A stretch of DNA of 64,000 nucleotides, taken from positions 1 to 64,000 of the forward strand of contig JALGYY010000048.1 in assembly GCA_025782575.1 (NCBI GenBank). Reading direction: 5' to 3'. Below the pieces are notes generated by a model. That model was given only the letters and a program-made list of their open reading frames with translations. It had not been told where the DNA came from and ran no database searches. The position numbers and the translations under genes were made by a program. Positions 1 through 64,000 of this stretch are shown here, piece after piece (positions within the stretch are counted from its first letter, which is position 1; each line of letters begins with the position of its first letter). Source of the DNA: a bacterium (GTDB lineage Bacteria; Orphanbacterota; Orphanbacteria; Orphanbacterales; Orphanbacteraceae).

Positions 1-2
1 GA

Positions 3-677
3 AATTTACCTCCGCCGGCGGCGGTCGAGAATTGGCCACTTGGGCTCACGATTTTCCAGGGATTTCGCTTGGATTTTTGGACAGCCTCCGTTGGTAGCGA
101 TTCCGGGCAGGATCAGCAAGAAGAGCCGGAGCAGCGTTACGAAATCCGGTTCTCTGCGAGCGAAGAGTTCTGCCGGGATCTGGACCGGGCGAAGAGGGTC
201 TGCTCCCGGAGTTGGAATCTGGAAGCGATCCTGGGTCGAGCGATCAAGGATTTGCTGGAGAAGCGGGATCCTGAGCGAAAAGAGGCGCGGAGGAAGAAGA
301 GAGAAGCGAGGAAGCAGAGCAAGTCGGAGAGCCGGGCGCAGAGACAGGCGAAAGGCAATTTCCCGGTCAAGCCGGCGGCCGTGAGCGGCTCAGAAACAGC
401 CGATGAGAAAGAGTCTCCAGGCACGGGAGCAGAGGCGCAGCCTGTTCGTTCCCGCCACATCCCGGCCCCCTTGCGGGACGCGGTATTCAACCGCGACAGG
501 GGACGGTGCACCTACATCAGCTCCCTCGACATCCGATGCGACTCGACCGCTCACCTGCAGATCGATCACATCACGCCATTCTGCCGGGGCGGGGAGCACT
601 CTCTAGAGAATCTGCGTCTTCTCTGCGGGAAACACAACCGGTTGGCGGCGCGGGAGATGTCACTGACAAACCATTGA
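3..677 (+). CDS. HNH endonuclease, 5'-partial
   Basis: The C-terminal ~75 residues form an HNH nuclease domain: RHIPAPLRDAVFNRDRGRC, then LQIDHITPFCRGGEHSLENL and LLCGKHNR, with the catalytic DH pair and the final H-N-R. Ahead of it is a helix-rich segment (RYEIRFSASEEFCRDLDRA) and a very basic linker (ERKEARRKKREARK), as in the long HNH proteins common in deltaproteobacteria. The frame is open to the left edge with no stop. A TTG at 69 is the first listed start, but nothing supports it as the true start, so the gene most likely begins outside the window. Such proteins are usually 300-400 residues. Family members are often called restriction- or mobility-associated nucleases, but there is no context here to choose a role. 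Confidence 0.75.
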   Translation, partial: NLPPPAAVENWPLGLTIFQGFRLDFWTASVGSDSGQDQQEEPEQRYEIRFSASEEFCRDLDRAKRVCSRSWNLEAILGRAIKDLLEKRDPERKEARRKKREARKQSKSESRAQRQAKGNFPVKPAAVSGSETADEKESPGTGAEAQPVRSRHIPAPLRDAVFNRDRGRCTYISSLDIRCDSTAHLQIDHITPFCRGGEHSLENLRLLCGKHNRLAAREMSLTNH

Positions 678-734
678 TCGGCGGTGGGGGCGAATCTCGA
701 GAGAAACGCATACGTTTCCGGACAACCCCCCAAA

Positions 735-956
735 ATGACCGGCAATCTTCGATCTGCGGTCTTCATCGTTGTGACACTACTGGTATTCGTGTCCCTGTTA
801 CGAATCGTTCTGCGAGCTCGGATTCAGGGTCCGCCGATGCTCGTAACGGTACCGGCATTTCTGTCCTCCCCGGTGATCCACGTTTCCTTCTCGTTCTTTC
901 TGGGGTGGAAGGACTACATGCCGTTTTTTGACGTTCCGTCACTGTGGGAGTTGTAG
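735..956 (+). CDS. possible small membrane protein
   Basis: A 73-codon frame starting at ATG 735 (an in-frame GTG lies at 684) encodes one clear hydrophobic segment, LRSAVFIVVTLLVFVSLLRI, and a second weaker one near the end. It fills the gap between the HNH gene and the convergent M28 peptidase gene. There is no obvious Shine-Dalgarno sequence and I do not recognise a family, so it may be a chance frame. Confidence 0.3.
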   Translation: MTGNLRSAVFIVVTLLVFVSLLRIVLRARIQGPPMLVTVPAFLSSPVIHVSFSFFLGWKDYMPFFDVPSLWEL

Positions 957-966
957 GGATCCGCCC

Positions 967-3915
967 CTATTTCCTCGCCTCCGGCGTGATCGCCAGCTCG
1001 ACCTCGGCCCCCTCGCGTAGAACTTTCACGCTTACAGGTTCGCCGATCTTCACAGCGTCGAGGGCGTAGGTATAGTCATAGATGTTGGTGATCTTCTGGC
1101 CGGCGAATTCGACAATGATGTCGCCACCTTGGAGCCCGCCTCTGTCTGCCGGTCCACCGGCACTCACCCCGGTGAGACGAACGCCTTCGATACCTTCCTG
1201 AACGTAATCCGGGATCGTGCCGAGATAGGCGCGAAGATTCTCACGCGCTCCGCCCCCTTCGTTGATCCTCTCGAGCACGGTGTACTCGGGACGCTCATCG
1301 GCCGATACGAGATCGGTCACCATCTGACACGCGAACTTCGCGATTCTCTCGAGACCCTCATAGTTCAGCGTGGAGGCATCGTCGGTCGGCCGATTGTAGT
1401 CTTCGTGGCTCCCGGTGAAGAAACTCATCACCGGAACACCCTCAGAATGAAACGAGGTGACGTCAGTTGGCAGGAAGGGATCCTCCTGCATTCCGATGGA
1501 GAAGCCGGACATGACATTCTTCCTCTCGATCAGCTTCTTCCAGACCGGAGAAGAGCCGACCCCCTGCAGCACCAGTCGATTCTCCCGCAGCCGGCCTACC
1601 ATGTCGAAGTTGAGATAGGCCGCAATGGATTCGAGTGGCACTACCGGATTCTTGGAAAACCATGACGATCCGACAAGACCGATTTCTTCGCCGGACCAGA
1701 ATGAAAAGAGAACGCCCCGTTTGAACGACTCAGGATCGGACTCACGCTTGTCCGCCAGATACTGCGCCATCTCCAGAACAACAGAAACCCCCGAAGCATT
1801 ATCGTCGGCGCCGTTGTGAATCATCCCCTCTTCGCCGTCCCGCGCAAGCGACCCGGTCACACCATGTCCGATATGATCGTAGTGAGCACCCACCATGATG
1901 TACTCGTCCCCGGTCTGCGGCGGAAGCAGACCGACTACGTTACTGCAGTAGCTTCTCTTTCGATTGACCTTCGCGGAAAACTGAACTCGTACGCCGTCTA
2001 GAGTCAGCCCGCCTGACGCATGCGGGTTCTCAACATCGAGTCCGCTTTGAATGTCGGCAAGAGTTTTTCCGGAGCCGGCGAGAAGCCGGGCAACGGCTGC
2101 TTTGTCGATCGAGGCGCCCAGAATACCTGAATCCGAGAGACTTCGATCGAATCGGAGCGGGACGAGTTCACCTCCGTTCGGCGAGTTCGGACCCGTGGCG
2201 ACCAGGATTCCTTTCGCCCCACGCTCCCGCGCCAGCATCGCCTTGTAGCGAAGGCCGGCATGGCGGTTCAGTGTCTGCCGTCGCTCAACACTCACCTCTT
2301 CCGGTACATACCGAAGTACGAGAACGATCTTGTCAGTCACATCGAGGCCGTCGTAGGAGTCATAACCCTCCCCCGGCGCTCCCGAGATAAAGAGGCCGTA
2401 ACCGGCGAAGACAACATCTCCCTCCACCTTCCCGCTCGCCGAAAAACCAAGTGGCCGGAATCCCTCCCCCAGTTCGAGCGCATCCGTATTGCCGTCAGAG
2501 TCGTGTATCTGGAGCGCGGTCTCTTCCTCGATTATTTCCAGGCCGGAAGTAAATGGAAACTCCTGCATGTAGGAATCACCGTCAATCGGGTCAAGGCCGA
2601 TCGCTCCAAATTGATCGGCGAGAAATCGCGCCGCCCGCGAAGCGCCCTCCGTGCCGGTCATGCGGCCATCCATATCATCCGAAGCGATAAAGGTAACATT
2701 CTCCTCGATTTCCGACTTCGTGATCTCCGAAGACCCTCCCCCGATCTTGACGGACGCGCCTGCGGCAGGATGAGCCGGCGCGTCTCCCCCCGGCCCCAGG
2801 CGTGCGGGAGCTTCGCGAAGAGCTTCCATCGCCGCTTCGTGATTCCATTCAGCGAGAAAGAGTTGAGATGATCCGTCCGGTCCTCTACGGGTGGTCCAGC
2901 AGAGACGATCTCCCCCTGGAGAGAAGACGGGAAGCCCATCGAAGCCGTCGGTAAATGTCACCCGGACAGGCTCTTTCAGCCCCTCCCGGTCGACCATATA
3001 GACTTCAAAATTCGAGAAACCGAGTTTGTTCGATGCGAATACCGCGTATTCGCTCGTTGGATGGAAATAAGGCGCCCAGGACATGCTCCCGAATTCGGTC
3101 ATACGAAAAACCTCTGATCCATCCAGATTCATCGTGTAGACGTCAGCGATCATTCCGTTTTCTTCGAAATGACGCCAGACGATCCGGTTGCCGTCGGGCG
3201 TAAAGAAGGGCCCACCATCGTAACCGGGCCAGTCGGTCAAACGGGTCTGGCCCGAACCGTCGGCATTCATGATGTAGATTTCGCCGAAGTAGGCGGGATC
3301 GGTCTTGAGCCGCTCCTGGTTCTCGGCCGACAGCTCCGTGTCATACGCGTCCCTCATGGAGCAGAAGACGATTCTCTCGCCGTCCGGAGAGTAGGAGCCC
3401 TCGGCGTCATAACCGACTGTCTCCGTGAGCCGCCGCAAACTGCTTCCGTCCCGGCGGGAAGCGAAGATATCCATCGTTTCATCGTAGTCCCAGCTGTAAC
3501 GCCTCGACTTGCCTGATTCCTGGAAATCGAACTCAGCCTTCTCCTTCTTGCGTACGTCCGGATCGAGATGGGTAGACGCAAAAAGCACGTCATCCGACCC
3601 GGGACGAAAGAATGCGCATGTTGTTTTGCCATGGCCCGGCGAGACACGGTGGGTCTCCCCTGTTTCGAAGCTGAGCATATAGATCTGATAGAAAGGATTA
3701 TCCCCTTCCCGCTCGTCCTGGAAGATCAGCGTGCTGCCGTCCGGTGAAAAGTAGCCTTCCCCCGCCCGTTTTCCACCGAATGTCAATTGCCTGACATTCT
3801 TCATGAGACGCGCTTCCGAACCGTCATCCGCCATTCCGGCAGTGCAGAAAAGAAGCAGACCACATAGAATCGCGAAAGCTTCACGGAGCGTTCTTCGATC
3901 GTTCATGATTAACAT
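967..3915 (-). CDS. secreted TolB-propeller / M28 aminopeptidase / PDZ protein
   Basis: Three-part exported zinc peptidase of about 982 residues. After a signal peptide (ILCGLLLFCTAGMA) come TolB-like propeller repeats (roughly 35-370, e.g. GEGYFSPDGSTLIF, YSPDGERIVF), then a PA-like insert and an M28 domain with a full set of metal ligands: AHYDH (~676), NGADDNASG (~701), SGEEIGL (~742), NFDMVGR and the late TGSHEDYNRPTD histidine (~835). A PDZ domain closes the protein (GVSAGGPADRGGLQGGDIIVEF). M28 enzymes of this type release N-terminal residues from peptides outside the cytoplasm. Start choice is ambiguous: GGAGG lies 3 nt before ATG 3915 and 12 nt before ATG 3906, and an upstream in-frame start at 3945 lacks a ribosome site. 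The gene diverges from the TPR gene at 4126. Confidence 0.88.
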   Translation of the reverse strand: MLIMNDRRTLREAFAILCGLLLFCTAGMADDGSEARLMKNVRQLTFGGKRAGEGYFSPDGSTLIFQDEREGDNPFYQIYMLSFETGETHRVSPGHGKTTCAFFRPGSDDVLFASTHLDPDVRKKEKAEFDFQESGKSRRYSWDYDETMDIFASRRDGSSLRRLTETVGYDAEGSYSPDGERIVFCSMRDAYDTELSAENQERLKTDPAYFGEIYIMNADGSGQTRLTDWPGYDGGPFFTPDGNRIVWRHFEENGMIADVYTMNLDGSEVFRMTEFGSMSWAPYFHPTSEYAVFASNKLGFSNFEVYMVDREGLKEPVRVTFTDGFDGLPVFSPGGDRLCWTTRRGPDGSSQLFLAEWNHEAAMEALREAPARLGPGGDAPAHPAAGASVKIGGGSSEITKSEIEENVTFIASDDMDGRMTGTEGASRAARFLADQFGAIGLDPIDGDSYMQEFPFTSGLEIIEEETALQIHDSDGNTDALELGEGFRPLGFSASGKVEGDVVFAGYGLFISGAPGEGYDSYDGLDVTDKIVLVLRYVPEEVSVERRQTLNRHAGLRYKAMLARERGAKGILVATGPNSPNGGELVPLRFDRSLSDSGILGASIDKAAVARLLAGSGKTLADIQSGLDVENPHASGGLTLDGVRVQFSAKVNRKRSYCSNVVGLLPPQTGDEYIMVGAHYDHIGHGVTGSLARDGEEGMIHNGADDNASGVSVVLEMAQYLADKRESDPESFKRGVLFSFWSGEEIGLVGSSWFSKNPVVPLESIAAYLNFDMVGRLRENRLVLQGVGSSPVWKKLIERKNVMSGFSIGMQEDPFLPTDVTSFHSEGVPVMSFFTGSHEDYNRPTDDASTLNYEGLERIAKFACQMVTDLVSADERPEYTVLERINEGGGARENLRAYLGTIPDYVQEGIEGVRLTGVSAGGPADRGGLQGGDIIVEFAGQKITNIYDYTYALDAVKIGEPVSVKVLREGAEVELAITPEARK

Positions 3916-4125
3916 TTTCCTCCGGTGACGCGCTGCCCGGCGCATCGATCAGGTCCCTCCGAATGTACCCCATCAAGGTCCCGGGGAAAAGTGAAGCGAC
4001 ACTTCTCAGCCGAAGAAATCAGCCGTCGGGCGAGTATGACTGTTGATTTCAGACGGGAGAGAGAGGATAATGCTGGGGATCTCGGTCGGCCCGCCGAAGC
4101 CGCCCCCCAACAGATGGAAGGGTCT

Positions 4126-4767
4126 ATGCCGGAACAGAGCCAGGTCCCCGACAATTTGATCCCGTTCCCCACTGATTCAATTCGAAAACTGGGCTACAAA
4201 CGTGCCAGGAAACGAATCAATCGCTTGATGGAATCAGAGGGGCAGCTCCGGCTCTTTGACGAACAGATGGCCGAGGTCGTCTCCATTCCGAGCGGCATCA
4301 CCCCATTCGATGAGGCTCTTCTGCTCGACGAGCGCGGGGATCCTCGGGCAGCGGATTACTACAGCCGCGCAATCGATCTGGGTGACAACCCCGCAGATGC
4401 CTATTGCAACCTGGGGATCCTCCGAACACGATCGGCTGACAGGATCGCCGCCTTCCGATGCTTCTCCAAGGCCGTCACCAACGACCCTCTTCACTTCGAG
4501 GCGCATTACAATCTGGGGAACATCTATTTCGAAGAGGGCGACTTCCGATTGGCGAAGCTTCACTACGAAGTCGCTGCCGATATCGACCCCGAACATCCGA
4601 ACGCCTGGTTCAACCTGGGTCTTGTGGAAGTGATGGCTGACGATCTCGATGCTGCCGTTCGAGCTTTGACGACTTACAAGAATCTGGTGAGCGGCGATGA
4701 GTGCGACCAGGCTGACGAACTCCTCCGAACCATCGCAGAGTCGATCGCCCGCGACCGCACTTCCTGA
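4126..4767 (+). CDS. TPR-repeat protein
   Basis: A 213-residue cytoplasmic protein with at least three tetratricopeptide repeats (DAYCNLGILRTRSADRIAAF, HYNLGNIYFEEGDFRLAKLH, AWFNLGLVEVMADDLDAAV) after a basic N-terminal helix (KLGYKRARKRINRL). The frame is open to 3925, but ATG 4126 has GGAAGG five nt upstream and begins the coherent sequence MPEQSQVPDN. TPR proteins act as scaffolds; no partner can be named. The basic start could bind nucleic acid, but that is a guess. It is convergent with the Ser/Thr kinase gene, with 16 bp between the stops. Confidence 0.8.
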   Translation: MPEQSQVPDNLIPFPTDSIRKLGYKRARKRINRLMESEGQLRLFDEQMAEVVSIPSGITPFDEALLLDERGDPRAADYYSRAIDLGDNPADAYCNLGILRTRSADRIAAFRCFSKAVTNDPLHFEAHYNLGNIYFEEGDFRLAKLHYEVAADIDPEHPNAWFNLGLVEVMADDLDAAVRALTTYKNLVSGDECDQADELLRTIAESIARDRTS

Positions 4768-4783
4768 TCCATACCGATTCCAA

Positions 4784-6538
4784 TCAGTTACCGGCGTCCT
4801 GCGAAATAGCGGGACGGTTGGTGCGCCACCACTTTTCCGCTCTTTCTTCACTCCATTGTTCAGAGAGAGTCACGCAGGCTGCAAGCCGATCGGAGATCTC
4901 TTGAGCCGATGAGGGGCGCCGCCCTTCGTTCTTCTCCAGACAATCGAGCACGATACGGTCCAGCTCTTCGGGAATTTCGAGTTCAGTCCGACTCGAAGGA
5001 GGGAGCGGTTCATTCTGGATGTGGGCAAGCAGCACGGCAACGGGTGTCGCGCCTTCGAACACCAGCTGCCCCGTCAGCAGCCAGTAAGCGAGACAGCCCA
5101 GCGAGTAGATATCGGAGACCGGGCCCACCGACTGGGGGCCTGATGCCATTTCCGGCGCCATGAATCCGGGTGTACCGCTTGCTACCCCATCCATTGTGAG
5201 ATGAGAGACATCGCCGCCCGGCGCGCTCGTTTCTTTCACCAATCCGAAATCGAGAACCGTGACAAAATCGTAATCCTGGCCCCGGCGGCTGATAAAGACA
5301 TTCCCCGGTTTGATATCTCTGTGCACCATGCCGGAGGCATGAGCGTCCGCGAGGGAATGACAGACCTGCCTCAGAATGTGGATCGCCCTTCCCGCCGGCA
5401 GCGGCCCATACTGTTCCACCAGGGTTCTCAGATCCAGGCCGCCCAGAAGCTCCATCACATAGTAGAAGGCGCCATCGTCCGTGACACCGAAGTCGTAGAT
5501 CTGAATCGTATGAGGTGAATGGAGCGCCGCTGTGAGCTGAGCTTCACGATCGAACCGCTTGATCGCCGTTCGCGCCGCCGATCCGGTAGTCGCACCGACC
5601 TTCTCAGGCCGAATGAGTTTGATCGCCGCCGGGCGTACAAGCATCTTGTGGCGAGCGCGCCAGACCTCACCCATTCCCCCCTCCCCGATCCGTTCGACAA
5701 GTTCGTAGCTCCCTAATCTCTTCGCCCGGGAGAGATCCGAATTTAACTTGTGAAGAAATCTCGCGGAGTAATAAGCAATGCCGATGCAGATCAATGTCGG
5801 GATCATGACCTCCAGAAAAATGTCGCTTACCCAGGGCCGGATCGTTTCGGGCATACCATTGACAGCAATGGAGCCGAAAATGATCAGCGGCAGAGTGGAC
5901 GCAGTCATGATCGAGCCGAGCAGGATCCGCCACGGCGCCCCTGGGATCAGAATCGGGTAGATCAGAATCCAGACACCCACCCAATGAACCCCCGGATGCC
6001 TGATCAGTCGGAAGCCCCCCTCGGCAAGCGGCCCGATAAAGCCACTTATCAACGTAGATGATTCGGGCGCTCCCTCGCCGATCCACGTATCCTGGGTGGA
6101 AAATTGCCCCTTCGATTCGATCGCTTCCCACATGCCGCGGATCTCGAGATCGAAGTGCGACTCCCACCCCCACATGCCGGCCGCAATCCCGAGACCGCCG
6201 CCGATATGAAAGATCATCGCCAGCATGGAGATGGAAACGGGTGAGTACTTCGGCCTTCGGCAGAGGAACATGATGACAAGGCCGGCGACGATCGAAATGG
6301 TAATTGCTGCGAGATCAAAGGGCCTCAGCGGATGGCCCTTGGCGATATGATTCTGAATGATGCCGAAGGAGAATGCAGCCAGATAGGTGAGAACGTAGAC
6401 CAGTGAGACGGCGGCCAGCCTCTTGGCGAGCGCTCTGTCGGCATCACCCTCCCAGGATGAGCGACTGCTGATGTCATGAATGACGGTACTGTCCGAACTG
6501 GATTCAATGCGTGCGTGAATCCTGCTCGGATTCTTCAT
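4784..6538 (-). CDS. membrane-anchored Ser/Thr protein kinase
   Basis: About 584 residues. The N-terminal ~270 residues hold five to six hydrophobic segments (e.g. VSLVYVLTYLAAFSFGI, LAAITISIVAGLVIMFL, WVGVWILIYPILIPG), followed by a Hanks-type kinase domain: glycine loop GEGGMGEVWRARH (~283), AIKLI lysine, HRDIKPGN (~403), DFGLVKE (~429) and GTPGFMAPE. All catalytic motifs are present. The membrane part would be a sensor or anchor and the kinase is cytoplasmic. ATG 6538 is preferred because AAAGGA precedes it by about 7 nt; the frame is open further. It lies 43 bp downstream of the FprA-type reductase gene on the same strand, so the two may be co-transcribed. Layouts like this are common in Planctomycetes, Myxococcota and Eisenbacteria. 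Confidence 0.9.
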   Translation of the reverse strand: MKNPSRIHARIESSSDSTVIHDISSRSSWEGDADRALAKRLAAVSLVYVLTYLAAFSFGIIQNHIAKGHPLRPFDLAAITISIVAGLVIMFLCRRPKYSPVSISMLAMIFHIGGGLGIAAGMWGWESHFDLEIRGMWEAIESKGQFSTQDTWIGEGAPESSTLISGFIGPLAEGGFRLIRHPGVHWVGVWILIYPILIPGAPWRILLGSIMTASTLPLIIFGSIAVNGMPETIRPWVSDIFLEVMIPTLICIGIAYYSARFLHKLNSDLSRAKRLGSYELVERIGEGGMGEVWRARHKMLVRPAAIKLIRPEKVGATTGSAARTAIKRFDREAQLTAALHSPHTIQIYDFGVTDDGAFYYVMELLGGLDLRTLVEQYGPLPAGRAIHILRQVCHSLADAHASGMVHRDIKPGNVFISRRGQDYDFVTVLDFGLVKETSAPGGDVSHLTMDGVASGTPGFMAPEMASGPQSVGPVSDIYSLGCLAYWLLTGQLVFEGATPVAVLLAHIQNEPLPPSSRTELEIPEELDRIVLDCLEKNEGRRPSSAQEISDRLAACVTLSEQWSEERAEKWWRTNRPAISQDAGN

Positions 6539-6581
6539 ACATGTTCCTTTCCCGGCGAAATCTCGCAGGCCAGGACTATTC

Positions 6582-8006
6582 CTACGACTTTCTGCCGTCC
6601 TCGACAACGTCGAGCATCTGGGTCACCTTGCAGAATTTGCGGCGGGGCGCGCCTCGCTCTGCTCCGCGCATCTCCTCCGCCGCTTTGATGTGCCGCCAAT
6701 CTTTGTACGTCACATATTCTACGCCCCGGCCCCGAAGAAGCTCCAGTATCGAATTCCGGTCGATGACACGCCCTGCCTCCACCGCCCCACCTTCCAGATC
6801 GACTAGCATATGCTTCACCACTTCGGCCGATGCCCCCTTGTGCATCCCGATCAAGCCCTGGGGACCGCTTTTTGCCCACCCGACAACATACTGGTTCGGC
6901 AGAATCTCGCCCGTATCCGGATACAGGACTCGGCCACCCACATTCGCGATTACTCCTTTTTTCTCGTCGAATGGTACATTGGGCAACCTCTGTCCCTGGT
7001 AGCCGATAGAAACGAAAAGCCAGCCGATTTCGATCTCCTCGAATTCATCGGTCCCCACGGCGCTCAGATAGCCGCTCTCCTGTGGCACGAGTTTGTTCTT
7101 TTCCACCAGAAGTTTCTGCGCTCGACCGGCTCGATTCCCTATGACTTCCACGGGGGACGATAGAAACTGGAAACGAACGCTCCGGCGAGTGCCGCTGCGC
7201 TCTTTCTTCGACAGAGCAAGCAGGAGCTCGTAGTTCTTTCTTGCCGGGGAATTCGCTGACGACTCATCCAGGGTTTTCTGGCTGACATCATCGAGTTTCA
7301 GGTCTACGGGATCGACTATGATGTCGACCCCCTCGATATTCGCCAGCTCTTTCAATTCCGCGGGAGTGAACGCCGCCTGTACCGGCCCTCTTCGCCCGAT
7401 GACAAGCACCTCGTGAACCTGGGATTCGGCCAGTGACTCGAGAGCATAGTCCGTAATATCCGTCGATTTCAGCTGGGAGGAACTCCGAGCGAGGATTCTC
7501 GCAACATCGATCGCCACGTTGCCGTTCCCCACCACCGCCACGCGGGTCCGGGAGAAATCAAATGCAGCGTCCCGATAGTCGGGATGTGCATTGTACCATC
7601 CGACAAAAACAGTGGCGGGAGTGCAGCCGAGCAGGGTTTCGCCCGGGATCCCCATACGCCGGTCCGCCTCGTTTCCGACTGCATAGACGATCTGATCGTA
7701 GTGCTCGGTGAGATCGAGAACCTGGATGTCCCTGCCGAGTTCGACATTCCCCAGAAATCGGAATCCGGGGTGGGCCGCAGTCTTGTCGTAGACAGCCGTT
7801 ACCGCCTTGATCTTCTGATGGTCAGGCGCCACACCCCCTCGTACGAGGCCGTACGGCGTCGGCAACCGGTCGAAAAGATCGACCTCCACGGGGAACCGAT
7901 CGTGTTTGAGAAGGGCGACGGCCGCATAAAACCCCGACGGCCCGGATCCGATGATCGCCACCCGAAGAGGGCGATTCTCATCGAACCCGATTCCGTTTTC
8001 GTCCAT
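6582..8006 (-). CDS. fprA: FprA-type ferredoxin/adrenodoxin-NADP reductase
   Basis: About 474 residues. The N-terminal FAD-binding motif is VAIIGSGPSGFYAA (~15-28), followed by the family segment FDRLPTPYGLVRGGVAPDH and a second nucleotide-binding motif VAVVGNGNVAIDVAR (~155). These are signatures of the glutathione-reductase-like ferredoxin-NADP reductases related to mitochondrial adrenodoxin reductase and mycobacterial FprA, which move electrons between NADPH and a ferredoxin. GTG-AGGATTTCC before ATG 8006 (GAGG, ~6 nt) sets the start; an in-frame extension to 8057 has no ribosome site. A C-terminal extension of ~40 residues rich in basic residues follows the usual fold. No ferredoxin gene adjoins it. 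It is first in a probable two-gene unit with the kinase gene. Confidence 0.88.
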   Translation of the reverse strand: MDENGIGFDENRPLRVAIIGSGPSGFYAAVALLKHDRFPVEVDLFDRLPTPYGLVRGGVAPDHQKIKAVTAVYDKTAAHPGFRFLGNVELGRDIQVLDLTEHYDQIVYAVGNEADRRMGIPGETLLGCTPATVFVGWYNAHPDYRDAAFDFSRTRVAVVGNGNVAIDVARILARSSSQLKSTDITDYALESLAESQVHEVLVIGRRGPVQAAFTPAELKELANIEGVDIIVDPVDLKLDDVSQKTLDESSANSPARKNYELLLALSKKERSGTRRSVRFQFLSSPVEVIGNRAGRAQKLLVEKNKLVPQESGYLSAVGTDEFEEIEIGWLFVSIGYQGQRLPNVPFDEKKGVIANVGGRVLYPDTGEILPNQYVVGWAKSGPQGLIGMHKGASAEVVKHMLVDLEGGAVEAGRVIDRNSILELLRGRGVEYVTYKDWRHIKAAEEMRGAERGAPRRKFCKVTQMLDVVEDGRKS

Positions 8007-8212
8007 GGAAATCCTCACTGTTAGAGAAACCGGCCAGCGAACATCATCCAGATGCACCGCCCATACCGATCCGGCCCTGGATCATATAATGAATAGCCAT
8101 TTCGATCAAAACATCGAAACTCACTCCGGTTCGATCGAAGGGCCCGGTCACGAAATTTCCCAGGGCCATTTTTGAACGGGAAATCATTCGTCATCAGAGA
8201 TAGAATAGACCC

Positions 8213-8722
8213 ATGCGACAGTCCTTGATACTCGGTCCGATGCTGCTACTTCTCGCCGGCGCGCTGTTCCCGGCCTGCAGCGGTGAAGAGGGGTCGAAAG
8301 AAGAGTCCGCCGACTCCCGTACCGGCGACACTGTTACCCTCGCCAAACCCCACGCACCTCCTGACCCCAGACTGGACCCGGAAAGAAAAGCGCCCAAGCG
8401 GATTCGCTTCATCCATGGCGAAAAATCGGCTGACGTCCGGGGCACGATCGATGGGCGCGAGCCGGCGGAATATGTCTTCTACGGCGCGATCGACCAGGAT
8501 CTTTCCCTTCAGTTTCAGAGCAGCGGGAATCTCGCGGCCATGGTCATCACTCGCCCGGACGGGAAAATCCTGGGTGAAGGTGAGGGTGACGAGTCCACAC
8601 CGCTCCTGTCCTGGCAGGGTTCCCTCCCGGTGAGCGGCAGATACACCATACTCGTTCTTCCTGTTGACTCGTCCGGATCCAACACGCCCGTTGAGTTCGG
8701 CATCCGAATCCAGGTCGAATGA
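8213..8722 (+). CDS. lipoprotein of unknown function
   Basis: A 169-residue protein with a lipoprotein signal peptide (LLLLAGALFPAC, lipid-modified Cys ~22) and an acidic linker, followed by a compact all-beta domain (HGEKSADVRGTIDGREPAEY, then SGRYTILVLP). The domain resembles the pre-peptidase/lysozyme-inhibitor type of small beta-sandwich, by overall pattern only. No Shine-Dalgarno is visible. A TAGAAT hexamer at 8201-8206 ends 6 nt before the ATG, so the transcript may be leaderless. The stop overlaps an ATG of the next frame (ATGA at 8719), and the diheme cytochrome gene starts at 8734, so the two are probably one operon. Confidence 0.65.
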   Translation: MRQSLILGPMLLLLAGALFPACSGEEGSKEESADSRTGDTVTLAKPHAPPDPRLDPERKAPKRIRFIHGEKSADVRGTIDGREPAEYVFYGAIDQDLSLQFQSSGNLAAMVITRPDGKILGEGEGDESTPLLSWQGSLPVSGRYTILVLPVDSSGSNTPVEFGIRIQVE

Positions 8723-8733
8723 GGATCGATCTA

Positions 8734-9090
8734 ATGAATTCTCGATCGATTGCTCCCGCGCTCATTCTTCTCACCCTGATCCTCTCGCCTTCCGGACCGG
8801 CTCGTGCCGATGAGTGCGTCGAATGTCATATGTATGACAACCCGGGTATTGTGCGGGATTGGCGGGGAAGCAAGCACGCCGAAAGTGACGTCGGATGTGC
8901 TGAATGCCACGAGGACCAGTACCGGCAGTTCGCCGCCGGCAAGCACTCCATTGCGTGGCAGGCAATGGAAGTCATGCCGACGACCCACTACAAGCCGATG
9001 GAGCTGCTCCGCATGCATCTCGAACATCGGATGAAGCTCGACATGACGGAGATTGAACGGATGGACAGAAAACTGCGACAAGAAAAATAG
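8734..9090 (+). CDS. short exported diheme cytochrome c, HAO-like remnant
   Basis: A 118-residue periplasmic protein: signal peptide (APALILLTLILSPSGPARA) and two CxxCH heme sites (CVECH ~31, CAECH ~57). The residues around them match hydroxylamine-oxidoreductase-like multiheme cytochromes: NPGIVRDWRGSKHAESDVGC resembles the segment after heme 1, while HEDQYRQFAAGKHSIAWQAM resembles the segment after heme 3. Heme 2 and the linker appear to have been lost by a join inside a CxxCH motif, and everything after the MPTTHYKPMEL segment is missing. HAO-like proteins normally carry eight hemes. I read this as a shrunken derivative, possibly still an electron carrier. ATG 8734 has GAGG about 9 nt upstream; ATG 8719 overlaps the upstream stop. 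Confidence 0.6.
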   Translation: MNSRSIAPALILLTLILSPSGPARADECVECHMYDNPGIVRDWRGSKHAESDVGCAECHEDQYRQFAAGKHSIAWQAMEVMPTTHYKPMELLRMHLEHRMKLDMTEIERMDRKLRQEK

Positions 9091-9109
9091 CAGGGAGATA
9101 TTGGGAGAG

Positions 9110-10090
9110 ATGTTGAACAGGGGATCATCGATTTACGTCGCCGGCCATACGGGCCTACTCGGTTCGGCCATCATTCGCCATCTCGAAGAGGATGGCTACG
9201 ACAATATTTTGACCCGGCGCTCTTCTGATCTCGACCTACGGAACCAGGCCCTGGTGGATGATTTCTTTCAGAACAACAGGATCGACCAGGTGGTTCTCAC
9301 GGCGTCCCATGTAGGGGGAATCGCGGCGAACAATACCGAACCGGCCGCGTTTCTCTACGACAATCTCGCCATTCAGACTCACGTGATCCACTCCGCCTGG
9401 CGTGCCGGCGTCCGTCGGCTCCTCTTTCTCGGGAGCGCGTGTATCTACCCCAAACACGCACCTCAACCGATCCGGGAAGAGACGCTTCTAAGCGGTCCTC
9501 TCGAAACGACCAACTCGGCATATTCGATCGCCAAGATCGCCGGCCTCAAACTTTGTGAAACGTTCAACAGACAGTACGGCATGAAGTATCGTTCCGTGAT
9601 GCCTACCAATCTATACGGGCCGAACGACAACTTCGACCTTCAAACGAGCCATGTGGTGCCGGCGTTGATCCGCAAGTTTGTCGAAGCCCGCAGAATCGGC
9701 GCTCCTCATGTGACCGTCTGGGGTTCAGGAAATCCGCGGCGAGAGCTCCTGCATGTTGATGATGCCGCGGCCGCTTGCGTCCTGGCGATCGGTACGCCCG
9801 ACGAAACATGGGAACGTGCCGTGACCGATGATTCCCAGTACATGAATATCGGTACCGGCGATGATATCGCCATCGCCGATCTCGCCGGCCTGATCGGAAA
9901 GATCGCCCGTTTCGACGGCGAGATCGCCTTTGATCGATCCCGGCCGGACGGTGTCGCTGAGCGTCGCCTGGATGTCTCACGGATTCGCTCCATCGGCTGG
10001 AAACCGCGCATCTCCCTCGAAGCCGGACTGACTGAAACGGTTCTCTGGTACGAGGAGCACAGTCGGGAACCGGCCCCCTCTGCACGCTGA
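9110..10090 (+). CDS. fcl: GDP-L-fucose synthase
   Basis: A 326-residue extended short-chain dehydrogenase. The N-terminal cofactor loop is VAGHTGLLGSAIIRHLEE, followed by ASHVGGIAANNTEPAAFLYD, the serine-rich segment FLGSACIYPKHAPQPI with the usual Fcl/WcaG context, and the catalytic YSIAKIAG (Y-x3-K). PTNLYGPNDNFD and the HVDDAAAA segment complete the match. It converts GDP-4-keto-6-deoxy-D-mannose to GDP-L-fucose using NADPH, in the cytoplasm. The start is uncertain: ATG 9110 has GGGAG only 2 nt away, and TTG 9101 has AGGGAG 4 nt upstream. The stop overlaps the ATG of the fucosyltransferase gene by one base, so supply of donor and its transfer are coupled. The gmd gene for the preceding step is not in the window. 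Confidence 0.9.
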   Translation: MLNRGSSIYVAGHTGLLGSAIIRHLEEDGYDNILTRRSSDLDLRNQALVDDFFQNNRIDQVVLTASHVGGIAANNTEPAAFLYDNLAIQTHVIHSAWRAGVRRLLFLGSACIYPKHAPQPIREETLLSGPLETTNSAYSIAKIAGLKLCETFNRQYGMKYRSVMPTNLYGPNDNFDLQTSHVVPALIRKFVEARRIGAPHVTVWGSGNPRRELLHVDDAAAACVLAIGTPDETWERAVTDDSQYMNIGTGDDIAIADLAGLIGKIARFDGEIAFDRSRPDGVAERRLDVSRIRSIGWKPRISLEAGLTETVLWYEEHSREPAPSAR

Positions 10091-11091
10091 TGCCGACGCC
10101 TGTCCTGATCGTCAAAGGAGCCGAAGGAATCGGGAACCGGATTCTCGCGCTTCTCTCCGGCATTCTCTATTCTCGGATCTCCGGCCGAACTCTCCTGGTC
10201 GACTGGCGGGATCCCACATTCTCTGACGACGGCAAGAACGCGTTTTCCAGTCTGTTCGATTGTCCGGAAGCCGCCCCGATCACCAAACTGAGCGAAGCGC
10301 TGACGACATTTGTGCCCCCCGTCTGGCAGGGCCGGCTCGAAAAACATCACCGCGAAATGATTCGAATCCATTTCAGCGACCGGTTCAGGGATCCGCGAAG
10401 CTGGTCAGGTATCGGAATCGATCCCTCCCGATCCAACTATCAGGAGGATGTCGCGGTCTTCTTCTCCTTCTTTGATCGGATTCAGGAAATGCGTGGCCTT
10501 TTCCATGGAGAATTCGCTTTCCTCCGCCAGATGACCAACGACGAAATTCTGCGAGATCTGCTGCGAGAGGCGATCGCCCCCGCCCAGGCGGTTCGCGAAC
10601 GAGTCGCCGCATTTCAAAAGGATCATTTCACCGGGCCGGTAATCGGCATCCACGTTCGGAGAACCGACAAGCACAGCCGACTGGGACCAACCCTCAAATC
10701 ACTCGATCGCCTCCGCGCAAAGTCGCCCCACGCTTCCGTTTTTGTCGCTACTGACAACCGGGATGTTATCGAGCTGATCGAGAGCCGGCACGGACCTGTG
10801 CTAACGACGCCGAAACGGTACTCCGCTCCCGGTGTGGCCATCCACAAAGACACCTCCCGGCCGAGTCGCGTCGCAACCGGGATCGAGGCGCTTATCGATC
10901 TCTATCTGCTGGCCGGTTGTGACTACCTGATCCATGATGAGCATTCTTCCTTCGCCCGCGTGGCCCGGTTGATCACGAATGCGCCACGCGACCGAATCCA
11001 CAATGTCCAGCGCGCGCCATGGCTCCCTTACCCCTGGCGTCACAAGCTATGGATCTCATACCGGCGTTTCCGGTACGGTCTGTTTCGTTAG
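10090..11091 (+). CDS. NodZ-like fucosyltransferase
   Basis: A 333-residue protein with the motif GIHVRRTDKHS (~186-196), the GDP-fucose binding signature of the alpha-1,6-fucosyltransferase/NodZ superfamily (HVRRTDK). Further conserved segments are VFVATDNRDVIELIES and the late DLYLLAGCDYLIHDEHSSFA, which matches the D-x7-C/S-D-x-L region of that fold. No signal peptide, so cytoplasmic. The direct TGATG overlap with the GDP-fucose synthase gene is strong context for a fucosyl transfer role, probably onto an O-antigen or capsular glycan. The acceptor and linkage cannot be read from sequence. The basic C-terminus (WRHKLWISYRRFRYGLFR) may bring it to the membrane. Confidence 0.72.
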   Translation: MPTPVLIVKGAEGIGNRILALLSGILYSRISGRTLLVDWRDPTFSDDGKNAFSSLFDCPEAAPITKLSEALTTFVPPVWQGRLEKHHREMIRIHFSDRFRDPRSWSGIGIDPSRSNYQEDVAVFFSFFDRIQEMRGLFHGEFAFLRQMTNDEILRDLLREAIAPAQAVRERVAAFQKDHFTGPVIGIHVRRTDKHSRLGPTLKSLDRLRAKSPHASVFVATDNRDVIELIESRHGPVLTTPKRYSAPGVAIHKDTSRPSRVATGIEALIDLYLLAGCDYLIHDEHSSFARVARLITNAPRDRIHNVQRAPWLPYPWRHKLWISYRRFRYGLFR

Positions 11092-11158
11092 ATCGATCAT
11101 TGTTTCCGTTTCTTCATACTTCCGGGGGCGGTTCCGCCGGCCGGGAAAGGAGTGTTTC

Positions 11159-12034
11159 ATGCAGTCATCCACGGATCCGTCGGGAATGGGCGAGATTTTC
11201 AGTCTATGGGTTCAACAGAGCCGGGAGTGGTTGATCGCGAGCGGCCCTGAAGTTCTGGGTCGAATCGCGCTGTTCATCGGTATCCTGATCCTGTTTCGTC
11301 TGGCTTCCGCAGTGATCGGTCGGGGGGTAAAACGTACGATACATGCCTCCCGGATTGAAACATCCCAGCTCCTGGAAAACATGATCGCCTCCCTCGCCTC
11401 GAAAGCGCTTCTCGTTGTCGGGCTCTTGATCGCGCTCTCTCAGATCGGAATCAATCTCGCCCCTCTCATCGCCGGGTTCGGTGTGGCCGGTTTCATTCTC
11501 GGCTTTGCCCTTCAGGACACATTGTCGAATTTCGCCGCCGGACTGATGATTCTCTTTTATCGGCCTTATGATGTAGGAAGTTCGGTTGAAGCAGGCGGGG
11601 TCAGCGGCCGAGTCGAACAGATGAGTATTGTTTCGACGACCATTATGACCGGCGACAACCAGAAGATCTTTGTACCGAACAAGAAAATCTGGGAAGACAT
11701 CATCCGTAACCGGAATGCCAAAAGTACGCGGCGGGTCGATCTTACATTCGGGGTCGGTTATGACGACGATCTGAAGAAGACTGAAAAAATCCTTGGAGAA
11801 ATTCTCGCCGACCATAACCTCGTCCTGGATGACCCGGCACCATCAGTCAAACTGCACGCCCTCGGCGAATCTTCGATCGATTTCATCGTGCGACCCTGGG
11901 TCAACACGGCGGACTACTGGACCGTTTACTGGGATGTAACGAGAGAAGTGAAGCAGCGTTTCGACGCCGAAGGAATCTCGATTCCCTATCCTCAGCGGGA
12001 CGTTCACCTCTATGAGGAACGGAAGGCGGGATAA
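11159..12034 (+). CDS. MscS-family mechanosensitive ion channel
   Basis: A 291-residue small-conductance channel of the minimal MscS type. There are three membrane helices; the third is the pore helix LIAGFGVAGFILGFALQDTL followed by SNFAAGLMILFYRPYDVG, a hallmark of the family. The beta domain (VSGRVEQMSIVSTTIMTGDNQKIFVPN is split here as VSGRVEQMSIVST and NQKIFVPNKKIW) and the alpha/beta C-terminus follow. It would open on hypo-osmotic shock in the inner membrane. ATG 11159 has AAGGAG 7 nt upstream; the frame is open upstream into the fucosyltransferase gene but without a ribosome site. It follows that gene by 67 bp and may be separately transcribed. Confidence 0.92.
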   Translation: MQSSTDPSGMGEIFSLWVQQSREWLIASGPEVLGRIALFIGILILFRLASAVIGRGVKRTIHASRIETSQLLENMIASLASKALLVVGLLIALSQIGINLAPLIAGFGVAGFILGFALQDTLSNFAAGLMILFYRPYDVGSSVEAGGVSGRVEQMSIVSTTIMTGDNQKIFVPNKKIWEDIIRNRNAKSTRRVDLTFGVGYDDDLKKTEKILGEILADHNLVLDDPAPSVKLHALGESSIDFIVRPWVNTADYWTVYWDVTREVKQRFDAEGISIPYPQRDVHLYEERKAG

Positions 12035-12087
12035 AGCATCAGGATGAGTTGGTTCTCGATTGGGGGCCGCACAGATCAGCCCGTTTC

Positions 12088-12096
12088 TGCTATAAT
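12088..12096 (+). promoter_or_regulatory. extended -10 promoter (TGCTATAAT)
   Basis: TGC followed by a perfect TATAAT on the plus strand. Transcription would begin near 12103, about 20 nt before the in-frame ATG 12124 and 75 nt before the preferred start 12178 of the BNR-repeat gene. No good -35 is present, as is usual for extended -10 promoters. Confidence 0.4.
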
Positions 12097-12177
12097 CCTC
12101 ATAGCTTCCCAGGATTTATCAGAATGAAAGCGCCCCCCTGTTCACCGCTCCCATCGGTTCGTTCAGATTGGAGATCC

Positions 12178-14766
12178 ATGAGAAATCTCGAACTAGTATG
12201 TGGCAGTCGGTTGGGGATTGGACCCCAAGGCACCCTGGTCCTTTCGCTGCTCACCGTAGTAATTGCATTCTTCCTGGCCGGAGCATGGTGCACCATCTCA
12301 GCAGATCAGCCGATCCCCGGAAATGCCGCCGAAGAATGGCTCGATCAGATGGGCCGGTATTTCGACGAGCATCCCGAACTCAAAAACGAGAGAGGGAGTG
12401 GCTGGAAGCCCTACAACCGGGCGAAATGGGCTCGCGAAAGAAGAGCCACCGAAGGGGTTGCCTCTCTCGGCGAGGCGCGCTGGCATGTGTGGGAGGAGAA
12501 AGTACGGAGATCGGGCGGGACGTCCAAGGCATCAGTGGCGAACTGGTTCTCCATGGGGCCCTCCAACATGTCCGGACGGATCTTATGCATCGATTTTGAC
12601 CCGACTGACGCGAATATTGTTTATGCAGGATCGGCGAGCGGCGGGCTCTGGAAATCGAACGACAACGGGCTTTCCTGGGCAACGACCACCGACGAGCTTC
12701 CCACCCTCGCGATCGGAGCGGTCTGCGTGCTCCCCTCGAATCCGGATATCGTGCTCATCGGAACCGGGGAGGGGACGGGAGCGGGAGCGGGGGACGATGG
12801 TGTCGGGATACTGAAATCCACCGATGCCGGGCAGACCTGGAACACCACCAGCCTGACCTTTCCGATCACGGCAGGTCACGGGTTCCATGTGATGAAAGTG
12901 ATCCCGAACACCGAGACGATACTGGCCGGGACGAATGCCGGGCTCTATCGTTCGACTGATAACGGCGACAACTGGACACAGATCAAGGCGAGCGGCCACT
13001 GGTACGATATTGCCTGGAAGCCGGATGACCCCACGAAGATCTATGCATGCAGAGGTCTCGGTCCGAGCTTTAACAACGTAAAAATTTCCACGGACGACGG
13101 GCTTACATGGTCATTGCTCGGAACAGGCCAGCCGGCGAGCAGCCTGATCGGCAAGACCAAAATCGCCGTTTCCGCGGCCGACCCGAACGTGATTTACGCC
13201 AACTACACCAACTCCTCGAATCATCAGACTCTCGGTGTCTACAAAAGCATCGATGCCGGCGCCACATGGAATCTGATGACCTCTACACCGAACATGACGA
13301 ACAGCCAGGGCTGGTACAACCTGACCCTTGCTGTCGATCCGGACGACGCGGACGTTGTCATCGCCGGAGGAGTCAGTCTCTACCGCGCGACAGACGGTGG
13401 TGTGAGCTTCTCCAAAACCGGGGAGGGATTCATCCTTGGCAACGAAACCGATGTTCACTGGGATCACCATGCCATCGTCTATGAACCTGGGAGCAGCAAC
13501 ACTGTCTGGGTGGGGAACGACGGAGGAGTCTGGCGTTCCACTGATGACGGCGCGACATGGAGTTCGAGGCGCGAGGGAATCGTCTCCTACCAGTTCTACG
13601 ATATCTGCGCGTCGGAATCGAATGACTTTGCCATGGGGGGCGCACAGGACAACGGAATACCCGGCCGGCTCGGATTCGACGACTGGTTCGTCTCCAACCT
13701 CCTTGCCGACGGTTTCGTCTGTAATATCGCCCCGGGGAACCCGGATCGAATCTATGCCGAGTGGCAGTTCGGAAACCATGTGAGAAGTATCGATGGGGGT
13801 CAGTCCTGGGTTGCTACTATGTCCGGAATCACGGGGAATGGAGCTTGGATGACACCGGTCGCTATGGATCTGAACAAACCGAAGCAGCTTTTCACCTCGA
13901 CAAGTGACGGCGTCTTTCGAACCGACAATCGAATGAACACGTGGTCTCAGGTGGGAAACCAGACAGCGATCTGGATCGATCACAGTCTCGCCGATAGTCT
14001 TACGGTCTGGACAGTGAACTCAATCGGGCCGCATGTCTCGACCGATGACGGCAACACCTGGACAGCCGCGGCCGGCTACGGTTTCTCTGTCGGGTCGGAG
14101 ACAAAGGTCGCAACTCATCCGACCGAGCCGAATACTGCGTTCATCACATTCGGCGGCTACTCTACAGCTGCACATATTGTGATGACCACTGACCTCGGTC
14201 TGACATGGACCAATGTGACAGGTGATTTTCCGGCACAACCGGTTAACACGATGGTTGTCGATCCCGATGATCCCGACGCCTGGTATATCGGCACCGATGT
14301 CGGCGTCTGGACAAGCAGCGATGGCGGCGCCACGTGGATGCCATTCGATACCGGACTCCCGAACGCTGTTATCAGCGATCTTGAGATCAGGCGGTCTGCA
14401 CGGAAACTGGTGGCGGGAACGTTCGGGCGAGGCGCATGGGAGACCGACCTTCCCGGTCTCCCGACCGGTATCGCTGCCGGCGGATCGGTCGGTTCCTCCC
14501 ACGATCTGCTGCTCGATCCTCCTTCACCTAATCCGGTTCGGGGGGAGACACTCTTGCGCTTCGCCGCCAGGCACGACGGGCCGGTATCGCTCGATGTCTA
14601 CGACATCCGAGGCCGGCGCGTAGACCACGTCGCCGACCTGAGCCGAGGGGACGGCATCATCCGTACGGCTACATGGTCAACGGAAGGGCTCCCGAGTGGG
14701 GTCTACTTCGCTCGCTTGATTGCGGGGTCCCGAACAACGGTGAGGCGCGTAGTTGTAACGAAGTAG
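12178..14766 (+). CDS. secreted BNR/VPS10-like repeat protein with type A sorting domain
   Basis: About 862 residues. Signal-anchor/signal peptide (TLVLSLLTVVIAFFLAGAWC), then many BNR/sortilin-type propeller repeats with Asp-box-like blades: YAGSASGGLWKSNDNG, LYRSTDNGDNW, VWRSTDDGATW, VWTSSDGGATW. The entry motif NWFSMGPSNMSGRILCIDFD is typical of such proteins in Bacteroidota and relatives. The last ~85 residues form a FlgD-like sorting domain (SPNPVRGETLLRF, LDVYDIRGRRV, LPSGVYFARL). Catalytic residues for a known enzyme are not evident; adhesion or glycan binding is possible. ATG 12178 has GGAG 4-5 nt upstream; ATG 12124 is the alternative and would add a long charged N-region. It is convergent with the nap operon, with only 11 bp between stops and no hairpin. 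Confidence 0.85.
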   Translation: MRNLELVCGSRLGIGPQGTLVLSLLTVVIAFFLAGAWCTISADQPIPGNAAEEWLDQMGRYFDEHPELKNERGSGWKPYNRAKWARERRATEGVASLGEARWHVWEEKVRRSGGTSKASVANWFSMGPSNMSGRILCIDFDPTDANIVYAGSASGGLWKSNDNGLSWATTTDELPTLAIGAVCVLPSNPDIVLIGTGEGTGAGAGDDGVGILKSTDAGQTWNTTSLTFPITAGHGFHVMKVIPNTETILAGTNAGLYRSTDNGDNWTQIKASGHWYDIAWKPDDPTKIYACRGLGPSFNNVKISTDDGLTWSLLGTGQPASSLIGKTKIAVSAADPNVIYANYTNSSNHQTLGVYKSIDAGATWNLMTSTPNMTNSQGWYNLTLAVDPDDADVVIAGGVSLYRATDGGVSFSKTGEGFILGNETDVHWDHHAIVYEPGSSNTVWVGNDGGVWRSTDDGATWSSRREGIVSYQFYDICASESNDFAMGGAQDNGIPGRLGFDDWFVSNLLADGFVCNIAPGNPDRIYAEWQFGNHVRSIDGGQSWVATMSGITGNGAWMTPVAMDLNKPKQLFTSTSDGVFRTDNRMNTWSQVGNQTAIWIDHSLADSLTVWTVNSIGPHVSTDDGNTWTAAAGYGFSVGSETKVATHPTEPNTAFITFGGYSTAAHIVMTTDLGLTWTNVTGDFPAQPVNTMVVDPDDPDAWYIGTDVGVWTSSDGGATWMPFDTGLPNAVISDLEIRRSARKLVAGTFGRGAWETDLPGLPTGIAAGGSVGSSHDLLLDPPSPNPVRGETLLRFAARHDGPVSLDVYDIRGRRVDHVADLSRGDGIIRTATWSTEGLPSGVYFARLIAGSRTTVRRVVVTK

Positions 14767-14777
14767 CGAACTCCAGG

Positions 14778-15350
14778 CTAGTCTTCGAGCGGCACGATTT
14801 TAAACGCGGTCGGTGTAGCTTCGCAGTGGTAAACGCAGAGACCGCAGCCGACACACTGCTCTTCATTATAGACGAGGCTGGTCAGCTTCATGGTCAAGGC
14901 TCCGGAAGACGGCGGACAGTAATGGGTACACGTATCGCAGAGAACTCCCTGGCTAATGAGACAGAGATCGCGGTTCAACTCCACCTTGGCGATCGGCGCC
15001 GGTTCATGTCCCGCGTCGAGCGTAAGGGCGCCTGAGGGGCAGGCCCGAATGCAGTCCCAGCTTTCACACCAATGACAGGCCGACTCACCCGGTTCGAGAT
15101 AAGGCGACCCTTCTCCCTGTCCGAACGCAGGTCCCATTCGCAGGATTACGTCATGGGGACATGCGCTCGCACAGTCCGTGCACTTCTCGCATCGCGCCAG
15201 AAAAGCGATCTCGTCCGGGAGAGCGCCCGGCGGCCGGATCGGACGGACTTCCTCTTCTTTCCCATCGTCCTTTCGAGGCGGGATGATTCCCTTGAATAGA
15301 TCACCGGGCCTCAGTCGAAAAAATTGTCTTCTCGATAGATCGCGAGCCAT
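14778..15350 (-). CDS. napF: NapF-like polyferredoxin
   Basis: A 190-residue cytoplasmic iron-sulfur protein with four cysteine clusters: CEKCTDCASACP (~55), CHWCESWDCIRACP (~92), CLISQGVLCDTCTHYCP (~130) and CVGCGLCVYHCE (~168). The N-terminus LSRRQFFRLRPGDLF resembles the NapF start (RRxFF without a cleavable export signal). NapF is thought to help load or reduce the NapA catalytic subunit before export. It is the last gene of the operon; ATG 15350 is one base after the stop of the upstream gene. NapF is usually ~165 residues with four clusters, so the length fits. A NapG-like export function is possible, but the short N-terminus favours NapF. Confidence 0.75.
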   Translation of the reverse strand: MARDLSRRQFFRLRPGDLFKGIIPPRKDDGKEEEVRPIRPPGALPDEIAFLARCEKCTDCASACPHDVILRMGPAFGQGEGSPYLEPGESACHWCESWDCIRACPSGALTLDAGHEPAPIAKVELNRDLCLISQGVLCDTCTHYCPPSSGALTMKLTSLVYNEEQCVGCGLCVYHCEATPTAFKIVPLED

Positions 15351-15351
15351 C

Positions 15352-16989
15352 TTACATCCCCGATCGCATTTCCATCGGCTGAGCGATGAGCCAGACGCTG
15401 AAACTGGAGTACAGGATCATTACCAGGATCAGCGGAATGAGCGCACGAAACGCCTGCTTCCGATCCGCGAATAGAACGCGTGCCACACGATCGGCGGTAA
15501 CCACACCGAACAGATGTCCGGTGACAATAAGAGAAATCTGGAGCCACCAGATCGAATTGATCGTCAGAAGGGGCATGTAGACTTTATCCGCTGTGCCGAA
15601 GAGATCCCAGCCCCAACCGAACGGATCGCTGAGCAGGGGCATAATATATTGCGCTTCCATGAAGAAGTGCATGCCATTATGGGCGAGGTGATAGAAGAGT
15701 GCGATCGGGATGACGGAGTATGCAAACGCACGAAAGATCCGCGCCGTCCGCAATTCGGATCCTGCCGTGAGCGCCCGCGATACCGCCGCCGTTCCCCAGA
15801 ACAGCATGGTGGGCAGAATGATCATGAGCGCCATCAACACAGAAAATACGATATTCGGCCCCATCCCGAAATCGGCGCGCAGTCTGTTGACTGTCTCCTG
15901 CCAGAACGGCGTCATCGTAAGCCCGTGAAAGCTAGTCAGAGCGAGCAGCGAGATGGCGAGGACAGCTTCGTCCCATCGAAAGCGAATCTTCCGGAAGAGA
16001 TCGGCGCCAAGGGGCCTGATGTTCAGTCCGATATTGTCATGGGGGCATGAGCGGATACACTCGGTGCATAGCGTGCAATAGGTGTTCTCCGTGAGTGCGC
16101 CCGGGAAGAGCGACGTGGGACAACCGACCGCAGTTTCACTCCCGTTGTAACACTCCTTTCCCTCACAACTCGTACAGATCTCTTTCGGACCGGGTCTGAT
16201 TTCGATCGGGGCGAACAGCGCATAAAGCCCCTGAATCCTGCCGACGAAGCAGAGATAACGACAGAAGGCACGCCTCTCGAACAGCAGTGCCGTGATGACC
16301 GCCATGGCGACGAAGCCGATTCCGAGAAGGGCGGTCATCGACGGCGAGCGTGTCACGTCGAGGCCGAGTTCCAGCCAGGTGAGGACGATGAAGAGAACGA
16401 GTGCGATATGGGTATTTTTCAGCGCCCGGGGCCAGCGGAATTCGAAACCGATCTTCTTGATGCGCGATCGAAGTGACAGAGAGGAGACGATCGACGAAAT
16501 CCCTTCCCAGGGGCAGACCGCGCAGAATGCCGTCCCCATGCCGAGGATGACGAAAATGAGAAGAGCCCACCACCAGGTCCATGTAAGGACCGGCGCGATA
16601 TTCACTCTCTGATTCCCGAAGAGTCCGGCCGCGATCACAAGCCCGAACAGACCGATCGAGAGCGCCTGAATCATCATGGGAAACCCGGGCCGCCTCACCA
16701 GCCAGTTCACCATACGTAGCTTTAGCAGATTGAACGTCGGGTACGACTTGACTTCTCTCTTTCTCATACGACTGAGAAGCAGGTGGCTGACAATGATGAT
16801 AGCGATAATGCCACCGGCGGCGATCGAGGGGGGGACGCCGGCCATCTGGTGACCCGCGCTCTGGGGGGGCATCGTGGTCGCACCGGTCTCGTCGGTCGCC
16901 TGGTGCATCGGACAGTTGGTCATTCCGCAGTATTTGCAGAGCTCTCCCGTCTCTTCCGAAGCGCCGCCGTTTTGCTCGTCGATCTGCAA
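15352..16989 (-). CDS. large NapH/CcoG-like membrane 4Fe-4S protein
   Basis: A 545-residue integral membrane protein with roughly ten hydrophobic segments. The centre carries the NapH/NosR/CcoG pattern: CAVCPWEG, then RRAFCRYLCFVGRIQGLY (Cx3CP-like sites facing the cytoplasm), followed by ferredoxin-type clusters CTSCEGKECYNGSETAVGCP and CTLCTECIRSCP. An extra C-terminal half has several helices and histidines (YHLAHNGMHFFMEAQY), and a short N-terminal Cys motif CKYCGMTNCPMH could bind metal. It would pass electrons from quinol toward the periplasm or from cytoplasm to membrane. It is nearly twice the length of NapH (~290). The start is TTG 16989, directly abutting the upstream TAG, with a purine-rich site GGGAAG. 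I know no standard nap gene of this shape. Confidence 0.75.
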   Translation of the reverse strand: MQIDEQNGGASEETGELCKYCGMTNCPMHQATDETGATTMPPQSAGHQMAGVPPSIAAGGIIAIIIVSHLLLSRMRKREVKSYPTFNLLKLRMVNWLVRRPGFPMMIQALSIGLFGLVIAAGLFGNQRVNIAPVLTWTWWWALLIFVILGMGTAFCAVCPWEGISSIVSSLSLRSRIKKIGFEFRWPRALKNTHIALVLFIVLTWLELGLDVTRSPSMTALLGIGFVAMAVITALLFERRAFCRYLCFVGRIQGLYALFAPIEIRPGPKEICTSCEGKECYNGSETAVGCPTSLFPGALTENTYCTLCTECIRSCPHDNIGLNIRPLGADLFRKIRFRWDEAVLAISLLALTSFHGLTMTPFWQETVNRLRADFGMGPNIVFSVLMALMIILPTMLFWGTAAVSRALTAGSELRTARIFRAFAYSVIPIALFYHLAHNGMHFFMEAQYIMPLLSDPFGWGWDLFGTADKVYMPLLTINSIWWLQISLIVTGHLFGVVTADRVARVLFADRKQAFRALIPLILVMILYSSFSVWLIAQPMEMRSGM

Positions 16990-17598
16990 CTACTTCCCTT
17001 TCCCTTTTCCGGCCCGTGCCGCCGCCCGCCTGTCCTGCTTCACCCGGGCCCGCCGTGAACCGACCGCGACCACAGCCACCAGCGCCACAAGAATGCCAGC
17101 GACCCCCTTCCCCCAGTTGGTCCTCTGGGAAGACAACCGGAACGGTATCAGAACCGTGCCGCCCGGTTCCTCGCCGAGTGTCACCCGGAGCGAGTAGCGG
17201 CCCGTATCGGGGAGTTCGTGCTGAATGGCATAGACGCATTCCTCTGCAGGGCCTTCAAAATCCTCCTCATAAAACGGGTCGTCCCGATCGAGAATCGAAA
17301 GTATGAGCGGACCGTCATAGACCTTATTCGCTCTCAAATTAAAAATGATGAGATAGAGACGAGCATTGTCAGGCTGGTAAAGGTCCTCTTTCGTAAGGCC
17401 CTGAAAATCATAAAGCACCAGAGAGTATTCGTACTCACCATCCTGGCCGAGGAATTCCTCGGTCGGCACCTGGGGGTAATTCTCGAAGTAGGAGTAATGG
17501 GGCAGTCCTTTGAAGTGATGCGCCGCTGCCGAAACGGGGATCACGAGCGAGGCGACCAAAGCCGCCAGGACGATCGATTTTCGTGCATAGCAATTCAT
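16990..17598 (-). CDS. nap-operon periplasmic protein with C-terminal anchor, unknown
   Basis: A 202-residue protein: Sec signal (IVLAALVASLVIPVSAAA), a His-rich conserved-looking stretch HHFKGLPHYSYFENYPQVP right after cleavage, an all-beta domain (YEYSLVLYDFQGL, ARLYLIIFNLRA, GRYSLRVTLGEEPGG), one C-terminal membrane helix (GVAGILVALVAVVAVG) and a basic tail. This is the layout of a single-pass periplasmic sensor or chaperone; the vicinal histidines suggest metal binding. ATG 17598 overlaps the napH stop (ATGA), so it is translationally coupled. I do not recognise a named family. Its place between two NapH-type proteins points to a role in assembling or feeding the reductase. Confidence 0.65.
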   Translation of the reverse strand: MNCYARKSIVLAALVASLVIPVSAAAHHFKGLPHYSYFENYPQVPTEEFLGQDGEYEYSLVLYDFQGLTKEDLYQPDNARLYLIIFNLRANKVYDGPLILSILDRDDPFYEEDFEGPAEECVYAIQHELPDTGRYSLRVTLGEEPGGTVLIPFRLSSQRTNWGKGVAGILVALVAVVAVGSRRARVKQDRRAAARAGKGKGK

Positions 17599-18536
17599 CG
17601 TTTCTTCATTCCGATCGAGAGGCATTGGGTCGGACAGATGGTAATGCATTCACCGCAGACTGAGCAATCCCTCGTCTCGTCATTTCGCGGATCCACATGA
17701 AGCGGGCAGACTACCGCGCAGCTGGTACAACCTTCTTTGCAGTTAGGCGCATCCCGCCGGACCGTAATCACCGGTTTACGGCCGATCGCACCGAGAAGCC
17801 TGCCCGTCGGGCAGAGCCACCTGCAGGTAAACTGCTTCCCCAGAAGGAGATCGAGGAGGGCCATGACCACCAGGCTTCCCGCGGCGGCGGAAAGTGTGCC
17901 GAAAGCGATCGACTGAAAGATCGTCTGCCCCATGGCAAAGTAGGGGAGAACAAACACCCATACGCCGTGGCCGGTCCAGACTGCGGCGACGAGCCCTCCC
18001 GCCAGAACGCCCCACGAAACCGCGCGGGGAACTTCCAGGTCAGGAAAATAGAAGAACCGTTCCAGTAATCTGCGAATCCGTGATATGACATAGAAACCGA
18101 GAGAGGCGGGGCAGATATACCCGCAGAAGACACGGCCGAACAGGAGCGCGAGACCGAGAGGCACGATCAACCCGAATGCGATCGCGGGCGTCCAGGAGTG
18201 ATCCTTGGCCAGTAGGGAGAGAGCGGCGATCGGATCGGTAAAGGGGACGCCGAACAGGCGAATGGACCAGGTCATCCCCCCCATGGTGCGGACCACTTCC
18301 TCCGGCTCGCCGAAGAGAGAGAGAAACGCTTCTGACCATTCATACGCGATTCGAGTCGCTTTACCCGAGCTGAGTTCCACAAGTCGGGGGTGATTGTATC
18401 CGAGTTTCAGGTTGGCGTATGTTGTCCAGAATGCGAGCGTGCATAGCATCAGAAGAACTGACGCCCGCGTGATCACGGAGAGAACGAGCAGATATTTTCC
18501 AAGGCGTGAGTTCGATGCGGATCCGTTTCGCACCAC
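17595..18536 (-). CDS. napH: NapH-like quinol dehydrogenase membrane subunit
   Basis: A 313-residue inner-membrane protein with about five helices. It has the NapH signatures FCGYICPASLGFYV and FTCRWLCPTGRLLG (two CxxxCP sites on the cytoplasmic face) and two C-terminal 4Fe-4S motifs, CKEGCTSCAVVCP and CSVCGECITICP. With NapG it forms an alternative quinol-oxidising route to periplasmic nitrate reductase. GTG 18536 starts two bases after the napG stop; a second GTG follows directly. Length and motif order match NapH (~290-310). Confidence 0.85.
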   Translation of the reverse strand: MVRNGSASNSRLGKYLLVLSVITRASVLLMLCTLAFWTTYANLKLGYNHPRLVELSSGKATRIAYEWSEAFLSLFGEPEEVVRTMGGMTWSIRLFGVPFTDPIAALSLLAKDHSWTPAIAFGLIVPLGLALLFGRVFCGYICPASLGFYVISRIRRLLERFFYFPDLEVPRAVSWGVLAGGLVAAVWTGHGVWVFVLPYFAMGQTIFQSIAFGTLSAAAGSLVVMALLDLLLGKQFTCRWLCPTGRLLGAIGRKPVITVRRDAPNCKEGCTSCAVVCPLHVDPRNDETRDCSVCGECITICPTQCLSIGMKKR

Positions 18537-18538
18537 GC

Positions 18539-19135
18539 TCAGGCCTCTTCGTACGAGCGGAGTTCCTCGGTGGGGATCACTCGAATCGCCTGGGGCATGT
18601 GGATACAGCCTTGTTCACATAGGCCGCATCCTACGCAGAATTCCTCATGAACGTACGGTTTCTCGAAGAGGCCGATGGTCATCGCTTCTCCCGGCAGGGG
18701 ACAGGCGCGATAACAGGCGCCGCAAGTCCGTCCGGCAAATGAGTAACAGATACTTTCCGAGACGAACGCTGTTCCCATTGCGACCGCTCTCATTCCCTCA
18801 TCGGTCGCTTCGAGTGGTTCGAGAGCTCCTGTCGGGCAGACCTGTGTACAGGCCATGCAGAGAATACATCCTCTGGCGCGAGCGGCGATTCTGGGAGTGG
18901 CGAAGTTTTCCAGACCCTTTTCGAGTCCGTAGAGGGTGATGCATTTGTTCGGACAGACGTTGGCACACTGGCCGCAACCGATACAGGCATCAAGAAAGGC
19001 TTTCTCCGGCTTCGCTCCCGGAGGCCGGAGAAATCGCCTCAGTACATTCGTGCCCGGGAGTTTCTCCAGGAAAGGAACCGCCAGAGGGATGACGGTCCCG
19101 GCCAGGAAGGCCGCGAAGAAACCCCGGCGGTTCAT
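18539..19135 (-). CDS. napG: NapG-like periplasmic ferredoxin
   Basis: A 198-residue exported iron-sulfur protein. A twin-arginine-like leader (MNRRGFFAAFLAGTVIPLAV) is followed by four 4Fe-4S motifs: CIGCGQCANVCP, CILCMACTQVCP, the variant CYSFAGRTCGACYRACP, and CVGCGLCEQGCI. NapG accepts electrons from NapH and passes them toward the catalytic complex on the periplasmic side. ATG 19135 overlaps the napA stop by four bases (ATGA), so napG translation is coupled to napA. NapG is usually ~230 residues; this one is slightly short. Confidence 0.85.
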   Translation of the reverse strand: MNRRGFFAAFLAGTVIPLAVPFLEKLPGTNVLRRFLRPPGAKPEKAFLDACIGCGQCANVCPNKCITLYGLEKGLENFATPRIAARARGCILCMACTQVCPTGALEPLEATDEGMRAVAMGTAFVSESICYSFAGRTCGACYRACPLPGEAMTIGLFEKPYVHEEFCVGCGLCEQGCIHMPQAIRVIPTEELRSYEEA

Positions 19136-21765
19136 GCCCGTTCGATCGGCTCGACGCGGCAGGCGCACTTCTTGAAGTCCGCCTGGCCGGAAACGGGATC
19201 GAACGCACGGTGAGTCGTCCCGTTGGCGAGCCATCTGTTCTTTTCAGGATCGGCCGAATCGGCGACCGAAAGATTCCACGGGCTGAACAGGAAGCCCTTC
19301 GGCACGGTGTTCCGCGCCGGCTTTACCACCGAATCGAGGCCGATCGAAACTCGCGCCTCCAGCTCGCCCCGACGTGTCACGATTCGCACCCACTGACCGT
19401 CCCGTACACCAAGCTCACGGGCATCGTCCGGATGCATTTCGCAGTACATTTCGGGAACCAGCTTCGATGTCGTGCCGGAGCGAATCGTCTTCGCCGTGTG
19501 GAAGTGCTCGTAAACGACACCGGTCGCCCACCAGAACGGGTACTTGTCCTTCGGAACCGAGCCGATCTTACTGCCGAGAAACTCCTCGTGGGGAAGCTCG
19601 GGGGTAAGCCCGGCATCCCTGGCCGCAATCAGCGTGTCGTAATGATCGATCATGTAGTAATTGGGATCGACACCGGCGGCGCTCAGCTCGTCGGTTATCT
19701 CTCTGTATTTCGAATAATCCTGATGACACATGTGAATATGCAGCTTGCCGTCGGAATGGCGGAATTCGGCGTACGGTTTATCCGGCCAGTATTCCTCCTG
19801 CGCCATGTACCGGCGCTTCGTTCCGCCCGCTTTCGCAATCGCCGCCGTCGGTGCTGGCCACTGAATGCCGCGGAGATCCCTGATCTGCTGGTAGGGAGAC
19901 TTGCCCGTCGCCTTTTCCACCTCCAGAAGACCGGTCATATCGGCATCGGTTCCCTTTGACGCGCGGAGAAAATCGCGGAAGACTTCTTCCGGATCATAAA
20001 AGCCGTTTTCTTTCCGTTTGTACGGGAAGATGCGATCCGCGTCGAGCCCGAGCTTGGTGGCGATCAGCTTCCCTTTATCGATCACCATATCCATGTCCGG
20101 CCGGCAACCCTTGACCGGGTTCGCCGTGCCGTCGCATACGTAGAACCGTCTTTCCGACTGAATATACGTGCCGCCGACCCACTCACCCCATGTCGCCGCG
20201 GGAAGAATGACGTCCGCATACAGGTTGTTCGGCGCGTCCAGATAGATCTCCTGAGCGACGGTAAAGGTCTTTGTCATCGCCGGCCGGGAGAGATTGTATG
20301 AATCGGGTAGATCGATATGAGTGGCGTAAATCATGAAGAGCGCTTTGACCTCGCCCTTCAGTGCCCGCTCCATCATCCCGATCGCCATACCTGTATTGGA
20401 AAGCTCGGCCACTTTGTCGAGCCGCTCTTTCGGTACTCCCCATGCTTCGGCCATCCTGGCGCGATGCGCCTCATCCTTGATACCGATATTAAATGGGAGA
20501 CGGCCGGTCAACCCGCCGGTCAGGCGTTCGCCCATCGCGTTCGGCTGCCCGGTCTGCGAGTGAGGGCCGCAGCCAGGCCGCCCGATGTTGCCGGTCAGCG
20601 CCATCAGGTTCACAAGACTCATGGTGTTGTGCTGGCCATGCAGATGCTGGTTGTAGCCGATACCCCAGAAGGTAAGCACACCGCCTGAACCACGCTTTCT
20701 CCCGCGGATACTCGCCGCGGCCCAGGTCTCCGCGATCTTGTAGATCTCCGACGCGGGGATCATCGTCCGGCTCTCTATCTCTCTCGGATTGTAACCACTC
20801 TTGACCTCTTCGACGTAGTTCTCCCAGCCGGATGTGTGCTTCTTCAGGAAGTCCCACGCCACAGCGTCGTCATGCTTCTCCATGATCGCGTAGGCGATCG
20901 CATTTTGAATCGAAATGTCGCCGTTGATCGTCGAAAAGTGTGTGCTGTTATCGGGATGGATCTCCTCGAGCCCCATTACCGTTCCGGTTCTACGGGGATC
21001 GACGACCAGGGTCGGGATGTTCTTCTTTGCTTTATGATCGGCCACCCGCCAGTAAAGAATCGGATGGGAGCCCCGGGCATTGTGTCCCCAGAACGTGATC
21101 ATGTCGGAGAGTTCGATGTCGTCATAACAGGTGGGCGGCGTATCGGATCCGAGTGACTTGAAGTAGCCGGTCACAGCCGAGGTCATACACATCCGCGCAT
21201 TCGCCTCGATCGTGTTCGAGCCGAGCACACCCTTCATGAATATATTTTCGAGCCACTGTCCTTCCACGGGGAGCTGTCCGGAACCGTAAAGGCCGACAGC
21301 GTTGCCCCCTTCGGCCTTGACGATCTCCGCGACCTTCTCCGACACGAGTTCCTCCGCCTCATCCCACGACGCCTCGCGGAAGTGCTTCGGATCGAAAGAA
21401 TTCTTCGTGGCGGAGACATGACCACGAAGCGGATCGGACATGTCCTTCCGGATGAGCGGCTTGGTGAGGCGATTCACATAGATCGCTTCGGCGGAGGTCA
21501 GTCCCTTGATGCACTGGAGCCCCTTGTTGGTCGGGTGATCCTTATCGGGAATGACATTGGTGATCCGGCCGTTCTTCGTCTGAATAATCGTCCCGCAACC
21601 GACACCGCAATAGGGACATGCCGCGAGAAGATCGGTATCGGCCTTGTTCGATTCCAATACGATCGATCCCGGATCGGGTACCGACCACCCCTTCTTCGGA
21701 TTGACTCCGGCAGCGGTCACTGCAGCTGTCGCTGCCGCATACTTGATAAAGGACCGTCGTTTCAT
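19132..21765 (-). CDS. napA: periplasmic nitrate reductase catalytic subunit NapA, divergent
   Basis: An 877-residue Mo-bis-MGD oxidoreductase. It has a twin-arginine leader (MKRRSFIKYAAATAAVTAAG), a 4Fe-4S site CPYCGVGC with the distal Cys84 (LQCIKG), and a Mo-ligand Cys192 in NARMCMTSAV, which matches the NapA motif (CMxSAV) rather than formate dehydrogenase (CHAPS/U). Further family segments are ARGSHPILYWR, FWGIGYNQHLHGQHNT and TGNIGRPGCGPHSQTGQPN. It reduces nitrate to nitrite in the periplasm. It is longer than E. coli NapA (828) and the cluster motif CPYCGVGC is not the typical CRFCGTGC, so substrate should be treated as probable. It follows the cytochrome gene by 15 bp with GGAAGGG as ribosome site, and no napD chaperone gene is near. 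Confidence 0.88.
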   Translation of the reverse strand: MKRRSFIKYAAATAAVTAAGVNPKKGWSVPDPGSIVLESNKADTDLLAACPYCGVGCGTIIQTKNGRITNVIPDKDHPTNKGLQCIKGLTSAEAIYVNRLTKPLIRKDMSDPLRGHVSATKNSFDPKHFREASWDEAEELVSEKVAEIVKAEGGNAVGLYGSGQLPVEGQWLENIFMKGVLGSNTIEANARMCMTSAVTGYFKSLGSDTPPTCYDDIELSDMITFWGHNARGSHPILYWRVADHKAKKNIPTLVVDPRRTGTVMGLEEIHPDNSTHFSTINGDISIQNAIAYAIMEKHDDAVAWDFLKKHTSGWENYVEEVKSGYNPREIESRTMIPASEIYKIAETWAAASIRGRKRGSGGVLTFWGIGYNQHLHGQHNTMSLVNLMALTGNIGRPGCGPHSQTGQPNAMGERLTGGLTGRLPFNIGIKDEAHRARMAEAWGVPKERLDKVAELSNTGMAIGMMERALKGEVKALFMIYATHIDLPDSYNLSRPAMTKTFTVAQEIYLDAPNNLYADVILPAATWGEWVGGTYIQSERRFYVCDGTANPVKGCRPDMDMVIDKGKLIATKLGLDADRIFPYKRKENGFYDPEEVFRDFLRASKGTDADMTGLLEVEKATGKSPYQQIRDLRGIQWPAPTAAIAKAGGTKRRYMAQEEYWPDKPYAEFRHSDGKLHIHMCHQDYSKYREITDELSAAGVDPNYYMIDHYDTLIAARDAGLTPELPHEEFLGSKIGSVPKDKYPFWWATGVVYEHFHTAKTIRSGTTSKLVPEMYCEMHPDDARELGVRDGQWVRIVTRRGELEARVSIGLDSVVKPARNTVPKGFLFSPWNLSVADSADPEKNRWLANGTTHRAFDPVSGQADFKKCACRVEPIERA

Positions 21766-21780
21766 TCTTGTCCCTTCCTC

Positions 21781-23133
21781 TTAGATCGATGTGCTTTGCA
21801 AAGATCGCAGATAGACGATGATATCGTTTACTTCCTGTTCTTCAAGATTAGCCAGGCCGCGAGATCCGGTCATCGGCATCATGGCCGTGCCGATTCTTCC
21901 CTGGTGAATGGTCTGATAAATGTAGTCGTCGGTCGCCACACTCAGGAAACCGGTCAACCCGATTCCCGGGCCTGACCCGCCGGCGCTGTAGCCCTCTCCT
22001 GCCGGACCGTGGCATGAGGCACAGAATCTCGTAAAGAGCGCCTTGCCGTTCGCGGTGTTCCCCTCGCAGACTCGATCCGGATTGGCAACGATATCGACCG
22101 GATTGGCGATTTCGAGGTCGCGGAGATAAAGGAGAATACTGCTGAGAGGTGAACCGGCAAGGTCGGGTCGCGCCACCATTGCCGTCCCCGGCCGCCCTCC
22201 GGCAACCGTGGCCCTTATGAAATTATCCGAAGCGATCGCCAGAAAATCTCGATTCCGGATGCTCGGTGCGAGACCGGGCAGACCGACACCACCGATCTGA
22301 TGGCAACTGGCGCAGTTGGCGCGGAAGAGTTTTTCGCCGTCTGCCGGGTTCGGCTCTTTTGCCGCCCGAACCGGTGCGTTCTCAGCGAAATTAAGGGCTC
22401 TCTCCGAGTTCGCCCGTAAATGAGCGATTATGTCCTTGCCGTCCTGTTCTGTCAGATTTGCGAGGCCCGCGGCGCCGATGAACGGCCGCATGGGAGTGCC
22501 GATTCTCCCGCGGCGGAGCGTTTGCATGATGTAGTCGTCGCTGGCGGCCCGCAGAAAACTGGGAAGGCCGATCCCCGGGCCTGAACCGCCCGAACTGTAG
22601 CCCTCACCGTCTCTCCCGTGGCAGGAGGCGCAAAACGTTCCGAAGAGTTCCTCTCCATTATAGTGGTCACCGGCAAACTCCGCTTCCCAGTCGACCGATA
22701 CCTGAACCGGATTCGCCACCTCAAGCGAGCGAAGATAAGCGATGATATGGGTAAGATCGCCGTCCGACAGATCGGGCCGGGCGACCATCGCCGTTCCGTC
22801 CCGCCCACGGTTCACGGTCTTCTTGATGAAATGATCGGAAGCGAGTGCTAGAAAATCACGATTACGAATACTGGGAGCGAGGCCCACCATCCCGCCGCCG
22901 TCTATCTGATGACATGAGGCGCAGTTGGTGGTAAATAGCGCGAGCCCGGCTCCCGGATCAGGTGTACCGGTAAACGGCTTGGAGGCGGCGCCGTCGAATA
23001 CGGAATGGCGGTTCTTCAGTCCGACGACATCCCGATAGTGCTCATTGGCACTACTTATTGAGATCACGAGCGCGACGACGGTGATCACAACTGCAGCGAT
23101 TCCGCCTATCACCGTTGAGGTGTAGTCCCTGAT
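21781..23133 (-). CDS. membrane-anchored four-domain cytochrome c
   Basis: About 450 residues: one N-terminal membrane helix (IGGIAAVVITVVALVISI), then four class I cytochrome c domains, each with CASCH(Q/G). Domains 1/3 (CASCHQIGG... GLAPSIRNRDFLA..SD) and 2/4 (CASCHG..GEGYS.GGSGPGIGL) are clearly alike, so the protein arose by doubling a two-domain unit. Met-containing loops (GTAMVARPDL, GTPMRPF, GTAMMPM) supply distal ligands. As first gene of the nap operon it is the best candidate electron donor for NapA in place of NapB/NapC. The strongest ribosome site (AAGGAGG) lies 5 nt before an in-frame ATC at 23133-23131; the first conventional start, GTG 23112, is inside the operon leader with no ribosome site and would clip the N-terminus MRDYTST-like segment. 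Confidence 0.85.
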   Translation of the reverse strand: MRDYTSTVIGGIAAVVITVVALVISISSANEHYRDVVGLKNRHSVFDGAASKPFTGTPDPGAGLALFTTNCASCHQIDGGGMVGLAPSIRNRDFLALASDHFIKKTVNRGRDGTAMVARPDLSDGDLTHIIAYLRSLEVANPVQVSVDWEAEFAGDHYNGEELFGTFCASCHGRDGEGYSSGGSGPGIGLPSFLRAASDDYIMQTLRRGRIGTPMRPFIGAAGLANLTEQDGKDIIAHLRANSERALNFAENAPVRAAKEPNPADGEKLFRANCASCHQIGGVGLPGLAPSIRNRDFLAIASDNFIRATVAGGRPGTAMVARPDLAGSPLSSILLYLRDLEIANPVDIVANPDRVCEGNTANGKALFTRFCASCHGPAGEGYSAGGSGPGIGLTGFLSVATDDYIYQTIHQGRIGTAMMPMTGSRGLANLEEQEVNDIIVYLRSLQSTSI

Positions 23134-23271
23134 GGCTACCTCCTTGAACGAAGCCGGCTGGGTAGTTCAGCCCAAGACGACACATGGCCACCCGGCTACC
23201 CATAACTTCTTTACTATCAACAAAGTGGAACGATCCGAGAGGATACGCCCCGGGAGAACGTATTGCGATCG

Positions 23272-23287
23272 TTGATCGTAGGATCAA
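23272..23287. promoter_or_regulatory. inverted-repeat operator in nap leader (TTGATC-N4-GATCAA)
   Basis: A perfect 6+6 bp palindrome with a 4-bp centre. Its half sites contain TTGAT/ATCAA, the FNR/CRP-family half site, but spaced by 6 rather than 4 bp. Relative to the promoter below it covers about +2 to +17, a position expected for a repressor rather than an activator. Confidence 0.5.
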
Positions 23288-23295
23288 CTAACTGC

Positions 23296-23324
23296 ACTAT
23301 AAATTGCCACCTGATCAGAGTCAA
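23296..23324 (-). promoter_or_regulatory. nap operon promoter (TTGACT-17-TATAGT)
   Basis: On the minus strand: -35 TTGACT (23324-23319), a 17-bp spacer, -10 TATAGT (23301-23296). This is close to the sigma-70 consensus. The predicted transcription start is near 23289, giving a leader of about 155 nt before the cytochrome c start. Confidence 0.6.
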
Positions 23325-23347
23325 GTTTTCCGGGGGGGGCTGATCAG
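23311..23347. promoter_or_regulatory. paired CTGATCAG palindromes in nap promoter
   Basis: The 8-bp palindrome CTGATCAG occurs at 23311-23318 (inside the -35/-10 spacer) and at 23340-23347 (upstream of -35, within the 12-bp palindrome GGCTGATCAGCC). Centres are 29 bp apart. They share the TGATC core with the operator at 23272. Confidence 0.35.
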
Positions 23348-23509
23348 CCTCTAGGGTACGATAAGCCTTAGGTCGTCCATCCCCTCGACCATCAGCCGGC
23401 CGCCGGAAAGCCAGGTAAGGGGAATACCTCTGGGGCCGGGTTGGCGATCAGTTAGGTGCTCCGAGAAACCTGCCTGGCGATATTTGCTGAAGAGCTGGAA
23501 ATGGCGATT

Positions 23510-23518
23510 TGTTATAAT
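23510..23518 (+). promoter_or_regulatory. extended -10 promoter (TGTTATAAT), near-leaderless
   Basis: TGT plus a perfect TATAAT on the plus strand, ending 9 nt before ATG 23528. Transcription would start at about 23525, two or three bases before the start codon. Confidence 0.45.
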
Positions 23519-23527
23519 AGTGAGACC

Positions 23528-24253
23528 ATGATACGTAGAATCCCCACTCCCGTTCGGGTCCTGTTGGCAGCCGATTTCACGCTGGCCGCGCTTCATCTTC
23601 TGACGCTGCTGGACAGGACTGCACCGATCCCCAAGTGGATCATGTTCTTCAATATGGACAAGGAGCCGAGCCTCCCGACCTGGTACTCCTCAACGCAGCT
23701 CTTTCTGGTAGCTCTCGTGTTCGGATTGCATGCGATCGGTATCGGCCGGCAGCGGCTCTCCCGGGTCCCCACGATACTCTGGGCGTTTCCCCTGCTCTTC
23801 ATGGCTCTATCAATTGATGAGATCAGCCAGGTACACGAGTGGATCGGCGGCGTACTCAGGCAGCTTCTTCCCGCAACATCGCGAGAGGGATCCATATTCA
23901 GCCGCACTGGGATCTGGATGTTTCTGCTCGCCCCTCCCCTGGCTGCCCTGATCGGCTTTGTCATATTCAGAGCTCGGGAGTATTTCCTGCAAACCCGGGG
24001 GGTGATCCCCCGAATCATCACCGGAACGACTATCTTTCTCGCCGGCGCCGCGGGGGTCGAGCTGCTGGGAAACGTGGTAGAACTGCGATCGGTCGCCCAC
24101 ATCATGGAAGTTCTCGTTGAGGAGCTTCTGGAAATGGTCGGTGTCACCCTGATATTCTGGGCCGGATGGGACCTTCTCCCCGCAGGCGGACTCTCCCTCC
24201 CGGCCGACCGGAGCAATTCCCAGACTGTCGGATCCCGCCCGGACAGCCCTTGA
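23528..24253 (+). CDS. multi-pass membrane protein, unknown
   Basis: A 241-residue protein with about six hydrophobic segments (VLLAADFTLAALHLLTLL, STQLFLVALVFGLHAIGI, VPTILWAFPLLFMALSI, GIWMFLLAPPLAALIGFVIF, GTTIFLAGAAGVELLG, EMVGVTLIFWAGWDLL). Charged pairs inside the membrane region (DEISQVHEW, EVLVEELLEM) hint at a transporter or sensor, but I recognise no family. The start at ATG 23528 lacks a clear Shine-Dalgarno and sits just after an extended -10 promoter. The gene diverges from the nap operon across a ~390-bp regulatory region and precedes a separately promoted MarR gene. Confidence 0.65.
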   Translation: MIRRIPTPVRVLLAADFTLAALHLLTLLDRTAPIPKWIMFFNMDKEPSLPTWYSSTQLFLVALVFGLHAIGIGRQRLSRVPTILWAFPLLFMALSIDEISQVHEWIGGVLRQLLPATSREGSIFSRTGIWMFLLAPPLAALIGFVIFRAREYFLQTRGVIPRIITGTTIFLAGAAGVELLGNVVELRSVAHIMEVLVEELLEMVGVTLIFWAGWDLLPAGGLSLPADRSNSQTVGSRPDSP

Positions 24254-24278
24254 CGGGAGCTCGAGCCTCATATATAGT
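24250..24278 (+). promoter_or_regulatory. promoter TTGACG-17-TATAGT, leaderless MarR
   Basis: Plus strand: -35 TTGACG at 24250-24255, 17-bp spacer, -10 TATAGT at 24273-24278. The ATG of the MarR gene begins 7 nt after the -10, so the predicted start site falls on the start codon itself. Confidence 0.55.
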
Positions 24279-24284
24279 CCGATT

Positions 24285-24770
24285 ATGAACAATCCGATTT
24301 CGGATAAATCAAAAGCCAGACAAAAGAACGAGCCTCTCCGTTTCCTCTCGCCCATCCATAAGGCGGGCCGCCAGATCTCGATCTACCTCGAGACCTTCCA
24401 TGCCGACGCGGGTATTGCCAACCCCGAAGCACACCTGATCGCCTACCTGGGAAGCTACAGTCCCTGCCCGATCGGAGAGCTGATTCAGGTGTTCGGCCAT
24501 CGGAAGTCCACCCTGACCAGCATTCTTGATCGTCTGGAAGCGAAGGGGCTGGTCACTCGTTCCGTTAATCCCGCCGACAGACGCAGCTTTACTGTCGGTC
24601 TGACTGACGCCGGCAAGGAATCAGCGGAGCACGTGCGCGGCGTGACCGAACGATTCGAGAAGGAAGTGGATCAGAGAATTACACTCGATGACCGGCGAGG
24701 TTTCCAGAGAGTAATGGACGCCATCGGCCGGGTTACCGACGTTACACTACGCAATCCAAAGGAGAAGTAG
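24285..24770 (+). CDS. MarR-family transcriptional regulator
   Basis: A 161-residue winged-helix regulator. The core PIGELIQVFGHRKSTLTSIL (recognition helix) followed by DRLEAKGLVTRSVNPADRRS (wing, with the DRR signature) is diagnostic of MarR. Such proteins bind short palindromes as dimers and are released by small ligands. No Shine-Dalgarno precedes the ATG, and its own promoter places the transcript start at the start codon. The DinB-like gene begins 1 bp after the stop, so the two form an operon; MarR plus DinB suggests a stress or thiol/drug response. Confidence 0.88.
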   Translation: MNNPISDKSKARQKNEPLRFLSPIHKAGRQISIYLETFHADAGIANPEAHLIAYLGSYSPCPIGELIQVFGHRKSTLTSILDRLEAKGLVTRSVNPADRRSFTVGLTDAGKESAEHVRGVTERFEKEVDQRITLDDRRGFQRVMDAIGRVTDVTLRNPKEK

Positions 24771-24771
24771 T

Positions 24772-25272
24772 ATGGAATCGAAGACCCGGTACGCGGAACC
24801 GCTCCAGATTCAATTGAGCTATAATCAGTTTGTCGTGCAGAAGAATGCGGATTCACTCAGCCAGGAAGAGAGTCTCTCCTCCCCACCCCAGGGCGGGAAC
24901 TGCGTGAACTGGGTGATCGGCCACGTGAACCATGCCCGGGGAACGCTCGCCGCCGTGCTCGGCCTCCGCGCCTTCGACCCGGACAAGTACAAGCGCTACG
25001 AGAGGGGAAGCGCTCCCCTCGCCGATCCGTCGGAAGCTTTGCCCCTGGATGAGATGCTGGCGGATTTTCAATCCGTTCAGGAGGGGATCGTCAACGCGAT
25101 CGGGAGCCTGGATGACGGGGCGCTTGATGCCAAGGCTCCGTTCAGCCCTGTGGGAAATGAGAATGAGACCGTCGGCTCCCTGATAGCAGGCCTCGTGTTT
25201 CATGAGTCCTATCATCTCGGACAGACGGGCGTACTCCGGCGGCTGGCTGGAAAAGACGGGGCGATTGCCTGA
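24772..25272 (+). CDS. DinB-like metalloprotein
   Basis: A 166-residue four-helix protein of the DinB/YfiT type. It has NWVIGHVNHARGTL (first metal histidine with the family's GH spacing) and HESYHLGQTGVLRRLAG (the closing H-x3-H), giving the three-histidine metal site. The family includes putative thiol transferases and stress proteins. The ATG has AAGGAG 7 nt upstream. It is co-transcribed with the MarR gene. Confidence 0.8.
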   Translation: MESKTRYAEPLQIQLSYNQFVVQKNADSLSQEESLSSPPQGGNCVNWVIGHVNHARGTLAAVLGLRAFDPDKYKRYERGSAPLADPSEALPLDEMLADFQSVQEGIVNAIGSLDDGALDAKAPFSPVGNENETVGSLIAGLVFHESYHLGQTGVLRRLAGKDGAIA

Positions 25273-25376
25273 CCCCCCTCGATGAAACAGGAGCCCTCTC
25301 TTTCTCGTAAGGAGGGGTGTACCGGCCTGCCCGGAGGCTACCGGCACGATGGGAACTCGAACTGGAGGATAGTTGC

Positions 25377-26015
25377 GTGAATGTTACCCCTGACGCCTAC
25401 CCGGCCCGCCTGACAATTGAAAACCCCGGCCCGGATCGTGAACGGCTCTCCGCTTTCTTTCGGATCATCTTCATCATACCGATCGGGATTGTCGCCTCGC
25501 TTCTCTCCAGCCCGATCTGGAATGAAAACGATTGCGGGGAAAGATGGAACACCGCCTTCTCAGGCGGCGGCATTGTCTTTCTTTCCCTGATTCTGATGAT
25601 CGTATTCCGCCAGAAATACCCGCGATGGTGGTTCGACTGGAATCGGGAGCTGACCCGTTTCCTGACACGCCTCTGCTCCTATTTCCTGCTTCTTCGGGAT
25701 GAGTATCCTTCTACCGATGACGAGCAGGCGGTCAAGCTGGAACTGGATTATCCTGATGTGAAATCAGATCTGAACCAGTTCCTGCCCCTTGTGAAATGGT
25801 TCCTGGCAATCCCCCACTTCCTGGTGCTCTGGCTGCTCTGGATCGGCGTACTTTTCGCATCCGTGATCGCCTGGTTCGCCATCCTGCTGAACGGGTCCTA
25901 TCCCAATGACCTGCATAGCTACACAGTGGGGGTCATGCGCTGGTCGCTGCGTGCCGAGGCGTACGCACTCCTGCTGACGACGGACAAGTATCCGCCGTTC
26001 AAGCTCGGCGAGTAG
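25377..26015 (+). CDS. DUF4389 membrane protein
   Basis: A 212-residue protein with paired N-terminal helices (FFRIIFIIPIGIVASLLSS, GGGIVFLSLILMIVFRQ) and a later one (FLVLWLLWIGVLFASVIAWF). The tandem motif YP..L.IENP...RLSAFFR and the later repeat LVKWFLAIPHFLVLW with a final RWSLRAEAYALLLTDKYPPF-like end (TTDKYPPFKL) are typical of DUF4389. Function unknown. GTG 25377 has GGAGG 8 nt upstream. A strong hairpin follows the stop. Confidence 0.8.
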   Translation: MNVTPDAYPARLTIENPGPDRERLSAFFRIIFIIPIGIVASLLSSPIWNENDCGERWNTAFSGGGIVFLSLILMIVFRQKYPRWWFDWNRELTRFLTRLCSYFLLLRDEYPSTDDEQAVKLELDYPDVKSDLNQFLPLVKWFLAIPHFLVLWLLWIGVLFASVIAWFAILLNGSYPNDLHSYTVGVMRWSLRAEAYALLLTTDKYPPFKLGE

Positions 26016-26026
26016 GCGGAAAATAA

Positions 26027-26055
26027 AAGGCCCCTCCGTTTTCCGGAGGGGCCTT
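26027..26055 (-). terminator. bidirectional Rho-independent terminator
   Basis: Perfect 12-bp stem AAGGCCCCTCCG/CGGAGGGGCCTT with a 5-nt loop between convergent genes. On the minus strand it is followed by a T-rich tail (TTATTTT), so it best serves the secreted nuclease gene; it can also stop the DUF4389 transcript. Confidence 0.8.
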
Positions 26056-26081
26056 GAGTAGTTCTCGTTCTTGCGGCTGTT

Positions 26082-27842
26082 CTATCGGACGAGGTTCAGC
26101 TTCCGGATCGCCGACCGTCCGTCCCATTCCATGCGGGCGAAGTAAACACCGGAACCGGTCCTACTGCCCGGTGACCAGGTGATGCTATGTCGTCCGGCGG
26201 CGAAGTAGCCGGACGCGAGTGACTCCACCAATCGTCCGGCCGGATCGTAAATCTCGATCTCCACGAGTCCGGGCGAATCCAACTCGAACGCGATATTCGT
26301 GGTCGGATTGAACGGGTTCGGCCGTGCCGTGAACTGCAGCCCGGCAAAGGGAACGAGCCCCGCCACATCTGTGGTTACGGATGTCGGTGCCATGTCGAGC
26401 ACGTGGGCGATATGATCCGACGCGATTTCAGAATCTCCCGCATTCAAACCGTAAGCGGATAACACGCTCGCCGGAAGATTGGTCGTATGGAGAATGTAAC
26501 TCTTGTCGAGGTTCATCACGCTCCCTGTAACCGTGATCCTGTCAATGTGACTCGGCCCGTATGAGCTCCCCTCGTTGTACCAGGTGTAAGATTGCCGAAC
26601 GGTCGGCTGACGGGACAGGATCTCTTCGAGATCGCTCCCATCCCAGTCGGGAGCGAAGTCGGGCCCATAAGTACCGTTATCCAGGATGTCCCCGGTCAGC
26701 AGGGTCGTCACCTGTTCGGCATCACCGTACATGTTCGTGTCGCCCAGAATCACGATGGGCGTGTTGTCAGCGAGAGTGACCGATCCTCCGGGACTGATTG
26801 CGTCCCGCACGAATGCCATCATCTCGTCCACCTGATCCTGCCGGGCGGAGTTATTCGTACAACAGGAGAAATGCAGATTAATCACCAGCACATCATGATC
26901 AAAGGTCGCGGGAAGATCGATGAGCGTTGCAAATGCCCTCCCGACGACGGGTGTCCATGACTGCAGAATGGGATAGCGGGAGAGCGTCTTCAACTGGCCG
27001 TCGGAATCGGACGACCAGGTACCGGAAAGTCGCGCCTCTACCCAGGCCTGCGTCACACCCGCCGAGTGATTGTAGATTTCCTGATAGGCGATGATATCCG
27101 GGTCGATCGCCTGGAGTATGCGCTCGTTTTCATTCGGATCGTTCCAAAGTCCGTCATTGTGGGTGTTCAAAGTCATGATGCGCGCATTACCGGCATCGTT
27201 ACGAGCAAGATCAATCAGTGGCGGATCCTGCGGATCCGAATCATCGAATACATAGGTGATATTCGTCGAACTGCTCGGGATCCAATCGCCCCCACCCGAA
27301 TTATCCCGGAAGGCGATGCGGACCGTACTCGACGGAAAAAGCGCATTTCCGTTCGGCGCCGCTGACCGGTTGACGGAGATCTCGAAATCCGTGGCGGTAT
27401 AGGAAGGCGAAGTAATAATGCCGATATCATCCCAGCCGATGTTCGAGCCACTGTAGGTTCCACTTCGATTGCCGAATTGCCATGTCAGGTCAGCACCCAT
27501 GCCCGCCACCGATGTCCCTGTGGATGAATTATTGTCCGTGTCGATGTAGAGAATCAGGCTGTTCGGTTCCTGCATGAGGAGATCAGTGCCTAGTTCGATT
27601 CGAATAAAGAGGGCCGGCCCGTCGTTGGCGAGCCACATTCTGCCGAAATCGATGCCCGAACCGCCGCCGTCGCCTGAAGGATCCTGGACCGCGTGCGGAA
27701 TAGCCGCCCAATCTCCGAAATCGCCGTCCATGAGGACCGGCTGGGCATCGGCGGAGGCCGCGGGAGCGCCGGCAAGGTGCAGCACACACGCCAACGCGAA
27801 TACAAAAGCGCCTAAAACATATTGAATACGAACTCGGTTCAT
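26082..27842 (-). CDS. secreted endonuclease/exonuclease/phosphatase with type A sorting domain
   Basis: A 586-residue exported protein: signal peptide (ALACVLHLAGAPAASA), a beta-rich domain (35-220; DGDFGDWAAIP, like family 9 carbohydrate-binding or DOMON-type modules), an EEP catalytic domain (RIMTLNTHNDGLW, DIIAYQEI, VINLHFSCC, ILGDTNMYGD, HIDRITVTG, SDHIAHVLD), and a C-terminal FlgD-like sorting domain (NPFNPTTNIAFEL, IEIYDPAGRLV, SGVYFARM). The EEP motifs N, E, D-x-N and final DH are complete, so it is likely an active phosphodiesterase or DNase on the cell surface or outside it. AGGAG precedes the ATG. It ends in the strong terminator at 26027. Confidence 0.88.
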   Translation of the reverse strand: MNRVRIQYVLGAFVFALACVLHLAGAPAASADAQPVLMDGDFGDWAAIPHAVQDPSGDGGGSGIDFGRMWLANDGPALFIRIELGTDLLMQEPNSLILYIDTDNNSSTGTSVAGMGADLTWQFGNRSGTYSGSNIGWDDIGIITSPSYTATDFEISVNRSAAPNGNALFPSSTVRIAFRDNSGGGDWIPSSSTNITYVFDDSDPQDPPLIDLARNDAGNARIMTLNTHNDGLWNDPNENERILQAIDPDIIAYQEIYNHSAGVTQAWVEARLSGTWSSDSDGQLKTLSRYPILQSWTPVVGRAFATLIDLPATFDHDVLVINLHFSCCTNNSARQDQVDEMMAFVRDAISPGGSVTLADNTPIVILGDTNMYGDAEQVTTLLTGDILDNGTYGPDFAPDWDGSDLEEILSRQPTVRQSYTWYNEGSSYGPSHIDRITVTGSVMNLDKSYILHTTNLPASVLSAYGLNAGDSEIASDHIAHVLDMAPTSVTTDVAGLVPFAGLQFTARPNPFNPTTNIAFELDSPGLVEIEIYDPAGRLVESLASGYFAAGRHSITWSPGSRTGSGVYFARMEWDGRSAIRKLNLVR

Positions 27843-27895
27843 TTCTCGTCTCTCCTGTGATTGCTGCCTAAGGTGTACGATGGGGGGGAAAAGCT

Positions 27896-27904
27896 ATTAT
27901 AACA
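27896..27904 (-). promoter_or_regulatory. extended -10 promoter (TGTTATAAT)
   Basis: Minus-strand TGT plus perfect TATAAT about 50 nt upstream of the start of the secreted EEP gene. No good -35. The same nine bases occur at 23510 (+) and 37253 (-). Confidence 0.45.
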
Positions 27905-27960
27905 TAAATGCGGCCATATCGGGAGGGGAAGGTCAGCCATCCCCCCTCGGCGTTTCGACT

Positions 27961-28812
27961 CTAAAAACCATTCTTGTACTTCTCCTCGAACAGGAGGAGA
28001 TGCTCGAAATGGGGCGGAGCGATGTCGTCGAGGAACGGTTCTTTGTCCTTGGGCATGACCTTTCTCCGCCCGGCGGGGACCGATTCCATATCTTCTTCGT
28101 CCACGCCGACGGACGCGGTTCCCTCGTGCACACAGACGCATGTACCGGTGTCGTCACACCAGATTGAAATCATCGTGCCGGTCACCCTGATGAGCCCCTC
28201 GGGCGAATCGATCCGGATGGTAGAGGCGACGAAATCAGGGCCAGTGAGAACGCGGAGTTCGCCGACATCAACCCGAGCGCGGGCATCCCGCCCCTCCTTT
28301 CCGCCGAACGGGCCGGGTAGTGTCGCCCGGGTGTTGGGATCGTATTGCAGCAGGAATGTCGCGCCATATCGGACGTCGAGAGTCGCGTCATCCGAAAGAA
28401 CGAGGGTAGCTCCCCCTTTCAGCGCGCGCGAGATGGAGACGCGATCCGCCAAGTCAAAGACTTCGCCGTTGACCGCGACGGTTCCGGTGCCGGTGAGATC
28501 GACCAGTTCAGGGTGGAGTGGGCGATCCGATCGCCAGATAACCAGGGCGAGCAACCCGGCAGCCACAGCAACGGCGAGCAACCGCCCTCTCCGTCTCAGA
28601 AGATTCGGTTTTCCCCGATCGACGGACTTAGCCGTCGGCCGCGGCTCCGCGGCAGCTTTTTCGCCGGCTTCGCGATCGATCCGGCCGGAGACAAACTGCT
28701 CCCGAAGCTCCGCCCGGAAAGCCGGATCGGCGCCCACAGGCGAAAGCGCGCGAAGACGCTCTCGAGCGCGCTCCTCCTCGGGTGTCAGATCCGGATGTTC
28801 GGAATCGGTCAT
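27961..28812 (-). CDS. FecR-like anti-sigma/sensor protein
   Basis: A 283-residue single-pass protein: acidic N-terminal cytoplasmic region (LTPEEERARERLRAL), one membrane helix (RLLAVAVAAGLLALVIW) and a periplasmic FecR-type beta domain (VAVNGEVFDLADRVSI, SDDATLDVRYGATFLLQY, IRVTGTMISIWCDDTG). FecR-type proteins hold or activate a partner ECF sigma factor in response to an outside signal. The start overlaps the stop of the sigma gene by four bases, which fits. The C-terminus contains adjacent cysteines (CDDTGTCVC) not usual for the family, possibly redox-active. Confidence 0.78.
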   Translation of the reverse strand: MTDSEHPDLTPEEERARERLRALSPVGADPAFRAELREQFVSGRIDREAGEKAAAEPRPTAKSVDRGKPNLLRRRGRLLAVAVAAGLLALVIWRSDRPLHPELVDLTGTGTVAVNGEVFDLADRVSISRALKGGATLVLSDDATLDVRYGATFLLQYDPNTRATLPGPFGGKEGRDARARVDVGELRVLTGPDFVASTIRIDSPEGLIRVTGTMISIWCDDTGTCVCVHEGTASVGVDEEDMESVPAGRRKVMPKDKEPFLDDIAPPHFEHLLLFEEKYKNGF

Positions 28813-29456
28813 CGTTCCATTTCCTTCAGAATTTCACCAAGCCTCGTGAGCGCGCGGGAGTAACGTTTTCTTACCGCCTGCCCGCTCACGCCGACGATCT
28901 CGGCAATCTCTTCATGTTTTCTGCCGTCGTAGTCACGCAAAAGCACGACAGCTCGCAGATCTTCCGGCAACTGATTGAGCGCATCCTGCACGTGAGACGC
29001 CTGTTCCTTCTGCTCGAGCGCCTCGCCAGGATCGACGCCGCCATCCCGAAGCGATTCCGCCACAGCTGGGTTTTCATCAAGGGATATTGATCGCCCGGCC
29101 ACACCAGCCTTCTGCGACCGCCAGTGATCCCGGCAGGCGTTGTAGGTGATCGTCGTCAGCCATGGCCTTGGATCCCGGTCGGGATCGATCGACCCGATTG
29201 ATCGATGCACCTTGAGAAAGACATCCTGCACCACGTCCTGCGCCGTGACCGGATTGCCGATCAATCGCGATGCCAGAGAGAATACCCGGTCAAATGCGAA
29301 CTCAAACAGTTCGCCCAGCGCGCCCGGGTCCCCGGTTTGGACGGCAAGAAGCGTCTCGCGGGAGATCGACTCTCCGCTCCTGACAGGGCCCGAGGCGGGG
29401 GATTGTTCCTTCCCCCGTGCGCCCATTTCGCTTTTGCCGTCGTCTCTCTTCATCAT
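28809..29456 (-). CDS. ECF RNA polymerase sigma factor
   Basis: A 215-residue sigma-70 family protein with only regions 2 and 4. Region 2: GALGELFEFAFDRVFSLASRL with AQDVVQDVFLKVHRSIGS and PWLTTITYNACRDHWR; region 4: QLPEDLRAVVLLRDYDGRKH followed by EEIAEIVGVSGQAVRKRYSRA. It directs polymerase to a specific regulon. It is translationally coupled to the FecR-like gene. The first ATG is doubled and a third lies at residue 11; none has a strong ribosome site, so the start is uncertain by up to 10 residues. Confidence 0.9.
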   Translation of the reverse strand: MMKRDDGKSEMGARGKEQSPASGPVRSGESISRETLLAVQTGDPGALGELFEFAFDRVFSLASRLIGNPVTAQDVVQDVFLKVHRSIGSIDPDRDPRPWLTTITYNACRDHWRSQKAGVAGRSISLDENPAVAESLRDGGVDPGEALEQKEQASHVQDALNQLPEDLRAVVLLRDYDGRKHEEIAEIVGVSGQAVRKRYSRALTRLGEILKEMER

Positions 29457-29635
29457 CTCTACGCTTTGAACCGCCGTTTCGTGTCGGCAGGCCCGAAAAA
29501 AGTTATCTCTCGTCGGTCACAGACTCCGGGGCTGCTCCGTAACTGGGGTAGACGCCGGGTTCCGCTCTCAATCTGCGTCCATTGTAGTTAATGAAAGCGA
29601 TCTGCCCTAATGCTTTCCCAAAAAAGGAGGATTTC

Positions 29636-30994
29636 GTGTTTTCCAGAGTTCGCATGATACTGATGTTTTTCGTTGCCGTCCTGCTCGCGCCGCTCATGGG
29701 GTGCGGAGACGATGATGACGGCCCGACCGGCATGACACCGGACGAAACCGTCACTTTCACCGCCACCATCGAGAATCTGGCGACTGTCCCGGAATTCCCG
29801 GCGAGCGGTGTTTTCGATACGCCGGTGGCGAAGACAGCGGCAGGCCCGCTGCTTCCGGGTGAAGCATACGAATTCACCTTCGGCGCCGCGCCGGGGAGCA
29901 AACTCTCCTTCGCCACCATGTTCGTTCAGTCCAACGACCTCTTCTATTCACCGGACGGCGAAGGAATCGCACTCTTCGACGGTTCGGGTAACGGGATGAG
30001 CGGGAATGTGACTGACCAGATCGATCTCTGGGACTCCGGTACCGAGGAGAATGAGGAACCGGGTGTAGGTTCGACGCAGGCCCCTCGTCAGGCCGGTCCG
30101 AATGATGGCCCGAATGATTCCGACAACATGGTCCGCCTAGTGAATGACGGGTTCGCCTATCCGGCTACCGGTGATGTGATCGATGTCCAGCTGACTCACA
30201 TGGGCGAAAACATCTTCATGCTCAGGATCGAAAACATATCGATCCCCTGGACGACTTCAGAAGCAAATGATGTAGACCTGATTCTTGCCCCCGGTGCTTT
30301 TGTGATCCATACAGAGAACAATCCTCTCTTCACGAGCGGCATGGCCGATCGAGGGGAAGGGCTTGAAGCACTCGCCGAAGATGGCGGGCTGAGTGATCTC
30401 ATGGCGGACCTTGACTCGCGGACAGGTGTTTCCACACCGCTCGCACCCGGTGTCTGGGTAGTACACATGACAGACATGCTCTTCTTCACCGGCGGCCAGG
30501 TCGATTACGGTGAGGGGCTGAAGGCGCTTGCTGAAGACGGCGACCCGAGCGGGCTCGCAGCTTCAATCGCCGGCAATTCAGCCGCACTCTCATCGGGCGT
30601 GTTCAACACTCCGGTCGGTGCGGGTGGCCCGGGAGCGCTTCTCCCAGGGGCAAGCTATCAGTTTACTTTCGATGCGGACCCAGGCGATCGAATCTCCTTC
30701 GCCACGATGTTCGTGCAGTCCAACGATCTCTTCTATGGAACGGGAATGAACGGGATGGAGCTTTTCGATTCGAATGATGATCCCGTGACCGGTGACATCA
30801 CGTCGATGGTCTTCCTGTGGGATGCCGGAACCGAGGCGAACCAGTGGCCGGGCGCCGGGCCTGACCAGGCGCCCCGTCAGAGCGGTGCCAATACTGGCAT
30901 GGCAGATACGAATGACGTCCTTCGCATGGTAAACGACGGCTATGACTATCCAGCCGTCGGCGACCGGATCAAAGTCACGCTGACGACGCAATAG
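29636..30994 (+). CDS. spondin-domain lipoprotein, tandem
   Basis: A 452-residue lipoprotein (lipobox LLAPLMGC followed by acidic DDDD). It carries two spondin_N-like units: each has GVFDTPV/GVFNTPV, LLPG..Y.FTF.A.PG..(L/I)SFATMFVQSNDLFY, then a D-rich loop and QAPRQ.G; between them lies the GAFVIHTENNPLFTSGMADR and GVWVVHMTDMLFFTGGQVDY pair. The acidic loops may bind calcium. Such proteins are secreted and of unknown function, possibly adhesive. The start is GTG 29636, with GGAGG 5 nt upstream; the frame is open further upstream without a ribosome site. A structured element and a terminator follow. Confidence 0.85.
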   Translation: MFSRVRMILMFFVAVLLAPLMGCGDDDDGPTGMTPDETVTFTATIENLATVPEFPASGVFDTPVAKTAAGPLLPGEAYEFTFGAAPGSKLSFATMFVQSNDLFYSPDGEGIALFDGSGNGMSGNVTDQIDLWDSGTEENEEPGVGSTQAPRQAGPNDGPNDSDNMVRLVNDGFAYPATGDVIDVQLTHMGENIFMLRIENISIPWTTSEANDVDLILAPGAFVIHTENNPLFTSGMADRGEGLEALAEDGGLSDLMADLDSRTGVSTPLAPGVWVVHMTDMLFFTGGQVDYGEGLKALAEDGDPSGLAASIAGNSAALSSGVFNTPVGAGGPGALLPGASYQFTFDADPGDRISFATMFVQSNDLFYGTGMNGMELFDSNDDPVTGDITSMVFLWDAGTEANQWPGAGPDQAPRQSGANTGMADTNDVLRMVNDGYDYPAVGDRIKVTLTTQ

Positions 30995-31012
30995 GAACGC
31001 AATCAGAATGTA

Positions 31013-31087
31013 GTCCGACCCGATCGTGGTGGGGACCGGTGATACCTGGGGGGAAGGTTGCCGAGTCCTCCCCACGCCGGGTCGGAC
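31013..31087 (+). ncRNA. candidate structured RNA element
   Basis: A nested fold can be drawn: outer 10-bp perfect stem GTCCGACCCG (31013-31022) with CGGGTCGGAC (31078-31087), and an inner 7-bp stem GTGGGGA (31029-31035) with TCCCCAC (31069-31075), enclosing a 33-nt G-rich loop. It lies between the spondin gene and a terminator, ahead of a Ni/Co transporter. It does not match any riboswitch consensus I can recall (B12, TPP, glycine, Mn, NiCo). It could equally be a 3'-UTR structure. Confidence 0.35.
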
Positions 31088-31113
31088 CGATTATAATTGG
31101 AAAGCACTCTCTG

Positions 31114-31149
31114 ACACCCGCCGGAACCACACGGCGGGTGTGTTATTAT
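31114..31149 (+). terminator. Rho-independent terminator
   Basis: Perfect 10-bp stem ACACCCGCCG/CGGCGGGTGT with an 8-nt loop, followed by GTTATTAT. Well placed to end the spondin transcript, or to act as the expression platform of the structured element just upstream. Confidence 0.65.
31141..31149 (+). promoter_or_regulatory. possible extended -10 (TGTTATTAT)
   Basis: TGT plus TATTAT overlapping the T-rich tail of the terminator. It would start transcripts near 31156, 33 nt before the Ni/Co transporter ATG. If real, the transporter has its own promoter and the upstream RNA fold does not control it. Confidence 0.3.
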
Positions 31150-31188
31150 CGGACACCTTCATCCCTGATACCCGCAGGAAGGCGCCCG

Positions 31189-31869
31189 ATGTTCGCTTCG
31201 TTCTTCTTCACCGGCCTCTTCGCAGGCGCCGTTCATGTGCTCGCCGGGCCGGATCATCTGAGCGCCGTCGCTCCACTTGCAATGGAAAGTCGCGGCCGCG
31301 CCTGGATCACCGGGCTTCGATGGGGAATCGGACACTCGGCCGGAGTTACCTTAATCGCCGGACTCGCCTTTTTCTTCCGCGAAATTCTCCCTCTCGATTC
31401 CCTGTCATCGTGGAGCGAGCGTCTCGTCGGTTTTGTCCTGATTGGTATCGGGCTATGGGGTTTGCGTCGGGCTTTCTCGAACCAGGCTCACATCCACGAG
31501 CACGAACATGACGGCAGCCGGCACGCCCATTTTCATGTTCATAGAGCAGGTCAGAGTCACGACAAACCGAAAGCCCACGCGCATGGACATGCGGCGATCG
31601 CGGTCGGTGCGCTGCACGGCCTTGCCGGGAGCACCCATCTGATCGCGATACTCCCGGCGCTCGCCATGCCGTCACGGAGCGCGACGGCGATCTATCTCGC
31701 GGGAGTAATCGCCGGCACGATTGTCGCGATGATGTTATTCGCCTGGTTCGTCGGTAAGCTCGCCCAGCGTGCGTCGGGGTATGGTGATCGCCTCTATCGG
31801 GGGCTGGCCGGATCGTTTTCAGGCGCCGCAATCGCCATCGGCCTCTTCTGGATCTGGAGCACCGCCTGA
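31189..31869 (+). CDS. Ni/Co transporter-like membrane protein (NicO/UreH type)
   Basis: A 226-residue inner-membrane protein with about six helices. The first carries HVLAGPDHLSAVAPLA, an H-x5-DH variant of the metal-transport signature, followed by GLRWGIGHSAGVTL. A long His-rich loop (HIHEHEHDGSRHAHFHVH) precedes GALHGLAGSTHLIAILPALA. These features fit the NicO/RcnA/UreH group that move nickel or cobalt ions; the direction of transport is not certain. ATG 31189 has AGGAAGG 7 nt upstream, and a longer frame from 31039 has no ribosome site. No nickel enzyme gene lies close by. Confidence 0.75.
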   Translation: MFASFFFTGLFAGAVHVLAGPDHLSAVAPLAMESRGRAWITGLRWGIGHSAGVTLIAGLAFFFREILPLDSLSSWSERLVGFVLIGIGLWGLRRAFSNQAHIHEHEHDGSRHAHFHVHRAGQSHDKPKAHAHGHAAIAVGALHGLAGSTHLIAILPALAMPSRSATAIYLAGVIAGTIVAMMLFAWFVGKLAQRASGYGDRLYRGLAGSFSGAAIAIGLFWIWSTA

Positions 31870-32208
31870 TCCGGTTCAGGAGGTGCGGTCCTTAGGCGGC
31901 GTTACCAATGGCACGATTTGCTAGAAGCGCAACGGGGCGACGGCGTATCGACCGAGCAGTTCACCCTGTGCAGCTGGGTGGGTCAAAGAGTGGGCTTTAG
32001 CTTTGGCCTTCATGATCGTTCTACAATCGCGAATCACGTCTTGACCGGATAATTCAGGACACGCTTGACCCTGCGCACTCCTGCCGATGGAACGGTTAAA
32101 GCGCCGAGGAACTACTGCTATCTCTCCTCGATTTCTACCCTGAACTGATCGAACATCCTGATGATGCACGAGCCCGCTTATATTAAGCAGCCATCGCCCG
32201 GTGTTGCC
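31870..32208. other. 339-bp gap without a supported gene
   Basis: An 82-codon minus-strand frame (31921-32169) is open, but it has no ribosome site, no recognisable domain and an odd composition. It may be decayed sequence. I see no promoter, repeat or RNA here. Confidence 0.4.
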
Positions 32209-32634
32209 CTATTCCAGGTTCGCCTTCATGTCGTCGAGCAATGCCATGTATATCGGATGGCAGAAATCATGGACCTTCTCATCCGATCCGCTCTTCCAAC
32301 TCGAGTTCCAGTCGACCTGCGTAGTTCCATCTCCTCCGTCGGTCACGCGCACAACCCCTTCATAGCCCCCGACATCATTCGCGGAGATCGGCGAAGGCCC
32401 ATCATCGATGGTGTACTTTATTGTGTGATTATTTTCATCGAGTTCGATCAGGGTTTCATGAAAAGCATCGTTAAGAATTCTCTTTGCGCCTACCTGATCA
32501 CCACGATGATCTCCAACGGAAGTACATTTGGTAATGACATTGGGCGCCCACGAGAGGTCGTGAAAATTCCGAATTTTTGCCCATACGGCCTTCGGTGAAG
32601 ACTTGATCCTTATCGACTGCTCTGTTTTTCCCAT
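32209..32634 (-). CDS. SRPBCC (START-like) family protein
   Basis: A 141-residue protein of the polyketide cyclase/START-like fold: SIRIKSSPKAVWAKIRNFHDL opens as usual, then GAKRILNDAFHETLIELDEN, a central GVVRVTDGGDGTTQVDWNSS sheet and a long C-terminal helix. Such proteins bind hydrophobic ligands in a deep cavity. No signal peptide. ATG 32634 has AAGGAG 8 nt upstream; an in-frame GTG at 32643 overlaps that site and is less likely. It stands alone, divergent from the FG-GAP protein. Confidence 0.8.
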   Translation of the reverse strand: MGKTEQSIRIKSSPKAVWAKIRNFHDLSWAPNVITKCTSVGDHRGDQVGAKRILNDAFHETLIELDENNHTIKYTIDDGPSPISANDVGGYEGVVRVTDGGDGTTQVDWNSSWKSGSDEKVHDFCHPIYMALLDDMKANLE

Positions 32635-32882
32635 TGCATCCACTCCTTATAATGTTTGGCGTGAGCCGCGACAAAACCCCGGGGTGAGGTGTGTTTGTGT
32701 GGGTGTGCTTTCATTCTATCATAGGAAACCAGTTTTCGATGGACAGACGCGATCCATTCGGCTATGATTATTTACGCTGTATAACATTGAACTTGGCTAA
32801 ATGCCACCTTCTTGCTCGTGTAAACTGAATACCCCGGCACTTTCCGCTGTGTGCTGCTTGAAACAGCATAGGAGACAGGAAA

Positions 32883-35800
32883 ATGTGTCGAATCCCCCGC
32901 AGTCCCCTAGCCATTCTCACATTAGTCATCCTCCTGGCCGCTCCGGTCGGCGCGGAATCTGGTGCCCCGGCAAGGCAGAAGAAGGAAGCCCCTTCCCGGC
33001 AGGCCATTACACTCTCCCCCGAGGAAGAGCGCGCCGTGGAGGAAACAGCTCGGCTGAAAGCGGAACGATTCCGCGATGGAGAAACGGTGTCACCGCTGAT
33101 CGCCTCCAAACCCACCCCGCTTCACCCCATCCTGACGCCGATCCCCGGCAAGAAAGCACGATTCACCGTTTCGGCCCCATCGAAGAACGCGCTGGCGTGT
33201 ACGTACACAGGACTCACATCGGGTGTAGTCGACACGGTAATCTCCTCTCCCAGCTACTACATCGCAAACCAATCGGTCGGGTACTGGACCGCCGCCGCGA
33301 TCCGTTCCGAGCCTGGTGATGACTGGGACATCCACATGTACACAGCGCTCGGAACAGCTCCGGCCTGCCTTGACAGCCTCGTCGCATTCTCCGAAATAAG
33401 CCCCGGCGTGGACGTGGTGGTGGCCGACTTCAACCACATGCCGGTGAGCGCGCGCTATCTGTCGGCGCTCCGCTTTGCTGGGGTGGAGACCGCTCCGATC
33501 GAATGGGAAGGCGGACCGGACATTCTAACAGTGGACGGCGGGACGGTTTACCGGGCCACCGGGCCGAAAGACATTATCGAGTGCTGGGACGTTTTTCTGG
33601 AAGCAGGCGTGGAGTACGGGTTCAAAGTCTCGCAGGCGTGGCCCGCAGATCTGAAGCTCCTCCTATTCCGGAATCCCTGGGCCGGTCCGTATCACGCGGG
33701 CCGCACCAGCGCGGAAATCGACAGCAGTACACTCAGTATTCTCCATTACACGGCGCCGTCAGATGACTGGTACTGCGTAGTGATCGTAAACGAGAACGGA
33801 CTAGCTGGTAACTACACCCTGGAAGTTGGCAGCTGCTCGCCCCCGATCGCCCTTACATCCACCCTGACACAATCACTCCCCAATGGAATCTTTCACCTCT
33901 CATTCGATCAGCAGGATCCTTATTGGGCGGCAGTGGTCGCCCGCCCGGATGTACTTGGCAGTGACCTCGTTCTGCGCAGGTACACCACCGGGTCAGGTGC
34001 ATCGTGGCCCGTCTGCTACACCAGCGAGACCGGGATTTCCATGGGCTATACCTACGAAAGCCATAGCATCAACATGATTGTGGCGGATTTCAATTCGGGT
34101 GGCGACACGCTCGGGGCTTACCCGATGACTCTCACACCCTGGAGTCCCGACACGAGTGGGGCTTCGATTGAATGGGACGCCGGAGCGGATCTGATCTTTG
34201 CGAACGGGGCTCCGATCGCGGGTGCCACCGTCCCGACCGATGTGGTGGAGATCTGGGATATCTACCTCAAGAAAAATGTGCCTTACCAGTTTTACGTAAC
34301 CACCTCCGGTTCGGCGGAGATGATGTCACTCCTCTTTTCTCGTCCCGAGCTTGGTCCCGTAGTCACAACCCTCGCATGGCCGACTGACATTGGCGCATGC
34401 AGGAGCTTCGTAGGCCTCTCCACTGGCTACCACGGACTTGCTATGATTAATTTCAACGGGGGGACGGCGTCATACCAGTTCGCTGTGTCGGAGCAGTTCG
34501 TCGACGAAGCGGACGCGCTGTTTCGGGACCAGGCGTCCGATGGGCGAGGCTTCGGCTGGTCCGATTACGACCTGGACGGCGACCTCGACGTTTATGTGAC
34601 AAATTATGGCGATCCCGACCGACTCCTCGAAAATGACGGAGCAGGAGTGTTTACCGACATTACCGCGCCCCCTCTAGGGAACGCCGGCCCATCTCTCCAT
34701 CCTGTATGGGGGGACTTTGACAATGATGGTGATCCGGATCTCCTGGTGACTACGAACAACGGCCCCCTCTCCCTTTATCGAAATGAGGGGGGAGGCGTTT
34801 TCTCCGACATCACCAGCAGCCCGCTCAGTTTGCCATACACCGGAACGCAGGCAAGCTGGATCGACTTTGATAACGACGGGTTCCTTGACATTTCTCTCGC
34901 AAACGGACTCACAGCCAAACTCTTCGGGGGTGCGGGGGACGGGACGTTCGCCGACGCGACGCCGGCAATCGTCGAAACCACTACCGCGGAGCGCCACGTG
35001 TGGGGAGACTTCGACCATGATGGCGATCTCGACCTGTACAACGTGTCTTACTCGGCGAATCATCTCTTGCGAAATGAAGGGAACGGTCTTTTTTCCGACG
35101 TCACTACTCCCCCTCTCGACGATGCCAGGGTTGGTTACGATGGGGCGTGGAGCGACTTTGACCTGGACGGCGATCTCGACCTGGTTGTCGTGAATGAGAA
35201 TGCGGACAACTTGCTCTTCCGGAACGAAGGGGGCGGCTCCTTTGCCGATGTCAGCACTCTACTCCCCAGCGACACTCTGGCTACGCGCGGCGTAATGTGG
35301 GGCGATTACGACAATAACGGTTACCCGGATCTTTTCATGACCACGTTCATAGGCCCGAACAAGCTGCTCGCCGGACTCCTGGGGGAATTCAGTGAACGGG
35401 CGGCCACGGAAGTGATCGTTAGCGATGCCTCTGTCGGGTCGGCCTGGGTCGATTACGACAGCGACGGGGACCTCGACCTGTCGGTCATCAATCTGCCGGC
35501 ATTTGGATCAGGCGAAAACCAGCAGATCAGAAACGATCTCTGCACGACGAACGGTTGGTTGAAAGTGGATCTTACAGGCATTCTGTCGAACCGGGACGGT
35601 ATCGGGGCGCGGGTGACCGTCTACTCCTTTGGCGAGGCGTACATACGCGAGATTACCGGCAAGTCCGCCTCGTACGGTTCGGGACCGCTTATCGCCCAGT
35701 TCGGATTGCCTTACTCCGATCTGATCGACTCGGTAGTGGTGGACTGGCCGCGTGGCGCCCGTCAGACGATCGTCGCACCGGGAGCGTGGCAGACCATCGA

Positions 35801-36143
35801 GATCATAGAAGACATTTCATACTACGTCGGCGTGAATGACACCGATGATAGCGCGCCGGCGGCGCGACTCGTTCTACACGAAAACGTGCCGAACCCGTTC
35901 AACCCGATGACCACAATCCGTTTCGATCTTCCGGCGGACGGAAAGGTCACACTCGCCGTGTACGATGTGAGCGGCCGGCTTGTACGCACCCTCGTAGGCG
36001 GGCAACCGCTCGACGCGGGGCACCACGATGTGACATGGGACGGGACCGATGACGGGGGCACCAAAACGGCATCGGGGATCTACTTCTACCGCCTCCAGCT
36101 CGCCGGCGAGTCGAGAACGCGGAAAATGGTGATGATCCGGTAA
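32883..36143 (+). CDS. secreted FG-GAP/ASPIC protein with type A sorting domain
   Basis: 1086 residues. Signal peptide (LAILTLVILLAAPVGA); two ~190-residue beta-rich pre-peptidase-like units (e.g. ATGPKDIIECWDVFLEAGV and TVPTDVVEIWDIYLKKNV); then about seven FG-GAP/VCBS repeats with calcium loops (DYDLDGDLDVYVTN, DFDNDGDPDLLVTT, DFDHDGDLDLYNVS); an ASPIC/UnbV domain (NRDGIGARVTVYS, VVVDWPRGARQTI); and a FlgD-like sorting domain (NPFNPMTTIRFDL, VYDVSGRLVRTL, SGIYFYRLQLAG). The calcium-loop propeller and sorting domain suggest a surface adhesin or matrix protein. AGGAGACAGG precedes the ATG. No enzyme motif is visible. Confidence 0.9.
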   Translation: MCRIPRSPLAILTLVILLAAPVGAESGAPARQKKEAPSRQAITLSPEEERAVEETARLKAERFRDGETVSPLIASKPTPLHPILTPIPGKKARFTVSAPSKNALACTYTGLTSGVVDTVISSPSYYIANQSVGYWTAAAIRSEPGDDWDIHMYTALGTAPACLDSLVAFSEISPGVDVVVADFNHMPVSARYLSALRFAGVETAPIEWEGGPDILTVDGGTVYRATGPKDIIECWDVFLEAGVEYGFKVSQAWPADLKLLLFRNPWAGPYHAGRTSAEIDSSTLSILHYTAPSDDWYCVVIVNENGLAGNYTLEVGSCSPPIALTSTLTQSLPNGIFHLSFDQQDPYWAAVVARPDVLGSDLVLRRYTTGSGASWPVCYTSETGISMGYTYESHSINMIVADFNSGGDTLGAYPMTLTPWSPDTSGASIEWDAGADLIFANGAPIAGATVPTDVVEIWDIYLKKNVPYQFYVTTSGSAEMMSLLFSRPELGPVVTTLAWPTDIGACRSFVGLSTGYHGLAMINFNGGTASYQFAVSEQFVDEADALFRDQASDGRGFGWSDYDLDGDLDVYVTNYGDPDRLLENDGAGVFTDITAPPLGNAGPSLHPVWGDFDNDGDPDLLVTTNNGPLSLYRNEGGGVFSDITSSPLSLPYTGTQASWIDFDNDGFLDISLANGLTAKLFGGAGDGTFADATPAIVETTTAERHVWGDFDHDGDLDLYNVSYSANHLLRNEGNGLFSDVTTPPLDDARVGYDGAWSDFDLDGDLDLVVVNENADNLLFRNEGGGSFADVSTLLPSDTLATRGVMWGDYDNNGYPDLFMTTFIGPNKLLAGLLGEFSERAATEVIVSDASVGSAWVDYDSDGDLDLSVINLPAFGSGENQQIRNDLCTTNGWLKVDLTGILSNRDGIGARVTVYSFGEAYIREITGKSASYGSGPLIAQFGLPYSDLIDSVVVDWPRGARQTIVAPGAWQTIEIIEDISYYVGVNDTDDSAPAARLVLHENVPNPFNPMTTIRFDLPADGKVTLAVYDVSGRLVRTLVGGQPLDAGHHDVTWDGTDDGGTKTASGIYFYRLQLAGESRTRKMVMIR

Positions 36144-36161
36144 GCTTTGACCGGCATGTGT

Positions 36162-36704
36162 TCAGGCCTCGGCGATTCCTTCAATGGCTTGTTTCCTTTG
36201 CTCCTCGCTTTCAGCGCTGAGTGCCATTAACAACCTCATCTGCTCCAAGGCTCTGGCGTGGTTAGTCTTCGCATTGTCGATACTCTGATCAGCCAGCTCA
36301 AACAATACATCGAATGCCTCCATCGCCAACCCCGCCTTTTTGAACAGGTCGAATATCTGAGGAAATTCCTTACGATGCGGATATACTGCCTGGGCGGCCT
36401 CCCGCAGATTCCTTGATAGATCAAGGGACTCGCTCTGAGTTTCCGCCCGATTTACAAATTGGCCGGCAAGGCCGGTGATCTTTTCGGCAAGCTCGGGCTG
36501 TTGTGAACGGAGTCGGGTCAATTGCTCTCCGAGCCCTCCCTTAGACGCACCTGCACCGATCTTTGCGGCGAGGCGGCCGGCCAGTTTCCCGGCGGCGTCG
36601 GCCATGTCAGCAGGTCCTGACCCCCCTTTTCCTGCCGGCACAGGCGCCAAGCCAGTTGCTCCCGGGGCCGGGGGGGGAATATTTCTATTACCTGGGATCT
36701 TCAT
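36162..36704 (-). CDS. helical protein with MKIP/Pro-rich leader, unknown
   Basis: 180 residues, no signal peptide. The N-terminus MKIPGNRNIPPPAPG is Pro/Gly/Ala-rich and disordered; residues ~35-180 are helical (DMADAAGKLAGRLAAKIG, LAEKITGLAGQFVNRAETQ, FPQIFDLFKKAGLAMEAFDV, NHARALEQMRLLMALSAE). The leader resembles that of the gene at 57304-58134 (MKIPNDPQKPPIQP), and both have GGAGG close to the start. The design, an unstructured start plus a coiled helical body, is like substrates of specialised secretion (for example type III), but no secretion genes are here and no family is recognised. Confidence 0.65.
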   Translation of the reverse strand: MKIPGNRNIPPPAPGATGLAPVPAGKGGSGPADMADAAGKLAGRLAAKIGAGASKGGLGEQLTRLRSQQPELAEKITGLAGQFVNRAETQSESLDLSRNLREAAQAVYPHRKEFPQIFDLFKKAGLAMEAFDVLFELADQSIDNAKTNHARALEQMRLLMALSAESEEQRKQAIEGIAEA

Positions 36705-36859
36705 GGCTTTCCTCCATTTGTGAGGTGTAAATATTCGTGTCTCTGACTAGGTAGTTTGGGCAGGGGTGGAAATCTCCCGCGCACCGCCTAATTCGAGAAC
36801 AACCACTTCGAAGGATGAGCCGATCCCCGGGATCGCCGGGCGGGATGTGGGCTACCTAC

Positions 36860-37213
36860 TTAGCTCCCTGCCTTCTTATCGTAGATTCGGTCAGTTCCGT
36901 AAGCAGAAATGAAATCATTCCGGTGAAGCCCCTTGATCTTGTGCGTCCACCAGGTAACCGTCACTCGGCCCCATTCAGTGAGAAGTGCTGGATGGTGCCC
37001 AGCCTCTTCTGCGAGTTCTCCGACGCGATTGGTAAACCCGAGTGCGTCTACGAAATTCTGAAACACGAACACTCGCTCAAGCCTGGGGATGTTCTCCCTT
37101 TCTACCAGTTTCCAGTCGGATACCTGCGGATGAAAGTGAGCGATCTCCGCATCTGTCACTTGGGGGGCACCAACCCGGCACGCCTCACATTTCAATTTCT
37201 TCAGCTCATCCAT
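36860..37213 (-). CDS. phhB: pterin-4a-carbinolamine dehydratase
   Basis: A 117-residue enzyme with the PCD/DCoH signature: [20 protein letters not shown] followed by [20 protein letters not shown] (the [ED]-x(3)-H-H-P motif and the WWTH strand) and [11 protein letters not shown]. It dehydrates 4a-hydroxytetrahydrobiopterin to recycle pterin after aromatic amino acid hydroxylation. An N-terminal CEAC pair is an addition seen in some bacterial members. AAAGGA lies 8 nt before the ATG, and an extended -10 promoter is 33 nt upstream of it. No hydroxylase gene is near, as is common for free-standing PCDs, some of which have a Moco-related or salvage role. Confidence 0.88.
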
Positions 37214-37252
37214 CGGTTCATCCTTTCTCCAGGGGTGGGGTTTCTATTGAGC

Positions 37253-37261
37253 ATTATAACA
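37253..37261 (-). promoter_or_regulatory. extended -10 promoter (TGTTATAAT) for phhB
   Basis: Minus-strand TGT plus perfect TATAAT; start site predicted near 37246, leaving a 33-nt leader that contains the phhB ribosome site. Confidence 0.5.
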
Positions 37262-37394
37262 GCAGAGACGCAGCCCTTCGGCGGAATACTGGGAGAAAGA
37301 GACGGGTCCGCAGCATGATACAAGCCAGGCGGGAGGGAGGACCAAAACTCGGGAGGCTGGGTGTTCATACATAGACTCGCGCAGAGCATGGGGG

Positions 37395-37880
37395 ACATTC
37401 CTGGCTGCAGTCTCGCAGGCTGCATTTACCTATACACCGACCCTGTCCTCTCATACGTTCGAGGACCTGCGCTCTACCGGCAACCTGAAGCTCATTCGCG
37501 ATCCGGATATCAAACATGCGTTAGAAGAATACTACGAAAACGACCAGAGCCAGCGGCAGTTCATCTCCCTGAATCTCATGATCGAGTTTCGGTACTTTGA
37601 ACTGTCAGCCAATATTGTAACTCTTGAACTTTACAAGTTCGTGCAGGATCGCTGATTCGTGGTGAACCCGAGCAATATTCAGGAGGTGCGGGATGCACGT
37701 CCGGATGAGGCGGGCGTAAGGTCGGCGGCCGATCGATTGAGCAAGAAGGGAATTGCTGGCATGGCTCCCGAAAGTACGTGGTCTGCAATTCGATCAAATT
37801 CAGGCACATACCTGGCGTCGGGAAATGCGCGTTCTCTTTTAAGCGCGCTCCAGGCATATAAAGCCGGATTCAGCGAGTAG
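37395..37880 (+). pseudogene. broken DUF6090-like gene
   Basis: One reading frame gives coherent protein without any usable start: FLAAVSQAAFTYTPTLSSH, then FEDLRSTGNLKLIRDPDIKH, ALEEYYENDQSQRQFISLN and LELYKFVQDR. It then meets a TGA (37653-37655) and continues in the same frame with NPSNIQEVRDARPDEAGV to the end LLSALQAYKAGFSE at 37880. The segment FEDLRSTGNLKLIR matches the core of DUF6090-type membrane-linked proteins, whose N-terminal membrane helix is missing here. So the gene has lost its 5' third and carries a nonsense codon. Family assignment is from memory of the core motif and is moderate. Confidence 0.6.
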
Positions 37881-37949
37881 TTCGTTCCTGTCTCAAGGCC
37901 ACTAATCTCGCATTGGCTCCCAGGACAGGGGTGTGTGAAGGATACAAAT

Positions 37950-37983
37950 CAGGGTCCACACTCAACTAAGAGTGTGGACCCTG
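37950..37983 (-). terminator. perfect 14-bp hairpin terminator
   Basis: CAGGGTCCACACTC, a 6-nt loop, GAGTGTGGACCCTG, located 29 bp after the stop of the minus-strand CTQG-type gene and followed on that strand by ATTTGTAT. Probably ends that transcript; it would also stop read-through from the broken gene on the other strand. Confidence 0.7.
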
Positions 37984-38012
37984 CGTCGTTCCAGGCATTG
38001 ACGTGCAATATT

Positions 38013-38936
38013 CTAGCGGAACAGCTCCTTCAAGGACCCCCAGGTACTTGATTCGGTTGCTGTCGGCTCACAGTCCGTGCCGAGTATCCCATTGTTGAAG
38101 TCATCCAAAATCTCTGCCGTCGCACTCGTAGTTGAAGCCAATACGGAACCGCCACCCACCGGCGGAATCACCAAAGCCCCGATCAAAGCATCGGCGTCAG
38201 CAACAGCAGTCCCAAGCGGCGCGGGGACCGCGCCCAGCGCGAGGTTTAACTTCGCCGGGATGAGCTGGTGAGCCAGAATGAGGAGGCCGTTCCCCCCCGC
38301 CGGCTGATTCAGAATGCTGAGCAGCTCTGCCTGATCATAATTGACAGATCCCAGCGTCAGATTGAAAAGTGGCCAGTCTGCCGGGTGATTCTTCCAGAAG
38401 CCCTGTGTAAAATGGCACTCATCTCCGAAGGTAGTTGTGCTCAACAGGTTCGCGCTATTCACACTCTGCTCCCACGCACCTCCGTCTCCATTAGCGAAGA
38501 CACAAAATACATAGCTCGTGTTTGTCTCGAGCTCATTCCAATCGGTTGCCACTACCCCGGTTTCATCGAACAGATCACCCATCTGAATGTTAATCGACTC
38601 GTTCGATCCCAGTTGGAAGCTAGCCGGCATTCCTGCGTAGGTATTTAGAGTCGGGGTGCCTGTAAAATTAGCCTCACTCACTGCAGATGTCAACGTGGAT
38701 GGCCAGGTGCTACCGTTGAGGACAAAAGTGGCTTCCGTCACCCACCATATTGTAAAACCGGCCGGCGCACCGGTGGCCCCTGCAGTTATGGTCATTTCGA
38801 GCTTAGCGTGCCCGGCTTCCATGAAAGTCAGAGTGGGTGAGTCGAGTTGGGTCGCGAGCGCCCTCTGCGAAAACCCGGAAATTACCAGGCAAAGCAAGAT
38901 TAGCGTGATTGTGGATTTTGATAGCCATTGGTTCAC
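38013..38936 (-). CDS. secreted protein with WG-tail
   Basis: 307 residues: signal peptide (TITLILLCLVISGFSQRALA), a beta domain (TLTFMEAGHAKLEMTITAG), then the segment ECHFTQGFWKNHPADWP with LTLGSVNYDQAELLSILNQP and LILAHQLIPAKLNLALG. This Cys-TQG(F/Y)WKNH domain is common in secreted proteins of Eisenbacteria-like and related genomes. It ends TESSTWGSLKELFR, a tail shared with the broken beta-helix protein and a fossil at 51745. GTG 38936 has GGAGGAGA 5-8 nt upstream; the longer frame to 39071 runs into the promoter. Function unknown. Confidence 0.78.
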   Translation of the reverse strand: MNQWLSKSTITLILLCLVISGFSQRALATQLDSPTLTFMEAGHAKLEMTITAGATGAPAGFTIWWVTEATFVLNGSTWPSTLTSAVSEANFTGTPTLNTYAGMPASFQLGSNESINIQMGDLFDETGVVATDWNELETNTSYVFCVFANGDGGAWEQSVNSANLLSTTTFGDECHFTQGFWKNHPADWPLFNLTLGSVNYDQAELLSILNQPAGGNGLLILAHQLIPAKLNLALGAVPAPLGTAVADADALIGALVIPPVGGGSVLASTTSATAEILDDFNNGILGTDCEPTATESSTWGSLKELFR

Positions 38937-39042
38937 CTGACTCTCCTCCTGTTTCTCGTCCTGTATAGGGTAGACGGCATTAAGCTGTTCGTTATGTTCA
39001 ACCAAGATGAGTCGTGAATAAAAGCTTCTTTTACAACTGCGT

Positions 39043-39071
39043 ACTATATCACGCCACTTGCCATATTTCAA
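39043..39071 (-). promoter_or_regulatory. promoter TTGAAA-17-TATAGT
   Basis: Minus strand: -35 TTGAAA (39071-39066), 17-bp spacer, -10 TATAGT (39048-39043). Start site predicted near 39036, 100 nt before GTG 38936. The -10 is identical to that of the nap and MarR promoters. Confidence 0.5.
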
Positions 39072-39385
39072 CCACTAACTATGTCAAATACATGGAGAAA
39101 CGCCAGCAAGGATCTCAGCTCCTCCCGGGAAATCGACTGTGTAATTATTCCAGGAGATACCTGAGAACTGTATCTCCGGCGGTCCTTAGACCGAACAACC
39201 AGGCCCCCAAGGTCCGCTTTTGCTTCTCCGGACCGTTCCCGGCTGCCTACATCGGTTTTCAGGGTTCGCCAATATAGTAGAGTACTGGATTGATAATCAT
39301 CTAAATAATAAAATTTCGTCAGATTGGCTCAGAATGTCATCCAGTTTCAAGGATCGCTGGCCTTATTGCCGGCCCAGGAGGGGAA
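39072..39385. other. 314-bp divergent intergenic region
   Basis: AT-richer than its surroundings, especially 39275-39330. It carries upstream signals for the gene at 39386, but I find no convincing -35/-10 pair on the plus strand and no coding sequence. Confidence 0.4.
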
Positions 39386-40179
39386 ATGAAAAAGTTGCTA
39401 TCGGTTGCCGCATTCACCTGTCTGACCATTGCCTGCTTTCAACTCGCACTGATCGGCACGGCTAGGGCTGACGTGGTCATCATGATTATCGACGATTTTC
39501 AAGCGGGGACTATCAGCTCGGTCGGGAGGGTACCTCGACTCCCTACACAGTGTCCGACACACAATTCGACGGAACGGGAACACACATCATTGGCGGACAG
39601 CGCGACGTCACCTTTCAGAAGATCACCGGTTCCTCCACGCAACCCTATGCCAACGTTTTGTCCACCGTCACATATTTAGGATACACGGGCATTAGCACTT
39701 ACAACTCCTTCTTCAATTGCAATGCTGTTTGGACGACGACGTGTGGCCTCGCGGGAGATCTCAACGCGGATCTTACGGCAGGTGGCACGGCTGATCGCAT
39801 AAGCCTGGTGATAGACGGGGATCAGGATGATAGCGTTCCGGTGCGGCCGATACCTCTTACAATTACAGTGATCAGCGGAACAGGTACCGCCGCGGTCACG
39901 AAGGATCTGGTGAACTACGGGATCCATTCTTTCCTGTATACCGAGTTTGCATGTGTGGATTTCGCCGACGTTGATCGCCTGGTCTTCGAAATCGAACAGG
40001 ATAGTCAGATCAACGACGCGATCGATTTCGCCTTGTTACTTACACGGTCGATTCACGTCCACCTTACCCGACATGGCCTATCGGCAATCGAGACGATTCC
40101 TGCTGGAAGACTTCCTATATTATGCCGAGTCGCGGACTTAGTGGAGCAGCATAGTCCGGTCACGCAGAGATCTTTTTGA
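39386..40179 (+). pseudogene. frameshifted secreted protein
   Basis: The gene starts well: AGGAGGGG ribosome site, ATG 39386 and signal peptide MKKLLSVAAFTCLTIACFQL. After MIIDDFQAG the frame is lost. Adding one G to the GGGG run at 39505-39508 joins it to DYQLGREGTSTPYTVSDTQF, HIIGGQRDVTFQKITGSSTQ, DGDQDDSVPVRPIPLTITV and FADVDRLVFEIEQDSQINDA. The restored protein is a beta-rich secreted protein of a type (DDFQxG...IGGQRD) seen in many copies in FCB-like and cyanobacterial genomes; no function known. The last ~45 residues also look out of frame. A WG-like tail (AESRT-stop-WSSIV) appears in another frame at 40124-40156, so the 3' end may be damaged too. Confidence 0.6.
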
Positions 40180-40201
40180 CTGTCTTATCGCCCGATCATT
40201 C

Positions 40202-40230
40202 TTGACACCTTATCAAAGTGAGTTTACCAT
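40202..40230 (+). promoter_or_regulatory. promoter TTGACA-17-TACCAT, near-leaderless
   Basis: Perfect -35 TTGACA at 40202-40207, 17-bp spacer, -10 TACCAT at 40225-40230. The ATG of the next gene begins 10 nt after the -10, so the transcript would start within about three bases of the start codon. Confidence 0.45.
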
Positions 40231-40239
40231 AGACATATC

Positions 40240-41724
40240 ATGGTTCCAGCCCTCAAGTCGACCTGTCGTAGTGGCGAAGGTGAGAGAGCTGCGCCGAATT
40301 TGCCGCGATACTTCCCATTCGTGGTAGTCGCAATAGCGGTCCTCGCTTTGGTCAACACCCTGCCTCCGCTTCCGTCCTGGTTCGTTGGGTCCGATGTCTT
40401 TCCCATTCTCGCCACGAGCACCTATAGCAATGCGAGCGAGTTTTTCGATGTCATCAAGACCAGTCTTATGCCGGGCTACTTCAAGGCCGGTTTCTATCGG
40501 CCCGTGAGCAGCGCTATCTGGGGCGCTGAATATGCGGTGTGGGGGCTGAACCCCCGTCCTTATATTGCGGTGAACGTAGTCGCGCACATGTTGAACGTGA
40601 TCCTTCTGATCCCGCTTGCACTCGTGCTATTCGGTCGCCATCGTCCGTGGATCGGTCCGGTCGCTGCGACGATCTTCGCCTTTCTGCCATTCTCCGCTGA
40701 CAACGTTCCTGTTATCTCTCGTACTCCCGATATTCTCTCGGGCACGCTGATTCTCGCCGTCTGTGCAATCCACTTCGCCCCCCGTTCAGGCCGGAAGGCA
40801 ATGTGGGTCTCCTGCCTGCTTACGCTGTTCGCTTTCGGTATTAAGGAAACGGCGTTCATAATTCCTCCTCTGATCACTCTCGGTCATCTGTCGACAGCCG
40901 AAGGGGGCGTGCGTGCCGCAATCAGGAAGTCATGGCCGTTCTGGCTCATTCTTTTCCTCTTCATGATTCTGCGGTTCCTGGTGTTGGGCGGAATGGGAGG
41001 TTATCCCGAAGAGTCCGGCCGGCGCGACCCGCTCCATCGGATTCCTGTCGAATTTCTATCGACACTTCTACTCCCCTTCGGATTCTTGAAAACCTGGAAG
41101 TGCGAGAGTGTCAGCTCCTTCACACTTCGACTAGCGGTTAGTTTGATTCTATTCGAGCTGTACTCTCTGTCTGTTCGGTTCTCAGACCGGCGGCGCACAC
41201 CATCTCCGGCACACCCTCCACTTCATATGAGTGCCGTACGATTTTTGCTCGGATGGATCGCCCTGCTCCTCCTTCTCTACCTGGGCTCTCATCGCTTTGA
41301 GCGAAGATACGCCTATCTGGCCGCCATGCCGGGGACCCTGCTTATCGGTACCCTCCTTCTGTACGGCGTTCGCCGTCGGAAGGGGAGGCTGATCGCCCAT
41401 GTCGCGATGCTGCTCGTCTCCTGGAATTTCACGTTTGCCCCTCTTTTTGGCGGATATGATGAATGGAAGGACGGCGCCGATCTTGCAAGCCGATACGTTC
41501 AAGAGGTGGAAAAGACCATAATTGGCTCTTCACCAGACCGGAAGGTTTTCGGGTTGGTCGAGTGCCCCCAGACCATCTCGTACAGGAATCGTGTTCCCTA
41601 TATTTCAGACGTATTTCTGCTCGGGAGAAGATCGCTTCGGGCCTATTTCTCTCTTCGATTCCCTGATCGAACGCTGAAATTTGTGGTCCGGCCGATGGCG
41701 ATCACCGAGCCACCGGAGGGATGA
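40240..41724 (+). CDS. polytopic membrane protein, GT-C glycosyltransferase-like
   Basis: 494 residues with about ten membrane helices (FVVVAIAVLALVNTL, MLNVILLIPLALVLF, GTLILAVCAIHFA, FWLILFLFMILRFLVLG, FLLGWIALLLLLYLG). An early acidic/aromatic loop (SYSNAS-like TYSNASEFFDV, then FYRPVSSAIWGAEYAVWGLN) and YIAVNVVAHMLNVILL resemble the PMT/TMTC-type integral membrane glycosyltransferases, which use lipid-linked sugars on the periplasmic side. No single catalytic motif is decisive. The ATG at 40240 has no Shine-Dalgarno and sits right after a promoter, so it may be translated leaderlessly. Confidence 0.6.
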   Translation: MVPALKSTCRSGEGERAAPNLPRYFPFVVVAIAVLALVNTLPPLPSWFVGSDVFPILATSTYSNASEFFDVIKTSLMPGYFKAGFYRPVSSAIWGAEYAVWGLNPRPYIAVNVVAHMLNVILLIPLALVLFGRHRPWIGPVAATIFAFLPFSADNVPVISRTPDILSGTLILAVCAIHFAPRSGRKAMWVSCLLTLFAFGIKETAFIIPPLITLGHLSTAEGGVRAAIRKSWPFWLILFLFMILRFLVLGGMGGYPEESGRRDPLHRIPVEFLSTLLLPFGFLKTWKCESVSSFTLRLAVSLILFELYSLSVRFSDRRRTPSPAHPPLHMSAVRFLLGWIALLLLLYLGSHRFERRYAYLAAMPGTLLIGTLLLYGVRRRKGRLIAHVAMLLVSWNFTFAPLFGGYDEWKDGADLASRYVQEVEKTIIGSSPDRKVFGLVECPQTISYRNRVPYISDVFLLGRRSLRAYFSLRFPDRTLKFVVRPMAITEPPEG

Positions 41725-41833
41725 GCTACCTATGGCTCTTAGAAACTCGCCCGGGTTCCCCGCTTGAGCAGTCTAACCACACAGTATGGTGCCGCCTCTA
41801 TGAAAACGGAGTTTGTCGTCGGCGCGGTATCGG

Positions 41834-42560
41834 CTAATTCCCCTTCTTTCTTCCGATCGGAAGGATCATCGGGACCCGCCTCCGGTACTGCTCGTATCTC
41901 TCTCCGTGCAACGCCACCAGATCCGTTTCCTCGAACCGCGTGCCCATGAGAATGTAAGCCGTCGTAGTAGCGACGAACAGGAAATGGCCCCAGGTCATGT
42001 GAGGCGTTGCCCAGAACGCGATGATGAAACCGAGCATGATCGGGTGTCGAACGTGCTTGTAGAGACTCGTCTCTCGGAATTTCGGCTTCGTGTATGTTCC
42101 GGAAGCGAAGGAAAACCTGGCGCAGTCCGAAGAGGTCGAAGTGGTCGATCAAGAAGGTCGATAGAAGTACGAGCAACCAGCCCGCTACAAATACCACCCA
42201 CAGGACCATCGCCAATGTGCCCGAGAGGTTCCAGACATCACCGCCGATCGGCTGCCACTCCCAGAAAATCAGCAACAGAATCAAGCTGGTTAAGAGTACA
42301 AAGGTGCTTCTCTCGACCGACTTGGAAATGACTTTCGTCCATGCGGCCTTGAATCCCGGCCGAGCCATGATGGTGTGCTGCACCGTGAAGATCGAGAGCC
42401 GTACGAGGTTTGTGATGATTGCCGCGCCGACTGCTCCGGCCGTCCCGCTGTCGACCCCCTTGGGCACAAGAAAATTGCCCATAAAGCCGATCGCGTACAG
42501 GAACGACACCAGAAAGACGACGTAAGAGATGAGACCATACATGAGTGGGAGAAAACCCAA
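41834..42560 (-). pseudogene. mddA: methanethiol S-methyltransferase MddA, frameshifted
   Basis: N-terminal half: YGLISYVVFLVSFLYAIGFM, GNFLVPKGVDSG, VQHTIMARPGFKAAWTKVI, VERSTFVLLTSLILLLIFW, FLIDHFDLFGLRQVFLRFR, all MddA-like. The C-terminal half, YTKPKFRETSLYKHVRHPIM followed by LGFIIAFWATPHMTWGHFLF and EETDLVALHGERYEQYRRRV, lies one frame over. Removing one base of the GG pair at 42100-42101 (CC on the plus strand) restores a ~242-residue protein. MddA methylates methanethiol to dimethyl sulfide in the membrane, in the isoprenylcysteine methyltransferase/NnrU superfamily. Start TTG 42560 has GGGGAGG 5 nt upstream. One indel only, so sequencing error is possible. Confidence 0.78.
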
Positions 42561-42660
42561 TGATTCCTCCCCGTTCTGCACCTGATGGTGCGTAATCGCC
42601 AGGCCATCCACGGCCTTCGTTTAAATAATCACTCTCTCCACCGTGGCCCGTCAAGAACTC

Positions 42661-43356
42661 TCAGTTGCAGGGCAGACTGCAATTGGCAAATGGTATTGCG
42701 GAGCCGATACAGCTATGACCGCCACTAAGATGGGGCAGGTATTGAAATGTGTCGAAGAAGTTCACGACACCATCGCAATTGAAGTCCGCACAATAGCCGA
42801 ACCCACTGGAGAGCTGCGGCAGGTATTTGAATGTGTCGAAGAAGTTCACCATGCCGTCGCCGGTAAAATCGGGCGATTTAATACAGAAATCACGTACACC
42901 CTGGCAGATCACTGTAGGGTTTCCACAAAGGGATACGACTGTCCAACTCATCGAGATACATCCGCAGCCGCCGCCACTGAACTTGATCCTCGCCTCGCCG
43001 ACCGCGTCTGTGGTCGTGAAAATCACAAAGGATCCGGGCCCTGCGTTCGTATTGCATAGCCAGATGTTCGAAGGGCCGATGGTCGTATTCGGCAGACCGG
43101 TGAAATTGACACGAACCTCTAGTGTGCAATTGGTGCACGGAATGCCGGCTGCGCCGATTGCAAGAATGCGAAGCTCGATCAGGGATAAGTCGCCGGCAGG
43201 ACACCAGACGAGGGTGGGAGGAATGACTGTCGGGCAAACGTCGTTGTCGATGATGGTTGCGGAGCAGATCGACGTCGCGGCGGCGGGTGGACACTGCGCA
43301 AGAACGACGGCGGGGAGCAAGAGAATGATCGCTACGAGAAAAGTCAATCGTTGCAC
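42661..43356 (-). CDS. secreted dockerin-type protein
   Basis: 231 residues: signal peptide (LTFLVAIILLLPAVVLAQ), a Cys-rich beta domain (LEVRVNFTGLPNTTIG, GEARIKFSGGGCGC) and a C-terminal dockerin-like pair of calcium loops, PDFTGDGMVNFFDTFKYLP and ADFNCDGVVNFFDTFQYLP, each followed by a helix. Dockerins bind cohesins on scaffoldins or the cell surface; no cohesin is seen here. GTG 43356 has GGAGG 5 nt upstream. The domain with many cysteine pairs suggests an oxidising extracellular location. Confidence 0.8.
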   Translation of the reverse strand: MQRLTFLVAIILLLPAVVLAQCPPAAATSICSATIIDNDVCPTVIPPTLVWCPAGDLSLIELRILAIGAAGIPCTNCTLEVRVNFTGLPNTTIGPSNIWLCNTNAGPGSFVIFTTTDAVGEARIKFSGGGCGCISMSWTVVSLCGNPTVICQGVRDFCIKSPDFTGDGMVNFFDTFKYLPQLSSGFGYCADFNCDGVVNFFDTFQYLPHLSGGHSCIGSAIPFANCSLPCN

Positions 43357-43534
43357 GGGGACCTCCTTAGGAATCTGTCCAAGGACGGGTAAGTGGTGGC
43401 GTATCGAATAGTAACACTTAGACATGCCGTACCGCAAGAAACCTTCTCTTCATTGCTGTATCCGATCGGGTAGGGGCTTTACTTCTTCGGGACGGTTCAT
43501 TCGGCGCCACCCTTCATTTTCAATTCTGATCGAA

Positions 43535-43747
43535 TCAGCGGTTCAGTAGACCGCGCTGAATTCCCTCGCCAAGGCCGAACGTGGATCCGACAGTGCCGAC
43601 AATGCTATCTTTGGTATCCAGAACGAGGGCCTGGTCCTCCGGAATGATGTCTTCCCCCGTTGTGCTCTCCCCTTCGATTCGCTTGACACGCGGTGGCGTT
43701 CGTCGGTGTGAGTCCTGTTTCACAGGGTGCCGTTTTGATTCAGTCAT
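43535..43747 (-). CDS. small basic/acidic protein, unknown
   Basis: 70 residues, charged N-terminal half (KRHPVKQDSHRRTPPRVKR) and a glycine-rich end (SIVGTVGSTFGLGEGIQRG). Its ATG overlaps the stop of the monooxygenase gene by 8 bases, which suggests coupling, but there is no separate ribosome site and no family is recognised. Confidence 0.4.
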   Translation of the reverse strand: MTESKRHPVKQDSHRRTPPRVKRIEGESTTGEDIIPEDQALVLDTKDSIVGTVGSTFGLGEGIQRGLLNR

Positions 43748-44096
43748 TTACATCAGTGCTCAGGAATACTTCATGGATCTCGAGTTTGCTCGGCCCGGAG
43801 AACATCTCCGCCGGCGCTCGATTCTTGTGAGCCTCAGCGAAGGCCGGGCTCTTGGTCCACGCGGTAAAATCATCGAGACCGCGCCACCAGGTCTTGATCT
43901 CGTAGAAACCTTCGATTTCGGAATCGTCGATAAATCCTCCCGATCCATGGTCAAAACTCATCGGCCTCGGTCGGTGGACTTCGTTCCGGATAAAACCTGG
44001 TGCTCGATCGACGAGGTGAACTCGCTTCCTGAATCGATCCTCAAAATCAGCCTCGTAACCTTCGGCCACTGGAATACGATTTGTGACGACGATCAT
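43740..44096 (-). CDS. antibiotic biosynthesis monooxygenase (HmoA/IsdG-like)
   Basis: A 118-residue dimeric alpha+beta barrel (ABM) protein: MIVVTNRIPVAEGYEADFED, then VHLVDRAPGFIRNEVHRP, FYEIKTWWRGLDDFTAW and SPAFAEAHKN. The layout is that of heme-degrading or quinone-forming monooxygenases such as HmoA; the candidate heme ligand is the His near 76-90 (AEAHKN). AAGGAG is 5 nt before the ATG. Substrate cannot be fixed. Confidence 0.82.
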   Translation of the reverse strand: MIVVTNRIPVAEGYEADFEDRFRKRVHLVDRAPGFIRNEVHRPRPMSFDHGSGGFIDDSEIEGFYEIKTWWRGLDDFTAWTKSPAFAEAHKNRAPAEMFSGPSKLEIHEVFLSTDVND

Positions 44097-44330
44097 GATT
44101 TCTCCTTAACGATCTCAGAACCCTGTGGCTTCAGTCAATCTCGCCGGCACTGGCCTGTTTGATCCTATCCGAGCGCGGCTCACGATTGATTCCACGATAC
44201 CACAACCAATCTCTGGTATATATAATAGGTGTGCAAACAAGAGCAATCATGCCTGAAAATGTCCTCTAATTCTGGGGGGAAGGTCCCATCAATTCTGGAA
44301 CCGTACAGCTATCCATGAGGGCTCCTGCCG

Positions 44331-46586
44331 GTGATCGGTAGAATGCTCGGCCACTACAGGATCGAAAAACAATTGGGATCGGGTGGTATGGGTGTGGTTT
44401 ATCGCGCTCGGGACACGCGCCTGCAACGGCCGGTGGCAATCAAGCTGATTACCGGGCACGAATTGTCCGAAGCGGCTCAGGCTTTGATCCTCAAGGAAGC
44501 GCGGACAGCTTCGTCGTTGAACCATCCGAACATCTGTACGGTACACGAGGTCGGCTAGACAGAATCGAACGCCTACATCGTCATGGAACTTGTCGAAGGG
44601 GTCAATCTCGATGATGTGATTCCCCCATCGGGCATGGAGGAGGAGGACCTCATCTCGCTCGGCGGGCAACTGGCGGACGCCCTGGCCCACGCCCACGAAC
44701 GTGGGATCGTTCATCGAGACCTTAAGAGCTCGAATGTGATCGTGACGATAGAGGGACGATTGAAGGTGCTCGATTTCGGCCTCGCCGAACGACTGAAGGA
44801 GAGCGACCCGGACTCGATAGAAACCGAGCTTCTCGAAACGAGACCCACGGCGGGGTCGATTGCCGGCACTCTGCACTACATGTCCCCCGAAATTTTGAGC
44901 GGGCATTCGGTGGATTTCCGGGGCGACGTCTGGGCGGCCGGTGTCGTGCTCTATGAGATGGCGACCGGTCACTTACCCTTTCGGGGCAATACGACATTTG
45001 AGGTGAGCTCGGCGATTCTTCGAGAGGTTACACCGTCCCTTCCCTCCCATGTACCGTTCGGCGTTCGGCGTATCATCGAGCAGTGCCTCCAGAAGGATCC
45101 TGCGCTCAGATATGCTGCTGGGGACGAGCTCAAGACAGCGCTCGAAACAACCGGATCCGGGGCCGAGAGTGAACGTCCTCCTGCACGTTCGGGATTCCCG
45201 GTAATCCGGGCACTCGTCGTACTTCCCCTGGAAAACTTGTCCGGAGACGAAAGCCAGGACTACTTCGCTGACGGGATGACCGAAGCGATCACCGCTCGAG
45301 TTGCAAGGCTCGGTAAGCTACGGGTGATTTCGCGGACGTCGGCCATGCAGTACAAAGGGACGCGAAAGCCGTTACCGGTGATCGCCCGGGAGCTCGGCGT
45401 CGACACTGTGGTCGAGGGTTCCGTTGTGCGATCCGGAGACCGCGTTCGGATTACCGCCCAGCTCATCCGGGCAGAGACGGATGAACACCTCTGGGGGGAG
45501 ACCTATGATCGCGATCTTCACGATATTCTGGAACTCCAGGCGGATGTGTCAAAAGCAATCGTGGAGAAGATCCAGGTCAGGCTGACCGCGAAGGAACGTG
45601 CACAACTCTCGGCCGCGAGCCGGGTGGAACCAAAGGCGTACGAAGAATACCTGAAAGGGCGGTATGCCTGGGGGAAGCGAACGAGAGATGGTCTGAAGCA
45701 GGGGATCACGCACTATCGAAAGGCGATCGACATCGACCCGACTTACGCTCTCGCCTACGCGGGACTCGCCGAATGTTACAACGTCCTGGGCTTCCAGGGG
45801 ACGGTCTCCCCTCGCGACTCTTTCTCTCCGGCGGCTGCGGCGGCGAGGAAGGCGCTCGAGATCGACGACTCCCTCGCAGAAGCCCATTACTCCCTCGGCT
45901 ACGCCTCGCTTCACTACCGCTGGAATTGGAAAGAGGCGGGCGACTCGTTTCTTGCGGGGCTCCGGCTCGACCCGAGCTACCCGACGGGGCATCATTGGTA
46001 CGCCCTCTACCTGGCAGGACTGGAACGGCGCGAAGAGGCTCTCGCCGAGCTCGAGAAAGCAACTGAGCTGGACCCGCTTTCGGTGATCATCCGTACGGCA
46101 TACGCCTGGGTTCATCACTTGTTTCGTGAATTTGACGTCGCGATCGACATGTACGACAAAGCTCTGGATATGAATCCCGAGTTTTGGGCGGCACGCCTGT
46201 TCCGCGGTGTTGCCTATGTGGACAGCTTAAGTTTCGACAAAGCCCTGGCGGCGCTCCCGTCCGTACTCGACGCCTTCGGAAGAGAGGCTACGGTGATCGG
46301 GATATACGGTTACGCGCTCGGGAAGGCTGGCGACAAAGTGAAGGCTCTGGAGTGCCTGCGCGAACTCGAGGATATTTCCCGGCGGCAATACGTACGCCCG
46401 AATGAGTTCGCACGGGTCCACATCGGCCTCGGGGAGACGGACAAGGCAATTGCCTGGCTCGAGAGAGCATTCGAGGAAGGGGGAAACGGCCTCAACTACA
46501 TGCACCTCGAGCCCTTCTACGATTCCCTCCGGGACGATGTCCGGTTTCAGGCGCTTGTCAGCCGCGTACTGGAAACACGATTGTAG
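44331..46586 (+). pseudogene. Ser/Thr kinase-TPR protein interrupted by in-frame TAG
   Basis: The kinase starts MLGHYRIEKQLGSGGMGVVY and AIKLITGHELSEA (GTG 44331, GAGGG 8 nt upstream). It meets TAG at 44556-44558 after ICTVHEVG, then continues in the same frame with TESNAYIVMELVEGVN, HRDLKSSNV, DFGLAERL and GTLHYMSPEI. Downstream are an adenylate-cyclase-associated/TolB-like unit (ALVVLPLENLSGDESQDYFA, DGMTEAITARVARLG) and six or more TPRs. One base (GAG or CAG to TAG) would restore a ~750-residue protein of a type abundant in Acidobacteria and FCB bacteria. Catalytic motifs are otherwise intact. The distal part could restart at ATG 44583 but would lack the glycine loop and catalytic lysine. 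Confidence 0.85.
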
Positions 46587-47130
46587 CTGGACTCATGTCC
46601 ATTCACCGGGTTCCTTGCAGATCCGGACAGGCACCAGCCCGTCGCCCCCCCGGTTTGTCACGAGAGCCGGATTGAGTTATGATGACTGTGTAATTTGAAT
46701 CGAAGCGTCCATGGAGACGGAACCCTCGGCATAGCCCTTGCATCTTGCCCACCACGAACCCCGGCTGAGATTTCACGCAACTCCCAGCGGAACTTCGCGA
46801 TAACAAAAAGTGAGCGGTTGGAATCGGGGCGGTCACGTCCGCGAAAAGGTGACGGTCCACATTCTAAAAAGTGTCGCTCCCCGAATTGCACGTGAACTGC
46901 ATACACTTCGGAACCACTCAGCGAAAGGAGGCCGCACTTTCGATCGAGTAGAGTCACCACCATAAAGTCAGATCCCATCATTTTAGACGGCGGACTTGTA
47001 CGTGGGCGAGCGAATGTTCCGGTTTTTCCGTTTGCTTCCCTGCACTGTTTCGTTCCCGGGAAACATGGTGTCCGACACCCGGAGATTACTTTGTCGGATT
47101 GATTGGCCAGCAATTCCAGGAGACAATACG
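46587..47130. other. 544-bp gap without a supported gene
   Basis: A 151-codon minus-strand frame (46658-47113) is open, but it has no recognisable domain and no ribosome site, and its sequence looks like chance translation. No clear promoter or hairpin is seen; only the ribosome site AGGAG at 47119 for the LysM gene is functional-looking. Confidence 0.4.
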
Positions 47131-48816
47131 ATGCCTACACCAGTAGGAAGCGCCGGTGGCCAGCCCGCCAACACACAAGAGACGAAGAAAACGGTGGCGC
47201 GCCAAGGCCAGACCCTGAAGCAGATCGCCAACCAGAACGGCACTACCGAGGCGGAGCTGCTCAAGGCAAATCCGCACTTGAAAGATACGAAGCTCCAGGG
47301 GGGGATGGAGATCCGGCTCCCCGACTCTGAAGGGAGGAAGTCCCCGGACAAGGGCAGCACGACCGCAAAACCAGCCGGCCATTTGATCGACCTCCACCCC
47401 AAGGTTGGTCCGGATCGAGCCCGTGTCGACAGGATTCTGGGAAAAGGACAATTGTTGCAGACCCCATCCGCTGATGGCGTCCGCACGGTGCAGATGAACG
47501 CTTCGGCCAAGGTCGAGCCTCAGCACCTCGACAAGGACTACCTCCTCGATCTAGCGGACAAGTCCCCGAAGGAGCTCCAGAGCTGGTATGGGACAGCCTC
47601 GGATTCGTTGAAACGCAGGGTCCAGGGAACCTTCTCGAAAGTCGATGGGTCGAAGCTGCCCCCAAGTGAAAGATCGAAGCTGCAGAAGCTCGGGAAAGAC
47701 TTGAATCGCATTCAGCAGAAGCACAACCAGAAATGGACCGCCGACCATTACGGAAAAATGACGGAGCGGGAGATCATCAACGAACTCCAGAACAAGTCGC
47801 CGCGACAGATCGTGGAAGATCTAGGGTATCTCAGCACCGGCAGCACCAAGGGCGGAAAGCAGGTTCGGCAGAAGTTCGTTAATGCGCTCGAGAGAGGGAT
47901 GCGGACCCGGCAATCGGGAACCTCGCCAAGCATCAGTTACCCCATGATCAGCCCGGGACATATTTACGAGGCGGCAGCCAATTACAGCGGCCCCGGATCC
48001 GCGCTCGTGAAGGCCGAGAGCGCCAGAATGCTCTACAACAACACCGACAAAGCAGCAGAAAGGAAATTTCCTGATCCCGACCCCAAGATCAAGCAGGGCG
48101 GTGCCATGGGGAAGAGAATGTACGCCGCCCGGATGAAGGAGATCGTCGAGGATCGAACAATATTCATGAGAGCCGAACTCGCGAAAGCTGCTCCTACATT
48201 AAAGCGGCTCATGGGTACTGACCCGACCGGCTTCGTCAAGATTATGGAAAACTGGAACGATGGCGCCAAGGTCTTCCCCGAGATCCTCACCGCCGTCGCG
48301 CGCAGCGAGTACAAAAAAGATCCTAAGAAGGGTGCGGAGTTCATCGGCAATATCATCGGAGCAACAGCCGCGGAATTCGGAAAGTCGGTCGCCAGTTCGA
48401 ATTATAAAAAGGCGAATACCATGGGCAACGACCTCGGGTTTGTTCTGGGCGCGGCGGAAGTCGCGATCGGAAACATCGCCAAGGAAGAGAACGCCAAAGT
48501 CGACTTCGGAAAGGACGTGATCGGCTTCGCTACCAGAATGATCAAGAAGAGCGGAATCCCCGGTGCGAGTCAGATCGCGGAGATCACCGACAATATCATC
48601 GATGACATGGCGAAGCGTGAAAAGGGCCAGGTGGACAGCTGGAGGGATACGATTTTCTTCGGCTTCAAAGCTCTGATTGTCGAAACGTACGACAAGGTGA
48701 GTCCAAACGCCGGCTATGCCATGGGCAGCCCCGAGGGCATAATCCACGAGGAGAACAAGGACGTCTACAAAACCGGATATCAGGAGCGCTACAGGGAGGT
48801 CAAGAAGGGTTATTAG
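47131..48816 (+). CDS. LysM-containing large helical protein, no signal peptide
   Basis: 561 residues. A low-complexity start (MPTPVGSAGGQPANTQ) precedes one LysM domain (RQGQTLKQIANQNGTTEAEL to GGMEIRLP, ~25-70). The rest is mostly helical and charged: YLLDLADKSPKELQSWYG, TEREIINELQNKSPRQIVED, EFIGNIIGATAAEFGKSVAS, VIGFATRMIKKSGIPGASQI. LysM binds peptidoglycan or chitin-like glycans, yet no export signal is visible, so it may be exported by a non-Sec route or act in the cytoplasm. ATG 47131 has AGGAG 8 nt upstream. I do not recognise the body of the protein. It recalls effector-type proteins in its disordered start plus helical body. Confidence 0.65.
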   Translation: MPTPVGSAGGQPANTQETKKTVARQGQTLKQIANQNGTTEAELLKANPHLKDTKLQGGMEIRLPDSEGRKSPDKGSTTAKPAGHLIDLHPKVGPDRARVDRILGKGQLLQTPSADGVRTVQMNASAKVEPQHLDKDYLLDLADKSPKELQSWYGTASDSLKRRVQGTFSKVDGSKLPPSERSKLQKLGKDLNRIQQKHNQKWTADHYGKMTEREIINELQNKSPRQIVEDLGYLSTGSTKGGKQVRQKFVNALERGMRTRQSGTSPSISYPMISPGHIYEAAANYSGPGSALVKAESARMLYNNTDKAAERKFPDPDPKIKQGGAMGKRMYAARMKEIVEDRTIFMRAELAKAAPTLKRLMGTDPTGFVKIMENWNDGAKVFPEILTAVARSEYKKDPKKGAEFIGNIIGATAAEFGKSVASSNYKKANTMGNDLGFVLGAAEVAIGNIAKEENAKVDFGKDVIGFATRMIKKSGIPGASQIAEITDNIIDDMAKREKGQVDSWRDTIFFGFKALIVETYDKVSPNAGYAMGSPEGIIHEENKDVYKTGYQERYREVKKGY

Positions 48817-48885
48817 CCTGTAGCGGGTCATCGTAGACGGGACGGAGTCAAGCGAAGAGTTAGCCCCTAATTAAGGAGTTAGCAA

Positions 48886-49401
48886 ATGCGTAGCTTCCAA
48901 TCACTGCTCTACGGACTCGCCGCGATCCTAGTCTTTTGTGCCCCACTCCTTGCAGAGATTGAGCAAATTCCGGTCGTTCGGTTGAGTGCCGATACTGAGG
49001 TTGCGGCTACTCCCGAACAAGTATGGAATTTCATGACTTCCGGGAAAAACCTGGTCACATGGTGCCCGTACTGGAAAACTCCCGACAACGCCAAGATCAG
49101 TATCACGTCCGTAGGTGATGTTCTCGACTTTACAGACGATTGGGGCAACGGTGGCCGGTCTGTCATTACCTTTTTGAATGCCCCTACGGAACTCCGGGTA
49201 GCCCATGAGCCAACTAATGGATCGTACATATGCCAAGCTCGTTTGATCCTGGAAGCAACCGAGTCGGGAACGAAAGTCCTCTACATCGAGCAGTACACCG
49301 ATGAGAGCACTCCCGAAGAACTGGAATCGACCGCTGCCACGATGGAAACGGCGATGCGCCAAACGCTTGAAACACTCCGGAGTGGAATCGAAGCGCAATA
49401 G
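48886..49401 (+). CDS. exported SRPBCC protein
   Basis: 171 residues: signal peptide (LLYGLAAILVFCAPLLA), then a START-like domain, VRLSADTEVAATPEQVWNFM, GDVLDFTDDWGNGGRSVIT, RLILEATESGTKVLYIEQYT, and a closing amphipathic helix (AATMETAMRQTLETLRSG). It is unusual for this fold to be periplasmic; it could carry a hydrophobic ligand outside the inner membrane. AAGGAG lies 8-9 nt before the ATG. Confidence 0.75.
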   Translation: MRSFQSLLYGLAAILVFCAPLLAEIEQIPVVRLSADTEVAATPEQVWNFMTSGKNLVTWCPYWKTPDNAKISITSVGDVLDFTDDWGNGGRSVITFLNAPTELRVAHEPTNGSYICQARLILEATESGTKVLYIEQYTDESTPEELESTAATMETAMRQTLETLRSGIEAQ

Positions 49402-49557
49402 GCGAATCAGTTCACAGGGAGACACCGTCGTTTTCGGGGCCTATCGCAGTCAATCTTTGGCCGGCATGCTGAGACTCAGAGACTCGTGTGAATAACCTCG
49501 GAATGCGCTAAGAGAGTTTAGTGATCAATCCGGCACCCGTCTCGTCCTCCGTACCTC

Positions 49558-50756
49558 CTACCGAAACATCCCCTTCACTGCTCCCCAGTTCGTATGCTCC
49601 ACCGCTGTAGTTCCCCCGCACACAACGTCGAGCGCGCCAATCAAACCATACGCAGCGCCGTCGGGATGATTGCCGGGTGCGCAGGGTGAGTTGCTGTGGA
49701 GGGTGAAGTCACCATTAGGTGCATCACAGAAAAGCGGATCGCTTGAAAAGTTGTCGTTCGCGCCATTCTGTCATTGGCGAACCCTTCTGTGAACCTGCAG
49801 TTTTGAACGGTTGGCGATGATCCAAACGCACTGACCCCGCCACCGTTATTGGCTCTGTTCCCTGCAAACGTACAGACATCGATCACCGGCGCAGAGTTCA
49901 ACGTGCATAGGACGGCTCCCCCGTAAGCCGCTGCAACATTGTCTGTCAGCAGGCAGGAATTTATGTTGCCGGCCGAGTTGCGGACATAAATTGCTCCGCC
50001 TCCCCCTCCCGCCGTGTTGGCGGCCATCTCGCAGTCCTCGACCGTCACGTCCGACAGTACCCAGGTCGCGATCGCTCCACCGCCAGTGCCTGCCATGTTC
50101 CCTGTAAACGTGCAGCCGATGATGTTGGCTGTTGATGCATGTCCGAGAAACCCTGCGCCTGAGAGCCCGGATTCGTTGTTATTAAAATTACAGTCTTCGA
50201 CTAAAGGGGAGGATTCATGAGAGTCGATTCCCCCACCATGCTCGCCGACTATGTTGCCTACAAAATCGCAGTTCCTGATCGTGGCGTCCGAGCCAAGTCG
50301 AAGACCGATGCCCCCGCCTCGTAACGCCGAGTTTCCCTGGAACAGACAATCCTCGATGGTCGGACTCGATGCGTTGGTACAGAATACTCCGCCACCGTAG
50401 AGGACCGTGGTGCCACCAGTGATGGTGAGGCCGATGATTCTGGACCCACCCCCCTCGCCATTTTGCAGAATGAATCCGCGACCGAGGCCGGCAGCATCGA
50501 CCGTTGTCAAGGCCGCACCGCTTTCGGAAATGACCGTGACCGCCTTGCCCTGGAAGTCAATGTCGCGGTTCCCAACTCCGGTATGGGTTCCCGCGGCTAC
50601 CAGAACGGTGTCACCGTTTGATACCGAATCAATCCCTGCTTGAATCGTCGGGGCATCGCCAGTTCCGTCGGTGAGGATGTATCAGGTAGCTGCGTGCGCA
50701 CCCGATACAGAAAAGACAATGGCGATCAGGGTATGGATGATGGTAGAAAGGCGCAT
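49558..50756 (-). pseudogene. beta-helix secreted protein with in-frame TGA and frameshift
   Basis: ATG 50756 (GAGG 7 nt upstream) opens a signal peptide (STIIHTLIAIVFSVSGAHA) and then meets TGA at 50684-50682, exactly where Trp is expected (AAT-stop-YILTDGTGDAPTIQ). The frame continues as AGIDSVSNGDTVLVAAGTH and a right-handed beta-helix of short repeats (SSPTIEDCLFQGNSALRGGG, ADVTVEDC-like turns). Near 49770 one base is missing; the other frame then reads NGANDNFSSDPLFCDAPNGD, LHSNSPCAPGNHPDGAAYG and ends VEHTNWGAVKGMFR at the TAG 49560-49558. Such proteins are often polysaccharide-binding or lyase-like surface proteins. Two independent lesions make it a likely pseudogene. Confidence 0.78.
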
Positions 50757-50849
50757 GATCTTACCTCGTAGCTGGAGACCAGAATGTGCCGGGGGCTACT
50801 TTATCCAGTATATCACAGAAGAAGGGGGGCGTCTGAATCACCGACCGTG

Positions 50850-51704
50850 TTATCGCCTTAGCAGTACATCAAATCCTGAAACCAGAAGCTCTTCGTCAGG
50901 TATTGCGGAAAATTCGGACGCCATTTTGTTCCTGGGTGTTGGCAGGTCCTTCCATGTGGCAACGCTCACATTCTCTACTGAGAAACCTACTGCCTCAAAT
51001 CGCCGGATCATATCGCGATACGAGATTCGATTTGTGTAGAAACCCGACCGGGCCATCCACTCGGCTTCCCAGAACCTGCTCGCTATCCTTTTGTTATTGA
51101 GCGCCCCGCCGAGATGGTCTCTCAAGTCAACCTTGTGAGACAGGATACCTCCTGGTCTCACGATTCGATACAATTCTAGCAATGTCGAGTCAAACTCATG
51201 CTCGCGTATGTGCTCAAGAACAGCATGTGACCAGACAAAATCAACACTGCTCTCCGGAATGGTCATAAGTGACCGGAGACCATCTTCCAGATAGATACCA
51301 CCGTAACGCGAGAGCACTTGATTGAGAGTCGCAGAACCGCCGATATCCGCGACTTCAAAGCCTCGGTCCTTCAGTGCCGCAACGACCCTTGTATACACAT
51401 CAACATCCTCGATGGCAAATCGACCGGTGTCGACAAGGTAACAAGTGGACGCACCATGAGCGCTCGCCACGATTGCCGACGCCACCGAATCCCCCACCCC
51501 GAGTTCGAGGCCGACAAATTCCGATCCGCTCGCATCAGATTTCCATCGGGCGAAGTGTCTCGTGAAGACGCCGATCGCGTAGGCCGGATCATGCATTTTC
51601 CCGCGTCGAAAGACGCCGATGCCGGCAAAGATTCGATAGCCAAGAGGGATCCGAGATAGAACTATCTTTGCAAGAATCTTGCCCCACCAGGGTATCGCCA
51701 TCAT
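50850..51704 (-). CDS. SAM-dependent methyltransferase
   Basis: 284 residues, class I methyltransferase fold: motif I region FVGLELGVGDSVASAIVAS, then VDTGRF (acidic loop), SVDFVWSHAVLEHIREHEFD (motif II/III with the LEH signature) and LYRIVRPGGILSHKVDLRDH. An N-terminal amphipathic helix (WWGKILAKIVLSRIPLGYRI) could place it at the membrane. Typical of sugar or lipid O-methyltransferases near surface polysaccharide genes; the SGNH/MBOAT pair lies 330 bp away on the other strand. Substrate unknown. Confidence 0.85.
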   Translation of the reverse strand: MMAIPWWGKILAKIVLSRIPLGYRIFAGIGVFRRGKMHDPAYAIGVFTRHFARWKSDASGSEFVGLELGVGDSVASAIVASAHGASTCYLVDTGRFAIEDVDVYTRVVAALKDRGFEVADIGGSATLNQVLSRYGGIYLEDGLRSLMTIPESSVDFVWSHAVLEHIREHEFDSTLLELYRIVRPGGILSHKVDLRDHLGGALNNKRIASRFWEAEWMARSGFYTNRISYRDMIRRFEAVGFSVENVSVATWKDLPTPRNKMASEFSAIPDEELLVSGFDVLLRR

Positions 51705-52031
51705 TACCCCTATCCCGCGAAGAGGAAAGACCGAGCATCAGCGACTACTTGAAGAAACTCTTCAAGCCGCCCCAGCTGGATTCCTCTGCTCATAGTATAG
51801 CGCGGAGGGTGACCAGTCACCAGGCTACGCCCACCTAACGGACCAGAGAGATCTTCCTCGACTCCACATGGTCTCCCGCCTCCAGGCGGAGGGATTGGCG
51901 TTCATCCCGTGCGGATTATCCCTCTTCGGCGGACAGCCACCGGACGGAACGATTGGCCCGGGATTTAGGCGATCGTCTATACTGGCGAATACACGAACAC
52001 ATGTAGATACTCAGAACGGCAAGAAGACACA
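51705..52031. other. 327-bp divergent region with a fossil C-terminus
   Basis: Between the methyltransferase and the SGNH gene. It holds the fossil tail described at 51745-51789 and, on the plus strand, a TATACT at about 51979 with a weak upstream TTGGCC, a possible promoter for the SGNH gene. No other coding sequence is seen. Confidence 0.4.
51745..51789 (-). pseudogene. fossil WG-tail, 14 codons
   Basis: Minus-strand frame reads AEESSWGGLKSFFK then TAG, preceded by an in-frame TGA (51792-51790). It matches the last residues of the genes at 38013 (ESSTWGSLKELFR) and 49558 (EHTNWGAVKGMFR), so it is probably the end of a lost secreted-protein gene. Confidence 0.5.
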
Positions 52032-53126
52032 ATGAAGGATTTTGGCGAAGAGAAGGCGAGATCCCGAAATGGGGGGCGTTTGGCGTCGTGCATGGGCGGC
52101 GTTTTCCTCTTCCTCGCTACGCTGGTTGTGTGCAATTACCTGCTTGATCTCTTCGGCCCATCGCTTCATCCACCGGCCTTCGCCCAAAAGTTGAAGCACA
52201 TTGAAGAAAGCGAAGTCGCCTACGATGTTGTGTTCATCGGATCCAGCTATGTTTATCGCCAACTCAATCCAGATGTTTTCGACGAGGAAATGGCAAAACA
52301 AGGCTACGACCTTCGTTCATATAACATGGGGTTTCCGGGACTCGTGTTCCACGAAATGGATCAACTCCTTGATGATCTCCTCGCAATCGACTCCAACCAA
52401 TTACGGTGGATACTCGTCGACGCGGCCAACATGGATGTAAATCGAAAACGACAGAATCGACTCACTTCGAGAGCCATCTGGGGAGCTACACCTGGACATA
52501 CTTGGTCATATTGTCGGGGTATTCTGGCCTCATCGGATCCCTGGCCCCAGAAGCTCGGCATCCTTCTGAACCAGACAGTCAGCGCGTGCGCACGGAGCCT
52601 GCACATCGGCACAGGTCAAGGCTTAATCAATCAGACCATGTCTTCCGGCGAGATGGGTGGCGCATTAGATTCGACCGAGGTCCTCCAACGTGGATTCTTC
52701 TCCCTCGATCAATCACGCGACAAGAACGATCTGATACAAATCAGGCGTCGAAACGCATTCTTAAGAGCTGCTTCCAAGTGGCCGAGACGGGTGGAACGGT
52801 TTCGACAGCAAGCCCCGGACTCCACAGAGTTGTCCAAGGAGTACCTTCGTGCCGCCTATTCGCACCAAGTACAGAAGATCCACAATCATGGGGTGGCAGC
52901 GATATACGTGCTGTCACCGTGCCTGCATCCGCATTTCCGGATCGAGGATTTGGCGAAAGAGGGCGTGATTCCGAAGTTGTTCGCATACAACCTGCCTGAG
53001 GATTTCCCAGAGCTCTACGCGGCGAATATGCGTTCGAACTTCAACCATCTCACCGAGGAGGGGGCTGACCTATACACTCGGCAGGTTGCACGCGACTTCT
53101 CCGCCTACCTAAAAGAGATCCAATAA
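52032..53126 (+). CDS. SGNH-like acyltransferase partner protein
   Basis: 364 residues: one N-terminal membrane helix (MGGVFLFLATLVVCNYLLDL), then a periplasmic domain with FIGSSYVYRQLNPDVFDEEM (GSS block I of the SGNH/AlgX/DltD group), YNMGFPGLVFHE (block II-like) and a late H (NFNHLTEEGADLY, D/H-type block V). The MBOAT gene starts on the base after its TAA, so the two act together to O-acylate an exported polymer, as in AlgI/AlgJ or DltB/DltD. AAGAAG precedes the ATG. Confidence 0.7.
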   Translation: MKDFGEEKARSRNGGRLASCMGGVFLFLATLVVCNYLLDLFGPSLHPPAFAQKLKHIEESEVAYDVVFIGSSYVYRQLNPDVFDEEMAKQGYDLRSYNMGFPGLVFHEMDQLLDDLLAIDSNQLRWILVDAANMDVNRKRQNRLTSRAIWGATPGHTWSYCRGILASSDPWPQKLGILLNQTVSACARSLHIGTGQGLINQTMSSGEMGGALDSTEVLQRGFFSLDQSRDKNDLIQIRRRNAFLRAASKWPRRVERFRQQAPDSTELSKEYLRAAYSHQVQKIHNHGVAAIYVLSPCLHPHFRIEDLAKEGVIPKLFAYNLPEDFPELYAANMRSNFNHLTEEGADLYTRQVARDFSAYLKEIQ

Positions 53127-54533
53127 GTGCTGTTTACGCAGCCCATTTTTCTCATCTATTTTGCTCTCGTGTTCTGCCTGCACTGGACTATACAGCGAAA
53201 CAGCGCACGAAAGGTCATGCTCCTGGCTGCGAGCTATGTCTTCTATGCGGGCTGGGACTGGCGATTCCTGATTCTCATCGCTGCCTCGACGATCATTGAC
53301 TTCGCGGTCGGTCTGATCCTGCGTGCGCCTCGGCCGGTGCTCAACCGCAAAGTCTGGTTAGTCCTGAGTCTGTCGGCCAACCTCGGAATCCTAGGTGTGT
53401 TCAAATACTTCAATTTCTTCGTCGAATCGGCCCACGGTCTACTTACTGCAGTCGGAGTCACCCTGGAAGCTCGGATGTTTGGCATAGTGCTACCCGTGGG
53501 GATCAGTTTCTTCACTTTTCAATCGATGAGTTATACCATCGACGTGTATCGAGGGAGGATCAAGCCCGTCCGCAGCTTCACTGATTTTGCTCTATTCGTC
53601 GCATTCTTCCCGCAGCTCGTCGCCGGCCCCATCGTGCGCGCAGCCACATTTCTCCCGCAGCTCGCCATTCGTCGCCGGCTTTCCGACGTCATGTTCAAGG
53701 GCCCTATCGCCCTTTTTCTTACCGGCTTCATCAAGAAGGTCTGCATAGCGGATAATCTTGCGCCGGTAGTTGATAGTGTATTCGCCGATCCGGGAGCATT
53801 CGACGTCGTCAGCATTTGGATCGCTGTGCTGTTTTACGCCGCACAGATCTATTGTGATTTCTCCGGCTACACCGACATGGCCATTGCTGTGGCGCGCTTG
53901 CTTGGATATGAACTATGCCTCAATTTCAGCTTTCCCTACTTCGCTTCAAATATTCAGGAGTTCTGGAGGAGGTGGCACATCAGTCTCTCGACGTGGCTCC
54001 GCGACTACCTCTACATCTCCTTAGGAGGAAACCGGGGATCAAAGTTATTTGCTATGCGAAATCTCATGCTCACCATGTTACTCGGCGGTTTCTGGCACGG
54101 TGCATCCTGGAACTTCGTCGTCTGGGGTGGCCTGCACGGATTCGCGCTAGTGGTACACCGGATCTATCAAGAAACAGTTGGCGGGAATCGGTACGTGGCC
54201 GGATTAATGAAGATGTTTGGTATTGTGCTGACCTTCTATTGGGTGTGCTTGACCTGGATCTTCTTTCGGGCCACCAATTTTGCGGACGCCTACACTTGCC
54301 TCAAAGCATTCGTGATTTTCCAATCACCCGGCCAGGCAACATTAGGCCCTGAACTGCTCTGGTGGTTACCACCAATGATACTGGCGCACTGGATCATGTA
54401 CCGACGCCCCATCGAGGAACGTGTCGAGCAAGTGCCCAACTGGGCGTGCGCCATCGGGTACGGCCTGGCAACATTTTTTGCGCTGCTGTTCCTTCGCTTC
54501 GGCTACAGTCAATTCATCTACTTTCAATTCTGA
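53127..54533 (+). CDS. MBOAT O-acyltransferase (AlgI/DltB family)
   Basis: 468 residues with ten or more helices. Signatures: FLIYFALVFCLHW, SFFTFQSMSYTIDVYRG, FFPQLVAGPIVRA, YCDFSGYTDMAIAVARLLGY, QEFWRRWHISLSTWLRDYLY, and the catalytic region GGFWHGASWNFVVWGGLHG with the active-site His. It carries an acyl group across the inner membrane for transfer to a surface polysaccharide by the SGNH partner. The start is GTG 53127, touching the upstream stop, so translation is coupled. Confidence 0.92.
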   Translation: MLFTQPIFLIYFALVFCLHWTIQRNSARKVMLLAASYVFYAGWDWRFLILIAASTIIDFAVGLILRAPRPVLNRKVWLVLSLSANLGILGVFKYFNFFVESAHGLLTAVGVTLEARMFGIVLPVGISFFTFQSMSYTIDVYRGRIKPVRSFTDFALFVAFFPQLVAGPIVRAATFLPQLAIRRRLSDVMFKGPIALFLTGFIKKVCIADNLAPVVDSVFADPGAFDVVSIWIAVLFYAAQIYCDFSGYTDMAIAVARLLGYELCLNFSFPYFASNIQEFWRRWHISLSTWLRDYLYISLGGNRGSKLFAMRNLMLTMLLGGFWHGASWNFVVWGGLHGFALVVHRIYQETVGGNRYVAGLMKMFGIVLTFYWVCLTWIFFRATNFADAYTCLKAFVIFQSPGQATLGPELLWWLPPMILAHWIMYRRPIEERVEQVPNWACAIGYGLATFFALLFLRFGYSQFIYFQF

Positions 54534-54732
54534 GACGAGACACTCTAGAGACGGACTCCGAATAAGCAGATTGGGACCAGGAAGCCGGGATCAACTCCTG
54601 AAAACGCTCGGATCCCCCACATTGCGACCCCGAACGCGGAACAATCCGATCATCTGAATGGACCCCTCGCACGGACTCGCCGGGTTGATTGTCGTTTTCA
54701 TTCCCGATGTTAAGATGGCATACTTGTAGTCT

Positions 54733-55728
54733 ATGCACGTATTGCTTGCCACCGACAGCAGCGCAGATGATCGAAAGACGTTTGCTGCGGCCGAATCTCT
54801 ACTGAGAGCCGGGTTCCGTGTAACCCTCGGTGGGGACAAACTGTCCAGGCCGGTTTTTCAACTATCGGCGAGTATGGGGCATCTGCACTACCCGCATCCG
54901 ATCTCGAATCCATCGGCTTTCATTAGACAGGTTGTCGAGGCGGTCTCGACCCGATCCATCGATCTTGTCCTGCCTTTCTCGGATGGCACGACTATCGCGA
55001 TAACCGACAGTCAAAAGCAGATCCAGTTTCGCACACTGGTAGCACCTCGTGAGTCCTTTCGGTTGGCATCTGATAAGCTGAGGCTCCTCAGGTATGCGGA
55101 GAGAATCGGAATCTCGATTCCGCGTACCTATGCTCCCGAAAGCCTTGACGATTACCGAGCTGTTGCCGATCAGATCCAGTTCCCATGTGTGGCAAAATGG
55201 AGGCGAAGCTCTGCAGGGATCGGACTTCAGTTTCCCCGGACTCCCGAGCAACTAATCCATTTGGCTAAAGCCGACAAGCTGAAATCCGATTCCGCATTCG
55301 ATCAGCGCCATCTTGTTCAAGAGTTCATTCCCGGGGAGATACGGGACGTGGCTTGTCTTTTTCGAAATGGTAAACCTCTCGCCACGTTGGTTAGCCGGAG
55401 AATCACAATGCAACCTTCTACAGGTGGTCCGGGGTTGGTTGTAGAGACAGTAAGTGATCCGGCTCTTGCAAGGCTCGGCGAAAAGCTCCTCTCCTCGTTG
55501 GATTGGCATGGACCGGCCCAGGTAGAATTTCGGGTCGATGAGCGAAACGGTGAACCGTATCTAATGGAAATCAATGCTCGCTTCTGGGGGACTCTCGCCC
55601 TGGCGATTGAAGCAGGGATTGATTTCCCCGTCATGGCGTGTCGCATGGCTTTGGGAGAGGAAGTTGAAATCGGCCAAGAGTATCGCTCGGGCATCCGTCG
55701 TCGATTGCCGTTCCTGGAGGGCCCTTAG
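54733..55728 (+). CDS. ATP-grasp protein, possibly C-truncated
   Basis: 331 residues with a pre-ATP-grasp N-domain (MHVLLATDSSADDRKTFAAA) and an ATP-grasp core: LASDKLRLLRYAERIGISIP, FPCVAKWRRSSAGIGL (nucleotide lysine), HLVQEFIPGEIRDV, GPAQVEFRVDERNGEPYLME followed by INARFWGTLALAI (metal ligands E and N). It belongs to the carboxylate-amine ligase group often seen with surface glycan genes. It stops soon after the core (GIRRRLPFLEGP), while relatives usually have 40-80 more residues. No Shine-Dalgarno is visible; a CATACT at 54719-54724, 8 nt before the ATG, suggests a leaderless transcript. Confidence 0.78.
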   Translation: MHVLLATDSSADDRKTFAAAESLLRAGFRVTLGGDKLSRPVFQLSASMGHLHYPHPISNPSAFIRQVVEAVSTRSIDLVLPFSDGTTIAITDSQKQIQFRTLVAPRESFRLASDKLRLLRYAERIGISIPRTYAPESLDDYRAVADQIQFPCVAKWRRSSAGIGLQFPRTPEQLIHLAKADKLKSDSAFDQRHLVQEFIPGEIRDVACLFRNGKPLATLVSRRITMQPSTGGPGLVVETVSDPALARLGEKLLSSLDWHGPAQVEFRVDERNGEPYLMEINARFWGTLALAIEAGIDFPVMACRMALGEEVEIGQEYRSGIRRRLPFLEGP

Positions 55729-55775
55729 GGTGAATCCCTCAAGCTTCAATTGCTGCTCGCTTCAATTCCTTCGAA

Positions 55776-56180
55776 CTAATACATCATCGCCGGATTGTTG
55801 TAGTGCTTGAATTCGATCAGATTATTAGACGGGTCTCGTAGAAAGAACGAAATGTGCTCGTCGATGTCCCCGCCAAACCGCACGAATGGTTCACGAAACA
55901 TTACCGCTTTACTTCGGCGAGCCCGCATCAATACTTTGTCAAAATCCTTTCGATGGAGAAACGTAACCCCAAAATGGCGGGGGTATATTTCAGGCTCCCG
56001 ATCAATCTGGTCTGGCAAGAGATGACAAACCAACTGATCGCCAAAAAAGTCGAAGGTTACTCGATCATCACGACGGCGAGCCCGGCGGCAACCGAGGACC
56101 TCCACATAGAATGCTTCGGCCTCGTCAAGATCCGCACAGGGTATTGCCTGATGAAATACATTTTCCGGATTACGGGGCAT
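55776..56180 (-). CDS. VOC-family (glyoxalase-fold) protein
   Basis: About 134 residues, two beta-alpha-beta-beta-beta modules: VFHQAIPCADLDEAEAFYVE, VLGCRRARRRDDRVTFDFFG with LVCHLL, then PRHFGVTFLHRKDFDKVLMR and HISFFLRDPSNNLIEFKHYN. Metal ligands H (FHQ), H (RHFG) and E (IEFK) are present, as in dioxygenase-like members. Substrate unknown. ATG 56180 with GGGAG 6 nt upstream is preferred over an in-frame TTG at 56192. Confidence 0.85.
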   Translation of the reverse strand: MPRNPENVFHQAIPCADLDEAEAFYVEVLGCRRARRRDDRVTFDFFGDQLVCHLLPDQIDREPEIYPRHFGVTFLHRKDFDKVLMRARRSKAVMFREPFVRFGGDIDEHISFFLRDPSNNLIEFKHYNNPAMMY

Positions 56181-56378
56181 GCGTGCTCCCAAGTACTACC
56201 GTCTCGACGATCAGGTTGAGATTCTATCAAATCGGCCCATGACGACCAAGTATTCGGGGACAACTGCCTGAGCCGTTTGGCCGACTGGCCTCTATAATAG
56301 GGAAGCAGACATCGAATTCATTCAGAAAAATCCGTCCGGGTTGATCCTGCGACCTGGCGTTCATTACGTTAGGATTCG

Positions 56379-57137
56379 CTACGATCTCCACCGGGACATC
56401 GGCCCCAGATCAAGCGCCTTGTCGACGCATTCCTTCTCGAGCAGACGGACGGCCCGGCGGCTTTGCAAGCCTGCTTCGCAGCAGATGATGGAGTGCCGGC
56501 CGCGGAAATCATCCAGGTTATCGCGGATCTGATCGAGCGGGACGTTCATTGCTCCGGGGAGATGACCACGGGCGAAGTCTACAGGAGTCCGGACATCGAT
56601 GAGAATCCCGCCCGAAGATAGCATCTCCTTCGCTTTTTCGAGTGGCACCCGGGGTGTCCATTCGCCCATCAGTCGGAGGGCCACTTCATACATCCAGGAT
56701 GCCGCACAGAAGTGCGTCGCTATGACGATGATCTGGAGCGGGATGAGGATCGCTCCGAGCAGGTATGCCGCTGTCGGGCTGTTCCAGGTGAACGCGGCCC
56801 CTATCCCGAGATTCATCGACCCGCCGATGAAGCAGGCAATTCTCCTCGGCAGCGGGTTGGGCGGAAGCTTGACTCCGTTCCACATCGGCCGGATTGCATT
56901 ATTGTAGATTATGTCAAAAGGATGCCACGCAGGAATCCAGAACCAGAGGATGCCGAGCAGGGCGAGAGCGAAGTGGATCGCCGGCTGCTGCGTCACGAGA
57001 CCCGAGACGGCGACAAACATGCATACCGCCGGCGTGAAGCGGAGGCCCCAATCAATCTTCTTCAGTTCTTCGGGCCCGTAGCGATAACCCTGCTGCGCCA
57101 GAGATCTCTCTTTGAAACTGAGTGACCCGCTCTCCAT
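56379..57137 (-). CDS. DUF4395-rhodanese fusion
   Basis: 252 residues. N-terminal DUF4395 with four membrane helices (DWGLRFTPAVCMFVAVSGL, FALALLGILWFWIPAWHPFD, RRIACFIGGSMNLGIGAAF, LLGAILIPLQIIVIATHF), followed by a cytoplasmic rhodanese domain (GGILIDVRTPVDFARGHLPG, MNVPLDQIRDNL) with the active-site loop IICCEAGLQSRRA. Rhodaneses carry sulfane sulfur on the loop cysteine. DUF4395 plus rhodanese fusions likely pass sulfur at the inner membrane. ATG 57137 has GGAGG 5 nt upstream; the frame extends to 57200 without a ribosome site. Confidence 0.82.
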   Translation of the reverse strand: MESGSLSFKERSLAQQGYRYGPEELKKIDWGLRFTPAVCMFVAVSGLVTQQPAIHFALALLGILWFWIPAWHPFDIIYNNAIRPMWNGVKLPPNPLPRRIACFIGGSMNLGIGAAFTWNSPTAAYLLGAILIPLQIIVIATHFCAASWMYEVALRLMGEWTPRVPLEKAKEMLSSGGILIDVRTPVDFARGHLPGAMNVPLDQIRDNLDDFRGRHSIICCEAGLQSRRAVRLLEKECVDKALDLGPMSRWRS

Positions 57138-57303
57138 ATCTTCCTCCCATTGATTGCCCGACATTTCGGACATTAAAGCATGAATCTCTTGTCCTGCCAA
57201 ACCGAATAAAGATGAATGGGGAGGTTGCGAAGTAAATGCGGACGGAGTATTTTGGGACTACAGGAGGTGAGTGTCCACATCGACCGCCTTCTGCGTTTCT
57301 GAT

Positions 57304-58134
57304 TCACCCGATCTTGCGGATCATCGACATCCCGGTATCGTGGAGCATCTTCGCGACGTTCGACATGAGTTGCAAGGTTTGCTGCGTCTTTTGGAGCATG
57401 CTCTGGAGGTCGACATTGGCTAGCTGGGCGTCATCACTAACCGTCGACAATTTTTCTTCCATCCCATGTATGGCGTCACTGAAATCGATCCGGGCTTTAG
57501 AAATTTCATCGCGAAGACCTGTCTTCAATTCATTAAAGTACCGTATCTTGTCGGCGTAGAACTGCAAGTCTTCGAGGCTCTCAACATAGGCTTGGCGAAG
57601 AGTGTCCTGAATCAGCTTGTTCAAATCGGCGTCGCCTGCCGCCCCAACTGCTTTCTGCCAAGCATCCGTCCCTTTACCGTACCCCCCTGCCTTAAGGTGA
57701 GCCGCAGTACTATCAAGACCGGCACGAGCGGCCCCCGTAACAACACTGCCTGTCGCAGTGGTAAGACTAATGCCGACATTGGTCCACGCCAGTGTCCGCT
57801 CGGCCTGATGCTTCGCGGCAGCCTGGTCCTTCTTGTTCTTCATTGCCTCGATCTTTGTCTCCTGCATCTGCGTAGCCATGTTCTTATCGCCCGATGACTC
57901 TTTCTGCGCCATCTTCACCGTCGCAAGCAGCGTCTGGATACCGGGTGACTCAAAATCGGACGGCGAGCCGGACATGAGCTTCGATAACCCGCTGGAGAAT
58001 GCCTTGGCGCGCTGATCGGTAGACTTGCCATGGTCGGGTCGGAGGATATTCTGCTTTCCCGCCTGTTTCCCAGGGTTCGGAGGCGTAGCATCGGGCTGGA
58101 TCGGGGGTTTCTGCGGATCATTCGGGATCTTCAC
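57304..58134 (-). CDS. coiled-coil protein with MKIP/Pro-rich leader, unknown
   Basis: 276 residues, no signal peptide. Start MKIPNDPQKPPIQPDATPPN is Pro-rich; middle has a small-residue, weakly hydrophobic stretch (WTNVGISLTTATGSVVTGAA, ~115-135); the last 100 residues are heptad-rich helices (LQFYADKIRYFNELKTGL, QSMLQKTQQTLQLMSNVAKM). This order, disordered start, hydrophobic patch, coiled coil, is like type III translocator/filament proteins, but I see no sequence match I can name. GTG 58134 has GGAGG 6 nt upstream. The leader matches that of the gene at 36162-36704. Confidence 0.6.
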   Translation of the reverse strand: MKIPNDPQKPPIQPDATPPNPGKQAGKQNILRPDHGKSTDQRAKAFSSGLSKLMSGSPSDFESPGIQTLLATVKMAQKESSGDKNMATQMQETKIEAMKNKKDQAAAKHQAERTLAWTNVGISLTTATGSVVTGAARAGLDSTAAHLKAGGYGKGTDAWQKAVGAAGDADLNKLIQDTLRQAYVESLEDLQFYADKIRYFNELKTGLRDEISKARIDFSDAIHGMEEKLSTVSDDAQLANVDLQSMLQKTQQTLQLMSNVAKMLHDTGMSMIRKIG

Positions 58135-58360
58135 GGCAGCCTCCTGGCGTTTAGAGTCTCGCAGCGATCGTGCTGTACCGCCAAGAAATTCTTTCGCGAT
58201 ATCCGCCTGACCACAGATCGATCATCATTTATGCTTGAAGCCATGATACCACAACTACTTTTCGATACATCAGCTTCCCAAACCGGTCTACCGCCACGCC
58301 CTTCAATTAGTTGGTGCCGCTATTGCGCGGAGCGAGTTTCATGGAGCAACAGACGGAATG

Positions 58361-59011
58361 CTAGAGGAGTATTTCTGCGCCGTGCTTCGCTTCGATTTGT
58401 TGGATCTCTGAAAGGATCGCAGCGGCGTAGGACGGGTGGCCGTTCCACGACTCGGGATCGCCAGGGGAAAGGCCGTTATCCGGCGCAAGGCGGTCGACCT
58501 CCTCCTGCGCATTCACAAAGAATTCCGGCCCCTGTCCGAAAAATGCACTGGCCAGAATGACTCGGAGGTCTCGGTAGTCAACACCCTCAAAGTGAACGAA
58601 CACCCAAGAGGGATCCTCTAAAAGAGCGGCTTCCGCCATTTCGATCGCGCCCTCCCGATTTCCCACCGCAAGTAATACGGCCGCGTATCCGGCATATGTT
58701 TCTGCATCAGATGAGCCGGCGGCCGCCACGGCAAAGTGTGTCGCCGCCGAATCGAGTTCTCCTTGGAACGCGAACGACCAACCGAGCCCTGACTCGGCTA
58801 ACAGCGAGGATGGTTCGCGCGCCAGAATCTCGTAGAAGAGTATTACCGCGTCCGAGTACTCCCCAACCTCGAACACGCTCCAGGCGTCATCGAGAGTAAT
58901 TTCTCCCGACGGTCCCGGAGTATTCGTCCCGCCGTCACCGCAACCGGCCAGGGCCATGAGAAGCGCCGCTGACCGAAGAAGGCCTGCCCCCCGGGCGCGC
59001 GAGTAAATCAC
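58361..59011 (-). CDS. TPR lipoprotein
   Basis: 216 residues with a lipobox (SAALLMALAGC, Cys ~24) and two to three TPRs (AWSVFEVGEYSDAVILFYEI, AESGLGWSFAFQGELDSAAT, AVLLAVGNREGAIEMAEAAL). It starts at GTG 59011, overlapping the TGA of the giant secreted protein gene by four bases (GTGA), so the two are translationally coupled. It may help assemble or anchor that protein at the outer membrane. Confidence 0.8.
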   Translation of the reverse strand: MIYSRARGAGLLRSAALLMALAGCGDGGTNTPGPSGEITLDDAWSVFEVGEYSDAVILFYEILAREPSSLLAESGLGWSFAFQGELDSAATHFAVAAAGSSDAETYAGYAAVLLAVGNREGAIEMAEAALLEDPSWVFVHFEGVDYRDLRVILASAFFGQGPEFFVNAQEEVDRLAPDNGLSPGDPESWNGHPSYAAAILSEIQQIEAKHGAEILL

Positions 59012-62000
59012 TTTAGAAGAACCATTTTCTTCGTCTCCACGAATGATCCGGCTTCGAGCCGGTAGAGGTAGACGCCGGAGGCCAGATTACCTCCCCTTTC
59101 CTCTGTGCCGTTCCACGATACTTCGTGTGGCCCGGCTTCGAATATCCCATCGACGAGACGGGTGATTCGCCGACCCTGGACGTTATAGATGTCGAGCTTT
59201 ATGTGCTCACGGTCGGCAAGCGTGAACGATATTGTCGTAAACGCGTTGAACGGATTAGGTACGTTTGGCGCGAGTGCGGTGAGCACCGGTATCCCGTCGC
59301 CTGGAGAGCCCGCCCCGATCGTGAATGCGCCGAGCCGATCAGTGATGGCGACGAGTGTCCCTGTCTCGTCGTCGAAGGCCGTCGGAAGCGCCGTCCAGGA
59401 TCCGTCCGGATCGCGGCGTAAGATGCGAAGCGCGGCGGCCGGATCACTCTGTTCATCGTGCGGTGCGGCGAGACGAACCTCGGCCGGCTTTTCGAGCCTG
59501 GCCCCTTCGGGCTGCAACCGGTAAATGATCGCCGACTCGTCATCCTCCCCCGCTCCCGTATCCCGTGTGAGCAGGACGAACCCGTCCCGCCGAAATGCGC
59601 CGTCCGGAACGGAGAGCTGGAATCCGCCGTCGGAACTTTTAATCGTTCTCCGCTTTTCATCCACCGGAAAGCTCTCGAACGTGTAGCTCGTCTCACTCCG
59701 GTTGAGTGCTTCATCGGTCGCGACGGCGATTACCGCAATCTCTCCCTCACTGTCATCGGTGAGCACGTATGATCCGGCGTAAACCGAAGTGCCGTCGCCG
59801 CCGCGCGGCTCCATCGGGATCGTGTCGCCCGCGACGACCACGGTCGGCGATTCCGAAAGAGGCTCATCCACAACCACGATAATCTCGAGGAACGCCGGGA
59901 GGATCGGGTTCTGAAGAACCCCGATCGTTGTTTGCGGCGCGTCCCGATCGGGAATAGTCTCGGTGGTAAACACAGCATAAACACCGAGCTTCGTGATCGA
60001 CGCCACCACTTCGTGAAACGCCGTGTCCACCACACCCCCCACCGACTCCCATTCCGACGATTCGGGGATCCAACGGAAAATCTGTAGGGAGAACTCGTTC
60101 CCATACGGGCCGTCGCTCGATTCAAAGAGGCTTTCCGAGTAACGAATGGTCGCCGTGTTTTCACCCGATAGATCTCCTGCCGGCACGAGGGAGAGGGCGT
60201 GTGCCTTACTCGATTGTATCGACAACGGGTCTAACCCGCCCCGGGGTACGGGATAGGGAGAAGAAAGAATCGCGGTCTTCTCGACATCGTTCGTCGGGTC
60301 AAACGTGAACCATGCGGCACCGTCAGAGCCTTTCGCCGCTTCCCCCGATCCTTCAGGTGATTCAGAGACTTTGTATTCCTCTATAAAGAAGAAACTCTCT
60401 CCCGAGTCATCGACCGCCCAGACGGTGAACGATCCCGACGATCCGAGATCCTCTGTGACCAACGCATCGTAGCCGCCTTCCGATTCGAGGATTTCGAGAG
60501 AACTTTCTCCGCCCGCATTCGACGCATGATCGACTGTTGGCGGCGCAGTGAAGAGAACCGCGGGGTCGAGAGAAAACGTGACGGCCCCGTTGTCGGAAAG
60601 TTGAAGAGAAACGACGGCCGGAAAGTGGCCGTTTACTTTTCGCAGTTCCAGCTCGACGCTCTCTTCTTCGGGGAGTCCCATCGAGCCGGAATACCACTCA
60701 CCGCTATGAGCCGCCCGCTTGCCGGTTAAGATTTCGCGGCCGTACGAGAGAACAGTGTCCCCCGTACGCACCCCGAGAAGGCGGATCTTACCCGCGTCCG
60801 ACGTGTTACCCTGCACGATCGTGCGGCTTCCGGCGTGTACGGTGCGAACCGTTGAATTCGCCTTCGGATTCCCGGTAATCAAACCGAGTACGGTGAGCGA
60901 CATCGTCCGGCCGACCGGCGGTCCCGGGTTGAGCGGGAATACCACGCGGGCGCCGACATCGTGGTCGAACTGGACCAGATGGCCGCCGCGCGCTTCCTCG
61001 TTCGGCCCGTACAGGTACGTACGGCCTGCTGGAAGCTCCCTCTCACCCGGCCGCACGATCGACGCCAGAACTCCGGAGTATATCTTTTCGAAAGTATCCT
61101 CGAACATCTTCGCGCACGATTTGTCATTGCTGAACCACTGCCTGGTGTTCCGGCAATCCTCAGTGTAGACCGCCTCGCTCGATAGTTCGGACGCGCTAGG
61201 TTCAAAATGGGCACCATCGTTATCCATATAGCCGTATGGGCTATCATGAAGGTCGCGGACATCGCATCGACCTCCGAAACCGATAAACTTATACTCATCC
61301 TTAAACGAAAGCGCATAGTGACCCCACTCGTGAAGAATGGTCGAATACTGCGCCCCTTTCTTGAGATCGAGCGGGTCCTCGTCGTACGATTTGTTTCGCG
61401 CCTTGTCCGGATCCCCGTACGACTTTCGCGGCATATTAACTGGGGTACCGAAGAAGCCGGGTCCTCGATGGATACCATCGACATCGCTAACACTAGGCCA
61501 TACGGAATTGCTCGTATTGATCTGTATGTCCGCACTGTCCCAGTGATCTCCGTTATCGTAGATCATTACCGTGTCGATTCGAATCTGCCCGTCAGCCACA
61601 TCGTAAAAGTAGTTTGATCCCCTGCGGAACACTTCCTCCAATGATCGAATGTAGGAAAGCAGGGCATCCCACTCTATGGAAACGACGACATTGTAGGCGA
61701 TAACCGTGTGGCCGATTTCGATGCGCTGGTTAAGGGTATCCTTCACTTCGTCGAAGGATGCCGCTCCCGTGCTATCATGAAATTTCTCATTGTCTACTGT
61801 GATAGAGTACATCGAACCGGGGTTTGCAGATCGCTTGATCGCGGGCTCGATGTGAACCAGCTTTCTGATGCGAATCGAGTCGGCAATTTCGACGCCGAGG
61901 TCTCGCACTAGGATCCGCCCGAGTGAGTCGGTCGTAACAATTTCTTCTTGCGCCTCGATAAAGTCAGGCCTTTGACTCTCGAGGCGCGAAACAATGAACT

Positions 62001-64000
62001 CGGTCGTATCGATCGGCTCATCATTCTTGTCCACCAGAATCAAGTACTGCTGGGCGAAACACCTGGAAAACTCGGAGGTGTTGCCGCCCGTATCGGTCGC
62101 CGTCGCTGTGAGGTACTCATCGCTTTGCAGCTCATGAGCGATCGAGACAAGAAACGTGTCGAGCCCGGCGAAATTCGTGACGATCGTCATCCCGCCCACC
62201 GACGTCCGGCCTTCTCCGTATTTGGTCGAGTCGCACTCATCGCTGACGAAAAATTCAAGAAGGTAGTCTACGAATGGCCGCGAGTTCAGCCTTCCGTAAA
62301 TCTGTGTCACTCCAGCTCCCACCTGGACCGAGTCGATCTCGGGATAATTCTGTCGATCGTTTGCGCCGAGATCGATGTCCGCAGAGTCGTTCGGATTCAC
62401 GACACCGTCTGGGGAGAGGTCGATCCCGAGACCTCTGTTCGCGTAGATAGAATTTTTCCGAAAAACGTTGCCCGTCCCTCCCGAAACTTCGATCCCCGCG
62501 GCACCATTGAAGGCGATCACATTCTCGTAGGCGATATCGATATCGCCGATCCGATTGCCGTCCGAGTTCACGATAAAGATACCGTTCCCGGAGTTTCCGA
62601 GGTCCTTCTCGCCCTCTTCATCCGTTCCGATAATACAGCGCCAGATCTTGTTATCATCCTTCTCGCTCAGCACAATCCCGTTGCCGGAAAACTGCTCGAT
62701 GATGAGTCCCTGGATCTTACTCATTCCCGCGCTCACCACCAGGCCGTGGATTTCTGCTCCTCCGACCAGTGTGTCCTCCCCCGAGAGTCGCACGTAATCA
62801 CTTCCCGGCTGGGACGTCCCGTCGATGAACAGCGGTTGTACAATTTCGGGCAGCGCCTCAAGTACCGCGATCAGGGGAATTCCACTTGCGGCGATATTAA
62901 ATTCGATCGTGTCAGGACCAACGCTGGAGTTTGCCTGTTCGATCGCAGCGCGGAGCGTACACTCTTCCTGGCCGTTCCCGAGGGTCGACCCGGTGTAGCA
63001 CCGCCCGTCCGACGATGTCTGGTCATTGTCGTTCCCGGTAGAGTTCACGACGAAATGGTTCGTGGGCTTGATCGGGCGCAGGAGAACGTTACCTGCGAGA
63101 ATCTCCCCGGCGTTGTTGATGTCGATGCCTGCCGGGATGGTGGTGATCGGGCTCCCGTCAGCGAATGTGTTTCCGGCGACGAGCGAGGTGAGGGCGTACA
63201 CCGTGTCGTCAGCCCACAGAACGCCGCCAGCGGAACCGCGCCCCACGATCCACCCGTCATCGTTTACTGCGAGAGCATCGCTCAGTCCGCCGAGCCAGTC
63301 GTTGTGGAGATTCACAGCCGAGGTGTCTCGCCAAAGCACGGCCTGGTAGTTCGCCGATCCTTCCGGGTTCGCCCGGCCGACGATCCATCCCTCGTTGTTG
63401 ATGTCGTTCGCGAGGGTCCACACTCGGTTGTCCGGGCCGTCCGACAAGCGTGCCGGCGATCCGTTCGTCCAAACGGTAGCCCGCGACCCGATAGCGCTGC
63501 CGGTCGAGCGGCCCACCACCACACCGAGATCGTTGATGGCAACCGCATCGCCGCTTGGATGCCCGTTGAGCGGAACGAGGGTTTCTGCAGGACCATCCCC
63601 CCGCCACCACGCCGGCAAGACTGTATTGTCGAGCGTCCGCGCGACTCCGACGATTACCCCGTCCTCATTGATGTCGGTCGCCCGTGCTGCCCACTGCTCC
63701 ATGTCCCATTCAAAGTTTACCGGTGCGAGATCGCGGAAGACCCCGTCCTCCCAATGGAAGGCGGCCGTCCTCCCGAACTCGGGCTCGTCCCATTGCCCGA
63801 CAATCTCCCGATTCGAATTGATCCCATACGCTTCGATTCCGAGCCCGCTCAAACCGGGAAGCTCTTCGACGCTCCCATCCTGCCAGCGCCAGATCCAAGG
63901 CCCTTGCCGGTGGACTTCCCGTTTGGTGACTAGAACTTCACCGAACTCGTTCAATCGAACCGCCGATACGTTGATGGTTGAGTCCGGAAGAATCCGGTAG
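59008..64000 (-). CDS. giant secreted HAF/beta-helix/HExxH protein with sorting domain, 5'-partial
   Basis: At least 1663 codons, open to the right edge, so the signal peptide is outside the window. In order: HAF-type repeats (LSGLGIEAYGINSNREIVGQ, AINDLGVVVGRS, DINNEGWIVGRA); a CSLREA-like segment (CTLRAAIEQANSS) with a right-handed beta-helix (IFIVNSDGNRIGDI); a middle domain holding TILHEWGHYALSFKDEYKF, an HExxH zinc-protease motif with a nearby acidic ligand; several beta-sandwich domains; and a FlgD-like sorting domain (NPFNAFTTISFTL, LDIYNVQGRRI, ASGVYLYRLEAG). Likely a large surface or released protein with proteolytic activity. The TPR lipoprotein gene follows with a 4-bp overlap. No stop interrupts the visible frame. 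Confidence 0.88.
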   Translation of the reverse strand, partial: YRILPDSTINVSAVRLNEFGEVLVTKREVHRQGPWIWRWQDGSVEELPGLSGLGIEAYGINSNREIVGQWDEPEFGRTAAFHWEDGVFRDLAPVNFEWDMEQWAARATDINEDGVIVGVARTLDNTVLPAWWRGDGPAETLVPLNGHPSGDAVAINDLGVVVGRSTGSAIGSRATVWTNGSPARLSDGPDNRVWTLANDINNEGWIVGRANPEGSANYQAVLWRDTSAVNLHNDWLGGLSDALAVNDDGWIVGRGSAGGVLWADDTVYALTSLVAGNTFADGSPITTIPAGIDINNAGEILAGNVLLRPIKPTNHFVVNSTGNDNDQTSSDGRCYTGSTLGNGQEECTLRAAIEQANSSVGPDTIEFNIAASGIPLIAVLEALPEIVQPLFIDGTSQPGSDYVRLSGEDTLVGGAEIHGLVVSAGMSKIQGLIIEQFSGNGIVLSEKDDNKIWRCIIGTDEEGEKDLGNSGNGIFIVNSDGNRIGDIDIAYENVIAFNGAAGIEVSGGTGNVFRKNSIYANRGLGIDLSPDGVVNPNDSADIDLGANDRQNYPEIDSVQVGAGVTQIYGRLNSRPFVDYLLEFFVSDECDSTKYGEGRTSVGGMTIVTNFAGLDTFLVSIAHELQSDEYLTATATDTGGNTSEFSRCFAQQYLILVDKNDEPIDTTEFIVSRLESQRPDFIEAQEEIVTTDSLGRILVRDLGVEIADSIRIRKLVHIEPAIKRSANPGSMYSITVDNEKFHDSTGAASFDEVKDTLNQRIEIGHTVIAYNVVVSIEWDALLSYIRSLEEVFRRGSNYFYDVADGQIRIDTVMIYDNGDHWDSADIQINTSNSVWPSVSDVDGIHRGPGFFGTPVNMPRKSYGDPDKARNKSYDEDPLDLKKGAQYSTILHEWGHYALSFKDEYKFIGFGGRCDVRDLHDSPYGYMDNDGAHFEPSASELSSEAVYTEDCRNTRQWFSNDKSCAKMFEDTFEKIYSGVLASIVRPGERELPAGRTYLYGPNEEARGGHLVQFDHDVGARVVFPLNPGPPVGRTMSLTVLGLITGNPKANSTVRTVHAGSRTIVQGNTSDAGKIRLLGVRTGDTVLSYGREILTGKRAAHSGEWYSGSMGLPEEESVELELRKVNGHFPAVVSLQLSDNGAVTFSLDPAVLFTAPPTVDHASNAGGESSLEILESEGGYDALVTEDLGSSGSFTVWAVDDSGESFFFIEEYKVSESPEGSGEAAKGSDGAAWFTFDPTNDVEKTAILSSPYPVPRGGLDPLSIQSSKAHALSLVPAGDLSGENTATIRYSESLFESSDGPYGNEFSLQIFRWIPESSEWESVGGVVDTAFHEVVASITKLGVYAVFTTETIPDRDAPQTTIGVLQNPILPAFLEIIVVVDEPLSESPTVVVAGDTIPMEPRGGDGTSVYAGSYVLTDDSEGEIAVIAVATDEALNRSETSYTFESFPVDEKRRTIKSSDGGFQLSVPDGAFRRDGFVLLTRDTGAGEDDESAIIYRLQPEGARLEKPAEVRLAAPHDEQSDPAAALRILRRDPDGSWTALPTAFDDETGTLVAITDRLGAFTIGAGSPGDGIPVLTALAPNVPNPFNAFTTISFTLADREHIKLDIYNVQGRRITRLVDGIFEAGPHEVSWNGTEERGGNLASGVYLYRLEAGSFVETKKMVLLK

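What the first reader, a model, noticed from the sequence alone, without database searches (positions are those of the whole stretch)
14778..23133. Seven-gene nap operon lacking napB, napC and napD, led by a four-domain cytochrome c
Seen: cytochrome c (four CASCH), NapA, NapG, NapH, an exported unknown, a 545-residue NapH/CcoG-like protein and NapF, with overlaps or gaps of 0-15 bp. Known: Nap systems use NapC/NapB or NapGH to bring electrons to NapA, and NapD as chaperone. Inference: the tandem monoheme cytochrome replaces NapB, and the second, large NapH-like protein plus the His-rich anchored protein form an uncommon electron-entry or assembly module. NapA itself is divergent (877 residues, CPYCGVGC cluster).
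Basis: partly seen in the sequence, partly recalled or inferred. Interest (0 to 1): 0.68.

Follow-up and report, generated by a model that had tools for sequence, protein, structure and literature searches.

The report
Mobile third-lineage nitrate-reductase-like respiratory operon
A set of seven linked genes builds a membrane-fed molybdenum enzyme that is a distant cousin of known nitrate reductases; nearly the same set, with two protein families that nothing here identifies, has passed between at least five bacterial phyla, so it is probably an unnamed way of respiring, most likely on nitrate.

Summary
In detail: seven tightly packed minus-strand genes (14778-23133) encode a four-heme-domain cytochrome c, a Tat-exported NapA-like enzyme, NapG-, NapH- and NapF-like ferredoxins and two proteins without a family (202 and 545 aa), with no NapB, NapC or NapD. 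The enzyme is not a NapA that lost partners. In trees it forms its own clade on a very long stem, outside canonical NapA (rejected by AU test), outside formate dehydrogenase, and beside NapA and Nas. The same genome also carries a canonical nap cluster with NapD elsewhere. The operon recurs in Eisenbacteria, Verrucomicrobiota, Planctomycetota, Latescibacterota, Omnitrophota and contigs titled Cloacimonadota. The enzyme is 76-81% identical between phyla whose RpoB is only 48-61% identical, so it has moved horizontally. NapH and the 202-aa protein are fused in many genomes, and NapH, the 202-aa and the 545-aa protein are one 1065-aa ORF in one, which points to a single membrane complex. A sister subclade adds Rieske, cytochrome b and a roughly 10-heme cytochrome. 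Best reading: a quinol-fed periplasmic molybdenum reductase for a high-potential oxyanion, nitrate being most likely. The substrate is not shown. New variant of a known kind.

The parts
21781..23133 (-). Membrane-anchored cytochrome c with four class-I monoheme domains (4 x CASCH); probable ATC start at 23133 (ORF tool starts at GTG 23112)
   Evidence: Cytochrom_C x4; one N-terminal TM; conserved SD-ATC; GTxM candidate ligands
19132..21765 (-). Catalytic subunit: Tat-exported bis-MGD oxidoreductase, third lineage of the Nap/Nas group (877 aa)
   Evidence: NapA model 354 bits vs cut-off 904; Cys-Met at Mo, Arg, Lys kept
18539..19135 (-). NapG-like membrane-anchored 4Fe-4S ferredoxin
   Evidence: (NapG 122.9 bits); ATGA overlap with the catalytic gene
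17595..18536 (-). NapH-like membrane ferredoxin, GTG start
   Evidence: (NapH 104 bits); fused to the next gene in other genomes
16990..17598 (-). 202-aa exported protein: signal/TM, mature N-terminus HHFKGLPHY..., Ig-like sandwich, C-terminal TM, basic tail (HHF)
   Evidence: no Pfam family
15352..16989 (-). 545-aa polytopic Fe-S protein (P545): Cys/Met/His-rich N-terminus, NapH/CcoG-like Fe-S core, C-terminal His-rich five-helix domain; TTG start
   Evidence: (NapH 39.6 bits)
14778..15350 (-). NapF/NapG-like 4Fe-4S ferredoxin
   Evidence: (NapG 85, NapF 62.5 bits)

Best explanation
This is a horizontally mobile respiratory operon. Its catalytic subunit is a Tat-exported, bis-MGD molybdenum (or tungsten) enzyme of a third lineage next to NapA and Nas. 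Quinol is oxidised by a membrane iron-sulfur complex in which NapH, the 202-aa His-motif protein and the 545-aa protein act as one unit with NapG. Electrons reach the enzyme directly from NapG or through the tandem class-I cytochrome c, which takes NapB's place. The reaction is most likely reduction of a high-potential oxyanion, nitrate first. Shown: gene content, conservation, fusions, separate phylogeny, Mo-site residues, horizontal spread. Inferred: topology, electron path, direction, substrate, and a metal-binding role for the His/Cys/Met termini.
For: Operon conserved in order across several phyla. NapH-HHF fusion in seven loci of the window's subclade and NapH-HHF-P545 as one 1065-aa ORF in L052. 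Own clade 100/100 on a stem of 1.6-1.7 substitutions/site; nesting in canonical NapA rejected. Mo-ligand Cys followed by Met, active-site Arg and Fe-S-to-MGD Lys positions of Nap/Nas kept; His-type formate dehydrogenase signature absent. Sister subclade adds Rieske, cytochrome b and a cytochrome with about 10 hemes, which fits quinol to cytochrome c to reductase. Precedents: bc-dependent Nap in Campylobacter (PMC6195509) and a Rieske/cytochrome b in the Caldithrix nap cluster lacking NapB and NapC (PMC5317091). MoeA, MoaA or MOSC genes next to it. RIC/ScdA (NO-damage repair) next to it in two loci and YgbA_NO in one. RpoB 48-61% vs catalytic subunit 76-81% between phyla.
Against: No substrate evidence. 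The acidic residue of the NapA DEP motif is Thr or Ala here, though Nas enzymes that reduce nitrate also lack it. The window genome and at least five other carriers already have a canonical NapA, so a second nitrate reductase is not obviously needed. True NrfA was found in only 3 of 28 carriers and YgbA_NO in 1 of 28. Direction of electron flow is assumed.
Confidence: 0.6

Rival explanations
1. Same architecture, but the substrate is not nitrate: another high-potential oxyanion or N-oxide (for example chlorate, selenate, iodate), or a substrate oxidised rather than reduced.
For: Very long stem followed by strong conservation suggests a change of function. Canonical NapA coexists in the same genome. 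DEP changed to DTP/DAP next to the Mo site.
Against: Closest characterised enzymes (NapA, Nas) all reduce nitrate; Mo-site Cys-Met and Arg retained; NO-repair genes adjacent in two loci.
Confidence: 0.3
2. A divergent but ordinary Nap operon that lost NapB, NapC and NapD.
For: NapG, NapH and NapF homologues; NapA is the best NCBIfam model. NapB-less Nap is known in D. desulfuricans and Caldithrix.
Against: Nesting in canonical NapA rejected, p-AU 0.009. NapA models score 326-354 bits against cut-offs of 904-931. Canonical NapA with NapD is present separately in the genome.
Confidence: 0.06
3. The 202-aa and 545-aa proteins are mainly copper/metal-handling assembly factors (CcoG/FixH/CtaG-like), not part of the electron path. 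This concerns two subunits and can hold together with either substrate reading.
For: Invariant His-His after the signal site. CxxCGMxxCPMH or His/Met-rich N-termini, YHS domains in the sister subclade. Distant homologues fused to Caa3_CtaG in bc/cox clusters. CcoG-like Fe-S core.
Against: Fusion to NapH and strict co-occurrence with a Mo enzyme that needs no copper; invariant Fe-S cysteines fit electron transfer equally. Foldseek gave no significant match for either.
Confidence: 0.3

Closest known systems
Periplasmic nitrate reductase Nap (NapA with NapGH; NapB-less napCMADGH type of D. desulfuricans, Caldithrix abyssi)
   Same: Tat-exported bis-MGD enzyme with N-terminal 4Fe-4S and Cys ligand; NapG, NapH, NapF-type ferredoxins; a c-type cytochrome instead of NapB
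   Different: Catalytic subunit outside the NapA clade, 877 aa with Nas-like motifs; tandem class-I cytochrome rather than tetraheme NapM; no NapD; two extra families; often a second NapGH pair
Assimilatory nitrate reductase NasA/NasC/NarB
   Same: CPYCGVGC, GSDxxP and TGQPNAMG-R spacing; Cys-Met at Mo
   Different: Exported, membrane-fed; no NirBD or flavin partner; separate clade
CcoG/FixG and CcoH/FixH (cbb3 oxidase assembly pair)
   Same: NapH-like polytopic Fe-S protein paired with a small exported Ig-like anchored protein
   Different: 545-aa protein has a further His-rich five-helix domain and metal-motif N-terminus; FixH match of the 202-aa protein is insignificant (E 0.046)
Wolinella-type Nos electron supply (NosG, NosH, NosC1, NosC2)
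   Same: NapGH homologues plus monoheme cytochromes c feeding a periplasmic reductase (from my own knowledge, not tested)
   Different: Different terminal enzyme; the extra families were not compared

Membership tests
NapA (catalytic subunit) | Falls inside the canonical NapA clade | tested here: not met
   separate clade 100/100; nesting rejected p-AU 0.009
NapA (catalytic subunit) | NCBIfam NapA equivalog cut-off | tested here: not met
   354 and 326 bits vs 904 and 931
NapA (catalytic subunit) | Tat signal, N-terminal 4Fe-4S, Cys ligand to Mo | tested here: met
NapA (catalytic subunit) | CR(F/Y)CGTGC, DEP and TGQPxACGxxR motifs shared by the canonical NapA sequences aligned | tested here: not met
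   CPYCGVGC, DTP, TGQPNAMGE-R
NapA (catalytic subunit) | Nitrate reductase activity | not testable with these tools
   No assay possible
Nap operon | NapD chaperone gene in the cluster | tested here: not met
   NapD absent from 21 of 26 carrier genomes; in the window genome it lies at another NapA
Nap operon | NapB | tested here: not met
   absent in 24 of 26 carriers; in G002 and G016 the match lies beside another canonical-type NapA
Nap operon | NapC-type tetraheme quinol dehydrogenase | not tested
   PF03264 not searched; no such ORF read in the operon
Nap operon | NapGH quinol dehydrogenase pair | tested here: inconclusive
   NapG and NapH are the best models but below cut-off (122.9/269 and 104/213 bits)
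Nas assimilatory nitrate reductase | Groups with Nas in a tree | tested here: inconclusive
   Not in the best tree; X + Nas not rejected, p-AU 0.088
Nas assimilatory nitrate reductase | Cytoplasmic, with NirBD or NasB-type partners | tested here: not met
   Tat signal; no such genes in or beside the window operon
Formate dehydrogenase alpha | Groups with Fdh; Sec/Cys-His at the Mo site | tested here: not met
   outside at 100/97; Cys-Met instead
CcoG | NCBIfam CcoG model | tested here: not met
   no CcoG hit for the 545-aa protein; only weak NapH hits

The most novel reading that the evidence does not exclude
An unnamed respiratory complex for a substrate other than nitrate: a neofunctionalised Nap/Nas-group enzyme fed by a new membrane module (NapH, His-motif protein, 545-aa protein) whose exported protein begins with a metal-binding His-His N-terminus, spread horizontally across phyla of mostly uncultured bacteria.
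Probability: 0.3. Interest if true: 0.82.

Novelty: new variant of a known kind. Interest (0 to 1): 0.62.

Why it matters
Annotation and metagenomic surveys would probably count these genes as napA or as a generic molybdopterin oxidoreductase, although they belong to neither NapA nor Nas. The system is widespread among MAGs, some with record titles pointing to oxygen-deficient waters, so a wrong label could distort nitrogen-cycle inventories. It also bears on how NapA and Nas diverged, supplies two protein families unmatched in the databases searched, and gives a fusion-based hypothesis for how a quinol-oxidising Fe-S complex is put together.

Tried and rejected
NapB and NapD lost to an assembly gap: rejected, the pattern holds in most carriers. 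Formate dehydrogenase identity: rejected. Selenocysteine in some Planctomycetota copies flagged '1 TGA': annotated open frames such as L185 (912 aa) and L190 (928 aa) are full length without it, so the TGA is probably the terminal stop; not examined base by base. Foldseek of the 202-aa model (pLDDT 76) and the 545-aa model (pLDDT 79): no hit at E <= 0.001; a weak PmoD hit (6cpd, E 0.027) is not used as evidence. PDB profile searches for both proteins: nothing but short Fe-S or insignificant matches. NO-responsive YgbA_NO as a general partner: only 1 of 28 genomes. NrfA as a general partner: 3 of 28 clear hits. Literature searches for a name of this gene order returned no match. A first alignment of the 545-aa protein failed on wrong start coordinates and was redone.
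Full report
What is in the window. On the minus strand between 23133 and 14778 lie seven genes joined by 4-bp overlaps to a 15-bp gap: a cytochrome c, a NapA-like enzyme, NapG, NapH, a 202-aa exported protein (here HHF), a 545-aa polytopic Fe-S protein (here P545) and a NapF/NapG-like ferredoxin. Pfam finds four cytochrome c domains, the three molybdopterin-enzyme domains with a Tat signal, and 4Fe-4S domains; HHF has no family and P545 only a marginal Fer4_5 match. NCBIfam gives NapA as best model for the enzyme, but at 354 bits against a cut-off of 904, with formate dehydrogenase at 318 and Nas models at 281 and 248.

Same genome, other nap genes. No NapB occurs in the genome. The single NapD match sits on contig C11 in a canonical cluster: a four-heme cytochrome, a 749-aa NapA, NapD, NapG and NapH. 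A third NapA-type gene lies on C7 beside eight-heme and four-heme cytochromes. The window operon is thus an additional system, not this organism's reduced nap operon.

Recurrence. Searching with the 545-aa protein found the operon in relatives that GenBank records title Candidatus Eisenbacteria, and in Verrucomicrobia/Opitutales, Planctomycetota, Latescibacterota, Gemmatimonadetes, Hydrogenedentota, Omnitrophica, one Alphaproteobacteria-titled bin and contigs titled Cloacimonadota. Bin titles can be wrong: the Latescibacterota- and Gemmatimonadetes-titled copies are nearly identical, and the Hydrogenedentota and Alphaproteobacteria contigs are short and show only part of the operon. Where contigs are long enough the order is cytochrome, NapA-like, NapG, [NapG2, NapH2], NapH, HHF, P545, usually with NapF. 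The second NapG/NapH pair occurs in the window's closest relatives and several Verrucomicrobia but not in the window. In the two Cloacimonadota-titled genomes NapF is divergently oriented upstream, and in L034 the cytochrome and enzyme genes are inverted. Surveys found P545 matches in 11 of 388 Verrucomicrobiota genomes, but several are distant homologues outside such an operon. The enzyme was found in 13 of 392 Planctomycetota genomes and in 5 of 40 genomes of the phylum of G022. The distribution is sporadic.

Horizontal transfer. Between phyla the catalytic subunit is on average 76-81% identical while RpoB of the same genomes is 48-61% identical; within the three Eisenbacteria both are 84%. 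This is strong evidence for transfer between phyla.

Phylogeny. A tree of 54 sequences (IQ-TREE, LG+C20) puts the window enzyme and 19 operon relatives in one clade (100/100) on a stem of 1.7 substitutions/site. Canonical NapA (Salmonella, Azospirillum, D. desulfuricans structure 2nap, and the other two copies of this genome) forms a separate clade (100/99), and formate dehydrogenases are outside (100/97). NapA is the nearest clade but weakly supported (91/88). AU tests reject nesting inside NapA (p 0.009) and do not reject a grouping with Nas (p 0.088). Adding a second subclade from Planctomycetota and others keeps the picture with a stem of 1.6. Wells et al. 2023 (PMC10100899) also report that NasC/NasA and NapA are hard to separate once MAG sequences are added; they do not describe this operon in the passages I read.

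Active site. The clade keeps the Cys-Met pair at the molybdenum, the Lys after the Fe-S cluster and the active-site Arg. It has CPYCGVGC and the TGQPNAMG-R spacing seen in Nas, and DTP or DAP where canonical NapA has DEP. Nas enzymes also lack that acidic residue, so nitrate is not excluded. Assignment of these residues to roles rests on my knowledge of the D. desulfuricans structure.

The membrane module. In L036, L042 and L044-L048 NapH and HHF are one open frame of about 505-519 aa, and in L052 NapH, HHF and P545 are one 1065-aa frame without internal stops. In L123 and several other members of the second subclade the NapH-type protein and HHF are also fused. Fusion of neighbours is good evidence that the three work as one complex. 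Hydropathy gives HHF two membrane segments flanking its soluble domain, and AlphaFold2 predicts an Ig-like sandwich between them (pLDDT 76). In all 25 aligned HHF proteins the invariant His-His directly follows a small residue (A, G or C) that ends the signal-like segment, and in the second subclade Ala precedes it, so the mature protein probably begins His-His. P545 has invariant Fe-S cysteines, His residues in a five-helix C-terminal region, and an N-terminus rich in Cys, Met or His; in the second subclade YHS-type segments stand there. Distant P545 homologues are fused to Caa3_CtaG in bc/cox clusters. A metal-related role is therefore plausible, but it is inference.

Electron path. Each heme domain of the cytochrome has a GTxM candidate Met ligand, typical of high-potential class-I cytochromes. 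The sister subclade carries, upstream of a cytochrome with about 10 CxxCH motifs, a Rieske protein, cytochrome b and an NAD(P)/Fe-S oxidoreductase. In Campylobacter the Nap enzyme depends on the Qcr complex (PMC6195509), and Caldithrix has a Rieske/cytochrome b in a nap cluster lacking NapB and NapC (PMC5317091). This favours quinol to cytochrome c to enzyme, that is, reduction of a high-potential acceptor.

Context. MOSC genes lie beside the operon in several Verrucomicrobia (two were checked with Pfam, the rest by clustering), MoaA in two loci and MoeA in one. RIC/ScdA lies beside it in two loci and YgbA_NO in one. YgbA_NO is absent from the other carriers tested, and NrfA is clear in only three. 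The context therefore supports a molybdenum enzyme and gives only a hint of nitrogen-oxide chemistry.

Verdict. A real, conserved, horizontally mobile respiratory module, filed as a new variant of the Nap/Nas kind: it works like a NapGH-fed periplasmic reductase, but it fails the phylogenetic and motif tests for NapA. The substrate is the open question.

Noticed in passing
window 23133 (- strand); L032 2294; L060 2364 (-); L033 about 3141: The cytochrome gene appears to start with ATC placed 5 nt after a strong Shine-Dalgarno in all four Eisenbacteria examined, with no suitable ATG/GTG/TTG at that position; a conserved non-standard start codon could mean regulated translation.
   Followed up: partly
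L057 8553-13223 (own genome contig C11): Canonical monomeric-type nap cluster: four-heme cytochrome, 749-aa NapA, NapD, NapG, NapH, in the same genome as the window operon.
   Followed up: yes
L058 7399-12000 (own genome contig C7): Third NapA-type gene, flanked by an eight-heme and a four-heme cytochrome; it falls in the canonical NapA clade.
   Followed up: partly
L125 8314-10602; L127 7830-10148: Distant homologues of the 545-aa protein fused behind a Caa3_CtaG domain in cytochrome bc/oxidase gene clusters of Verrucomicrobiota.
   Followed up: partly
L121 6563-8365; L122 5649-7571: Closer homologues (43%) of the 545-aa protein with no NapA-like gene found in the stretch read; function unknown.
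   Followed up: no
L120 2026-3101; L043 10547-11290: RIC/ScdA hemerythrin-like NO-damage repair genes beside the operon in two Verrucomicrobia, with YgbA_NO in one.
   Followed up: partly
window 12049-14766: 905-aa protein with beta-propeller-like repeats and a FlgD-like C-terminal sorting region, just downstream of the operon on the other strand.
   Followed up: no
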